Position numbers and translations under genes: made by a program
The notes under the pieces: model-generated
Told to the model about the DNA's origin: nothing
The model's input: only the letters and a program-made list of their open reading frames with translations
Databases searched by the model: none
Part shown: piece by piece, positions 1 to 39,377 of the stretch
Layout: each line of letters opens with the position of its first letter
Position numbering within the stretch: position 1 is the first letter of the stretch
Source of the DNA: a virus
Length of the DNA stretch: 39,377 nt
Direction: 5' to 3' (one strand)
Virus record (IMG/VR): IMGVR_UViG_3300044691_000063
Location: 1-39,377 of that record

Positions 1-1
1 C

Positions 2-595
2 ACCAACCACCGAGATGGACTCCACAAAACTAGGAATGACCGTCGTATAGCGCCGTTCTTCACGCGGCAACAGCAAAAAGAAGATTTGAAGCGTGACGGT
101 ATGGATGCGGTTTACTTTTCTGAAATTTGGGATTGGATGTTAAAAAAATTCGGTTTACCGATTCTTGCCGAATTCTTTCATAACTACGAAATCCCAGCCG
201 AGTTCGATCCTACGAAGCAATGCCGCAATGCGCCAGCTACTAGCGCAACGGATATCTCCATTGCCGAGGGGATCGGTAGTGTAGAGCAAGAAATCATAGA
301 AGCCGCTGAACAAGGCATCGTTGGTTTTCGTGACGGTTGGATTTCAACGATCATGATGGATAATTTATTAACTAAACTTAAAGCAAATACGAGAGTACCG
401 TTAAATAAACGTCGGGATATGTTACGGTCATTAGGGTACGACTGGCACCCAGCGTTAAGAGATGGTCGCGTTAATAACATCGTCTTACCAGACGGCGGGA
501 AACCACGATTGTTTATTAGGTTGGATCACCCGTTACGTAACTTAACTTCGCCCGCGGAGGTAGCTAAAGCATATACGGAAGCTCAAACAAAGTAG
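2..595 (+). CDS. Phage primase/helicase (D5/DUF5906-like), C-terminal part
   Basis: The frame is open from the left edge, so this is the C-terminal 197 residues of a longer protein. It begins TNHRDGLHKTRNDRRIAPFF, which resembles the conserved sensor/arginine-finger stretch (NH...RND/DDRR) of superfamily 3 type phage primase-helicases of the D5/DUF5906 group. This family unwinds and primes DNA at phage origins. No Walker motifs are visible because they would lie upstream of the window. The helicase that leaves the right edge is on the same strand, and helicase-primase neighbours or fusions are common in phages, so the two may be adjacent in a circular genome. The gene ends one base before a promoter. 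The identification rests on the short motif only. Confidence 0.65.
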   Translation, partial: TNHRDGLHKTRNDRRIAPFFTRQQQKEDLKRDGMDAVYFSEIWDWMLKKFGLPILAEFFHNYEIPAEFDPTKQCRNAPATSATDISIAEGIGSVEQEIIEAAEQGIVGFRDGWISTIMMDNLLTKLKANTRVPLNKRRDMLRSLGYDWHPALRDGRVNNIVLPDGGKPRLFIRLDHPLRNLTSPAEVAKAYTEAQTK

Positions 596-624
596 TTGAC
601 CAACTATAGTTGAAGAACTATAAT
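596..624 (+). promoter_or_regulatory. Promoter with family A palindromic operator
   Basis: The -35 TTGACC (596-601) and -10 TATAAT (619-624) are separated by exactly 17 bp. The spacer begins with the palindrome AACTATAGTT (602-611), extended here to CAACTATAGTTG (601-612). A half copy AACTA overlaps the -10. The same arrangement recurs at 3070-3098 and 30632-30660. A repressor bound at the palindrome would cover the -35 edge and block polymerase (inference). It drives the 44-aa gene at 665. Confidence 0.85.
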
Positions 625-664
625 GATTTCCTTAAATACTTATTTACTTATAAGGAGTCAGAGT

Positions 665-799
665 ATGATTAGAGACTATAAATATTTGGTTGGACGCAAA
701 GAAGAACGCTTTGTAACAGAGTCAATGCTAGCTAGTTGGGTAGTCATGGCGGTAACTGGATGGATATTATGCCTATACTTACTTGATAAATTTTGTTAA
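665..799 (+). CDS. Small membrane protein, 44 aa, unknown
   Basis: This short gene starts at ATG 665 with AAGGAG at 652-657, a 7-nt spacing. The first 20 residues are charged (MIRDYKYLVGRKEERF), followed by one hydrophobic segment of about 20 residues (MLASWVVMAVTGWILCLYLL) and a short tail, DKFC. It is predicted to be a single-pass inner-membrane protein. It is a one-gene unit, with a strong operator-controlled promoter upstream and a good terminator 27 nt downstream. That isolation and control suggest an early or lysogeny-related gene rather than a virion gene (inference). I recognise no family. Its leader carries ATACTT and TTTACTTAT motifs, related to the AAGTAT repeats seen near other non-structural genes. 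Confidence 0.75.
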   Translation: MIRDYKYLVGRKEERFVTESMLASWVVMAVTGWILCLYLLDKFC

Positions 800-825
800 A
801 ACACAGTAGATGATTAGCTAAGCTT

Positions 826-850
826 AGCCCCTTCTTGGGGCTTTTTTTTT
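826..850 (+). terminator. Rho-independent terminator
   Basis: Stem AGCCCC (826-831) pairs with GGGGCT (837-842) around a 5-nt loop and is followed by a run of T to 850. It ends the one-gene transcript of the 44-aa membrane protein. The same stem sequence is used at 34168-34185. Confidence 0.92.
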
Positions 851-1086
851 GTTTGCGTATCACAAGGTGGGAATAATAGGGTAGGGCGGTATCTATCTGA
901 ACGGTTGCAACCAATTCGGAAGGTCTCTCTTGATTACTAAGGAAGTGTCCGCTTTATCAAGCCAACTTTGTCGATACCATAATTCGGTGGATTCACTAGC
1001 TTTCAGGTGTCCTGGTCATTTGTAAGCTCTGTTGTCGATTTTACGACTTCCCCGTGCGCTCATTTAAGTCGCGTGAATCCGGGTTG
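851..1086. other. Gene-free convergent intergenic region with many inverted repeats
   Basis: No convincing gene is visible on either strand. The region lies between the rightward terminator and the last gene of the leftward operon. It contains the palindrome GGTTGCAACC (903-912), the inverted pair CTTGAT (929-934)/ATCAAG (956-961), and the 92-nt nested structure at 989-1080 described separately. I see no T-tract that would make any of them an ordinary terminator for the leftward operon. Confidence 0.6.
989..1080. ncRNA. Candidate structured RNA with alternative stems
   Basis: An outer stem GGATTCAC (989-996)/GTGAATCC (1073-1080) encloses two arms. Arm 1 is AGCTT (998-1002)/AAGCT (1024-1028) with an inner hairpin CAGG (1004-1007)/CCTG (1011-1014). 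Arm 2 is GTCG (1034-1037)/CGAC (1044-1047). The second half of arm 2 can instead pair as CGACTT (1044-1049)/AAGTCG (1066-1071), so two mutually exclusive folds exist. The strand is not determined. On the minus strand it would be the 3' end of the leftward operon transcript. It lacks a T-loop motif, so it is not an ordinary tRNA. The pairings were found by eye. Confidence 0.35.
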
Positions 1087-1257
1087 CTATAGTATTAGAA
1101 AATAGAAATATAAGTAAATAAGTATTATTCCAATAATGGTTGTTATAGCAACGCCTTTGGTTCTAAGGTTACAGAGGAACTCCACGAAGAAACGAGTAAA
1201 TACGATCATCATACAGAACAAAATAGTACCCAATAATGCCATTAATAGTTTAGTCAT
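1087..1257 (-). CDS. Small two-segment membrane protein, 56 aa, unknown
   Basis: Read leftward from ATG at 1257, which overlaps the stop of the preceding gene (ATGA at 1254-1257), so translation is probably coupled. Residues 3-20 (KLLMALLGTILFCMMIVF) and 37-56 (rich in I, L, Y, F) form two hydrophobic segments joined by a short basic loop (NLRTKG). This is a small two-pass membrane protein. It is the last gene of the leftward operon that starts near 3037. I do not recognise the family. A holin-like or superinfection-related role is possible, but nothing in the sequence shows it. Confidence 0.7.
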   Translation of the reverse strand: MTKLLMALLGTILFCMMIVFTRFFVEFLCNLRTKGVAITTIIGIILIYLYFYFLIL

Positions 1258-1406
1258 TTCTTAATTTCTTCAACCGTATTTTCGAGAGCATCAGCTACAC
1301 TCTTTACAGGGATGTTAACAATATGCAACGCGGCTTCAATTGGCGCAGCAACAATTTTCGTAGTGTTAACGGCGAGATCAGTTAGTTCTTTTAATATTCC
1401 AAACAT
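1254..1406 (-). CDS. Small helical protein, 50 aa, unknown
   Basis: ATG at 1406 is preceded by AGAGG on the minus strand. The protein is about 50 residues, starts MFGILKELTDLAVN and consists of alternating hydrophobic and polar residues suggesting one or two amphipathic helices (AAPIEAALHIVNIPVKSVADAL), ending in an acidic/lysine-rich tail EEIKK. Short proteins of this look (MFG-start, repeated Val/Ala/Pro) occur in many phages without known function. It overlaps the next gene by an ATGA junction, which supports both being real. No motif allows a functional call. Confidence 0.7.
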   Translation of the reverse strand: MFGILKELTDLAVNTTKIVAAPIEAALHIVNIPVKSVADALENTVEEIKK

Positions 1407-1443
1407 AAATACCTCTCATAGTGTTTTAATGCAAATCTAAAAT

Positions 1444-1794
1444 TTACAATCTTTTAAACTCAAAGTTAGATTTGGCGCGTCTTACAGGTGCTTTAACGCT
1501 AATCGTTGCTGCCGCCCCCTCGAACACATCATGTAACAATTCGTCGCCAGTTTGTCCACCATCGTCAGCCGACGCAACCATGTGCATCGCTTGTACCCAT
1601 CGACCGATAAAATGGCCGGCAAGCGTAGCGGTCGCCGTAAGTATATCGTCAGTCGGCCATTCTTCATTTATTTGATTAGCAGCCTGACAGAACATATCCC
1701 ATATTTGAGCATATGATTGCTCGGCGATACTATGCGCTAAATCGAGTATTTCTTTAACCCTAGGCGGTACTTCGTCATGAGGTTTAATTATCAT
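1444..1794 (-). CDS. Unknown protein, 116 aa
   Basis: A leftward gene in the small-gene operon. The product is mostly helical in appearance (ARVKEILDLAHSIAEQSY-like N-terminus, central TATATLAGHFIGRWVQAMHM) with a basic C-terminus (RRAKSNFEFKRL). No recognisable motif. The start is odd: the nearest Shine-Dalgarno, AAGGA (minus strand, 1810-1814), is 15 nt from the ATG, and the 12-bp palindrome AAGTATATACTT (1795-1806) fills the gap. The palindrome may be a regulator site, or a small hairpin that shortens the effective spacing. No other in-frame start fits better. Function unknown. Confidence 0.7.
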   Translation of the reverse strand: MIIKPHDEVPPRVKEILDLAHSIAEQSYAQIWDMFCQAANQINEEWPTDDILTATATLAGHFIGRWVQAMHMVASADDGGQTGDELLHDVFEGAAATISVKAPVRRAKSNFEFKRL

Positions 1795-1806
1795 AAGTAT
1801 ATACTT
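1795..1806. repeat. AAGTATATACTT palindrome in leader
   Basis: A perfect 12-bp palindrome immediately upstream of the start codon of the 116-aa gene. It is identical to the core of the repeat at 29021-29036 and to part of 29315-29360. Related half-sites occur at 636-641, 1120-1125 and 2105-2110, all beside non-structural genes. Confidence 0.75.
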
Positions 1807-1816
1807 AAATCCTTAT

Positions 1817-2104
1817 TTACTTATTCTTTAATGGTACTGAACCGCGACGATAATCGCGGTAGGGGTCTTTAGTAAACTTACCTTTAACTTTGTAATTAAC
1901 CGAATATGAAGCTTCGTAAGTATCATCAATTTCTAATGTTTCGGGGATTTGCTCTATTAACTTCACGAACCGAAGTTGCCATTCATGCGGCATTGCTTCT
2001 AGCCAAAGTCGTGGAATGACTAGATAAGCGGCGTATGTTAAACCAAACCACAATGAAATATCATTTTCAAATGGGGCAATCGGGGCTTCTTCTTCTTTAC
2101 TCAT
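1817..2104 (-). CDS. Conserved phage protein of unknown function, 95 aa
   Basis: The core ISLWFGLTYAAYLVIPRLWL followed by EAMPHEWQLRFVKLIEQ resembles a small protein I know from many phages of Gram-negative bacteria, usually annotated as hypothetical. The C-terminal part (KGKFTKDPYRDYRRG) matches the usual 'GRF..DP..DYR' ending of that family. Its presence in many early regions suggests a nucleic-acid or host-takeover related role, but none is established to my knowledge. The ATG at 2104 has AAGG ten bases upstream in a leader containing TAAGTAT. It is separated from the upstream gene by 12 nt. Confidence 0.75.
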   Translation of the reverse strand: MSKEEEAPIAPFENDISLWFGLTYAAYLVIPRLWLEAMPHEWQLRFVKLIEQIPETLEIDDTYEASYSVNYKVKGKFTKDPYRDYRRGSVPLKNK

Positions 2105-2116
2105 ATACTTATAACC

Positions 2117-2512
2117 TTATTTACTTATCAATGCTTTCATAGCATTTTTAAAATCATCTAACGAAATGTCAAAAGTTTCGCTGCCCACTTCCACTAAAAT
2201 ATTGTCTTTTCTATCCGCGATAAATTTTATTCCGCCTACTTCAACATGTGAGAAATTTTTGTAACTACTTATTTGCTTAGCGACAATTTTCTCACTTCTT
2301 CGCATAGCTTTTATTAAGTTACGCATTTTTATCGCGGTATATGTAGCTTGAACACCCATACCTATGCAAATGTCGTTGTCTTGCTTAGCGTCTTTATCAT
2401 TTTCATATCCTTTTATGACGCCCATTAAATGAGACATACGGTGGTGTTCTAAACAGAAATCTTGTTTAAGAAGGTCAATCAAAGTGTCGTACATCGATCT
2501 ATCGAAACTCAT
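2117..2512 (-). CDS. Unknown protein, 131 aa
   Basis: A leftward gene whose ATG overlaps the stop of the HTH gene (2509-2512). The N-terminal half is helical with several Cys/His residues (FCLEHHRMSH, DICIGMG). Residues about 65-85 are basic (KMRNLIKAMRRSEKIVAKQ), and the C-terminal 40 residues look like a small beta structure (GGIKFIADRKDNILVEVGSETFDIS, broken by turns). I do not recognise a family. Its neighbours are a DNA-binding protein and a response regulator, so a regulatory partner role is conceivable but unsupported. Confidence 0.7.
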   Translation of the reverse strand: MSFDRSMYDTLIDLLKQDFCLEHHRMSHLMGVIKGYENDKDAKQDNDICIGMGVQATYTAIKMRNLIKAMRRSEKIVAKQISSYKNFSHVEVGGIKFIADRKDNILVEVGSETFDISLDDFKNAMKALISK

Positions 2513-2691
2513 TTCTTTTGCCTCTTTTGTTCGTCAGCAATCAAGTCGGCCTTGGGTATCATCCGAGACCGACCGCATTCGCACCAATCTACGTTAGGGA
2601 AGTGACCGTCTTTTATTTTGGTAACTATCCGTTGTGGGCAAACCCCCAGATAATCGGCCGCTTCCTGTGAAGTCAATCGTTCTTTCGACAT
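2509..2691 (-). CDS. Excisionase/MerR-like HTH DNA-binding protein, 60 aa
   Basis: The N-terminus MSKERLTSQEAADYLGVCPQ is the typical helix-turn-helix opening of the HTH_17/excisionase family ('LTxxEAAxYLGVs...v..li..G'). It continues with KIKDGHFPN and a basic segment RSRMIPKADL that would be the wing and recognition part. Such proteins bind short DNA sites and act as excisionases or small repressors. No integrase is visible in the window, so an excisionase role is doubtful and transcriptional control is more likely (inference). Its start lies inside the end of the response-regulator gene, giving a 98-nt out-of-frame overlap, which is long for a phage. Both reading frames look natural. Confidence 0.75.
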   Translation of the reverse strand: MSKERLTSQEAADYLGVCPQRIVTKIKDGHFPNVDWCECGRSRMIPKADLIADEQKRQKK

Positions 2692-3037
2692 CTTGAACCC
2701 TCTTTATTATTTTTAATAAATCTGCCATGTCGGTCGGCTTTTTATAAACATCGTTAAAACCGGCTTTCAGGCATTCATCCCGAATCTGATCGCCCAGACT
2801 CGATATGCCGAGGATGATATTACGTTTCGTTTCCTTATTGCGAATGATTCTAGCGACTTCTAAGCCGTTTAATTCAGGTAAGCATACGTCTAGTAAAATG
2901 ACATCATAGCCACGGTGGAAGAGTCGTAACGCTTCTAAACCCGTCTTTGCTACGTCTACCCTATATCCCAGACGCTCAAGGTTCGTTCGTATAATCCACA
3001 CGGCCATTTCGTTATCTTCAACTAATAAAAAGTCCAT
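2594..3037 (-). CDS. Stand-alone response regulator receiver protein, 147 aa
   Basis: A complete CheY-like receiver domain. The acidic pair is E7-D8 (LLVEDNE), the phospho-acceptor is D50 (VILLDVCLPELNGLEV), S79/S80 lie in the switch position (ILGISSLGD), and lysine K100 precedes proline (VYKKPTD). All key residues are present, so it should be able to accept phosphate from a host kinase. After about residue 115 there is only a short tail (DVERTIDFTGSG...) and no output domain. It is the first gene after the family A promoter at 3070-3098, with AAGGAG 9 nt before the ATG. Its last 98 nt overlap the HTH gene. A receiver protein encoded by a phage is unusual. It could capture host two-component signalling or act through the HTH protein. 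Confidence 0.88.
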   Translation of the reverse strand: MDFLLVEDNEMAVWIIRTNLERLGYRVDVAKTGLEALRLFHRGYDVILLDVCLPELNGLEVARIIRNKETKRNIILGISSLGDQIRDECLKAGFNDVYKKPTDMADLLKIIKRVQDVERTIDFTGSGRLSGGLPTTDSYQNKRRSLP

Positions 3038-3069
3038 CTCCGTTGCTCCTTGGTTGTTAATTCCCTTTC

Positions 3070-3098
3070 AGTATAGTTTGTTAACTATAGTTCGTCAA
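3070..3098 (-). promoter_or_regulatory. Leftward promoter with family A operator
   Basis: On the minus strand: -35 TTGACG (3098-3093), 17-bp spacer, -10 TATACT (3075-3070). The spacer starts with the palindrome AACTATAGTT (3083-3092), in the same position as at 596 and 30632. The transcript would begin near 3063 and read the response-regulator operon. Confidence 0.82.
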
Positions 3099-3386
3099 CT
3101 AAAACTTTCCTTCGCTGATTTCCTGCAATTCTCTATCGAAATTCAAAGCATCGGCATATTTCATCAAGGCCGCTCTATCCTTTTCGCTACGAAGAGTAAG
3201 TTTCACTTCTGTAATTTCTGGCTTGGGCGACTTCGAATATCGGTTCTGATAGTTCTTACTATAGGTTGCTGCGCAGTCGATACAAACTCCCGTATTAACA
3301 TATCGGAACGTCTTGTGACCACGGATGCACGGTTTTCCCGTAGAGTATTTATGTTTACCGAGGGCATGGGCTTGTTTTCTGGTCAT
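3099..3386 (-). CDS. Zinc-binding, HNH/endonuclease VII-like small protein, 95 aa
   Basis: I chose the ATG at 3386 (MTRKQAHALGK...) over an upstream TTG at 3431, because the segment between looks non-coding. Residues 11-38 read KHKYSTGKPCIRGHKTFRY then VNTGVCIDC. The pattern 'YxTGKPCxxGH...R...TGxCxxC' is the zinc-ligand core seen in small phage proteins related to recombination endonuclease VII/HNH proteins. The remaining 50 residues are basic (KNYQNRYSKSPK) then helical. The full nuclease catalytic His-Asn signature is not evident at this length, so DNA binding or a reduced nuclease is possible. Its stop codon abuts the -35 of the downstream promoter. Confidence 0.7.
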   Translation of the reverse strand: MTRKQAHALGKHKYSTGKPCIRGHKTFRYVNTGVCIDCAATYSKNYQNRYSKSPKPEITEVKLTLRSEKDRAALMKYADALNFDRELQEISEGKF

Positions 3387-3675
3387 TATTTCCACTGTTT
3401 TAGTCTCCGTAGGTAAATACCCCGGACTCAATTTTTGTGCAGGGTATTTTAAGTTATTGATAATTAATGTAAAAACTGAATACCCCGATACCTGATAATT
3501 TTCAAAACTCTATATAGGGATTAAACACTATAACATATACATTTTATATAACATAGTAAACGGTGATAAAACAATTTATGTATTGAGCAGCGTAATTGGT
3601 TGGTTATTATATGGGGTATTTAGGTAAATATAGTAAATATATAATAAAATCAATAACTTAAGTCACCTCAAAATC

Positions 3676-3708
3676 ATACCCCGCACCATACCCCATATAC
3701 CCCGCACC
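3676..3708 (+). repeat. ATACCCCGCACC direct repeats, candidate pac/terminase site
   Basis: Two exact copies of ATACCCCGCACC (3676-3687 and 3697-3708) are spaced 21 bp start to start, about two helical turns, with a third ATACCCC between them (3688-3694). Further single copies lie upstream. Tandem motifs beside the small terminase gene are typical of terminase recognition sites. An iteron-like replication or repressor role is the alternative. Confidence 0.5.
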
Positions 3709-3732
3709 TTGTTTTATAGCGTTTTATGCAAC

Positions 3733-3763
3733 TTGTGGATTTAAAAAGTGCGGCTGGTATACT
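3733..3763 (+). promoter_or_regulatory. Probable late promoter, extended -10 type
   Basis: The -10 TATACT (3758-3763) is preceded by TG at 3755-3756, the extended -10 signature. A weak -35, TTGTGG (3733-3738), lies 19 bp upstream. It lacks either operator family seen elsewhere. It would transcribe the rightward late genes beginning at 3811. Confidence 0.5.
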
Positions 3764-3810
3764 GTTAGTTACGGTAAACTACCCCTTAATTGCCCTAGGT
3801 AGATAAAAAT

Positions 3811-4275
3811 ATGAGCGAATTACCTAAAAAGAAACCAAGAAAATCAAAAGCTAAACCGACGAAACAGAAAGCCGGGCCGAAGCCACGTTTGTTACTCGAA
3901 GTGACGCCAGAGATTCTCGCAAAAGTCGAAGAACTTTCGAAACTGGGGATGACCCAATTTTATATCGCCGGTTACTTCGGTATGTCGCAGGACACATGGT
4001 ACGAACGGTGCAAAATTTTTCCCGAATTATCCGAAACGTATTGGCGCGGGAAATCAAAAGGCGTGGAATTTGGCACCGACTGTTTAAAGAAATTGATGCT
4101 AGAGGGTAACGAGCGTGCCATAATGTTTTACTTGAGGAACTTGGCTAAATTCTCGGACGTTGGTTCGCCGGAAGACGAAAAGAAAAATGATAAAGAGTCT
4201 TTACAAGTGCCGTCCTTGAAGATGACTGACCCAATAGAAGCGTCGCGCATTTATCAAAGTATCATGGGGGGTTAA
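3811..4275 (+). CDS. terS: Terminase small subunit-like DNA-binding protein, 154 aa
   Basis: The first 25 residues are very basic (KKKPRKSKAKPTKQK). They are followed by a helix-turn-helix-like stretch LSKLGMTQFYIAGYFGMSQD and TWYERCKIFPELSETYWRGK, the usual order in phage small terminase and related DNA-binding proteins. The next part, KGVEFGTDCLKKLMLEGNERAIMFYLRNLAKF, is the typical helical 'G...AIMFYLKN' oligomerisation region of this group. It would recognise viral DNA and recruit the large subunit. Its place as first late gene, just after repeated ATACCCC motifs, supports this. Unusually, the large subunit is about 5 kb downstream. Confidence 0.7.
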   Translation: MSELPKKKPRKSKAKPTKQKAGPKPRLLLEVTPEILAKVEELSKLGMTQFYIAGYFGMSQDTWYERCKIFPELSETYWRGKSKGVEFGTDCLKKLMLEGNERAIMFYLRNLAKFSDVGSPEDEKKNDKESLQVPSLKMTDPIEASRIYQSIMGG

Positions 4276-4280
4276 AGGAA

Positions 4281-4484
4281 ATGACAGAATACGTCCAAAC
4301 TAAATATGTAAGCGAATCGAAACCATCAATCCAATTACCGCTTAACGATCTCGAACAGGCTTTTGGTTATTCGGGTGACAACGTAACAACAATCACGGTT
4401 GTATACCAAGGGGTAACGTATGTTCAGACCTTGACATATAGTGGCCTTAACGTAACCAACATATCGCAATTTGTACCCCAATAA
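4281..4484 (+). CDS. Small virion-associated protein, 67 aa, unknown
   Basis: A short gene with AAAGGA just before the ATG. The sequence is rich in Thr, Val and Tyr with alternating patterns (VTTITVVYQGVTYVQTLTYSGLNV, split by turns), suggesting a small beta sandwich, and ends NISQFVPQ. Similar 'Y.QTLTY.G..LT.IS.WV' endings occur in small phage proteins next to fibre genes. It sits between the small terminase and the large fibre gene, so an adaptor or fibre-accessory role is the best guess. No catalytic motif is visible. Confidence 0.6.
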   Translation: MTEYVQTKYVSESKPSIQLPLNDLEQAFGYSGDNVTTITVVYQGVTYVQTLTYSGLNVTNISQFVPQ

Positions 4485-4500
4485 TTGAAAGGACGCGCGA

Positions 4501-7500
4501 ATGATATCAGCAGCAGAGTTTCTCAAATGGTGTGAAGTGTTTCACGTTAGGCGCGGCGGTGGAGGCGGTGGCGATGGTGACGTTATTGGGCCGACTTCTG
4601 CAACCCCTAATGCCATAGCGCGTTTTAACGGCGCTAGCGGTAAGATTATTCAGAATTCGGCGGTGACCATTGATGACAGCGGAAACGTAACAACACCCGC
4701 GGCTATGTCAATGAACATACTTAACGTCGCCGGCTTTGCTTATCTTCCCCCGGTCAATCCAAAAGAATCTTACGTTGCGGTCGCGGGTGACGATACGAAC
4801 GGTGATGGATCGATTGTTAACCCATATCTTACGGTTGAATACGCCGATAGCGTTGCGGTTGATACTGTTAACATGTTAGCTGGCGAATTTAAAGAAGGTG
4901 CTATTTCCGCCAAACTTGCCGCATGGCTTGGTGAAGGTGCGAATATAACCCAAATAGACTGCGGGTTATTAACATTAGATGACACGTTATGGCAAGCGAC
5001 CAGCAATCCTTATAAGCTTATAAAAGACGTTGCTATATTTAACGGCAGCGGCACAGGTGCGGTTATTGAACTCACTTTAACAGCGCCGGGTAGCGGATAT
5101 ACCAGTGCGCCCGCCATTGGATTTACGGGAGATGGTAGCGGCGCGACTGCAACCGCTGTCTTAGGTTTTGCAGTAGCATCCGTTGCGGTCACATTGCCGG
5201 GTTCCTACGCTTCTATTCCTTTCATAAGTGCTACAACCGGAGTCGGTGCAACGTTCGTGCCACGTATGACGGCGCAATCGGTTGTTGTCGTTAATGGCGG
5301 TACTGGCTATACAGTCGGTGCGAAAATTGTCGTTGTTGGTGGTACAACAGTTGGCAGTAGTTCAGCAACATTGAACATCGACGCTGTTGACGGCGTTGGT
5401 GCGATTACTGCATTAAGCGTTGATAGTGGTGGTGTATATACAGCACTTCCAACCAACCCAATTACCGCCGGAAATAATTACACAAATTGTCAGGTCGCCA
5501 CGACTTTTCCACTCGATGCGATTTATACAGATGGCCCGGCACCAATTAACCCGGGAGTCGGCGCTAAGCTCGTTAACAATGGAATTATCGCACCTCTATT
5601 TCTCGACGGTACATTAGTTACAACGGGTCAACGCGTTTTAGTATGGACGATGACTAACAATCGTTTTAACGGCATTTACCTCGTGACCTATGACGGCGGG
5701 GCTGGTGGAAATTGGGAAATGACTCGCGCCACGGATTTCGATGAACCATTAGAAATCACACGTTACAACCGAGTACAGATTACCGCCGGGGCAACTTATG
5801 CTGGTCAAGTATTCAATGTTACAACAGCACGTCCGGTACAAATCGGTACGGGCGGTTCCAATATTAACTTCGGGCCGGTTTATGGTGGCAACGCGACTTT
5901 CGCGATTAGCGATTGGGGCTTGGCGTCAGTTCAAGTAACAGCGGGCGGTTCTGGTTATGAGACCGGTTCTTCATTAGTCATTTCAGGTGCTGGGGGTGGC
6001 GCGGGAACCGTTACGCTTGCGGCAAGCGGTGTCGTTAAACGTCTTGTACTCACCGCGCCGGGTAGCGGCTATACCTCAGCACCAAGCGTGGATTTCAGTG
6101 GCGGTGGTGGAACAGGTGCAGCAGCAACCGCGACCGTTTCTCCAATGTCCGGGTCAATGACTTTTGTGCCTAGTGTACTTAAATCCGGTTCGGCATTAAT
6201 TTTCGAAGGTGTGCGTCTTCCTCAAAATACAGCATTAGGTAATGTTTCTAACGTCTCTATAGATCAAGATTGCGCTTTCTTTGATTTAGAAATTACGGAC
6301 GTTGTTGACATTTACGTAGGTGCCGGTAGTGGCGATTTGGTAATTAATTACAACACCATAGATGTCTTAACAGATGCGGTAATCGCGATTGATGGCACTT
6401 ATTTAACTTCGATAGATGTTGAGATAAATACTGCGCTCGCAAGTTTGACGGTTCAATTAACTAATAACGCTGATTTAACTAACGTCTTTATTAACGATAA
6501 TACTTTTTCAGTACCTATTACTATCAAAGTGGATGCGGTAAGTGCTGCCTCCAGTTTCGGAGTAAGTGCCGATAACCCAACTTATATTGGATTGACTAAA
6601 GGAAACGGGATTAGTACCGACGATGGTTTCGGTAACTTCCTAGGACAAGGGTTAAGCAATTTCTATTGGAACGGGAATAGCGGTTCAGACTCTATCAGTT
6701 TATTTGCAGGCGAAGATACACATGGGGTTAATACCGGTTCCCACAATATTATTTTGGGAAGTTTCACGGCAACCAGTAAAACAGGGTGTTTCGCATGGTC
6801 GGATCATACTGCTACAGAGATGGCGAACCATTTCCCAGCGGCGGACAATCAATTCGCTGTATGGCCTACCGCTGGTTTTGGCATTTGTAATGACAACGGC
6901 GCTGGCCCTCTGGCTGGCTTCCATTACGGTCATAACTACGGAAACGACGGTAATATTATATTCTCCGCGCAAGCTGCGGTTGCTGATGCAAGTCTTGCTT
7001 TAGGAGAGGTGAATACTTACGTTGGAAATGGCGCGTTTACTTTCAAGGTTAGACAGCCAAATAATACAGTTGTCGTATATAATATTGCGGCGCTTGCATT
7101 AGATTCTAACGTTGTTCACAAAACGGGTAACGAAACCATAGCAGGTACGAAAACATTTACTGACCCCGTGTTACTTCATGAAGTACAAAACCCATTTCCG
7201 TATAACTTAACGCCAGAATCTTTAACAGCCGCAAGCGGAACGATTGCAGCAAATCAATTGGTAGAGGGTTGCGTTGTTTACCAAGGTAGCGCGGATGGGG
7301 CATGGACATTACCACTGGGATCAGACATTGACTCGATTCTTGGCGCACCGTCAATTAACCGAGGGATGAAAGTTCGTTTAGAAAATCAAACAGACTTCGT
7401 ATTCTCCGTGGCCGCCAATACCGGTACGACACTTACGGGAATGTCTTCACCGATTACGATTGTTATTCCTTCTCGTGGGTCAGTAATATGCGACTTGATT

Positions 7501-7860
7501 CGCTTAGGAACAAATTCGTATTCATTGTTTGGCGGCCCGGCGTCTGGATATTCGGTTATTGCGGTTAGCGGCACGACTAAGACATTTGCATTAACTGACC
7601 AGTTTTCCTATCAGGCTTGTAGTAACGGTTCGACACAAACGCTTACGATCCCACTTAACTCAGTCATACCATTCCCAATTGGTACAACGATTGAAATTGG
7701 GCAACAAGGCGCAGGACAAGTTGTCATGGCGGCTACGGGTGGCGTAACATTAAATAGTGTCGTGGGTTCGGCACCTAAGTCATTCGCACAGTATGTACCT
7801 TTCTCTATTAAGAAAGTTTCGGTTGATACTTGGATTGCTTATGGAGCCTTAACGTCATGA
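4501..7860 (+). CDS. Large tail fibre/adhesin-like protein, 1119 aa
   Basis: The N-terminus has a Gly-rich linker (residues 20-25) and then 'ATPNAIARFNGASGKIIQNS', the opening typical of phage fibre proteins. Residues about 190-550 contain repeated GxGYTxxP modules (PGSGYTSAPAIGF, GGTGYTVGAK, GGSGYETGSS, PGSGYTSAPSVDF). Two of them share the exact DNA string GCGCCGGGTAGCGG at 5083 and 6055, suggesting recent module duplication. Residues 340-460 (RVLVWTMTNNRFNGIYLVTY then RATDFDEP) match a widespread fibre domain. The last 250 residues resemble the beta-rich C-terminal modules of long fibres. It probably binds host surface sugars or proteins. Lying between small and large terminase is atypical; myovirus fibres usually follow the baseplate genes. 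Confidence 0.75.
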   Translation: MISAAEFLKWCEVFHVRRGGGGGGDGDVIGPTSATPNAIARFNGASGKIIQNSAVTIDDSGNVTTPAAMSMNILNVAGFAYLPPVNPKESYVAVAGDDTNGDGSIVNPYLTVEYADSVAVDTVNMLAGEFKEGAISAKLAAWLGEGANITQIDCGLLTLDDTLWQATSNPYKLIKDVAIFNGSGTGAVIELTLTAPGSGYTSAPAIGFTGDGSGATATAVLGFAVASVAVTLPGSYASIPFISATTGVGATFVPRMTAQSVVVVNGGTGYTVGAKIVVVGGTTVGSSSATLNIDAVDGVGAITALSVDSGGVYTALPTNPITAGNNYTNCQVATTFPLDAIYTDGPAPINPGVGAKLVNNGIIAPLFLDGTLVTTGQRVLVWTMTNNRFNGIYLVTYDGGAGGNWEMTRATDFDEPLEITRYNRVQITAGATYAGQVFNVTTARPVQIGTGGSNINFGPVYGGNATFAISDWGLASVQVTAGGSGYETGSSLVISGAGGGAGTVTLAASGVVKRLVLTAPGSGYTSAPSVDFSGGGGTGAAATATVSPMSGSMTFVPSVLKSGSALIFEGVRLPQNTALGNVSNVSIDQDCAFFDLEITDVVDIYVGAGSGDLVINYNTIDVLTDAVIAIDGTYLTSIDVEINTALASLTVQLTNNADLTNVFINDNTFSVPITIKVDAVSAASSFGVSADNPTYIGLTKGNGISTDDGFGNFLGQGLSNFYWNGNSGSDSISLFAGEDTHGVNTGSHNIILGSFTATSKTGCFAWSDHTATEMANHFPAADNQFAVWPTAGFGICNDNGAGPLAGFHYGHNYGNDGNIIFSAQAAVADASLALGEVNTYVGNGAFTFKVRQPNNTVVVYNIAALALDSNVVHKTGNETIAGTKTFTDPVLLHEVQNPFPYNLTPESLTAASGTIAANQLVEGCVVYQGSADGAWTLPLGSDIDSILGAPSINRGMKVRLENQTDFVFSVAANTGTTLTGMSSPITIVIPSRGSVICDLIRLGTNSYSLFGGPASGYSVIAVSGTTKTFALTDQFSYQACSNGSTQTLTIPLNSVIPFPIGTTIEIGQQGAGQVVMAATGGVTLNSVVGSAPKSFAQYVPFSIKKVSVDTWIAYGALTS
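5083..6068 (+). repeat. Repeated GSGY-module DNA within the fibre gene
   Basis: The 14-base string GCGCCGGGTAGCGG occurs at 5083-5096 and 6055-6068, each at the same point of a GxGYTSAP protein module. Intermediate modules near 5290 and 5940 are diverged. The pattern indicates internal duplication and offers homologous sequence for module exchange. Confidence 0.6.
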
Positions 7861-8765
7861 TGAGACAAAGCGACAGCGGGATTGTTACATCATCTCAGCG
7901 GCTAATGTTGCCGCTGGATTATCTACCGGTTTCTCAGATTGCAGCGGCTTGGTCTATTCGTAAGTTAAGAACGGCTTGGGGTGGTTTCTTAATTGCGGTT
8001 CGTCGTAGCAGTGATAATGCAGCAGTGAACGTTTCTCCTGATAGCAATGGGGTTGTAAGTTTATCTTCACCCGTGAGCGGAGGCGGGCCGCCTACTTTGG
8101 GTGCGTGGCTAGGTGCGAACAATGGTTTTATAACCGCTTACTATGATCAAAGTGGAAACGGCAATACTGCGAGTAATGCGACTCAGGCACAGCAAGCCCA
8201 AATAGCAACAACGGGAGTTATTAATTTAATTAACTCTCGACCAGCGCCGCTCTATTCAGGTACGCAATTTTATTCGGCGGCTGATTCTGTAAGTCTTGGC
8301 TTGAATACGGCAATGACTGCATTTTTCATCGCAAGATTTACGGGTTTCGGTGCAGTTTCAGCATTAATGGATAAACGTATTACTTCTGGCGTAATGACTG
8401 GTTATCACTACTATGTAGCGGGCAATGTTTTCGGGATGCAGTGGAATTCCACGATTGGCGGTTCGACTGCGGTTTCTCCTACTTTGGGAACCGGAACATT
8501 GATGGCATTGACCTGTCGATCAACTTTGGGGGTTAGCTCAACCTACTATCAAAATCGAGCGATAATTGGCACGCCGCAAAGTTTCAGTTCTTCCGGTTCA
8601 AGTGTTAACAATGTAGCGTTGTTGCTCGGAGGGCATTCAAGTGGTAATACCAGTTTATATTTACAAGGGTATCTACCAGAATGTTTTTTCATAAATACTT
8701 CGCTTGTTGCAGAAACCACCATGTCAGCAATCGTTAACGACCAACGCCGTTTTTATAGCTTATAA
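7857..8765 (+). CDS. Lectin/arabinofuranosidase-like receptor-binding protein, 302 aa
   Basis: The start is ATG 7857, overlapping the fibre stop (ATGA) with GGAG nine bases upstream; a TTG 27 nt earlier is less likely. Residues 35-110 (AAWSIRKLRTAWGG, AVRRSSDNA, NNGFITAYYDQSGNGNTAS) match the 'YSLRRL...RVRRSSDN...F...WYDQSGNG..A.Q' signature of the concanavalin-like fold found in alpha-L-arabinofuranosidase B catalytic domains and many phage fibre tips. The rest (YHYYVAGNVFGMQW, LLLGGHSSGNTSLYLQGYLP) continues the LamG-like jelly roll and ends with 'SAIVNDQRRFYSL'. It likely binds a host polysaccharide; enzymatic activity is not demonstrated by visible residues. It acts with the preceding fibre. 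Confidence 0.72.
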   Translation: MMRQSDSGIVTSSQRLMLPLDYLPVSQIAAAWSIRKLRTAWGGFLIAVRRSSDNAAVNVSPDSNGVVSLSSPVSGGGPPTLGAWLGANNGFITAYYDQSGNGNTASNATQAQQAQIATTGVINLINSRPAPLYSGTQFYSAADSVSLGLNTAMTAFFIARFTGFGAVSALMDKRITSGVMTGYHYYVAGNVFGMQWNSTIGGSTAVSPTLGTGTLMALTCRSTLGVSSTYYQNRAIIGTPQSFSSSGSSVNNVALLLGGHSSGNTSLYLQGYLPECFFINTSLVAETTMSAIVNDQRRFYSL

Positions 8766-8776
8766 GGGGAATAATC

Positions 8777-9088
8777 ATGCAAGACAATAGAGACGTAATT
8801 CAAAAATTAATAGCAGAAAATAACGGTTTAAAACAACAAGTGAATAGTTTGAAACAAATGGTAGAAGCTAAAGAAGCTAAGATTAATAGCTACCAAGCTC
8901 TTGTCGAACATTGCGAATGTGATCGTGAAGTGAATAGCACGACAAAAGCCCAATTAGCGGATTTAGAAAACCGCCATTGTTTTTTGAAGGGTGAACATGA
9001 TAATTTAAAAATACAACACGGTGCGACCAGTGAAGCATTGAAAGCCTCTGTTACCGAGATTAATACGTTAAAACAACAGGCTAACTAA
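8777..9088 (+). CDS. Coiled-coil protein, 103 aa, unknown
   Basis: Nearly the entire sequence shows heptad-like spacing of Leu/Val/Ile ([51 protein letters not shown]), so it should form a long coiled coil. AAGGGG precedes the ATG. Three cysteines (CEC and HCF) may give disulfides or metal contact. It lies between the lectin-like fibre and the large terminase, so it may trimerise or chaperone the fibres, or be a small adaptor. I know no named family for it. Confidence 0.65.
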
Positions 9089-9090
9089 TA

Positions 9091-10728
9091 ATGCCGATAC
9101 CATTTCAATTCGACTTTAAAAAGCCGGACTATGGAATGGTGTTCGAGTGGCGTTTAGAAAAGCTTGCCAAGATACGCGAACAACCAGAAGTATTGCCGGC
9201 GCTCCGTCGTTACTATTCGGACAATCCCGCTCAATTCATTATGGATTGGGGCGTCACATATGACCCCCGTAATGTCGAAATCGGATTGCCGGCGCTTATT
9301 CCTTTCGTACTGTTTCCTCGTCAGGAAGAATGGGTACATTGGGTAGTCGAGCGGTGGCGTAATCGAGAACCGGGATTAAATGATAAATCGCGAGAACTTG
9401 GTATGTCATGGCTCTCTGTGGCACTTTCAGTCACGCTTTGCTTATTTCATGACGGTATGTCCATCGGTTTCGGTTCGCGGAAAGAAGAATACGTTGACAG
9501 CAAGAATGACCCGAAATCCCTATTTCATAAAGCACGTCAATTTATCCAAAACCTACCAGTTGAATTCATAGGGTCATGGAATGTTAATAAACATGCGCCG
9601 TATCGTCGTATTATGTTTCCTGATACACAATCTGTTATTACCGGTGAAGCAGGCGATAATATTGGACGTGGTGACCGGGTTGGTATTTATTTTGTTGATG
9701 AGAGCGCATGGCTTCCAAGACCTCAACTCGTTGATGCGGCGCTTTCCAATACCACTAATTGTCGTATTGATATCTCTACACCTCGCGGCATGGGGAATCC
9801 ATTCGCTCGCAAACGCTTCGGCGGTAAGATAAGCGTATTTAGTTTTCGATGGCAAGATGATCCACGGAAAGATGCGGCATGGTACAAGAAGAAATGCGAC
9901 GAACTTGATGACCCGGTTATTGTCGCGCAGGAAATCGACTTAGACTATTCGGCTTCGATGGAAGGGGTTTTAATTCCGGCCACATGGGTCAATGCCGCCG
10001 TCAATGCGCATACCGTACTCGGCATTAAGCCCAGCGGAATACGCAAGTGTGGATTAGACCTTGCGGACGAAGGCCGAGATAAGAACGCCTTGTGCGGTCG
10101 TTATGGTGTTTTAGTTGAGTATCTCGAGGAATGGTCAGGTAAAGGGGGTGACATCTATGGGAGCATTGAGAAAACTTTTACCCTCTGTGATGTGTTGGGC
10201 TATCCAACTGTCGTTTTTGATTCAGACGGCCTCGGTGCGGGCGCACGCGGAGACGCGCGGATTATCAATGAGAAACGTAATCCTGCCGGTCAACATCCCG
10301 AGCGAGAGATAGAATTCATGCCGTTTAGGGGTTCGGGAGAAGTTATTGATAAGGAACTCGACCCATTTCAGAATGAAGAAAATCGAGACAATATGAATAA
10401 GACCCGAACCAACGAAGACTTTTTTGCTAACGCTAAAGCTCAGATGTGGTGGGCGCTTCGTCAACGATTTAAGAAAACCTACCGTGCTGTAACATTGGGT
10501 ATGCCCTATGACCCGGACGAAATCATTTCTATTCCGAGTAGTTTGCCCGAATATCGTCGATTAATTGTAGAATTATCTCAACCCCAATATCGCCAAAATG
10601 ACGTAGGTAAAATTATAATAGTTAAAGCACCCGAGGGAACGCGCTCGCCTAATATGGCTGATGCCGTTATGATAGCTTTTGCGAAAGTCAAGGAACCACA
10701 ATGGGGATTTTCAAGTGATGAATATTAA
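9091..10728 (+). CDS. terL: Terminase large subunit, 545 aa
   Basis: This is the packaging motor and nuclease. The ATPase part has an atypical Walker [10 protein letters not shown] (residues 99-107), Walker [12 protein letters not shown] with the catalytic D203-E204, and coupling motif STPRG (229-233). The nuclease part has [13 protein letters not shown] (D323), [15 protein letters not shown] and a late acidic MADAVMIAF. This is the RNase H-like trio that cuts concatemers. Length is as expected for the family. It acts at the portal, pumping DNA into the prohead. The portal gene overlaps its end by 11 nt. Confidence 0.95.
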
Positions 10729-12211
10729 AAACTGGTTTAAGCGCAAAGAATTGCCCGTGGAGCAACCCAAAGAGGAACGGTGGTCTACTTTCTCAACTGA
10801 TGATATGCCAATGGGCAACGTGTCTCAAATGCTCGCTAAGTCATTAGAAAAAAGCATCCAAGTACCACCCACTCTCTATAAAGAAAATGCGGTGGGTACT
10901 GGTGTTGCGATGGACGCTGGTTTAGGTCAGAAATTTGGTTTTCAATGGGGATATACCGTTGCGCCCGCGCAGGCGTCATGGTATGCCTCTCAAGGTTTTA
11001 TAGGCTATCAAACGGCAGCAATTATGGCTCAGCATTGGTTAGTAGCTAAATGCTGTTTAATGCCAGCGGAAGACGCTGTACGTAATGGGTATGACATTAC
11101 AGTTAATGACGGTACAGAGGTGCCACCCGAAGTATTAGACGAAATGCGTAAGGCTGACGAGCGTTTTCGAATTAATCAGAATATGGTTCAGTTAATCCAA
11201 ATGGGCCGTGTGTTTGGTATCCGCATTGCTATGTTTGAAGTTGATGTACCCGACCCAGACGATTATTACTTTAAGCCATTCAATCCAGACGGCGTAACGC
11301 CCGGTAGTTATCGTGGAATTTCACAGGTTGATCCTTATTGGATGACTCCCGAATTAGATGCCGAGGCCGCAGGTAATCCAGCATCGAAGTATTTCTATGA
11401 GCCAACTTGGTGGCGTATTAATGGCCGTCGTATCCATCGTACCCATTTAGTTATCTATCGAACCGAGGAAGTGCCGGATATCTTGAAACCAACTTATATT
11501 TACGGCGGTATTCCAATTCCACAGAAAGTATATGAAAGGGTCTATGCTGCCGAACGCACCGCGAATGAAGCCCCTATGCTTGCCATGACTAAACGTCTTG
11601 ACGTGCTTAAAGTTGATTTGAGTGCAGCCGCCGCGAAAGAAGGTGGTTTTAAGAAACGTATGGATAGATTTGTTTACGGACGAGATAACTTCGGTGTCAA
11701 AGCGATCGGTTTGCAAGAAGATATGCAACAGTTCGATACGGGCTTAGCTGATTTAGATGCGGTCATTATGACTCAGTATCAGATCGTTGCGGCAGCTTGT
11801 AATGTACCATCGGTTAAATTGTTAGGTACGTCGCCAAAGGGTTTCAATACTACCGGTGAGTTTGAAGAATCGAACTACCACGAAATGTTAGAAAGCCTAC
11901 AGGCACACGGTTTAACTCCTTTAGTGGAACGTCACCATTTACTTTTGATTCGTTCTGAGATTGCGCCGATGTTCAACTTGCAACCGTTTTCAACGACAAT
12001 CACTTGGAATCCATTAGACGCTATGACAGGTAAGGAATTAGCGGAACTCAATAAACTGAAAGCTGATACCGGACAAGTATTAATGTCGTCTGGCGCTATT
12101 GATGGACAAGACGAACGAAACCGAATTATTAACGATCCTGAAAGTGGCTATACGGGTTTGGATAACGAAATGCCACAAGAGGAAATCTTGAGTAACCCTC
12201 TTGATGAGTAA
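10718..12211 (+). CDS. Portal protein (DUF1073 family), 497 aa
   Basis: I place the start at ATG 10718 ([12 protein letters not shown]) with GGGGA ten bases upstream, rather than a TTG 39 nt before. The sequence [31 protein letters not shown] and later [46 protein letters not shown] are hallmarks of the DUF1073 portal family. It forms the dodecameric ring at the capsid vertex through which DNA passes and to which the tail connectors attach. Its place directly after the large terminase and before a MuF-like protein is standard. It overlaps the next gene by 8 nt. Confidence 0.93.
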
Positions 12212-13109
12212 TCCGCCGGTAACAAAACAAAAACAAAAGTGGGCGAAGGGTCGCAATGTGACCTTTCGTGGTACTCAGCTTAATTATAACGCCGCCCAAC
12301 AAGCGAAATATCAGAAGGCGATATTGACTCTCGTTAGGCAGATGTCAAAAGAAACGAAAGACCAAATCGCCGAACTCTTTAAAAGCGAAACCTCAAAAGA
12401 ATATATTGCTCAACAAAAGCAGGCGGCGACAGATGCTAACATAACAAGTAAAGCGAAAAAAGTTATGAACGCTTTGATGGCTAAGTTTGAAGCCTTGTTT
12501 TCGTTGAAAGCGAAGCCCATGTCAGAAACAATGGTTAATGGGGCGCAACAAGTAAGTAAATCGAATTTACATACCAGCCTTAAACAACTAAGCGGCGGTT
12601 TATCATTGAAAACCGGCGTTATCCCGAAGGGCATGGAGGAAGTTTCTAACGCCATCGTGGCTGAAAACGTCGCTTTGATTAAGTCTATTCCGTCACAGTA
12701 TTTTACGGATGTTACGGGTTCGGTAATGCGATCCATTACCACGGGGGCTGGATTATTCACCCTAATTCCACAGATTCAGAAATATAACGGTATTACCGAA
12801 CGACGAGCGCGAAATATTGCTTTAGATCAGACGCGAAAAGCGTACAATTCGATTAATAAGCAACGAATGCAAGCAATTGGTGTTAAACAGTTTGAATGGG
12901 TTCACTCTGGGGGTGGGCAACATCCCCGTAGAAGTCATATAGCAATGAGTGGTAACATTTATAGTTTTGATAATCTACCCGTTATTAACAAGGAACAGGT
13001 AGACGCCGGGTACGAAGGGCCAGTTACAGGAATTCCCGGGCAAGCAATTAATTGCAAGTGTACAATGGTTCCAGTGGTCGAGTTTGATGACGGCGAACCG
13101 AAGGAGTAG
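12204..13109 (+). CDS. MuF-like head morphogenesis protein, 301 aa
   Basis: The C-terminal third carries the Mu gpF (SPP1 gp7) domain: [20 protein letters not shown], then [20 protein letters not shown] and the ending [16 protein letters not shown], with paired cysteines and the HPRxSH motif. MuF proteins are minor capsid components that join the portal and enter the cell with the DNA in some phages. The N-terminal 150 residues are Lys/Gln-rich and helical. ATG 12204 overlaps the portal stop; no strong Shine-Dalgarno is seen, so translation is probably coupled. No extra toxin domain is appended, unlike some MuF proteins. Confidence 0.85.
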
Positions 13110-13114
13110 TACCA

Positions 13115-14344
13115 ATGCCGCTAAAAAAGGGTTCTAGTCAAAACACAATCTCTAAGAACATCGCCGAATTAATTCGGTCGGGTTATTCGCGTGAACAAGC
13201 CGCAGCCATCGCCTATAGTAAAGCAGCTAAAGACAGTAATTCCGCCCGAGTGGTTGATTTGAACGGATGGGCAGAAATTAAAGGTAATCCATTGTCGAAA
13301 GTTGGAGTATTCCCGTATTTTGGGAAACAAATACATCCAGACTTAGACCCAGACAAAGTGTACAACGTATATCGCCCAGAAGAAGAGCTAAGTAATCCCG
13401 ATTGCATAGATTCTTTTAAATTGCTACCGTGGATCGACGAACATACCATGCTCGGTTCTGAGGATGACGGTTTTGTACCAGCAGAACGAAAAGGTGTAGA
13501 AGGAATCATCGGCGAGGATGTCTATTTTGAGGATGGATATTTAAAAGGTAACTTAAAAGTATTCTCTGAGAAATTGGCGCAACGAATCGAAGATGGTAAA
13601 AAAGAATTGTCCATAGGCTACCGATGCTTGTACGATATCGAAAACGGAACGTATAATGGACAAAGTTATGATGCGATTCAGCGAAACATTCGCGGCAATC
13701 ATGTAGCTCTCGTAACAGAGGGTCGCGCGGGGCCAGATGTAGCAGTTTTGGATCATTTTAAATTCACATTAGACAGCAGGGGGCTAGTGATGCCAAAAGA
13801 CGAAATGAATGAAAAGGAAAAAGAGTCGAAAGACGAAGGTGAGGCGTTAACTCTTGAGTCATTGGCAGCACAGGTGAAAGCTATCGCCGAAGCTGTTGCA
13901 GAACTCAAAGCGGGAATGTCGAAAACCGAAGACGAAGATAAGGACGAGAAGAAAGACGACGAGTCCAAATCGGAAGCTAAAGACGAAGACGAAACCGAAG
14001 AACCATCCGAAGGTATGGACGAAAAGATTAAGTCCTTAACTAACGATATTAAAGAATTAAGATCAGCAGGCACAAAGACCTTGATGCGTGAAATTGCACA
14101 ACGTGACGCTTTAGCGAAACAATTGTCAAATCACATCGGCGTATTTGACCATGCAGATAAGACACTCGACGAAGTTGCTAAGTATGGTGTCGAAAAATTA
14201 AAACTATCTTGCAAGCCCGGTCATGAAGAAGCGGTGCTTAATGGATTTTTGGCGGCTAAGAAAGCTAATACTGTTGTAGTGGTTCAAGACAGCAAACCAG
14301 CGTCTAGCCAAATTAGCGCGTACTTAAATGGAGGTGCTGTCTAA
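13115..14344 (+). CDS. Prohead protease-scaffold (DUF2213 family), 409 aa
   Basis: The protease part spans residues 45-215. It includes H110 (WIDEHTML), S166 (KKELSIGYR) and H196 ([14 protein letters not shown]), matching the Ser-His arrangement of DUF2213 prohead proteases. The first 40 residues form the short helical module ([21 protein letters not shown]) often found at the start of this family. Residues 225-320 are extremely acidic and lysine-rich, typical of a scaffold that fills the prohead and is later degraded. The last 80 residues are helical. One protein therefore guides capsid assembly and processes it. AAGGAG precedes the ATG. Confidence 0.9.
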
Positions 14345-14859
14345 TGGCTTTTCAATCAACAGTAGCTTTACAACAAGGTTTTGGCGTTCCGGGTGAATTG
14401 TATACTGACGCTCCTCATAAAGCGCAGTCTTTCATATTGGAATCGGCTTTAGCTGCATATAACATTATTGGCGCTACCGCTTTTACCGTCACTTCACAAG
14501 GTATTGCGGCAGCGGGTGGCACGAATCCTTTTGCTGGTATTCTAGCTAATCCAAAAGTTGCCCCACTTCAAGGTACGACTACCGGTACATTAACACCTAC
14601 CTTAGTTTTACCTAACGAAGCGCAGGCCGATCTTGTAACAATGGGTGATTTAGTTGTTACATTGCCAGCAGCGGCAGCAATTGGGGATTTGGTAGTTTAC
14701 GACAACACTACTGGTGCATTAACCACAATCGCCCCGGGTGCTAACCTTCCAGTCGGTAAAACTTTCGCACAAGCTAAAGTTAGTTTCTTTACCGTCTCTG
14801 GCGCAGGATTAGCGGTTATTACTCTCAACCCAACATGGGTAATCCCAGTATTAGCATAA
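14344..14859 (+). CDS. Structural cement / head decoration protein, 171 aa
   Basis: It begins directly at the stop of the protease gene (ATG within TAATG), with GGAGGT eight bases before. The composition is Ala/Thr/Val/Gly-rich with almost no charge. The order FGVPGELYTDAPHKAQSFIL ... FAGILANPK ... GDLVVYDNTTGAL is typical of the cement ('gp24-like') proteins that sit on capsids of DUF2184-type phages. It would stabilise the expanded head. Position between protease/scaffold and major capsid gene supports this. Confidence 0.82.
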   Translation: MAFQSTVALQQGFGVPGELYTDAPHKAQSFILESALAAYNIIGATAFTVTSQGIAAAGGTNPFAGILANPKVAPLQGTTTGTLTPTLVLPNEAQADLVTMGDLVVTLPAAAAIGDLVVYDNTTGALTTIAPGANLPVGKTFAQAKVSFFTVSGAGLAVITLNPTWVIPVLA

Positions 14860-14871
14860 GGAGTTTGGAAT

Positions 14872-15993
14872 ATGAACGGTAGAGAACATTCTTATTTAGC
14901 TCCCCGTGATATCAAACCTATCAAAGCGTTTGATTCTAGGGAGTATGAAGCTTTAAAACAAATCGGTATCCAGTTCCGAGATGAATCCGTCATTCAAAAC
15001 ATGATGGACTCTTCTATGCTAGCTCGAATCATGGGTCATGCTATGGATGCGTTGCAACCTACGGTTACAACTGCAAGCATTGGCACCCCCATTCAATTCT
15101 TGCAAAATTGGTTACCAGGTTTTGTATTCATCATCACAGCGGCACGAAAAATCGACGAACTCGTTGGTATTTCGACAACTGGCGCTTGGGAAGATGAAGA
15201 AATCGTACAAGGTGTAATGGAGCGTACCGGTTCTTCGCAACCATATGGCGACTACACTAACGTACCGTTATCTAGCTGGAACGTAAATTTCGAACGTCGA
15301 ACCAACATCCGTTTTGAAGAAGGAATGATGGTCGGACGTGAAGAAGAAGCACGTGCAGCTCGTATGCGTGTAGACACTGCATCCATGAAGCGCGAATCTG
15401 CGGCTTTGGCTTTAGAAATCATTCGTAATGCTGTTGGTTTCTTCGGTTATAACTCAGGTTTAAATCGTACATATGGTTTCTTGAATGATCCCGGTTTGCC
15501 ATCCTACGTAACTGTTCCTAACGGTGCGTCTGGTTCTCCACTCTGGTCTTCAAAAACTATGTTGGAAATCGCTAAAGATATTCGTTCCGCGATCGCATCT
15601 TTACGCGCTCAATCCCAAGATACAATTGATCCAGAAACAACCCCAATGACATTGGCGATTGCTACTGTTGCTGTGGATTATCTCTCTCAAATTTCCGATT
15701 TCGGCGAATCTGTTCGTGACTGGATGAAAGAAAACTACCCGTTAATTCGCGTGGTTTCCGCTCCTCAGTTAACAGCCGCAAACGGTGGTGCAAACGTATT
15801 CTATCTATATGCTGAAAGAGTAGATGACATGTCAACTGATGACGGTCGCGTATTCTTACAAAACGTACCAACAAAATTCATGTTGTTAGGCGTTCAGCAA
15901 TTAGCTAAAGGATATGAAGAAGATTATTCCAATGCGACAGCTGGTGTTATGTGTAAACGTCCGTTCGCTGTAGTTAGACGCTCCGGTATCTAA
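14872..15993 (+). CDS. Major capsid protein (DUF2184 family), 373 aa
   Basis: The sequence matches the DUF2184 capsid group, which has the HK97 fold. Signatures include QFLQNWLPGFVFIITAARKI, WEDEEIVQGVMERTGSSQPYG, FERRTNIRFEEGMMVG and late CKRPFAVVRRSGI. It forms the icosahedral shell. The N-terminal about 50 residues (MNGREHSYLAPRDIKPIKAF) might be trimmed by the upstream protease, as in relatives. Strong ribosome binding site AAGGAG. Codon choice looks more optimised than in neighbouring genes (frequent CGT, GGT, GAA), as expected for the most abundant product. An unusual promoter/operator follows its stop codon. Confidence 0.93.
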   Translation: MNGREHSYLAPRDIKPIKAFDSREYEALKQIGIQFRDESVIQNMMDSSMLARIMGHAMDALQPTVTTASIGTPIQFLQNWLPGFVFIITAARKIDELVGISTTGAWEDEEIVQGVMERTGSSQPYGDYTNVPLSSWNVNFERRTNIRFEEGMMVGREEEARAARMRVDTASMKRESAALALEIIRNAVGFFGYNSGLNRTYGFLNDPGLPSYVTVPNGASGSPLWSSKTMLEIAKDIRSAIASLRAQSQDTIDPETTPMTLAIATVAVDYLSQISDFGESVRDWMKENYPLIRVVSAPQLTAANGGANVFYLYAERVDDMSTDDGRVFLQNVPTKFMLLGVQQLAKGYEEDYSNATAGVMCKRPFAVVRRSGI

Positions 15994-16021
15994 TTGACGA
16001 ACTCGTGAATAGGGCTATACT
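15994..16021 (+). promoter_or_regulatory. Promoter with family B operator inside the late operon
   Basis: Immediately after the capsid stop: -35 TTGACG (15994-15999), 16-bp spacer, -10 TATACT (16016-16021). The sequence TTGACGAACTCGTGA (15994-16008) matches the operator at 35142-35156 in 14 of 15 positions. It would allow separate control of the connector and tail genes. The -10 lies inside the stem-loop at 16008-16033. Confidence 0.65.
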
Positions 16022-16033
16022 TATAGCCCTATT
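16008..16033 (+). other. Strong stem-loop after the capsid gene
   Basis: AATAGGGCTAT (16008-16018) pairs perfectly with ATAGCCCTATT (16023-16033) around a 4-nt loop, ACTT. No T-run follows (AACTACAATTG), so it is not a classical terminator. It may partly terminate, protect the capsid mRNA 3' end or mark an RNase cut, giving higher capsid expression than tail genes. Confidence 0.7.
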
Positions 16034-16057
16034 AACTACAATTGAGGACATTACAAA

Positions 16058-16438
16058 ATGGGTCACTATATCTATTCCACTTTAGCAGCGCCCCAAGCGT
16101 ATACCACCTACAAGAAAAACGATCCTAAAGAATTAGCTCTTGTTGAAAGTGTCGTGCATATTAAAGGTGGCACCGGGATAATGGAAGCTAGAAATATCCA
16201 AACCCCACTTGGTGTTATGACCGAAGTAACTTCGGACGAATTGAAAGCTTTGATGGAAAACCATGTTTTTAAGATGCACTTGGAAAATGGCTATATCACC
16301 ATCGAAGATAAAGAGAAGAAAGTCGAGAAAGTTGCCAAAGATATGAATATGAAAGATAAGTCTCGGCCACTTACTCCCGATGATTTTGAAAAAGGTAAAG
16401 ACGGTAAATCAGGTAAATTAAAACGGGATGACGTTTAA
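16058..16438 (+). CDS. Conserved protein after the major capsid gene, 126 aa
   Basis: The N-terminal 70 residues (YIYSTLAAPQAYTTYKKND, VVHIKGGTGIMEARNIQTPLG, VMTEVTSDELKALMENHVFK) form a compact mixed domain. It resembles small proteins found right after DUF2184-type capsid genes in myoviruses. The C-terminal 35 residues are lysine/aspartate-rich and probably disordered. A minor head or head-completion role is likely from position only; no function is established to my knowledge. Confidence 0.7.
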   Translation: MGHYIYSTLAAPQAYTTYKKNDPKELALVESVVHIKGGTGIMEARNIQTPLGVMTEVTSDELKALMENHVFKMHLENGYITIEDKEKKVEKVAKDMNMKDKSRPLTPDDFEKGKDGKSGKLKRDDV

Positions 16439-16882
16439 TTGAGTACCACTTTCACTTTTGACATACCGGCATTCAGAGTTTCGTTTCCGGCATTCGCGAA
16501 CGAAACGACTTTCCCAGACGCTACATTGCAAATGTACTGGGATAGCGCGACGTGTATTATTGAAAACACGACGTATGAATGTTATATGCTTGAGGGTGCT
16601 TGTCGTTATAGAGCATTAACGCTTTTAACGGCTCATTTGGCCGCACTAGGGGTTCTGATAGCTGCGGGCCAAGTTCCGGGTTTAGTTCAGACCGCTACAG
16701 TTGATAAAGTTTCAGTTTCTCTCACACCGCCGCCTTTGCAAACTCAGTTTCAATGGTGGTTAAGTTTGACTCCTTATGGCCAGCAACTATTAGCGTTATT
16801 GCAGGTTGCATCGGTGGGCGGTGAATATTATGGAGGGTTGCCCGAACTTTCAGCTTTTCGCAAAGTAGGAGGAATCTTTTAA
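16439..16882 (+). CDS. Head-tail connector protein (DUF4054 family), 147 aa
   Basis: The protein reads [32 protein letters not shown] then [16 protein letters not shown], and later [18 protein letters not shown] with [21 protein letters not shown]. This is the DUF4054 pattern, an adaptor that sits below the portal. The start is a TTG immediately after the preceding stop; no ATG occurs before residue 47, which would cut the conserved N-terminus, so the TTG start is favoured. It has GGGATG a dozen bases upstream. Confidence 0.85.
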
Positions 16883-17370
16883 TGACAGTTAAAAGAGTAG
16901 ACGGCCCCGGTAAGAAACAATTAGAAATCATGATCAAGGGTTTAGGCAATAAAGTCGGAAAGGTTGGCTGGCTAGACCGATCGGCTTATGAAAACGGCGT
17001 TACGGCAGCATATGTGGCTGCAATTCAAGAATACGGCTATGCGCCTAAGAACATCCCGCCGCGACCGTTCATGCGCATAACAATAGCTAACAAACAACAA
17101 GATTGGAAACGACTCGCTGAAACCGGCGCAAAAGCTATTGCCAAAGGTAACTCTAATATGACTAGGGTTATGGAGGGTATCGGCTTAAAAGCGGCGGGTG
17201 ACGTTAGACGAACGATATCAACAATACAAAATCCTCCTTTAAAACAATCCACGATTGACGCTAGACTACGTAAACGGTCTAACAAAACGACCGTAGGTAA
17301 TTTGACGAAACCGTTAGTTGATACTGGTTTCATGTTGGCAACGCTTACTAATTCGGTGGAAGATGAATGA
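16882..17370 (+). CDS. HK97 gp10-like tail completion / neck protein, 162 aa
   Basis: The segment KVGKVGWLDRSAYENGVTAAYVAAIQEYGY, split by the family's usual 'PPRPFMR' (residues 56-62), is typical of gp10-like/virion morphogenesis proteins. These are minor tail or neck proteins that close the head-tail joint. The later part QSTIDARLRKRSNK and KPLVDTGFMLATLTNSVE ('L.DTG.ML.S..') is the conserved end of the family. AGGAGG precedes the ATG, which overlaps the previous stop. Confidence 0.85.
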   Translation: MTVKRVDGPGKKQLEIMIKGLGNKVGKVGWLDRSAYENGVTAAYVAAIQEYGYAPKNIPPRPFMRITIANKQQDWKRLAETGAKAIAKGNSNMTRVMEGIGLKAAGDVRRTISTIQNPPLKQSTIDARLRKRSNKTTVGNLTKPLVDTGFMLATLTNSVEDE

Positions 17371-17822
17371 TACCGGGCGCGAATGTCTTAAATATGGCGT
17401 TAACCGTGATTGCCAAACAGACGATTATTTATTATCGGTCATTAGGGCGCGCCCTTAACAATGTAGGACAAGAAGTTACGAGCTATGATTCTGGTGTTAC
17501 TCTATTAGGGAGTTTTCAACCAGTACCACGAAATTTATATAATCAATTCGGTTTAGACCTTCAAAAATCGTATTTTACTTTCTATGTTTCGGCCAATCTA
17601 ATCGATTTGGGCCGGGATGTTTCCGGCGATCAAATCGTATTTAATAGTTTACGATATCAATGCGAATCTAATAACGATTGGTATGATATAGACGGTTGGA
17701 AAGGTGTACTATGTGTACTGATTGAAGAACAAACTTCGCAACCCGTTTTCGGTTTTGGATTGCCATTACAAAGCAACGGTAATTTCAATTACGATAATGG
17801 TGATTTTGAGGTGGGAACATGA
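17367..17822 (+). CDS. Head-tail joining / collar protein, 151 aa
   Basis: The middle, LLGSFQPVPRNLYNQFGLDLQ then YFTFYVSANLIDLGRDVSGDQIVFNSLRYQC, resembles proteins found between gp10-like and tail-terminator genes in DUF3383-sheath myoviruses. The first 30 residues (ALTVIAKQTIIYYRSLGR) are hydrophobic but short of a clear membrane helix. Likely a collar or joining component by position and by 'DxxRDVSGDQFVF.G..YQ'. ATGA overlaps tie it to both neighbours, indicating coupled translation. Confidence 0.72.
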   Translation: MIPGANVLNMALTVIAKQTIIYYRSLGRALNNVGQEVTSYDSGVTLLGSFQPVPRNLYNQFGLDLQKSYFTFYVSANLIDLGRDVSGDQIVFNSLRYQCESNNDWYDIDGWKGVLCVLIEEQTSQPVFGFGLPLQSNGNFNYDNGDFEVGT

Positions 17823-18358
17823 CAGATAATGAACTTATACGATTGTTTCTGCCGATTATAAATGCAGGTTTGGTCGCCGATGGGTTTACGGGTGTTACAG
17901 TTAAGCAATCCAATCAACCAACGTTACAAGGTGCGAACACTAATCCAACGGTTTATTTTTATAAGTTGTTCGATAAACGGTACGGTTTCCTACGTCGAGA
18001 TAGCACGTGGAATGAAGATGCCGAAATTATGACGCATACCGAAGACCAAATGTACGAAACATCATTTCAGATTAGCGCAATGGTGATGCAGAACCCGAAT
18101 ACGCCATATCAATACACGGCTTCGGATTTAGTAAACGAAGTAGCCGCCATAATGCAAAGCGATTCGACAAGGGAAACTCTAGCTGCCTCTAGCGTAGGCA
18201 TTCTTAGAGTAATGGAGGTTAGAAATCCTTACTTTAAAGACGACTACGATAAATTTGAAGCATTCCCGTCTTTTGATTTTACATTAACTCATAGACAAAC
18301 TAGAGTAAGTACAGATCCGGTGATAGAATCTGTAGAATTTGATATTTATCGCGTCTAA
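17819..18358 (+). CDS. Tail terminator / neck protein, 179 aa
   Basis: MTDNELIRLFLPIINAGLVA followed by GVTVKQSNQPTLQGANTNPT, VYFYKLFDKRYGFLRRD and ETSFQISAMVMQNP match the 'neck terminator gp12-like' proteins of contractile phages. These cap the tube before head joining. The ending FDFTLTHRQTRVSTDPVIESVEFDIYRV is beta-rich. It lies directly before the sheath gene, the standard location of the terminator. Confidence 0.75.
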   Translation: MTDNELIRLFLPIINAGLVADGFTGVTVKQSNQPTLQGANTNPTVYFYKLFDKRYGFLRRDSTWNEDAEIMTHTEDQMYETSFQISAMVMQNPNTPYQYTASDLVNEVAAIMQSDSTRETLAASSVGILRVMEVRNPYFKDDYDKFEAFPSFDFTLTHRQTRVSTDPVIESVEFDIYRV

Positions 18359-18376
18359 TTATTTGAGGGATAAAAT

Positions 18377-20101
18377 ATGGCAATTGATTTATCTAGGTAT
18401 GTAGACATTACCTCGGGAGTGGGCGCGGGTACTGTAGTAAGTCCAAGGGAACTAATAGGACGTATTTTCTCAGTTAATCCTTTGATTCCTCCCGGCGGTG
18501 TTACGTTAGAATTTACGACTTCGGCGGCGGTTGGTGCATACTTCGGTTTAGCTAGTGAAGAATACGCTAGAGCCTTATTTTACTTCGCTTGGATCAGTAA
18601 AAATATTACTCGTCCTAAGAAACTCGGCTATAGCCGATGGGTTAATGCCGATGTTGCACCGCGTATTTACGGTAATGTGCAAACTCAAGCATTAGCAGCA
18701 TGGCAATTGATTACCGCAGGATCGTTTAAATTGACGATTGGTGCAGTTCAAAATTCCTTTACGACTTTGAATTTTTCGGCGGCGGCAAGCCTATCTGATG
18801 TTGCAAGTATTATACAAACAGCTATCAGAGCCGTTGTTACAACTACAAAATCTTCATCTACGACGAGTAGCAGTGCTGTTGTCACGATGGCGAGTACTAC
18901 GGGATTAACTGCGGGAATGGTTGTTACTGGCACGGGTATTCCGGCTAGTACGACGATTCTTTCAGTAGATAGCGGTACTCAAATTACCCTTAGTGCTAAT
19001 GCTACGGCAACCGGCACGCCAACACTGACGTTTACTGACGCCGTATGGGGATTAGCAACCGTTACGTGGAATTCCACTCGCGGAAGTTTTGATTTCGTTG
19101 GGGGTGCAACGGGCGCGAATGTTATTTCCGTTCAGATCGGAACAACCGGCACTAACATTGCATCAAAATTAGGTTGGATTTACGACAGTTCGTTAAGTGC
19201 AACGAACACTTTGATTATTGCCAATGGTGCAGTAACCGAAATCGTTACGGCTGCCCTAACTCAATCGGCTAATTTATCGAATAATTTTGGTTCTTTCTTA
19301 TTTCAACCCGCATTAACTATTGAACAAATCGCTTTGATCGGAGCGTGGAATACCGAACAAAATATCCTGTATCAATATATGGTTCCTGTCATTACTGCCA
19401 ATGTCGCAAGTTATTTTACGGCTTTAGTGGCTTACTCCGGTTTAGCAGTTACTTTATCCGAAGTCAGTGGCGAATATCCCGAAATGGTTCCTATGATGAT
19501 ATTAGCGGCCACGGATTATTTAGCGGCTAACTCAGTACAAAACTACATGTTTCAAATATTCGATTTAACCTACGGGGTTTCTACCGATGCGGTTGCGGAT
19601 ATAATGGACGCGGCGCGAGCAAACTATTACGGTCGTACCCAAACTGCCGGCCAGTTCTTAGATTTTTACCAACGCGGTGTTTTAATGGGGTTGCCTACAT
19701 CCCCAACAGATATGAACACTTATGCAAATGAACAATGGCTCAAAGACGCAGCGGGCGCAGCGGTCATGACCTTGTTGTTAGCACTGGCGAGAGTGTCTGC
19801 AAATGTCCAAGGCCGCAGCCAGATTCTTACCACGCTTCAAGCTGTTATTAATGCTGCATTAAACAATGGTACGATTAGCGTTGGTAAGTTACTAACTCCG
19901 ACTCAAAAACTCTATATTTCTGAAATCACAAATGACGTGAACGCTTGGTATCAAGTGCAAAATATCGGGTATTGGGTTGATTGCGTAATTCGTCAGGTTA
20001 TTACAGACAGTGAAACAATCGAGTACGTGGCTGACTATATCTTGGTATATAGTAAAGATGACGTGATCCGTAAAGTTAACGGCACACATGTTCTAATCTA
20101 A
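18377..20101 (+). CDS. Tail sheath protein (DUF3383 family) with inserted domain, 574 aa
   Basis: The N-terminus (LSRYVDITSGVGAGTVVSPRELIGRIF), FGLASEEYARALFYFAWISK and the C-terminal half (PVITANVASYFTALVAYSGL, GVSTDAVADIMDAARANYYG, YQRGVLMGL) are characteristic of DUF3383 contractile sheath subunits. Residues about 152-217 hold an inserted Ser/Thr-rich module (ASTTGLTAGMVVTGTGIPAS, then SGTQITLSANATATG), a repeat type seen in surface domains of phage virion proteins. It interrupts the sheath sequence, so it probably projects outward. The sheath contracts to drive the tube into the host envelope. TGAGGG precedes the ATG. Confidence 0.9.
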   Translation: MAIDLSRYVDITSGVGAGTVVSPRELIGRIFSVNPLIPPGGVTLEFTTSAAVGAYFGLASEEYARALFYFAWISKNITRPKKLGYSRWVNADVAPRIYGNVQTQALAAWQLITAGSFKLTIGAVQNSFTTLNFSAAASLSDVASIIQTAIRAVVTTTKSSSTTSSSAVVTMASTTGLTAGMVVTGTGIPASTTILSVDSGTQITLSANATATGTPTLTFTDAVWGLATVTWNSTRGSFDFVGGATGANVISVQIGTTGTNIASKLGWIYDSSLSATNTLIIANGAVTEIVTAALTQSANLSNNFGSFLFQPALTIEQIALIGAWNTEQNILYQYMVPVITANVASYFTALVAYSGLAVTLSEVSGEYPEMVPMMILAATDYLAANSVQNYMFQIFDLTYGVSTDAVADIMDAARANYYGRTQTAGQFLDFYQRGVLMGLPTSPTDMNTYANEQWLKDAAGAAVMTLLLALARVSANVQGRSQILTTLQAVINAALNNGTISVGKLLTPTQKLYISEITNDVNAWYQVQNIGYWVDCVIRQVITDSETIEYVADYILVYSKDDVIRKVNGTHVLI

Positions 20102-20118
20102 TTTAGAGGTACGGACAC

Positions 20119-20571
20119 ATGACAGTAGACATTTCGGGCTTTGGATTACGAGTAAATTTAATAGCCTCTAATACTTTGCCAATAGGGGTTAATCTAACGC
20201 AATTTGCGGATGATTCTGACCCTTTGGATATTCCATCTATCCAAATTGCAGATTCTGCAATGGGTTTAAATGGTGACTTAATTACATGGTCTAAAGCTAA
20301 CCCGATTAAGGCCACTCTAAATCTCATTGCGGCGGGTGAAGACGATACGATTATGGCTCTCATTTTTGAAGCTAATCGAGTAGGCCGTGGGAAAACGGGA
20401 GCGCGAGATATTATTACTATGACGGTGATGTACCCAGACAACCGTTTTATTACCTTAACTAAAGGGGTGATTACTGACGGTATGCCGGGCAATGCAGTTG
20501 CCAGTGCCGGTCGTTTGAAATCGAAAGCGTATTTATTTTCATTTGAGAATAAAATCGGGGCTGGGGCATGA
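20119..20571 (+). CDS. Tail tube protein (DUF3277 family), 150 aa
   Basis: The opening [20 protein letters not shown] and the middle [20 protein letters not shown] with '[20 protein letters not shown]' are typical of the DUF3277 tube proteins that follow DUF3383 sheaths. Hexameric rings of this protein form the inner tube that conducts DNA. Its ending, [17 protein letters not shown], is also conserved in type. AGAGGT lies before the ATG. An antisense open frame of 200 codons covers the same region but has no supporting signals. Confidence 0.88.
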
Positions 20572-20990
20572 TAGAACCAAAAGAAATTGAAATTGACGGC
20601 AAGAGATACACAATTTCGAAATTTCCTGCCGTTGCAGGTCGGGAAATCGTTGCGAAATATCCACTTTCGGGAATGCCGAAACTCGGGGATTATGCCGTAA
20701 ATCAAGAAACAATGCTTAAACTAATGTGCTATGTGTCGGTTACTCTTCCTGATGGGTCACTCCTTCCATTATCGAATCGAACTCTAGTCGATAACCATGT
20801 TAAATCGTGGGAAGTTTTGGCTAAAATAGAAATTGCAACTATGGAGTATAATTGCTCTTTTTTTCAAAACGGGCGAGTCTCACGTTTCTTCGACGATATC
20901 GCCCAGAAACTCCCCACGTGGATTTCCAAAATGTTGATGGGTTTATCGGAGCGATTGTCGCAAGTGGAAAAGCCACCCTCTACGAATTAA
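20568..20990 (+). CDS. Tail assembly chaperone, upstream frame, 140 aa
   Basis: The protein has an N-terminal small domain ([20 protein letters not shown], then VAKYPLSG), a helical middle and ends [20 protein letters not shown] with a polar tail. Such proteins bind the tape measure and help tube assembly. The second chaperone frame lies -1 relative to it and overlaps it, the classic G/G-T arrangement. Codons TCT TTT TTT at 20856-20864 hold a perfect T_TTT_TTT slippery heptamer. ATG overlaps the tube stop. Confidence 0.82.
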
Positions 20991-21100
20991 AAACCGTCTA
21001 TAGTCTCGAAGACGCTTTTGATATGTGGGAAATTATCGTGGTAACGAGGTATAACGAACATTTGGCAATGGAACACTCTAAAAAAGGAAGGGGAAAATAA
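20852..21100 (+). CDS. Tail assembly chaperone, -1 frame extension
   Basis: The open frame is -1 relative to the preceding gene. Its clearly natural part is [19 protein letters not shown] then [20 protein letters not shown] and YNEHLAMEHSKKGRGK, as in the second chaperone frame of many myoviruses ('G.ASL.ELQ..YSLEDA.DL.EI...NEH'). It could be made by slippage at 20858-20864, or by re-initiation at TTG 20852 or GTG 20918; the latter gives about 60 aa (starting at DFQNVDG) but has no good Shine-Dalgarno. It ends at the tape-measure start, as expected for a chaperone. Confidence 0.72.
   Translation: MLFFSKRASLTFLRRYRPETPHVDFQNVDGFIGAIVASGKATLYELKTVYSLEDAFDMWEIIVVTRYNEHLAMEHSKKGRGK
20858..20864 (+). 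other. T_TTT_TTT slippery heptamer, candidate -1 frameshift
   Basis: Seven T residues are in the correct phase (T|TTT|TTT) in the upstream chaperone frame. A -1 slip here would join 99 residues of that frame to 78 residues of the downstream frame, ending at 21100, giving a 177-aa fusion. The slip would replace the natural-looking [15 protein letters not shown] segment by a less typical sequence, so re-initiation is an alternative. Confidence 0.5.
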
Positions 21101-22413
21101 TGTCAATCTTAGAGACCTTTTATATCCTTTTTAAGAGCGATTCTAAAGAAGTAAAGAAAGGCGCAGAAGAAGCCAAAAAATCCACGGAAGATCTAGCAAA
21201 ATCTCTTGATAAAGTTAATACGGGTGCAAATCGAGTCGGTGAATCATTCGTTGGTATGGGGCGCTCTATTGCCGGTGCGGCGGCCGCTTTACTCACCGTA
21301 GGTGCTGTGATTGGCAATATTAAAGAAGCCTACAAATACACTTTAGGCTTAGATCAAACTTCGAAAGCCTTAAATGTCAATATAGAAACTTTGGATGCTT
21401 GGGGTCGTGCAGTTCAAAAGAACGGCGGTACGGCGCAAGGGTTTCAATCCTCTATTCAAAGTTTAGCTAAAAATCTTAATATCCGTAATTCAGATGCAAT
21501 ACGAATGCTTCCTATGCTTGCTGACTCATTTAAAAGAGTAGGCGCGGATCGTAGTATGCGATTCGGTCAAAGCATTGGATTAGATCAAGCAACTATCATG
21601 CTTTTGCAACAAGGACGCCGAGAAGTTGAAGCCGTCATTAATCGTCAGAAAGAACTAGGAACCGTAACCCAACGAGATGCCGAAATCGCCGGCGAGTTTA
21701 ATGATAAATGGACAGACATGACTTTCGCATTTCGCATGATGTGGGTTCAAGTCGGAAGTATAGTTTTACCTATCTTGGGGAAAATCGTAGACGGTTTTAC
21801 CGAGGTTGCTAAATCTTTACAAAAGCACGCCAATTTTATCATAGGGGCATTCATCGGCATGGGTGCGGCGATTTTATTTTTTACCGCGCCATTGATTGCA
21901 GCTAATGCCGTTGTCATAGGGATAGGCATTGCTATTGCGGTTGCTATCGCGGCTTTCGCTTTACTATTTGAAGATATCGTTGCTTTTGTTAATGGTAATG
22001 AATCAGCCATTGGTCATTTAATAAAAAGATGGCCTATTGTTGGAGAAGTATTCAAAACTGTTTTTCAAGGAATTAGGGATACTATTAATTCAGTAATTGA
22101 ATCTTTTAAATTCCTGTTTGCTGCCATAGAGAAAGTGGGTAGTTTGTTCTCTCAAAAATGGAAAGATGCTCACCCATTTTTCGGAACCATACCCGCTATG
22201 ATGAATGAAGTTGATAACAACCCATTAGGTTCGCAAACTTCTAATAGCATCCTTAATGGCGGTAATACGAAAAGTACGTCAATTAACACCGGGCCGATTA
22301 CAATAAACACACAAGCTACCAACGGTGAAGAAGTTAGCGGGGCTTTAGCCCGTGGATTAAGAGACCAGTTACGACAGGCGACAGGAACATTTGACGACGG
22401 AGTGTTAGCCTAA
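21100..22413 (+). CDS. Tape measure protein, 437 aa
   Basis: The N-terminal 60 residues are a lysine-rich helix (SDSKEVKKGAEEAKKSTEDL) followed by a hydrophobic GMGRSIAGAAAALLTVGAVI. The central part (LNVNIETLDAWGRAVQKNGG then FQSSIQSLAKNL) is the common tape-measure domain. Residues 240-295 contain long hydrophobic helices (FIIGAFIGMGAAILFFTAPL and following), which probably insert into the host membrane. At 437 residues it is short for a myovirus, predicting a short tail (inference: length scales with tape residues). It lies after the chaperones, with AAGGAAGGGG before the ATG. Confidence 0.88.
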   Translation: MSILETFYILFKSDSKEVKKGAEEAKKSTEDLAKSLDKVNTGANRVGESFVGMGRSIAGAAAALLTVGAVIGNIKEAYKYTLGLDQTSKALNVNIETLDAWGRAVQKNGGTAQGFQSSIQSLAKNLNIRNSDAIRMLPMLADSFKRVGADRSMRFGQSIGLDQATIMLLQQGRREVEAVINRQKELGTVTQRDAEIAGEFNDKWTDMTFAFRMMWVQVGSIVLPILGKIVDGFTEVAKSLQKHANFIIGAFIGMGAAILFFTAPLIAANAVVIGIGIAIAVAIAAFALLFEDIVAFVNGNESAIGHLIKRWPIVGEVFKTVFQGIRDTINSVIESFKFLFAAIEKVGSLFSQKWKDAHPFFGTIPAMMNEVDNNPLGSQTSNSILNGGNTKSTSINTGPITINTQATNGEEVSGALARGLRDQLRQATGTFDDGVLA

Positions 22414-22958
22414 TGCCAACTATTTTTGACACCTTAATTCCACATGCCGCGGTAGACACAGTTGCGGTATTCGACCAGAATTTCCGTCAAGTTTTTCCTC
22501 GCGCGCGGGCGCTAAAAGCCGTCGTTAAGGAAGATGCAAAAGTAATGGAACATCCCGTGGAAACCGGGGCTATTATTACAGACCATCGAATCATATTACC
22601 GATTGAAATTGAATTATCCTTTATTCTTCAATCAGAAGATTATATCGATACTTATCGAGCGATTAAACAATACTTTTTGAATGCTACTTTATTGGTGGTT
22701 CAAACCCGTTCGGGAACATACCAGAATCAATTAATCGCTTCTATGCCGCACGAGGAAGACCCGGAGCAATTCGATACTCTAACGATGGCGGTTAACTTAA
22801 AACAAGTACAGTTCGTAACACCTCAATTTAATGTTAAGCCTCGTAACCCATCGAACTCAACGACGGTTGACCGAGGAAATTTACAACCGAAAACGGCTAC
22901 GGGGAGTTCGACCTATTTAGACCAAATTGGTCATTTTGTTGCGAGGAAAGCATCATGA
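22413..22958 (+). CDS. Baseplate protein with Dit-like N-terminal domain, 181 aa
   Basis: VAVFDQNFRQVFPRARALKA, EHPVETGAIITDHRIILPIE and YRAIKQYFLNATLLVVQTRS follow the pattern of Dit-like baseplate proteins ('v.....v..~hPve.Ga.i.DH...p..i'). These encircle the tube tip and join tail and baseplate. The last 45 residues are Ser/Thr/Asn-rich, likely a flexible linker. Start ATG overlaps the tape-measure stop. Confidence 0.78.
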   Translation: MPTIFDTLIPHAAVDTVAVFDQNFRQVFPRARALKAVVKEDAKVMEHPVETGAIITDHRIILPIEIELSFILQSEDYIDTYRAIKQYFLNATLLVVQTRSGTYQNQLIASMPHEEDPEQFDTLTMAVNLKQVQFVTPQFNVKPRNPSNSTTVDRGNLQPKTATGSSTYLDQIGHFVARKAS

Positions 22959-23269
22959 TGGAAATAGCGCTCGCGACCGTTCCTAATCAATCGTTTTCAT
23001 TACGGTTAGATGACAATTTATACAACATTACTATTAAAGAAACTAATGGTTGCATGTGCGCTACTCTCGTTAGAAATAATATTACTTTGCTTAGTAACGT
23101 GAGATTAGTTGCTCAATTTCCGATTATTCCTTATTTTTATATGGAATCAGGCAATTTTATTATAAGTACCTTAGATGATGATTTACCGGATTGGACAAAA
23201 TTCGGAATTTCACAAACATTAATTTATGCTTCCGAACCTGAACTAGGATCAATACGTGCAGGAACTTGA
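22955..23269 (+). CDS. Baseplate plug protein (Pam3 gp18-like), 104 aa
   Basis: A small beta-rich protein (ATVPNQSFSLRLDDNLYNIT, CMCATLVRNNITLLSNVRLV, DWTKFGISQTLIYASEPEL) matching the small 'plug' baseplate family described in the cyanophage Pam3 and present in similar order here (after Dit-like, before hub). Two ATG codons (22955, 22958) are possible. It overlaps both neighbours by a few bases. The evidence is pattern plus gene order. Confidence 0.72.
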   Translation: MMEIALATVPNQSFSLRLDDNLYNITIKETNGCMCATLVRNNITLLSNVRLVAQFPIIPYFYMESGNFIISTLDDDLPDWTKFGISQTLIYASEPELGSIRAGT

Positions 23270-24080
23270 CCCACGGATAGTTAGATTAAGTATCGAAGTC
23301 AATGGGCAAATCAAAACCTATGACGGCCTTGCTATATCCGCGAACGGTACAAAATTCGCTAATCCAAATCAGAATGAAGCCGAGATTACCATATACAATT
23401 TAGATAGAAGAACACAAGACTATATTCTAACTGAAACTTCGCCCTATAATTTTAATAGAACACCTAAAATTATACGACTTGAAGCTGGGAGGGTAAGTTA
23501 TGGAGTATCTCTTATTTACAGCGGTAATGTTGTTAGCTCTAAACCCTCCCAGCCCCCCGACATTGGGGTGACGATGAAATGCTTAACTGGCAATTTTTAC
23601 AAAGGGCGTATGGTATCTAATGGTATGGCTGGTTCAGTACCACTTTCAGTTATAGCGAATAGGGTGGCTACCGACTTAAATACCAGTTTAATTTTTCAGA
23701 CAACAGATAAAAATATTGCTAATTACTCGTACACGGGCGCAGCACTTAAACAAGTTGATCACTTAGCGTCGGTGGGAAATATTAATGCGTATGTGGATAA
23801 TGCAACCCTCGTTCTAAAAACGATGGGGCTACCATTAAGTAATACTACCCGCGTGCTAAGTTCTGAAACCGGCATGATTGGTATTCCAGAGATAACCGAA
23901 CGCGGAGTTAAGGTTAAATTTCTATTAGATAATAGAACAGCTTTAGGCGGCGGGATGCAAATTATTAGTTCGGTTTATCCTGCGGCCAATGGTAATTATG
24001 TCATTTACAAACTCGGTTTTGAAATAGCCAATCGTGACACACCTTTTTATTATGTTGCCGAAGGATTACGAAGACTATGA
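23256..24080 (+). CDS. Baseplate hub protein, 274 aa
   Basis: LDPRIVRLSIEVNGQIKTYD, GTKFANPNQNEAEITIYNLD, RVSYGVSLIYSGNVVSSKPS and IPEITERGVKVKFLLDNRT are typical of the hub proteins that connect tube and spike in myoviruses with DUF3383 sheaths. The end, GNYVIYKLGFEIANRDTPFY, is also family-like. It forms the central ring from which the gp138-like spike extends. Inside the gene is an unusual 11-bp perfect inverted repeat (23484-23494/23543-23553). Confidence 0.8.
   Translation: MQELDPRIVRLSIEVNGQIKTYDGLAISANGTKFANPNQNEAEITIYNLDRRTQDYILTETSPYNFNRTPKIIRLEAGRVSYGVSLIYSGNVVSSKPSQPPDIGVTMKCLTGNFYKGRMVSNGMAGSVPLSVIANRVATDLNTSLIFQTTDKNIANYSYTGAALKQVDHLASVGNINAYVDNATLVLKTMGLPLSNTTRVLSSETGMIGIPEITERGVKVKFLLDNRTALGGGMQIISSVYPAANGNYVIYKLGFEIANRDTPFYYVAEGLRRL
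23484..23553. repeat. 11-bp inverted repeat inside the hub gene
   Basis: GCTGGGAGGGT (23484-23494) is an exact reverse complement of ACCCTCCCAGC (23543-23553), separated by 48 nt. Both lie in coding sequence. At 11 GC-rich pairs the stem would be very stable in mRNA. Confidence 0.8.
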
Positions 24081-24751
24081 ATAGTGGCGGCAATACACCT
24101 TCAATTGATCCAGCCGATGAAGACAGTCTTACCGGCGCGTTCCGTTTCATCCTAAATAAAATGCTACAAGACGTAAATGGGATGCTACCGGCTAGGGTGA
24201 TTTCTTACGATAGAACGACTAACCGCGCACAAGTGCAACCAATGATTGCAGTTTTAACCACGGATAATTCCCAAATATCTCGCGCCCCCATTGCCAGCGT
24301 TCCGGTTCTTAACTTAGGGGGAGGCGGAATACTTATAAATTTTAAAATAATACCCGGTGACTTAGGGTGGATATTGGCAAACGATCGCGACATATCATTA
24401 TTTTTACAGTCCTATGGTGAATCGAAACCTAATACAAATCGAAAGAATAATTTTTCTGATAGCTTGTTTATTCCGCACGTTATGACGAACTATACTATCG
24501 TTGACGACAATGAATTAATGGTCATCCAGAATTTAGACGGTACGGTACGGATTGGGATATTGACTGATAGAGTTAGAATAACCGCGCCAACCGGTCTTGA
24601 AGTTGTTGGGCCTTTAGCGGCCACGGGGGGCATAACCGTAACTGGCGGTAGCGGATTCCAAGTTACTGGTGATTTTAATATGACGGGGCAAATGCACGTC
24701 TCTGGTAATATTACAGCGTCCGGCGATATTACGCCGCACATACCGCCATAG
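24077..24751 (+). CDS. Baseplate spike / central puncturing protein (gp138-like), 224 aa
   Basis: Residues 40-125 (ARVISYDRTTNRAQVQPMIA, ASVPVLNLGGGGILINFKII, PGDLGWILANDRDISLFLQS) match the N-terminal OB-fold of gp138/gpV-like spike proteins. The last 60 residues form short repeats of Gly-Thr-Ile type (VVGPLAATGGITVTGGSG and GNITASGDI), a beta-helix needle. It ends DITPHIPP rather than the common HTH/THSG metal-binding tip, so iron-tip ligands are not obvious. It pierces the outer membrane. Confidence 0.85.
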   Translation: MNSGGNTPSIDPADEDSLTGAFRFILNKMLQDVNGMLPARVISYDRTTNRAQVQPMIAVLTTDNSQISRAPIASVPVLNLGGGGILINFKIIPGDLGWILANDRDISLFLQSYGESKPNTNRKNNFSDSLFIPHVMTNYTIVDDNELMVIQNLDGTVRIGILTDRVRITAPTGLEVVGPLAATGGITVTGGSGFQVTGDFNMTGQMHVSGNITASGDITPHIPP

Positions 24752-24758
24752 GAAGAAT

Positions 24759-25106
24759 ATGACTCAAACATTTTCGGTTAATAGTGATAACGACCTTTTT
24801 CTAGGTATCGACGGGAATATTTCGATAAGCTATGGCATACAAGCCGTTCTCGAAAATTGCGCTCATATTGTTAAGGTACGGTTAGGCGAAGTCGCTTTAA
24901 ATACCGACCAAGGCATACCGTATTTTGAGGTGGTGTGGAATGGAGTACCAAATTTAATTCAATTCGAATCGGCGGTAAGAAGCGCACTATTGCAAATTGA
25001 CGGAGTGATAGAAGTCGTTTCTTTTAGAACGTCAATTGTAGATGATGCACTAACCTATGTCGCAGTTATTCGCACAATTTATGGTGAAGGTACAATAAAT
25101 GGCTGA
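24759..25106 (+). CDS. Baseplate wedge protein, gp25-like, 115 aa
   Basis: DLFLGIDGNISISYGIQAVL, ENCAHIVKVRLGEVALNTDQ, GIPYFEVVWNGVPNLIQFE and ...SALLQIDGVIEVVSF are characteristic of phage gp25/lysozyme-like wedge proteins of the shorter-tail myoviruses. It joins the baseplate wedge to the sheath. It sits immediately before the J protein, the usual order, and overlaps it by 8 nt. Confidence 0.82.
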   Translation: MTQTFSVNSDNDLFLGIDGNISISYGIQAVLENCAHIVKVRLGEVALNTDQGIPYFEVVWNGVPNLIQFESAVRSALLQIDGVIEVVSFRTSIVDDALTYVAVIRTIYGEGTING

Positions 25107-26295
25107 TTACTTATACATAAACAACACCGGGGTAATTGTTCCGAATACGGGCGATATCCTTTCGGAAGTGCAAGGCGAGTATAAACTAGCTTTCGGTGAT
25201 GATTTATCGATAGACCCATCAACCCCACAGGGGGTTTTAATTAATGCCGAAGCTTTGGCACGTGCGATAGTCGTTAGAAACAATGCGGCTTTAGCTAATC
25301 AAATTAACCCTAATATTGCCGGGGGCGTATTTCTCGACGCCATATTGGCTCTAACGGGTGCTGAAAGAAACCCCGCAGTACATACGACCGTTACGGCAAC
25401 TTTAACCGGCGTAGCTGGCACGATAGTACCTATCGGGTCTCAAGCTAGAGATACCGTTAATAACGCGATTTTTGAATCATTAAGTACCGTTACTTTAACC
25501 GGAGGTACAGCCTCAGTTGTATTTAGGGCTTTATTACCGGGAGCAACCACGGTCGCGATTGCCACTTTAACTCAAATCGTGACGGCCGTTCTGGGTTGGG
25601 AAACTGTTTCAAATCCAGCCATAGGCACGCCCGGCACGGCTGAACAATCGGATGCTTCTGCACGGGCTTTACGAAAAGTAACCCTAGCTTCGCAAGGGTC
25701 ATCCCTACCGGAAGCTATTATCTCGGCCGTATATGAAGTCGAGGGCGTTACGAGTTTATCCTTTAGAGAAAATTATACTGATTCAAATATAATCATAGAT
25801 ACGATTACTTTACTTCCACATTCCATTTATTTATGCGTGAATGGGGGTGATGATGAAGAGGTGGCGACCGCCATATTGAGCAAGAAAAGTGGAGGTTGTA
25901 ATTACAATGGTTCAACAGTTATTGACGTGTACGAACCATTCAGTATGCAAACCTACCCAGTAAAATTTGATCGCCCTACGCCTATTCCGTTTTTAGTAAG
26001 AGCAACCGTTAGCGCAGATGTTTCTATCGAAGATCCGCAATCAGCGGTAGTTGATGCTATTTTAAAATATGCCGCTGGCGAAATCAGTGGTGAACCCGGA
26101 TTGATTGTCGGCAACCCTGTTTCATGCTTTGAATTAGCCGGTGCAGTCACGGCTTTATATCCGGGAATATTTGTACATAATATGGAAACGGCGACCAATT
26201 TAGTAACGCCGGTTTACAGTAATGCAGAGATTGCAGTCGCTATAAATAAAATAGCTACTGTAGACGCTGGTTCAATTACGGTGGTGATTACTTAA
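25099..26295 (+). CDS. Baseplate assembly protein J-like, 398 aa
   Basis: NTGDILSEVQGEYKLAFGDD, LSIDPSTPQGVLINAEALAR and GGVFLDAILALTGAERNPA open a typical J-like protein. The centre carries 'GTVIP.GS.A.....' (AGTIVPIGSQARDT) and GTAEQSDASARALRKVTLAS ('G...ESD...R.R'), then a second domain near ICVNGG and IPFLVRATV. J forms the wedge periphery that triggers sheath contraction. Confidence 0.9.
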   Translation: MADYLYINNTGVIVPNTGDILSEVQGEYKLAFGDDLSIDPSTPQGVLINAEALARAIVVRNNAALANQINPNIAGGVFLDAILALTGAERNPAVHTTVTATLTGVAGTIVPIGSQARDTVNNAIFESLSTVTLTGGTASVVFRALLPGATTVAIATLTQIVTAVLGWETVSNPAIGTPGTAEQSDASARALRKVTLASQGSSLPEAIISAVYEVEGVTSLSFRENYTDSNIIIDTITLLPHSIYLCVNGGDDEEVATAILSKKSGGCNYNGSTVIDVYEPFSMQTYPVKFDRPTPIPFLVRATVSADVSIEDPQSAVVDAILKYAAGEISGEPGLIVGNPVSCFELAGAVTALYPGIFVHNMETATNLVTPVYSNAEIAVAINKIATVDAGSITVVIT

Positions 26296-27035
26296 TGAAA
26301 ATACAAGAGTTCGATTATTCAGTTAATCTAATGCAAGCCTTGTTATGGCAGTATAACGAGGCGGCGCGATTACAACTTTTGTTATCGCAAAAAAACTTTT
26401 GGTATTCGGTTGATCAACAACAGTTTTGGGAAGACTGGTACGTTAATGTATTCGATTTACGAACCGCCAATTTATTCGGTTTAGCGGTATGGTCTTACAT
26501 TCTCAATATTCCGTTGTTTGTGGAATTTACCCCCGATCCAATGGGAAAACCGATATGGGGTTTTAATGAAATTGATGGGTCATTCCCAACGTATATAAAC
26601 AGCTATCAAAACTTTCAAAATGGTAATTTCACGACTCGCCATAGTGTCGTTACTTTAACGATTGAAGAACAACGATTATTATTACGATTACGATATTATC
26701 AATTGGTATCCCGTGGGGCTACACCCGATACGAATGAATTCTTAAGTGTTTTATTTGCGTCATATCCGAAAATGTATCCGGCTTATGGGATAGCCTACGT
26801 ATTAGATGGTTTGGACATGACTATTACGTATGTATTTAATTTTAATTTGTCTCAAGCTTTCCGTTATATTTTTCAATATTATGATGTGTTACCGAGGCCG
26901 GCAGGTGTTAAAGTTAAATACATAATATTAACTGGCGAAATTTGGGGTTTTAACGAGATCGATGGAGCATTCCCAAATTACATTAATATCAACAACAACT
27001 TTGAGAATAGCGATTTTATTCCTGAATTTCTTTAG
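26295..27035 (+). CDS. DUF2612-like baseplate/tail protein, 246 aa
   Basis: The protein follows the J-like gene, the position of gpI/DUF2612 proteins that link wedge and fibres. It contains two similar segments, WGFNEIDGSFPTYIN (about residues 89-103) and WGFNEIDGAFPNYIN near the end, framing a helical middle (EEQRLLLRLRYYQLVSRGATPDTNEFLSVL) with the family's 'R...L....Rga.ps...in..L'. The repeated box may be a duplicated fibre-binding or wedge-binding element. No enzyme motif. Confidence 0.78.
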   Translation: MKIQEFDYSVNLMQALLWQYNEAARLQLLLSQKNFWYSVDQQQFWEDWYVNVFDLRTANLFGLAVWSYILNIPLFVEFTPDPMGKPIWGFNEIDGSFPTYINSYQNFQNGNFTTRHSVVTLTIEEQRLLLRLRYYQLVSRGATPDTNEFLSVLFASYPKMYPAYGIAYVLDGLDMTITYVFNFNLSQAFRYIFQYYDVLPRPAGVKVKYIILTGEIWGFNEIDGAFPNYININNNFENSDFIPEFL

Positions 27036-27044
27036 GGGGCTAAC

Positions 27045-27911
27045 ATGGTTAAATATTTTTTAAATCCTTTTGCAACATCGGGAGACAAAACCGCTATTCC
27101 TGACGCAGTGCAGGTAAGCGGAAGCGTTAGTTATGCGTCCGGTTGGGGTCTCGATTATCAAAAGAATTTAGCTACTGATCCAACATCAAAACCAGTTCCA
27201 CGGTCGCAAACCAATCAGTTGATGTACGACATTACGACCAATATTCAGCAATATCAGCAACACGGCGTACCGGAATTTATTACAACGGCCGATAATGGCG
27301 GCGTAGCCTTCCCGTATTCTAAGTATGCGATTGTTCGTTATGACAGCAGTGGTGTTGGAACCGATTATAAATTATATCAATCCTTGGTTGATAGCAATTC
27401 CACGCTCCCTACGAATACAACTAATTGGCGCTGGTTAGACCCAGACTCCGAACAAGTTCCAGCCGGTACAATGATTGATTTTTGCGGAACAACTAAGCCA
27501 GCCGGTTATTTAAAATGCGATGGTACAGAGGGTACAGCCGGTGCAGTAAGTCGAACAACCTACGCTAAACTATTCGCAGTGATCGGCACGACATGGGGGC
27601 CGGGTGATGGTTCTACTACTTTTGATTTACCAGACTTTACCCGAAGTGTTGCAATGGGAGCGGGCGGTACAGCTTCTCCAATTATCGGTAATACTGTTGG
27701 TAGTTATGGTGGTTCCGAAGACCCTACGCTTGTACAACATTCACATACTGTACATTACCGATCCGATACAGGCGCTACGCATGGCGTACCTGCCGCCGAC
27801 GCCGCGGGTTCCACCGATGTCGCCGTAAACACTGATAATTCAGGTGATGCGTCGCCAACCGGTAAGAATATTCCACCTTCCGGTGTAACTTTGAAATGTA
27901 TCAAGTATTAA
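27045..27911 (+). CDS. Tail fibre with phage collar domain, 288 aa
   Basis: The N-terminal 130 residues resemble a fibre attachment region. Residues about 140-200 form the tail collar domain: PAGTMIDFCGTTKPAGYLKC DG, then YAKLFAVIGTTWGPGDGSTT and FDLPDFT. This domain is common in short fibres of myoviruses. The C-terminus is a Ser/Thr-rich ending with PPSGVTLKCIKY. This is a second receptor-binding element, in the usual place, in contrast to the fibres between the terminase genes. Confidence 0.85.
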   Translation: MVKYFLNPFATSGDKTAIPDAVQVSGSVSYASGWGLDYQKNLATDPTSKPVPRSQTNQLMYDITTNIQQYQQHGVPEFITTADNGGVAFPYSKYAIVRYDSSGVGTDYKLYQSLVDSNSTLPTNTTNWRWLDPDSEQVPAGTMIDFCGTTKPAGYLKCDGTEGTAGAVSRTTYAKLFAVIGTTWGPGDGSTTFDLPDFTRSVAMGAGGTASPIIGNTVGSYGGSEDPTLVQHSHTVHYRSDTGATHGVPAADAAGSTDVAVNTDNSGDASPTGKNIPPSGVTLKCIKY

Positions 27912-27914
27912 GCT

Positions 27915-28397
27915 ATGTCAATATTTGAGATTTCAGCAAAATTAACTATGGCCGCCGAGGGCGGCTATGGTAATTCGTCTAACGATTTGGGAGGCGAAAC
28001 TAATTTTGGTATTTCTAAAAGACAGTATCCCCATTTAAACATTCGAACATTAACTCAACTTCAAGCACTAGAAATTTATAAAGTGGATTTCTGGAATACA
28101 TTTCGTATAGGCGAAATAGAAAATCAATCTATCGCAAATCAAGTATTCGATATGTTCTTTAATATGGATAGTGCCAAAGCCGCAAAATGCGTTCAAAGAG
28201 CGGTTTGCCGTTTGGTTAAAGTCGAAATCGACGGAGTTATGGGAAGTGAAACTCTGAAAGCAATCAACCTCGTGGAGTCAATCCCGTTATTAGACGCTAT
28301 TCGAGTCGAACGAATGGGGCATTATTTACAACGAGTAGTAGACAATAAGTCGCAATCAACCAATCTAACATCTTGGTTAAAAAGGACGTTAACGTGA
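27915..28397 (+). CDS. Endolysin, GH108 muramidase type, 160 aa
   Basis: LTMAAEGGYGNSSNDLGGET (E15 as the likely catalytic acid) with NFGISKRQYP matches the GH108 N-terminus 'EGG.snd..D.GG.T..GIs'. The later DFWNTFRIGEI and QVFDMFFNMDSAKAAKCVQR, then IDGVMGSETLKAINLV, match the family's second, peptidoglycan-binding-like part. It hydrolyses peptidoglycan glycan strands in the periplasm after holin action. No signal peptide or SAR segment is evident. Confidence 0.9.
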   Translation: MSIFEISAKLTMAAEGGYGNSSNDLGGETNFGISKRQYPHLNIRTLTQLQALEIYKVDFWNTFRIGEIENQSIANQVFDMFFNMDSAKAAKCVQRAVCRLVKVEIDGVMGSETLKAINLVESIPLLDAIRVERMGHYLQRVVDNKSQSTNLTSWLKRTLT

Positions 28398-28615
28398 TGA
28401 GTAAGTTTGTAAAAGATATGTTAACCGATATTAATAATGAAAATTATGATGTAGCAAGAGTTCTATGCTTATTAAGTTTTACTATCTATTTTCTCTTAGC
28501 AATTTTAGATGTTGTTTTTTCTCGCCATTCTTGGTCGGCTATGGATTTTGCGGGAGGAATAGGAACAATGGCCGTAGGTTTTGGGATTAACTTTAAATTG
28601 GCGCAACCTAAATGA
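28397..28615 (+). CDS. Holin-like membrane protein, 72 aa
   Basis: I use ATG 28397, which overlaps the endolysin stop, rather than an upstream TTG. The first 22 residues are polar, then two hydrophobic segments (VLCLLSFTIYFLLAILDVVF and FAGGIGTMAVGFGINF) suggest a two-pass inner-membrane protein. Proteins of this layout (ENYDVARVL...) occur beside phage endolysins and are usually called holins. It would open the membrane for the endolysin. Activity is unproven. Confidence 0.72.
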   Translation: MSKFVKDMLTDINNENYDVARVLCLLSFTIYFLLAILDVVFSRHSWSAMDFAGGIGTMAVGFGINFKLAQPK

Positions 28616-28716
28616 CTTTTAAAATGATCGCATATCATGTTGCTTTCGGGGTTCCTTTCTTATTTTTTCTATACCAACTTTGCTATTTTAAGCACAGACC
28701 AAGGATTCGTATATGA
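28612..28716 (+). CDS. Tiny membrane protein in lysis cassette, 34 aa
   Basis: A 34-residue gene overlaps both neighbours with ATGA junctions (28612-28615 and 28713-28716), which is strong support for its reality. After MTFKM comes a hydrophobic stretch IAYHVAFGVPFLFFLYQLCY followed by a basic tail FKHRPRIRI, typical of a single-pass, N-out/C-in protein. It might be an antiholin, pinholin partner or spanin helper. No known family was recognised. Confidence 0.65.
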   Translation: MTFKMIAYHVAFGVPFLFFLYQLCYFKHRPRIRI

Positions 28717-29024
28717 CAATACTAAATTCCATTCTAGCAACCCTAGTTTTAGGGTTTTCTATATTGATTTGGTATTACCGTGATATCGCTGTAACTTACC
28801 AATATCGGATGGAAACATACCAATCCCAAGTTGAAGCTATGAAGAAAGAAGCGACCGCAATGACCCAACGATTCGAAATTGCACGTCAGCAATCCTTAGA
28901 GGAAATGCGACACGTACAGGATAGATCGAAAGAAATCATGGATACGAAAATACCGCCCGATTGCGAATCGGCTATCAAGTTCGGTCGAGACCAAGCCAAA
29001 CGGTTTGCCTCGATAAGTAGATAA
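28713..29024 (+). CDS. Inner-membrane spanin (Rz-like), 103 aa
   Basis: An N-terminal transmembrane helix (residues 4-22, ILNSILATLVLGFSILIWYY) is followed by a periplasmic coiled coil rich in Gln, Glu and Arg (YQSQVEAMKKEATAMTQRFE, QQSLEEMRHVQDRSKEI) and a C-terminal PPDCESAIKFGRDQAKRF. This is the architecture of Rz proteins. It would bind the following lipoprotein and fuse inner and outer membranes in the final step of lysis. AAGGA precedes the ATG. Confidence 0.85.
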   Translation: MTILNSILATLVLGFSILIWYYRDIAVTYQYRMETYQSQVEAMKKEATAMTQRFEIARQQSLEEMRHVQDRSKEIMDTKIPPDCESAIKFGRDQAKRFASISR

Positions 29025-29036
29025 GTATATACTTAT
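29021..29036. repeat. ATAAGTATATACTTAT palindrome
   Basis: A perfect 16-bp palindrome spans the end of the i-spanin gene and the short gap before the o-spanin gene. It contains the AAGTATATACTT core found at 1795 and in the parA leader. Confidence 0.85.
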
Positions 29037-29059
29037 TTCTTTATCTGAGGTTTATCTTA

Positions 29060-29311
29060 ATGTCTAAAAGTATCAACTCAATCATGATGTCTATAGCGGT
29101 CATGATATTAGTCGGTTGTGCTACACAAAAACCAACACCGGTCGTGTACGCACCTCCACATATTGAACTACCGCCAGACCCGATACCGGCCACAAACCGA
29201 ATTACCGACGATTCTATGCCGGCGGAGGTTATGAAATCGTGGGTTTCAACTGCCGTTGACTTTCGCGGCTGGAATGTCGCCGTAAGAAAATTAATAGAAA
29301 ATTCTCGATAA
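29060..29311 (+). CDS. Outer-membrane lipoprotein spanin (Rz1-like), 83 aa
   Basis: A hydrophobic signal (MMSIAVMILVGC) ends in the lipobox LVGC, so the mature lipoprotein starts at Cys20 (LVGCATQK). The next part is proline-rich (PTPVVYAPPHIELPPDPIPA), the signature of Rz1 spanins. It is separate from, not embedded in, the i-spanin gene. It supports a Gram-negative host. Its Shine-Dalgarno (TGAGG) follows the palindromic repeat. Confidence 0.85.
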   Translation: MSKSINSIMMSIAVMILVGCATQKPTPVVYAPPHIELPPDPIPATNRITDDSMPAEVMKSWVSTAVDFRGWNVAVRKLIENSR

Positions 29312-29314
29312 AAT

Positions 29315-29360
29315 AAGTATTTAAGTATATACTTATATCTTTATTTAAGGAAATAAGTAT
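29315..29360. repeat. AAGTAT repeat cluster in front of parA
   Basis: AAGTAT at 29315-29320, 29323-29328 and 29355-29360, plus the inverted ATACTT at 29329-29334, so one full AAGTATATACTT palindrome with flanking direct half-sites. This is the arrangement expected for an operator or centromere bound by a ribbon-helix-helix protein. The last copy ends at the start codon of parA. Confidence 0.7.
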
Positions 29361-30002
29361 ATGATAATATCGATGCTTAATCAAAAGGGCGGAGTAGGAA
29401 AAACAACAATTACGGTTAATCTAGCGTCAGCGTTTAAATCAATGGGCTATAAAGTTCTTTTAGTTGATTCAGACCCGCAAGGTTCGGCTAGAGATTGGCA
29501 CACGAATAACGAAGGGGAAACCCTAGATGTAATAGGGTTAGACCGACCTACCTTAGATAAAGATATTATGCGTTTTAGAAAACAATATGATGTAGTTTTC
29601 ATCGATGGCGCACCACACCTATCTAGCATGGCGACACGTGCAATACTATGTTCTGACATCGTTTTAATTCCAGTACAACCGAGTCCATACGACGTGTGGG
29701 CGAGTAGTGATTTAGTTGAGCTAATCCGTCAACGACGAGAAATAACCGATGGCAAACCCCAAGCAGCATTTGTGATCAGTCGAAAAATTATTAATACTAT
29801 TTTAGGGCGTGAAGTTAGAGACGCTTTAGAAGAATACAACTTACCAGTATTGAATAACGGAACATCGCAAAGAGTAATTTATGCTTCAAGTGCGTCAACC
29901 GGTAAGACTGTTTTAGATTCAGATTGCGAAGCTAAAAGAGAAATAATGGCTTTAGCTTGGGAAGTAAAAGAATTAATGAAATTAGAAGGGTTTAAATTAT
30001 GA
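29361..30002 (+). CDS. parA: ParA/ParF-type partition ATPase, 213 aa
   Basis: The deviant Walker A KGGVGKTT has both signature K9 and K14. VLLVDSDPQGSARDW is the Walker A' region and VVFIDGAPHLSS the Walker B. The length (213 aa) and absence of an N-terminal HTH place it with small type Ib ParA/ParF proteins. These position plasmids on the nucleoid using a small DNA-binding partner. The following RHH gene overlaps by ATGA, giving the usual parA-parB/G order. In a phage this implies low-copy plasmid maintenance. AAGGA is ten bases before the ATG. Confidence 0.92.
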   Translation: MIISMLNQKGGVGKTTITVNLASAFKSMGYKVLLVDSDPQGSARDWHTNNEGETLDVIGLDRPTLDKDIMRFRKQYDVVFIDGAPHLSSMATRAILCSDIVLIPVQPSPYDVWASSDLVELIRQRREITDGKPQAAFVISRKIINTILGREVRDALEEYNLPVLNNGTSQRVIYASSASTGKTVLDSDCEAKREIMALAWEVKELMKLEGFKL

Positions 30003-30217
30003 CATTAAAAGCCAAACCATTTAATAGTAACAAACGAATGGAAAAAATGCAGAATGACATTTCAAATCCGAGGCCGACGAAACTTTTAAATTCGTTGATT
30101 CCTGCCGATTTATTTGAGGAGTTTAAAATAACCGCCATCAAAAATAAAACTACTATGACGGATATTTTAATCGATATGATGACAGAATACGTCGTCAAAA
30201 ACAGAAGCCCGGTTTAA
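29999..30217 (+). CDS. ParG-like ribbon-helix-helix partition partner, 72 aa
   Basis: A 25-residue basic/polar N-terminal tail (LKAKPFNSNKRMEKMQ) is followed by RPTKLLNSLIPADLFEEFKI and AIKNKTTMTDILIDMMTEYV, a ribbon-helix-helix fold (beta strand, two helices). ParG and similar partners have exactly this layout, with the tail stimulating the ParF ATPase and the RHH dimer binding repeated operator/centromere sites. It is coupled to parA by an ATGA overlap. The neighbouring AAGTAT repeats are its natural candidate targets (inference). Confidence 0.82.
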   Translation: MTLKAKPFNSNKRMEKMQNDISNPRPTKLLNSLIPADLFEEFKITAIKNKTTMTDILIDMMTEYVVKNRSPV

Positions 30218-30225
30218 CGGGTTTT
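30208..30225 (+). terminator. Probable terminator of the par operon
   Basis: CCCG (30208-30211) pairs with CGGG (30218-30221) around GTTTAA and is followed by TTTT. The stem is short, and it overlaps the stop codon of the RHH gene. Confidence 0.55.
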
Positions 30226-30229
30226 AACA

Positions 30230-30415
30230 TTAAAAAACTGCAAATTTTCGATTGGTTTCGATTTTACATCTATCACACTTAAATCTATTACTGTAAATGC
30301 TATAAGGGTCTTTTATTAATGACCAAGGCCTATCAACCTCAGTTACCGTATATTTTGAAAGCTCAAACCAACGATGGCCTTTGAAACGGCAGATTATCTT
30401 TCTTATAAATTCCAT
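30230..30415 (-). CDS. Small zinc-motif protein, DUF1660-like, 61 aa
   Basis: The opening FIRKIICRFKGHRW and later NRFKCDRCKIE give C-x-GH and CxxC metal-ligand pairs. This is the pattern of small prophage proteins of the DUF1660 type. The function is unknown; a zinc-stabilised fold is likely. It overlaps the end of the upstream gene by 13 nt. It is the last gene of the leftward unit that starts at the promoter 30632-30660. Confidence 0.7.
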   Translation of the reverse strand: MEFIRKIICRFKGHRWFELSKYTVTEVDRPWSLIKDPYSIYSNRFKCDRCKIETNRKFAVF

Positions 30416-30597
30416 GTTATTTGTTTCTCTCCCACCTTCTTTAAACCAGCATCATGGCCGGTATTGGTTGCTATTCTAATGAAAATTAGGGCTAAATCTT
30501 TCCTGTTTTTAAGAGATTCCATTAACTCTTGCTTCGTACCCCGAGATATTTCTACTGTGCCAGTTTCGTTGCATAACACCATTCTAAAATGATCCAT
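30403..30597 (-). CDS. Unknown small protein, 64 aa
   Basis: ATG 30597 has GGAG eight bases upstream; a GTG three codons earlier would leave no room for it, so the ATG is preferred. The sequence MDHFRMVLCNETGTVEISRG then LMESLKNRKDLALIFIRIAT suggests a small alpha/beta protein. It is the first gene behind a family A promoter, as the response regulator and the 44-aa membrane protein are. No family was recognised. Confidence 0.7.
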   Translation of the reverse strand: MDHFRMVLCNETGTVEISRGTKQELMESLKNRKDLALIFIRIATNTGHDAGLKKVGEKQITWNL

Positions 30598-30631
30598 CTT
30601 AATCACTCCATGAGTAAGAAAACCAAATAAT

Positions 30632-30660
30632 AATGTAGTTAATTAACTATAGTTTGTCAA
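30632..30660 (-). promoter_or_regulatory. Leftward promoter with family A operator
   Basis: Minus strand: -35 TTGACA (30660-30655), 17-bp spacer, -10 TACATT (30637-30632). AACTATAGTT (30645-30654) sits right after the -35 as in the other two copies. It drives the two small genes at 30230-30597. Confidence 0.82.
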
Positions 30661-31005
30661 CTACCTAACATTAAGAATATGCCATAAATCACCGTCATGT
30701 CTGAGATAACAAGTGGCTTGAGAAAGTATCGTTGCATTAAATCCGTTGCGGCCACGGAATTGGATTGTAACGACCCAAATACCATCTTTACGTTTAACGA
30801 TTTCTGTCGTTCGCGAGTGAAAAAATTCTAATGAGCTAGGGTCGTTATCTAATCGTTTCACCGCTATTTGACAAGCCCCGTTTGCCGAAGAATCCATATT
30901 GATCGGTTCATCTTTTGGTGGATAGATAAATATATAAACAGAGACCCCGATAAGAACCAAGAACATATAAATTATAAATTTTCCTAACCGTTTTAGTGAT
31001 TTCAT
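30661..31005 (-). CDS. Membrane-anchored unknown protein, 114 aa
   Basis: I use ATG 31005 with AAAAAGG upstream, rather than a TTG 27 nt before inside the polymerase gene. After KSLKRLGK a transmembrane helix FIIYMFLVLIGVSVYIFIYP follows. The C-terminal 75 residues (GACQIAVKRLDNDPSSLEFF, TTEIVKRKDGIWVVTIQFRG, ATCYLRHDGDLWHILNV) look like a small secreted beta domain with two cysteines that could form a disulfide. It overlaps the polymerase stop. Function unknown; an exclusion or envelope role is possible. Confidence 0.7.
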   Translation of the reverse strand: MKSLKRLGKFIIYMFLVLIGVSVYIFIYPPKDEPINMDSSANGACQIAVKRLDNDPSSLEFFHSRTTEIVKRKDGIWVVTIQFRGRNGFNATILSQATCYLRHDGDLWHILNVR

Positions 31006-33275
31006 TATTTTGCGTACCTTTTTCCACGCCAACCGCCATTTGCTTTAACTGGCCAACCGGCTGCCCATGCGGGCAAGTTTGACATTATTTCTTCAAACTC
31101 TTTAATTGAACCGTAGTTTTCTGGAATTTCAGAAACGATTTCGTCGTGAATATGTAAAACTACGGGGTAGTTTGCTTTTTCGAGATTAATAATGGCATTA
31201 GCGAGGATATCGCGGGAAACGGCTTGTACAACATTCTCAGTCAGTTTACCACCATAAGTAAACATACGAGTCCACCCCATTGGGCCTTGTTTCGGGTTGG
31301 TATTCCATCCTTCAAAACTCAAAGATAACGTACCTTCTCGACGATCACTTGGCGTTAATCGCGGTCGATGATAGGCAATATAGCGTTCCGAAGGTAACTG
31401 ACAATATAATACATCGCCTGACATTAAGTAGGATATAGCCCGATAGCTAAATTTAGTGCCGGGGCTTAATACTGCCGAAACTGCCGCACCTTCTAAACCG
31501 TGAAAACAAGGTTGCCATCTTTTCTGTTGTCCACCCCACATTTCGACTATCGCGGGGCTTGCTTCCCGCCAAGCTAAAATTGCTTTCTTGATCTCGTCGT
31601 CAGAAAAGAATTCGTCAGCCCCGAATTGCTTCCATGCTCCGATCCATCCTTGATAACCTGAGGCAAGCTCGGCCACCTTACCGACTTTCTTACGCATAGG
31701 GTGGTGTTGCCCCGTTGTGGATTTATGTAAAAGAAATTCATTAAATTCAATACCGGTTATTTTGGAAGCTGACATTTCGTAAATTTTACCGTGAGTACGA
31801 AAGACTTCCATGCGCCATTCTTCGCCAGCGAGGGCGGCTAATACGACAGCTTCAATCGCACTATAATCAGAACATAGTAGATCATGTCTTGGAGAAGCGA
31901 TAAAAAGCCCCCTGAGACAACCTGAAACGGTTGCTATGGCATTACCCCAGAAATACTCAACACAATCTAGGTTGCCACTGTTTACCGTCTTAAACGCATC
32001 CTCAACAGCTTTAGGATTCCATTCAATATGATTTCGTATACTGTAAGCACCGCACCACGGACAAGTATGTAATTGCTTATTAAAATGAAGGCCACAAGTA
32101 GCATTAGTGCAGATAGAAACCTCAGGCCCACTATTCGGTAGGTTCTGTGGTTGTGGCCCAGCGCCAGCGGCGCGACCAGTACGAGCAGAATGGTAAATGA
32201 AAAGGTCATGCAATCTTTCCTCTGAGGTCATTTGGTTTAACATGGCGTAAACTTTCTTTACGGCTGCCGAACCGATTAACGAACGGATTTCCAATACACG
32301 TCTAACATTTTCGGGAAGTGTTTCAAGACTTAATAAATGGTCGATTGATTCGGCGTCTAGGGATTGAGTTTCAATTCCGTTCTGTGCTAACCAAACCGTT
32401 AATTTTTGTATCTCAGTTGCGGAAGTGACTGCACCTCCCGTGAGAGAATGAAGTGTTTTATTATATTTTTCGTATGCTTCTTCAAGAACCTTAATACAGT
32501 TTTCTACACCTTTCTTATCGACTCGAACCCCACGGAAATTGATTCGTTGATCGTATAACCAGAACTCTAATTCCCCCGGCGTAAGATCGGGAACGAGACT
32601 CGATATCTCGGCTTCGGCTTCTATATCACGAAGGTTGTAAGCGTACAGTGCGAGGGCGTCTTGTTGAGCATCCGGGTCGGTGGGTTTGATTCGTAACCGT
32701 TTATCTTTAATTGTCGGATTGCGGGGGATGCTGAATTTATCTAATAACCGTTTACCATCTTTGTCTTTTTTAGCTGAAATATTTAATACGTTACCGGCCG
32801 CCTCTAAACTACCCGGAAGACCAAACGCCCGAGATTTTGCCATTGCATCTCTAAGTTGCATTTGATGAATGGGAGGAAAGAAGTATTTAGGAACGCATAT
32901 TTTAGTCCACACCCAATGCTCAAACGCGCAGTTCCAAGCTTCAAGTAAATAACCTTGGTTTACATGGATGAATAGATCGAGCGGCGGTGCTTGCCCGGGG
33001 ATCCAAAGCCGCCGACCTTTTCCGTCTTTTAAATCGTAAGCCATAGACAACACTTCGGCTTGGGGATGTTCTACGTATCGGGCAGTGCCAACCGCAAACA
33101 AACCTTTCTTGTTGGCCCCGTGCAGTGTTACGAATTTTTGTTGATCGTACCTCCAAACGAAACCCGCTGGACTATACGTCTCGAAATCCAAATCAGCAAG
33201 AATCGTGGATTTACTGAGGCCAGCAATCAATTGCGTTCCGGCAGGTAAATTTTCTAATTTTGGAGGAGGTATCAT
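31005..33275 (-). CDS. DNA polymerase, family A (T7/Pol I type), 756 aa
   Basis: The 3'-5' exonuclease begins ILADLDFETYS (D30, E32). The polymerase part has motif A LLCSDYSAIEAVVLA (about residue 467), motif B RKKVGKVAELASGYQG and motif C HIHDEIVSE (about residue 706), all with the required acidic residues. An inserted zinc ribbon, CTNATCGLHF...CPWCG, lies around 385-405 between thumb and palm, common in phage polymerases of this subfamily. It replicates phage DNA together with the neighbouring SSB, primase and helicase. AAAGGA is upstream of the ATG. Confidence 0.94.
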   Translation of the reverse strand: MIPPPKLENLPAGTQLIAGLSKSTILADLDFETYSPAGFVWRYDQQKFVTLHGANKKGLFAVGTARYVEHPQAEVLSMAYDLKDGKGRRLWIPGQAPPLDLFIHVNQGYLLEAWNCAFEHWVWTKICVPKYFFPPIHQMQLRDAMAKSRAFGLPGSLEAAGNVLNISAKKDKDGKRLLDKFSIPRNPTIKDKRLRIKPTDPDAQQDALALYAYNLRDIEAEAEISSLVPDLTPGELEFWLYDQRINFRGVRVDKKGVENCIKVLEEAYEKYNKTLHSLTGGAVTSATEIQKLTVWLAQNGIETQSLDAESIDHLLSLETLPENVRRVLEIRSLIGSAAVKKVYAMLNQMTSEERLHDLFIYHSARTGRAAGAGPQPQNLPNSGPEVSICTNATCGLHFNKQLHTCPWCGAYSIRNHIEWNPKAVEDAFKTVNSGNLDCVEYFWGNAIATVSGCLRGLFIASPRHDLLCSDYSAIEAVVLAALAGEEWRMEVFRTHGKIYEMSASKITGIEFNEFLLHKSTTGQHHPMRKKVGKVAELASGYQGWIGAWKQFGADEFFSDDEIKKAILAWREASPAIVEMWGGQQKRWQPCFHGLEGAAVSAVLSPGTKFSYRAISYLMSGDVLYCQLPSERYIAYHRPRLTPSDRREGTLSLSFEGWNTNPKQGPMGWTRMFTYGGKLTENVVQAVSRDILANAIINLEKANYPVVLHIHDEIVSEIPENYGSIKEFEEIMSNLPAWAAGWPVKANGGWRGKRYAK

Positions 33276-33291
33276 TTATAAATCCTTTTTA

Positions 33292-33468
33292 TTACAGTCT
33301 GTCATTTGTTCCCAAATGGTGTTTTCTATCTTCTTCGGCACAACGTCGTTTCATTTCATTACGTAGCTTTTTATGACGTTTTTGTTCCAAAAATGACGGT
33401 AGCATAAGTAAAAAATTAATAACTGAAAGTGCTAATGCTGAAACTGAAAAACATTCAAATACCGTCAT
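33292..33468 (-). CDS. Small membrane protein, 58 aa, unknown
   Basis: This leftward gene fills the space before the polymerase gene. The ATG at 33468 has AAAAGG eight bases upstream. The N-terminus ECFSVSALALSVINFLLMLP is hydrophobic, then a strongly basic region (EQKRHKKLRNEMKRR) and a polar tail. It is probably a single-pass membrane protein with cytoplasmic basic end. No family recognised. Confidence 0.65.
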   Translation of the reverse strand: MTVFECFSVSALALSVINFLLMLPSFLEQKRHKKLRNEMKRRCAEEDRKHHLGTNDRL

Positions 33469-33480
33469 TTTTGTTACCTT

Positions 33481-33918
33481 TTATAGAATATCGTAATAGG
33501 GGTTTATTTCTTTTTTACTCTTTTTATCGAGGTTTAACATTTTCTCAAGGAAACTATTGAAGACCATTAATAGCCGTTTCTTCTCTATCGTTGGCATAAA
33601 TTTCTCACCGGTATTTTGAGAAAATTCATCTGTCATATTGGAAACAGTCATTGCTAATGCTTGCATACACATATACTCATGATGATCCCATTTTCTCTCT
33701 ATCTCCAAACTTTTACGAATCTTCAACGACATTTCTTCGACTTCATCTTCTATTTTCTGTCTATCTTTAGGACTAAATCGAGTGACATACTGTCTATCAA
33801 AAGAAGGGTCTTTAAAATCCAAAGTTTCTTTTATAATTTCTAAAATTGATCTTTCCATTTTATAGGACGATATTTTTATTTGATCTTCTTCTCTTCCTTC
33901 GCTTCCGTAGGCTTCCAT
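33481..33918 (-). CDS. Unknown charged helical protein, 145 aa
   Basis: A highly charged protein dominated by helices (ERSILEIIKETLDFKDPSFD, KDRQKIEDEVEEMSLKIRKS, EKKRLLMVFNSFLEKMLNLD). It shows no catalytic or metal motif. It lies between a zinc-finger gene and the polymerase in the leftward replication operon. The ATG at 33918 is 9 nt after the upstream gene, so it is probably co-translated. Function not recognisable. Confidence 0.65.
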   Translation of the reverse strand: MEAYGSEGREEDQIKISSYKMERSILEIIKETLDFKDPSFDRQYVTRFSPKDRQKIEDEVEEMSLKIRKSLEIERKWDHHEYMCMQALAMTVSNMTDEFSQNTGEKFMPTIEKKRLLMVFNSFLEKMLNLDKKSKKEINPYYDIL

Positions 33919-33927
33919 ATACGAAGC

Positions 33928-34149
33928 TTACCTATCGTGTGTTTCTAAATACCTTTGTAAAAATTTACTTTGCTTGGTCGTCAATTTACGTACTTTACTT
34001 AAATGGATTTCTCTAAGTTTCTTCGATAAACACTTCATGCTACAGAATAGTAAATCCGGCATACGCTTAGGGTCAGCATAAAATTGTTCATATTTACTTA
34101 GTTTCGTTAAGCAAAAGTTACAACACTGTGAATCACTAATACTCATCAT
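33928..34149 (-). CDS. Small zinc-finger protein, 73 aa
   Basis: CCNFCLTKL (CxxC) and LLFCSMKCLSKKLREIHL (CxxxC) form a four-cysteine metal site within the first 45 residues, followed by a basic helical tail (KVRKLTTKQSKFLQRYLETH). This could bind DNA or RNA, or be a transcription modulator. The start could be either of two adjacent ATG codons (34149/34146). No named family recognised. Confidence 0.7.
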   Translation of the reverse strand: MMSISDSQCCNFCLTKLSKYEQFYADPKRMPDLLFCSMKCLSKKLREIHLSKVRKLTTKQSKFLQRYLETHDR

Positions 34150-34167
34150 ATGTTTATTTTCTTATAA

Positions 34168-34185
34168 AGCCCCATTCAAGGGGCT
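34168..34185 (-). terminator. Terminator-like hairpin after the SSB gene
   Basis: AGCCCC (34168-34173) pairs with GGGGCT (34180-34185). On the minus strand it is followed by TTTATAAG, so termination of the SSB transcript is likely but not strong; some read-through to the zinc-finger gene is expected. The plus strand has TTTTT a few bases after the stem. Confidence 0.65.
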
Positions 34186-34192
34186 ACTGTTT

Positions 34193-35095
34193 TTATGCTT
34201 GCATCATGCCATGCTGAATAAGTAACTGGTCGTTCCAACCATTGGCAATCATTTGCTCATAGCTTGCGCCGTTTGCGGGAGGCAACATTACGCGCTGTGG
34301 CGCAACTGGCGCAGCGGGCGGCGTACTAGGTGGAGTAAGAATACCGGGGTATGGTGCGGGAGCGGTATGTAATACAGGGGAGGGTGATATAGCCGGAGGT
34401 GTTGTAACTGGCGGGGTATAAGCAATGGTAGCGGATGCAACTGCCGGCGGTGGCGTAAACCCTTGAGATGTTGGGGTTAAACTACCATCCACTGGGATAA
34501 CGGTGCCAACTCCGAAACCTATAGACTTAGGGTCAATACCGATAACGATACGTTTACCATATCTTACAAACGCTACATGGCTGTGATTTAGGAAAACGCC
34601 CGGTTGTTGTTGAGAACCGTTATCTGTAACCGTTCCGGCAACTTGGATATAATCACCTAAATTAACGTAGTCTTTCTCAAGTAAATATGCCGAACCTGTT
34701 TCGTTAACGATTTGAGGAGCGAAACCGCTAGAGAAATTCAATACCCAATGTCCTCTATATCCTTCACGGTCGCACGGTTTCTTGCCGACGCGATTCGGTA
34801 TTTGGCTGTCGCCGTCTGTAACCTTCCAAGCGAAAGTAGGTGCGCTAGCTTGGCCGTTCGGAAAACCAGAATGACCAGCCGCCCATATTTTTTGACCCCA
34901 AGAAGTTTCAGCCCAATGTTTCTCAGAGCCTTTCGGAATTGCTAAAGAGAAAAAATAGTCAACTCTTGGCTGCCCAGCTTGCGGGCCGGTTCTGATTGTT
35001 AACGGTTTATTTTCGGCGTCAGTAGTTTGGGGTTCGTATAACGAGCCTTGCACCAACCGTCCTACGGGTGTCAATAAACTTTCTTTTTGACTCAT
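34193..35095 (-). CDS. Single-stranded DNA-binding protein-like, 300 aa
   Basis: The start is ATG 35095 with GGAG nine bases before. The N-terminal 190 residues (TPVGRLVQGSLYEPQTTDAE, PRVDYFFSLAIPKGSEKHWA, NLGDYIQVAGTVTDNGSQQQ, PGVFLNHSHVAFVRYGKRIV) match phage SSB-like proteins of the OB-fold type. Residues 195-275 form a Pro/Ala/Thr-rich linker, and the end, SYEQMIANGWNDQLLIQHGM, is a small C-terminal element common in this group. It protects single strands at the fork. Its own family B promoter suggests high or early expression. Confidence 0.82.
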   Translation of the reverse strand: MSQKESLLTPVGRLVQGSLYEPQTTDAENKPLTIRTGPQAGQPRVDYFFSLAIPKGSEKHWAETSWGQKIWAAGHSGFPNGQASAPTFAWKVTDGDSQIPNRVGKKPCDREGYRGHWVLNFSSGFAPQIVNETGSAYLLEKDYVNLGDYIQVAGTVTDNGSQQQPGVFLNHSHVAFVRYGKRIVIGIDPKSIGFGVGTVIPVDGSLTPTSQGFTPPPAVASATIAYTPPVTTPPAISPSPVLHTAPAPYPGILTPPSTPPAAPVAPQRVMLPPANGASYEQMIANGWNDQLLIQHGMMQA

Positions 35096-35127
35096 TTGGT
35101 ATTTCTCCTTGTGGGTTATGAACAATG

Positions 35128-35156
35128 ATTTTATTCATTAGTAACGAGTTCGTCAA
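35128..35156 (-). promoter_or_regulatory. Leftward promoter with family B operator for SSB
   Basis: Minus strand: -35 TTGACG (35156-35151), 17-bp spacer, -10 TAAAAT (35133-35128). The operator is TAACGAGTTCGTCA on the plus strand at 35142-35155, an imperfect palindrome with arms ACGA/TCGT. It matches those at 15994 and 38261. Confidence 0.82.
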
Positions 35157-35347
35157 TTAATTATTTCATCTATTTTTAACATGGATTGGTAATAGACATT
35201 AACGATATATCCAGTTGCATTATTACCTTTTTTCTCTTGAACTATCTTAAAGTCACTTAATAAACGCCAACCATTAGCGATATGTTCATTAACTGATTCT
35301 TCAAAACAGTCAAGGTCTTCTTCAACTATTATTTTAAATATTGGCAC
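35153..35347 (-). CDS. DUF1737-like small protein, 64 aa
   Basis: The pattern FKIIVEEDLDCFEESVNEHI then ANGWRLLSDFKIVQ and YIVNVYYQSMLK fits DUF1737 ('vv....l..fe..vn..i..GW.l.g......yyQam'). Such proteins are common and of unknown function. The start is GTG 35347 with AAGGA nine bases upstream; no ATG alternative is present near the N-terminus. It ends inside the SSB promoter. Confidence 0.72.
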   Translation of the reverse strand: MPIFKIIVEEDLDCFEESVNEHIANGWRLLSDFKIVQEKKGNNATGYIVNVYYQSMLKIDEIIN

Positions 35348-35374
35348 GATAGTGTATCCTTAGTAACGAATCTG

Positions 35375-35581
35375 TCACTTGCTTTCTAAACGCTTGCGTT
35401 CAGCATCTCGATATTCTTTTCTGGCTTCTTTCAAAGCATCATAAGCTTCTTTGCAAGCTTCCCATCGGCCTAAGTGTTTTTCATCACATTTCTTATTTCT
35501 AGTAAAATCGAAATCTTTAGCCAAATCACCTATAGGATCGTTTCGATTTTTTTGCGTAACTAACCATTCCTCAAATGTCAT
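35375..35581 (-). CDS. YozE-like small helical protein, 68 aa
   Basis: The beginning MTFEEWLVTQKNRNDPIGDL followed by AKDFDFTRNK is the YozE/SAM-like pattern ('f..WL..q..r.d.iGdLA.D'), and the rest is a highly charged helix (YDALKEARKEYRDAERKRLE). It overlaps the upstream nuclease gene by an ATGA junction, so it is translated together with it. Role unknown. Confidence 0.75.
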   Translation of the reverse strand: MTFEEWLVTQKNRNDPIGDLAKDFDFTRNKKCDEKHLGRWEACKEAYDALKEARKEYRDAERKRLESK

Positions 35582-36717
35582 GTTTTCCCCTTAAATAATT
35601 TACGTGCATTATCCTCAACAAGTTTCATTGAACCTTTCGGAACCTCAGTCATTTGTTTAATAATGTCGGGTGACATACCTTTTTTTTCCGCTTGGTTGGG
35701 GGTGATAGCTGCCGGCGGCTTCGCTAAATCCACGTCGCATAACTGACCGAATACGATGACTTCTTCATCCGATTGTTTCCAGCGGGCGCGGCCGGTTGAT
35801 TGTTCTAAACGATAAAAAGGTATTCGTTTACCGAATTTCATTCTGGCAATAGCTTGTTCTTCTAATCCCGTAATTCGAGCATCTAATAAATCGTGCGCCC
35901 GTTTCAAATAACGAAGCTCGGAACCTAAAGCATTGTCAGTTAAATCATTGGCGGCATTTGTTTTACTAACATCAACCGAAGTTAATGCGGAAGCTTGTAG
36001 CGTAGGGCAAACATGGCGTGCGCTACAATACGAACATTCAGGACTAGGATTGCAAGGGGCGGAAGGTTGCATTGATTCAAATTCTTTACCAGAAAGAATA
36101 TTAAAATACGGTCGTAAATCGCTGGCTGTCACAGACCAAGTTCGTATCGGCCCGTCACGGTGAAAACTGCGGGGTTGTACGATTGTCATGTGGATTTTTA
36201 AGATTCGATCATCAATGCCGTTCGCTTCTATTTTCTTTAGGATACCAGCCGCATAAGCTATCAACTGCCAGTTTTCGAAGACCTCAACGAAACCGTGGCC
36301 GAATTTGTAATCCCATAGATAAATGTTAATGCCGCTAACCAGCCAACAATCGGGTGTACCCCATGAATCGGGATGGATGTTCGGCATTTCGATTTTTTCT
36401 TCTATATGTAAAGAAGAATCGATTGTTAAAGATTCAATGCAATTTTCTATTTCGTCTCTATAAAGTTTTGCTCCCTCGTTCATTTCTTCCGTAATGAATT
36501 CTCCGTTTGGAGCTAAAGACTCAATTTTTGTTACAGGCTGTTTACCAGTATCAACAACTAACGCTTTCAAAAATTCAGCCGCCAACCAATGCGCGGCTTC
36601 ACCTTCCTTCGCATGTTCTGATTCTTTGTCTTCTGGGTAATTAGCCTCTAATCCCCGAGACCCCGGACATGCCACCCGTCGCGCTGCCGACGACGGGGGT
36701 AATATAGAATGGTTCAT
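35578..36717 (-). CDS. DUF2800 / RecB-like nuclease, 379 aa
   Basis: The N-terminus LPPSSAARRVACPGSRGLEA and KEGEAAHWLAAEFL correspond to the start of DUF2800 ('SsA.RW..Cpgs..le......egt.aH'). The centre has the nuclease core GTPDCWLVSGINIYLWDYKFG with acidic D and the K of motif 'DYK.G', then QLIAYAAGI. Cysteines (PCNPSPECSYCSARHVC) form the iron-sulphur cluster motif of Cas4/AddB-type nucleases. It would act on DNA ends in replication or recombination. The upstream gene ends at its start. Confidence 0.88.
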   Translation of the reverse strand: MNHSILPPSSAARRVACPGSRGLEANYPEDKESEHAKEGEAAHWLAAEFLKALVVDTGKQPVTKIESLAPNGEFITEEMNEGAKLYRDEIENCIESLTIDSSLHIEEKIEMPNIHPDSWGTPDCWLVSGINIYLWDYKFGHGFVEVFENWQLIAYAAGILKKIEANGIDDRILKIHMTIVQPRSFHRDGPIRTWSVTASDLRPYFNILSGKEFESMQPSAPCNPSPECSYCSARHVCPTLQASALTSVDVSKTNAANDLTDNALGSELRYLKRAHDLLDARITGLEEQAIARMKFGKRIPFYRLEQSTGRARWKQSDEEVIVFGQLCDVDLAKPPAAITPNQAEKKGMSPDIIKQMTEVPKGSMKLVEDNARKLFKGKT

Positions 36718-37139
36718 TATAAAATTACCTCGGAATGGTGGGGTGTAATATCTTCACCCTCTGATGAAAATTCCATAGGGTTAGGCAACTTAGGAGGGTA
36801 TTGCCAAAAATTAACGCTTTTTATTTCTATTTGGTGAGTGCTGGTTGGCTTACCGTAGAACCAAGTATCATCTTCAAGATGTCCAACGGAAATATCGAAA
36901 GTGCCATCCGATACTAAAAGTTCAACTCCTTTTGGCGGTGGTGTTTTTTCTACGTGTTTCCATCCTTCAAACGTAGGCAAATCTTTTTCTTCGATTGGTA
37001 GACGTTGCTTGTCGTAATAATTTTTAGCTTCATTTAGATTACTAACTAAACGGTCTATAAAAGCTTTAACACCCTCAATTTCCCCGGCTTTTGTAGCCGA
37101 GGTCATTAATAAAGAAAATTGTTCTTTTGATATTGTCAT
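36717..37139 (-). CDS. DUF551-like protein, 140 aa
   Basis: The C-terminal half WKHVEKTPPPKGVELLVSDG, then FDISVGHLEDDTWFYGKPTS and NFWQYPPKLPNP resembles the DUF551 domain ('W......P..g..vlv.d......a......~W..lp..P'), a short beta domain of unknown role found widely in phages. The N-terminal 60 residues are helical. The stop overlaps the start of the DUF2800 gene (36717). Confidence 0.7.
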   Translation of the reverse strand: MTISKEQFSLLMTSATKAGEIEGVKAFIDRLVSNLNEAKNYYDKQRLPIEEKDLPTFEGWKHVEKTPPPKGVELLVSDGTFDISVGHLEDDTWFYGKPTSTHQIEIKSVNFWQYPPKLPNPMEFSSEGEDITPHHSEVIL

Positions 37140-37150
37140 TATTAAATTCC

Positions 37151-37918
37151 TTATAAAAATTGGCCGTGCTGTACGAAATGATCGATACGATGCAAAATCG
37201 CAGGGATTAAATCAGGACGTTGGGCAATTAACGGAACTGATTCTAAACCCATCGATTTAACGATAGCCATTACTTGACCGTGGGTCATTTGACCGTCTTT
37301 AACCACTGCGGTAATTTTAGCCATCGCAGTAAACCAAGCTGAGCTAGTGTCAACTTCTGCGGGAGGTGTTGGAATATGTACCGGCGTACTTTGAACAACC
37401 GGAGTAATGGGCGGTGCACTCGGTGCATTCAATGCGCCTCGTAACTGAGATTCAATCTGTTTCACTAAATCTTGTTCAACTCCACGCATTAACTTCCATG
37501 CGCCGTCAGCGGTTTTTGTTTTGGTGCGGGCGTGTATTCTGTTATCCCAAGGCAAACCATGTACATCGAGTTCTTTATTGCCAAAAGGATTAGGCATTGC
37601 GGGGAATGAAGATGGTTCCAAATTAGGTACAGCGGGTGGCATGTCGGGAATTGAACCAAGCACCGGCGGCGATGGGATACAACTATCTTGTGGTATTTCA
37701 TCGTCTCCCACCAAATATCCGGCGGGTGGTTCAACAGGAACTGCGGGAGGCAATGGAATAGGCGAAACCACATGTGCATTAGCCACCGCAGGATGTACAA
37801 CCGGCATTTCATTTTCGGCTACCATTACATCGCCAGCTAACGAAAGTAGATACTTAGCCGTTTCCCGTAAAACAAATTTATCCGCAGTGTGTGGATTCAA
37901 TATTTTTATTTCGATCAT
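37151..37918 (-). CDS. Phage protein with Pro-rich linker, 255 aa
   Basis: I use ATG 37918 (MIEIKILNPHTADKFVLRET) with AAAAGGA upstream; the 25 codons before belong to the overlapping frame. After a short N-terminal domain comes a 90-residue Pro/Val/Ala-rich linker. Then there is the motif ELDVHGLPWDNRIHARTKTK with TADGAWKLMRGVEQDLVKQI, a segment I recognise from other phage early proteins of unknown function. A second proline linker and a C-terminal helical part follow (DGQMTHGQVMAIVKSMGLES). The layout resembles that of the SSB-like protein (domain, linker, small tail). Function unknown. Confidence 0.7.
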   Translation of the reverse strand: MIEIKILNPHTADKFVLRETAKYLLSLAGDVMVAENEMPVVHPAVANAHVVSPIPLPPAVPVEPPAGYLVGDDEIPQDSCIPSPPVLGSIPDMPPAVPNLEPSSFPAMPNPFGNKELDVHGLPWDNRIHARTKTKTADGAWKLMRGVEQDLVKQIESQLRGALNAPSAPPITPVVQSTPVHIPTPPAEVDTSSAWFTAMAKITAVVKDGQMTHGQVMAIVKSMGLESVPLIAQRPDLIPAILHRIDHFVQHGQFL

Positions 37919-38159
37919 TTCTGTTTTCCTTTTCGAGTAAATTAAGGTTTGTAAAAAATTCCGTCGTAACCAATTTCCAACGTATTTGAGCATCTATTAT
38001 TTTCCCCGTTTCATCTATAACTAAGCACTTCTTCGGAATGAAAATAACTTGTCGGCGGCCGTCTATTCTAACCCTCACGCAATCAACATAGTCATGCGTT
38101 ACCTTAAACTTAAGTTCGTTCATTTCGAATTTGATTGTAAATTCTTGTCCTCTAAACAT
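37878..38159 (-). CDS. Unknown protein, 93 aa, first gene of right leftward operon
   Basis: The first 70 residues appear beta-rich (FTIKFEMNELKFKVTHDYVD, CVRVRIDGRRQVIFIPKKCL) and may form a small barrel; the last 20 residues are Asn/Lys-rich (LLEKENRNDRNKNIE). AAGGA lies just before the ATG. Its leader carries the AAGTAT cluster and starts at the divergent promoter. It overlaps the next gene by 41 nt in a different frame. No family recognised. Confidence 0.68.
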   Translation of the reverse strand: MFRGQEFTIKFEMNELKFKVTHDYVDCVRVRIDGRRQVIFIPKKCLVIDETGKIIDAQIRWKLVTTEFFTNLNLLEKENRNDRNKNIESTHCG

Positions 38160-38174
38160 ATCATTTCCTTATTT

Positions 38175-38210
38175 AAGTATATAAGTATTTACTTATATGA
38201 GTATATACTT
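38175..38210. repeat. AAGTAT/ATACTT cluster in leader
   Basis: AAGTAT at 38175-38180 and 38183-38188, and ATACTT at 38205-38210, with related TTTACTT and GAGTAT between them. It lies in the 5' leader of the leftward operon, the same kind of position as in front of parA. Confidence 0.68.
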
Positions 38211-38232
38211 ATTTCTTTATGAAATGCAACAA

Positions 38233-38261
38233 TTGACAGCAACGGATCATAACCATATAGT
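38233..38261 (+). promoter_or_regulatory. Rightward promoter for the helicase
   Basis: -35 TTGACA (38233-38238), 17-bp spacer, -10 TATAGT (38256-38261). The family B operator begins at the last base of the -10, so a bound regulator would block both this and the leftward promoter. The transcript would start near 38268, about 23 nt before the helicase ATG. Confidence 0.8.
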
Positions 38262-38275
38262 AACGAACTCGTCAA
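38246..38275 (-). promoter_or_regulatory. Leftward promoter overlapping a family B operator
   Basis: Minus strand: -35 TTGACG (38275-38270), 18-bp spacer, -10 TATGAT (38251-38246). The operator TAACGAACTCGTCA (38261-38274) covers its -35. It reads the long leftward replication operon starting at 38159. Confidence 0.68.
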
Positions 38276-38290
38276 TAAGGATTTTCCCGA

Positions 38291-39377
38291 ATGAAATTAC
38301 GACCCTATCAACAAAAATTAGAAGACCAAATATATGAGGCATGGAATAACGGGGCAATAAATGTCCTAGCTCAGTTATCCACGGGAGGAGGCAAAACCGT
38401 CGTATTATCAAAAATCATTTCCAATAGTAGCGAACCCGCTATAGTTATAGCTCACCGTGTAGAAATTGTCAGTCAAATATCGTTGACACTCGCACGACAC
38501 GGAATACGACATAATATTATCGCCCAAAAAGACGCCATACGAGAAATGATATCAATACATATGGCGGAACTAAAACGATCATTTTATGACCCCCAATCTC
38601 AGTACGTTGTAGCCGGTGTTGATACCTTGTTACGGATGGACGAAGAGACACCTTGGTTTAAGAAAATTAAATTGGTCGTACAAGACGAAGGCCACCATGT
38701 ACTAGAAGATAACAAATGGGGAAAAGCTGCAAAGCTATTTCCAAATGCTAGAGGTCTATACCCTACGGCCACTCCGGTACGCGCTGACGGTAACGGTCTC
38801 GGCCGTCATGCTGACGGTATTATTGATATGATGGTCGTAGGGCCGTCAATGCGAGAGTTAATTAAACTCGGTTACTTATCGGAATACCGAATCATATCAC
38901 CCCCAAGCGACCTCGATTTATCCGAAGTAACCATAAGCGCCGGGGGTGACTTTAGCCCACCGAAACTACGAACCGCCGTCCATAAATCCCACATAACAGG
39001 CGATGTGGTTAAGCACTATCTTAAGTTTGCCGAAGGTAAATCGGGAGTTACTTTCGCGGTAGACGTAGAAGCCGCGACAGAAATTGCTTTAGAATTCAGA
39101 CAGAAAGGGATAGCTGCCGAAGTTATTTCGAGTAAAACCCCTGACTTACTTCGATCAACCATCATGCGTCGGTTTAAGAACCGCGAGATATTACAAATCG
39201 TCAACGTGGATTTACTAGGGGAAGGGGTAGACGTTCCGGCAATTGAGGTTGTCAGCATGGCAAGACCTACCCAAAGTTACGGGTTATATAGTCAACAATT
39301 CGGTCGCGCTCTTCGTCCGATGAAAGGTAAAACTCACGCAATCATCATTGATCATGTGAACAATGTAATGCGGCACG
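38291..39377 (+). CDS. Superfamily 2 DNA helicase, N-terminal part, runs off window
   Basis: The protein starts MKLRPYQQKLEDQIYEAWNN. It contains Walker A STGGGKT (residues 30-36), motif II DEGHH (132-136), motif III TATP (159-162), and motif VI QQFGRALRP (about 335-343), ending ...IIIDHVNNVMRH at the edge with 362 codons read. It belongs to the DEAD/DEAH (RecG/UvsW/type III R-subunit-like) helicases of phages. These unwind DNA in replication or recombination. The frame stays open at the right edge, so it may be a longer, possibly primase-fused, protein. It is driven by the divergent, operator-controlled promoter. AAGG lies about ten bases before the ATG. Confidence 0.93.
   Translation, partial: MKLRPYQQKLEDQIYEAWNNGAINVLAQLSTGGGKTVVLSKIISNSSEPAIVIAHRVEIVSQISLTLARHGIRHNIIAQKDAIREMISIHMAELKRSFYDPQSQYVVAGVDTLLRMDEETPWFKKIKLVVQDEGHHVLEDNKWGKAAKLFPNARGLYPTATPVRADGNGLGRHADGIIDMMVVGPSMRELIKLGYLSEYRIISPPSDLDLSEVTISAGGDFSPPKLRTAVHKSHITGDVVKHYLKFAEGKSGVTFAVDVEAATEIALEFRQKGIAAEVISSKTPDLLRSTIMRRFKNREILQIVNVDLLGEGVDVPAIEVVSMARPTQSYGLYSQQFGRALRPMKGKTHAIIIDHVNNVMRH

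Follow-up and report, generated by a model that had tools for sequence, protein, structure and literature searches.

Sensing or manipulation of host signalling is known in phages. The stretch of DNA analysed (the window), a virus record of 39,377 bases, comes from a contractile-tailed phage with genes for terminase, portal, capsid, sheath and baseplate J, and with replication genes for DNA polymerase, ssDNA-binding protein, exonuclease, helicase and primase. Both ends of the contig fall within genes, those for helicase and primase, and comparison with colinear relatives suggests that 3-4 kb of the genome is missing. A first-pass annotation had described a stand-alone response regulator with no output domain, here named REC, which might make the lysis-lysogeny or plasmid state depend on host signalling, or block a host pathway.

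The receiver domain and its reading frame

REC and the elements within or next to its reading frame are as follows.

2594..3037, minus strand: REC ORF, a single-domain response regulator; ATG start, 147 aa (PF00072 match and fold model)
2702..3028, minus strand: receiver domain proper, aa 4-112, with E7, D8, D50, S79, V97 and K100 (profile match and translation)
2594..2683, minus strand: C-terminal tail, aa 119-147, read-through into the HTH_17 gene, probably non-functional (ORF coordinates and model confidence)
2699..2705, minus strand: Shine-Dalgarno-like AAAGAGG inside REC, before the HTH_17 ATG at 2691 (read directly from the sequence)
3038..3051, minus strand: Shine-Dalgarno region of REC, AAGGAGCAACGGAG (read directly from the sequence)

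In the Pfam profile search that the first-pass annotation had proposed, Response_reg (PF00072) matched aa 4-112 of REC (E 8.6e-20, 71.4 bits). Set against the curated cut-off of 30.2 bits, a score of 71 bits places the match far beyond chance. It was the only strong match, and neither the profile searches nor the fold model gave a second domain. Translation showed an acid pocket of E7 and D8 and, together with alignments, D50 at the phospho-acceptor position and a Lys-Pro pair at K100-P101. Alignment to 7c1j assigned the conserved T/S position to S79, with S80 merely adjacent. The phosphorylation residues listed in the first pass are therefore all present, S80 being a neighbour.

Structure prediction, named beforehand as a possible refutation, returned a (beta-alpha)5 receiver fold with a pLDDT of 85, reaching ~90 or more across most of aa 1-110, and the model was confident across aa 1-118. 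The best superposition was with the VicR receiver (Z 21.3, rmsd 1.2, 118 residues), and many solved receivers superimposed at Z ~20. A C-terminal DNA-binding output domain of the OmpR/NarL type is absent from the protein; HTH_17 is encoded by its own ORF in a different frame. These results confirm REC as a genuine receiver domain without an output domain.

The aromatic switch residue typical of OmpR/NarL-type output regulators is not present in REC, where Val97 occupies the beta5 switch position, three residues before the Lys. Aromatic residues filled this position in 63 of the 66 response regulators compared, and in 104 of 114 receivers from hybrid kinases or contig edges; the viral part of the compared set was picked by a pattern permitting only Y or V there. 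Valine at the switch position is common to REC and ArcB receivers.

REC overlaps the HTH_17 gene (2509-2691), as first annotated, and the overlap measures 98 nt. Residues 119-147 are HTH_17 coding sequence read in another frame, with low model confidence (block means 51-59). Since the tail lies inside the overlap and is poorly modelled, the functional protein is probably ~118 aa long. The gene preceding HTH_17 in the relative G013 overlaps it by 4 nt, compared to 98 nt in the window, and the simplest reading is that the original stop codon of REC was lost. A programmed frameshift fusing REC to HTH_17 was judged unlikely: HTH_17 lies in the +1 frame, three TAA codons stand just before its ATG, and it is served by its own Shine-Dalgarno sequence. 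No slippery site of classic type was seen at the overlap, and RNA structure there was not unusual (z 0.37).

A three-operator regulon and its candidate regulator

REC heads one of three transcription units that share a promoter-operator.

3070..3101, minus strand: promoter TTGACG-17-TATACT of the REC operon; its operator consists of two tandem 14-bp palindromes (sequence, motif scan)
2509..2691, minus strand: HTH_17 protein, 60 aa, MerR/BldC/Xis-like DNA-binding (PF12728, E 9.1e-9); likely regulator of the operators
2117..2512, minus strand: REC-operon gene, 131 aa, no family match; its start overlaps the HTH_17 stop
1817..2104, minus strand: REC-operon downstream gene, 95 aa, phrog_3527
1444..1794, minus strand: REC-operon downstream gene, 116 aa, no significant family match
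593..620, plus strand: second promoter-operator copy, TTGACC-17-TATAAT, directly after the primase gene
665..799, plus strand: 44-aa ORF that opens the second operator unit and has a single hydrophobic stretch
30636..30663, minus strand: third promoter-operator copy, TTGACA-17-TACATT, after the DNA polymerase operon
30403..30597, minus strand: 64-aa ORF that opens the third operator unit

The REC promoter is sigma70-like and holds two adjacent copies of the 14-bp palindrome TAGTTNNNNAACTA at 3074-3101. Within the window the exact palindrome occurs solely as three adjacent pairs of 28 bp each (593-620, 3074-3101 and 30636-30663); with one mismatch allowed there were 9 matches compared to 1.7 expected (0 of 100 shuffles). 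All three promoters combine a TTGAC -35 element with a 17-base spacer, and the distance from the start of the -35 to the first ORF is 61-69 bases. The promoter motif TTGAC-N3-CTATAG-N8-CTATAG serves the REC operon and two operons of small genes. These sister operons open with small proteins, mostly of 44-64 aa, several with one hydrophobic stretch. REC is thus the first gene of an operator-controlled operon, as the first pass had it, and the control extends to three operons.

Four colinear whole genomes (G007, G013, G027 and G033) have it as the variant TTGAC-N3-CTATAG-N8-CTATAG. Three sites each were counted in the window, G013, G027 and G033, and two plus a weaker third in G007, while shuffled genomes gave ~0 matches. 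Sites in the relatives mostly lie after primase, after polymerase and upstream of HTH_17, with the exception of G033, which has two after polymerase and none after primase. The exact operator pair was not found as a pattern in viral contigs because the relatives use the variant sequence.

PF12728 (HTH_17) was matched at the corresponding spot in all four colinear relatives. The operator motif occurred in 5/5 genomes with a syntenic HTH_17 gene and in none of the 27 other related genomes, several of which are partial. Two of these others, G016 and G029, share replication genes with the window (helicase 72-73% identity) but have neither HTH_17 nor the motif; OsaM_PD0307 has a diverged HTH_17 adjoining primase and no operator motif. 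Because its presence tracks the operators, HTH_17 is the best candidate binder and, on this co-occurrence, likely their regulator. In its model, HTH_17 is similar to the DNA-binding domains of MerR-type proteins, BldC and Xis, and a Foldseek search with this model gave no match below E 0.01. The ribbon-helix-helix (RHH) protein at 29999-30217 was considered as the operator binder and found less likely, as most operator-bearing relatives do not have it.

Three cysteines (C18, C37 and C39) are invariant across the HTH_17 proteins of the group and may form a metal site. A second, dispersed AT-rich element (ATAAGTAAATAAGG, AAGTATATACTTA) was also observed in the window, with several copies just upstream of genes (630-651, 1110-1123, 1793-1824, 2103-2128, 29013-29345 and 38166-38220; 7 matches, 0.8 expected).

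The three-operator arrangement with HTH_17, but without REC, is conserved in the relatives. In G007, G013 and G027 the slot before HTH_17 is taken by unrelated small proteins carrying a Sec-type signal sequence, and the operon of G033 opens with HTH_17. Since the relatives have HTH_17 and the operators but no REC, REC is an insert between HTH_17 and the promoter, in a variable first-gene slot where accessory genes appear to be exchanged. The G+C and GC3 of REC match the phage. Chimeric assembly was ruled out: REC lies between primase and TerS, beside HTH_17 as in the relatives and under the common operator. In G007, G013 and G027 (loci L010, L016 and L188), two small Sec-signal proteins flank HTH_17, with motifs SQHSxMPSDFFS and SGSCGTKITCKPG; they are possibly an exported pair under the same operator.

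The regulon probably deserves wider interest than the receiver. Its conserved operators also offer a compact handle on regulation in an uncultivated gammaproteobacterial-type group of myophages.

Origin of the receiver gene

The first-pass annotation had noted a likeness to hybrid-kinase receivers of gammaproteobacteria, and our searches agree. ArcB was the best NCBIfam profile for REC (73 bits). Among 369 gammaproteobacterial genomes, the top match was L275 in genome G741, a 159-aa stand-alone receiver (43% identity, E 1.9e-24), followed by other stand-alone receivers. Genes for VirB4, VirB8, VirB9, VirB10 and VirB11 adjoin L275. DotI/IcmL was found in several gammaproteobacterial genomes with REC-like receivers; a 'Legionellales-like' label for them would rest on these matches, and G741 itself has none. 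A genome scan for a donor gave scattered phyla, with up to 44% identity among the matches listed.

The phylogeny proposed in the first pass was informative about the type of receiver and not about the donor. In the larger tree (133 rows), REC grouped with ArcB receivers (support 96/93), whereas in the focused tree (40 rows) it was sister to L275 (support 96/94), and an AU test did not reject the ArcB grouping (p 0.357). Branches are long and columns few, which makes either placement tentative; both trees point to hybrid-kinase-type receivers of gammaproteobacteria. The REC branch measured 1.7-2.1 changes per column, and the nearest compared relative had ~41-43% identity. That E7, D8, D50, S79 and K100 were kept over such a distance suggests that the phosphorylation chemistry is under selection.

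Receiver genes had been called rare in phages, and PF00072 was found in 0/82 TerL-related records, many of them fragments. No close viral relative of REC was recovered by pattern scan. An alignment scan returned 80 viral loci, mostly full-length regulators of 220-250 aa, some probably host flank. Database matches of REC labelled 'phage' were set aside, since many appear to be bacterial contigs from phage projects. Viral receivers in BFVD numbered 28 entries at E 0.001 or better, short ones included. Stand-alone receivers were also seen in phage tail/lysis gene neighbourhoods at L146:4980-5435 (151 aa) and L153:4971-5384 (137 aa). In the isolated Stenotrophomonas phage Bhz63 (OR797046; L088), an annotated PhoP-like response regulator is followed by a CreC-like (PRK11100) protein, possibly a complete two-component pair.

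Possible roles and known systems

Our best explanation, a tentative one that we rate a little short of an even chance, is that REC is a working single-domain receiver, acquired by the phage, that heads the HTH_17 operon and serves a host hybrid kinase or phosphorelay as phosphoryl acceptor or decoy. The receiver gene would have entered the phage lineage and been placed first in the operon, with HTH_17 binding the three operators and regulating its own operon. The operons are probably early; we take them as such because of their sigma70-type promoters and small orphan proteins. During infection, REC would take its phosphoryl groups from a hybrid kinase or phosphotransfer protein of the host, and so might drain, divert or compete with a host phosphorelay of the ArcB or a similar type.

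In the CckA-type hybrid-kinase receivers studied so far, the residue at the beta5 aromatic position is variable and activation brings no allosteric change (PMC9981736). Valine at position 97 and the hybrid-kinase-type sequence would be more in keeping with a passive shuttle or sink than with an on/off switch acting on a partner protein. Tapping or blocking a host pathway appears the likelier half of what the first pass suggested. Against this explanation, the viruses compared include no close REC homologue and all relatives live without REC, and the 98-nt overlap and lost stop codon could also mark a recent or failing insertion.

Alternatively, REC may bind the transmitter domain of a host kinase, or an Hpt protein, and inhibit it without phosphotransfer. 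The single-domain regulator Osp shuts down the hybrid kinase CckA (PMC9430884), and the lytic-phage protein PIT4, which binds several host kinases, shows that phage proteins can target kinase domains (PMC10714779). The receiver surface is intact in the REC model; however, REC retains the complete catalytic set, for which a pure binder would have no use, and we consider this alternative unlikely.

The adjacent and overlapping REC and HTH_17 genes, with their internal Shine-Dalgarno sequence, could instead encode a split response regulator, in which REC, made from the same mRNA, binds HTH_17 and phosphorylation changes its action at the three operators, so that the regulon hears host kinases. 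The operators track HTH_17, whose fold is like that of MerR-type and BldC DNA-binding domains. However, four relatives have HTH_17 and operators without REC, which makes REC dispensable for HTH_17 function; the slot before HTH_17 holds unrelated Sec-signal-like proteins in three of them and is empty in G033; and REC has no aromatic switch residue. Phospho-control of HTH_17 is possible, and weaker as a proposal than the acceptor or decoy role. We regard the split regulator as distinctly unlikely, and more doubtful still the fuller version in which a captured receiver has been wired to HTH_17 and all three operons answer a host kinase through a two-component regulator divided over overlapping genes.

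Between these last two in probability, and so also improbable, is that REC is a captured gene which so far brings little or no benefit and is carried along by a strong phage promoter. The lost stop codon with its read-through into HTH_17, the missing receiver in all 82 related records and the want of a close homologue in phages speak for such a passenger. In contrast, the active-site set and fold were preserved over a long branch, the matching GC and GC3 indicate that REC was not freshly acquired, and its promoter spacing and Shine-Dalgarno sequence are well formed.

The first-pass proposal that REC sets lysis-lysogeny was not supported. No tyrosine integrase was found in the window or in the four colinear whole genomes, and the phage DNA polymerase was nearly absent from 398 sampled Pseudomonadota genomes (two matches, ~40% and ~30% identity over two aligned parts). 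The isolated phages nearest by DNA polymerase have gammaproteobacterial hosts, among them Shewanella, Acinetobacter and Pseudomonas; a pattern scan of viral contigs for the polymerase gave no match, although relatives exist. A plasmid-like state is possible through ParA (29361-30002), a plasmid-type partition ATPase (NF041546, 263 bits) closest to those of gammaproteobacterial plasmids and missing in the four colinear relatives. ParA lies with a 72-aa Arc-like (ribbon-helix-helix) protein at 29361-30217, between lysis and polymerase genes, and a search of eight related virus contigs and four isolated phages gave no ParA-type match. Least probable of all is that REC and the ParA/RHH pair set a plasmid-like carrier state by host signals: the plasmid-type ParA and REC are both private to this phage among those compared, but set against this are the absence of a tyrosine integrase, 0/3 exact operator pairs upstream of ParA, relatives without ParA, and the missing 3-4 kb, in which a repressor or replication gene could lie unseen.

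The acceptor or decoy role has its closest parallels in bacterial single-domain response regulators of the Osp, MrrA, SdrG, CpdR and Spo0F type. Similar to REC, these have a full active site and no output domain, and such regulators can act as a phosphate hub, sink or kinase inhibitor (PMC9981736, PMC9430884). Unlike them, REC is phage-borne and under a phage operator, and its beta4, which reads ILGISSL, shows no evident FATGUY motif of the kind described for CckA, MrrA and SdrG. The ArcB receiver shares ~39% identity, the switch-position valine and similar VDVA-TG and LLD-x-x-LP segments with REC, which differs in being free-standing, without a kinase or Hpt domain. L275 of G741 and L276-L278 are stand-alone like REC, with a similar beta4 and GF-D-YKKP segment, L275 being closest by score; they differ in an N-terminal extension of ~30-50 aa and in being chromosomal or beside a VirB-type conjugation cluster, not in a phage.

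Among viral proteins, BFVD entries A0A6C0R1B8 and A0A6J5RMP2 and the receivers of phage contigs L146 and L153 are short like REC (137-151 aa), but distant from it (20-29% identity) and in other gene contexts, and the HTH_17 operator regulon was not seen with any of the four. No experimentally characterised phage single-domain response regulator was found in the literature searched. The cREC domains of jumbo phages (PMC7824862) are likewise a phage-borne, receiver-like fold; they are divergent and tied to NAD+/cyclic nucleotide enzymes, never kinases, whereas REC is a conventional PF00072 receiver. Its operon neighbours included no NAD+/ADP-ribose or RNA-repair enzymes in Pfam, PHROGs, NCBIfam and PADLOC searches. 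Receivers in viruses are rare but known, stand-alone ones occur in a few other phages, and the regulatory setting of REC is unusually clear; should REC drain or rewire a host phosphorelay, it would offer a direct, testable example of a viral receiver-domain decoy.
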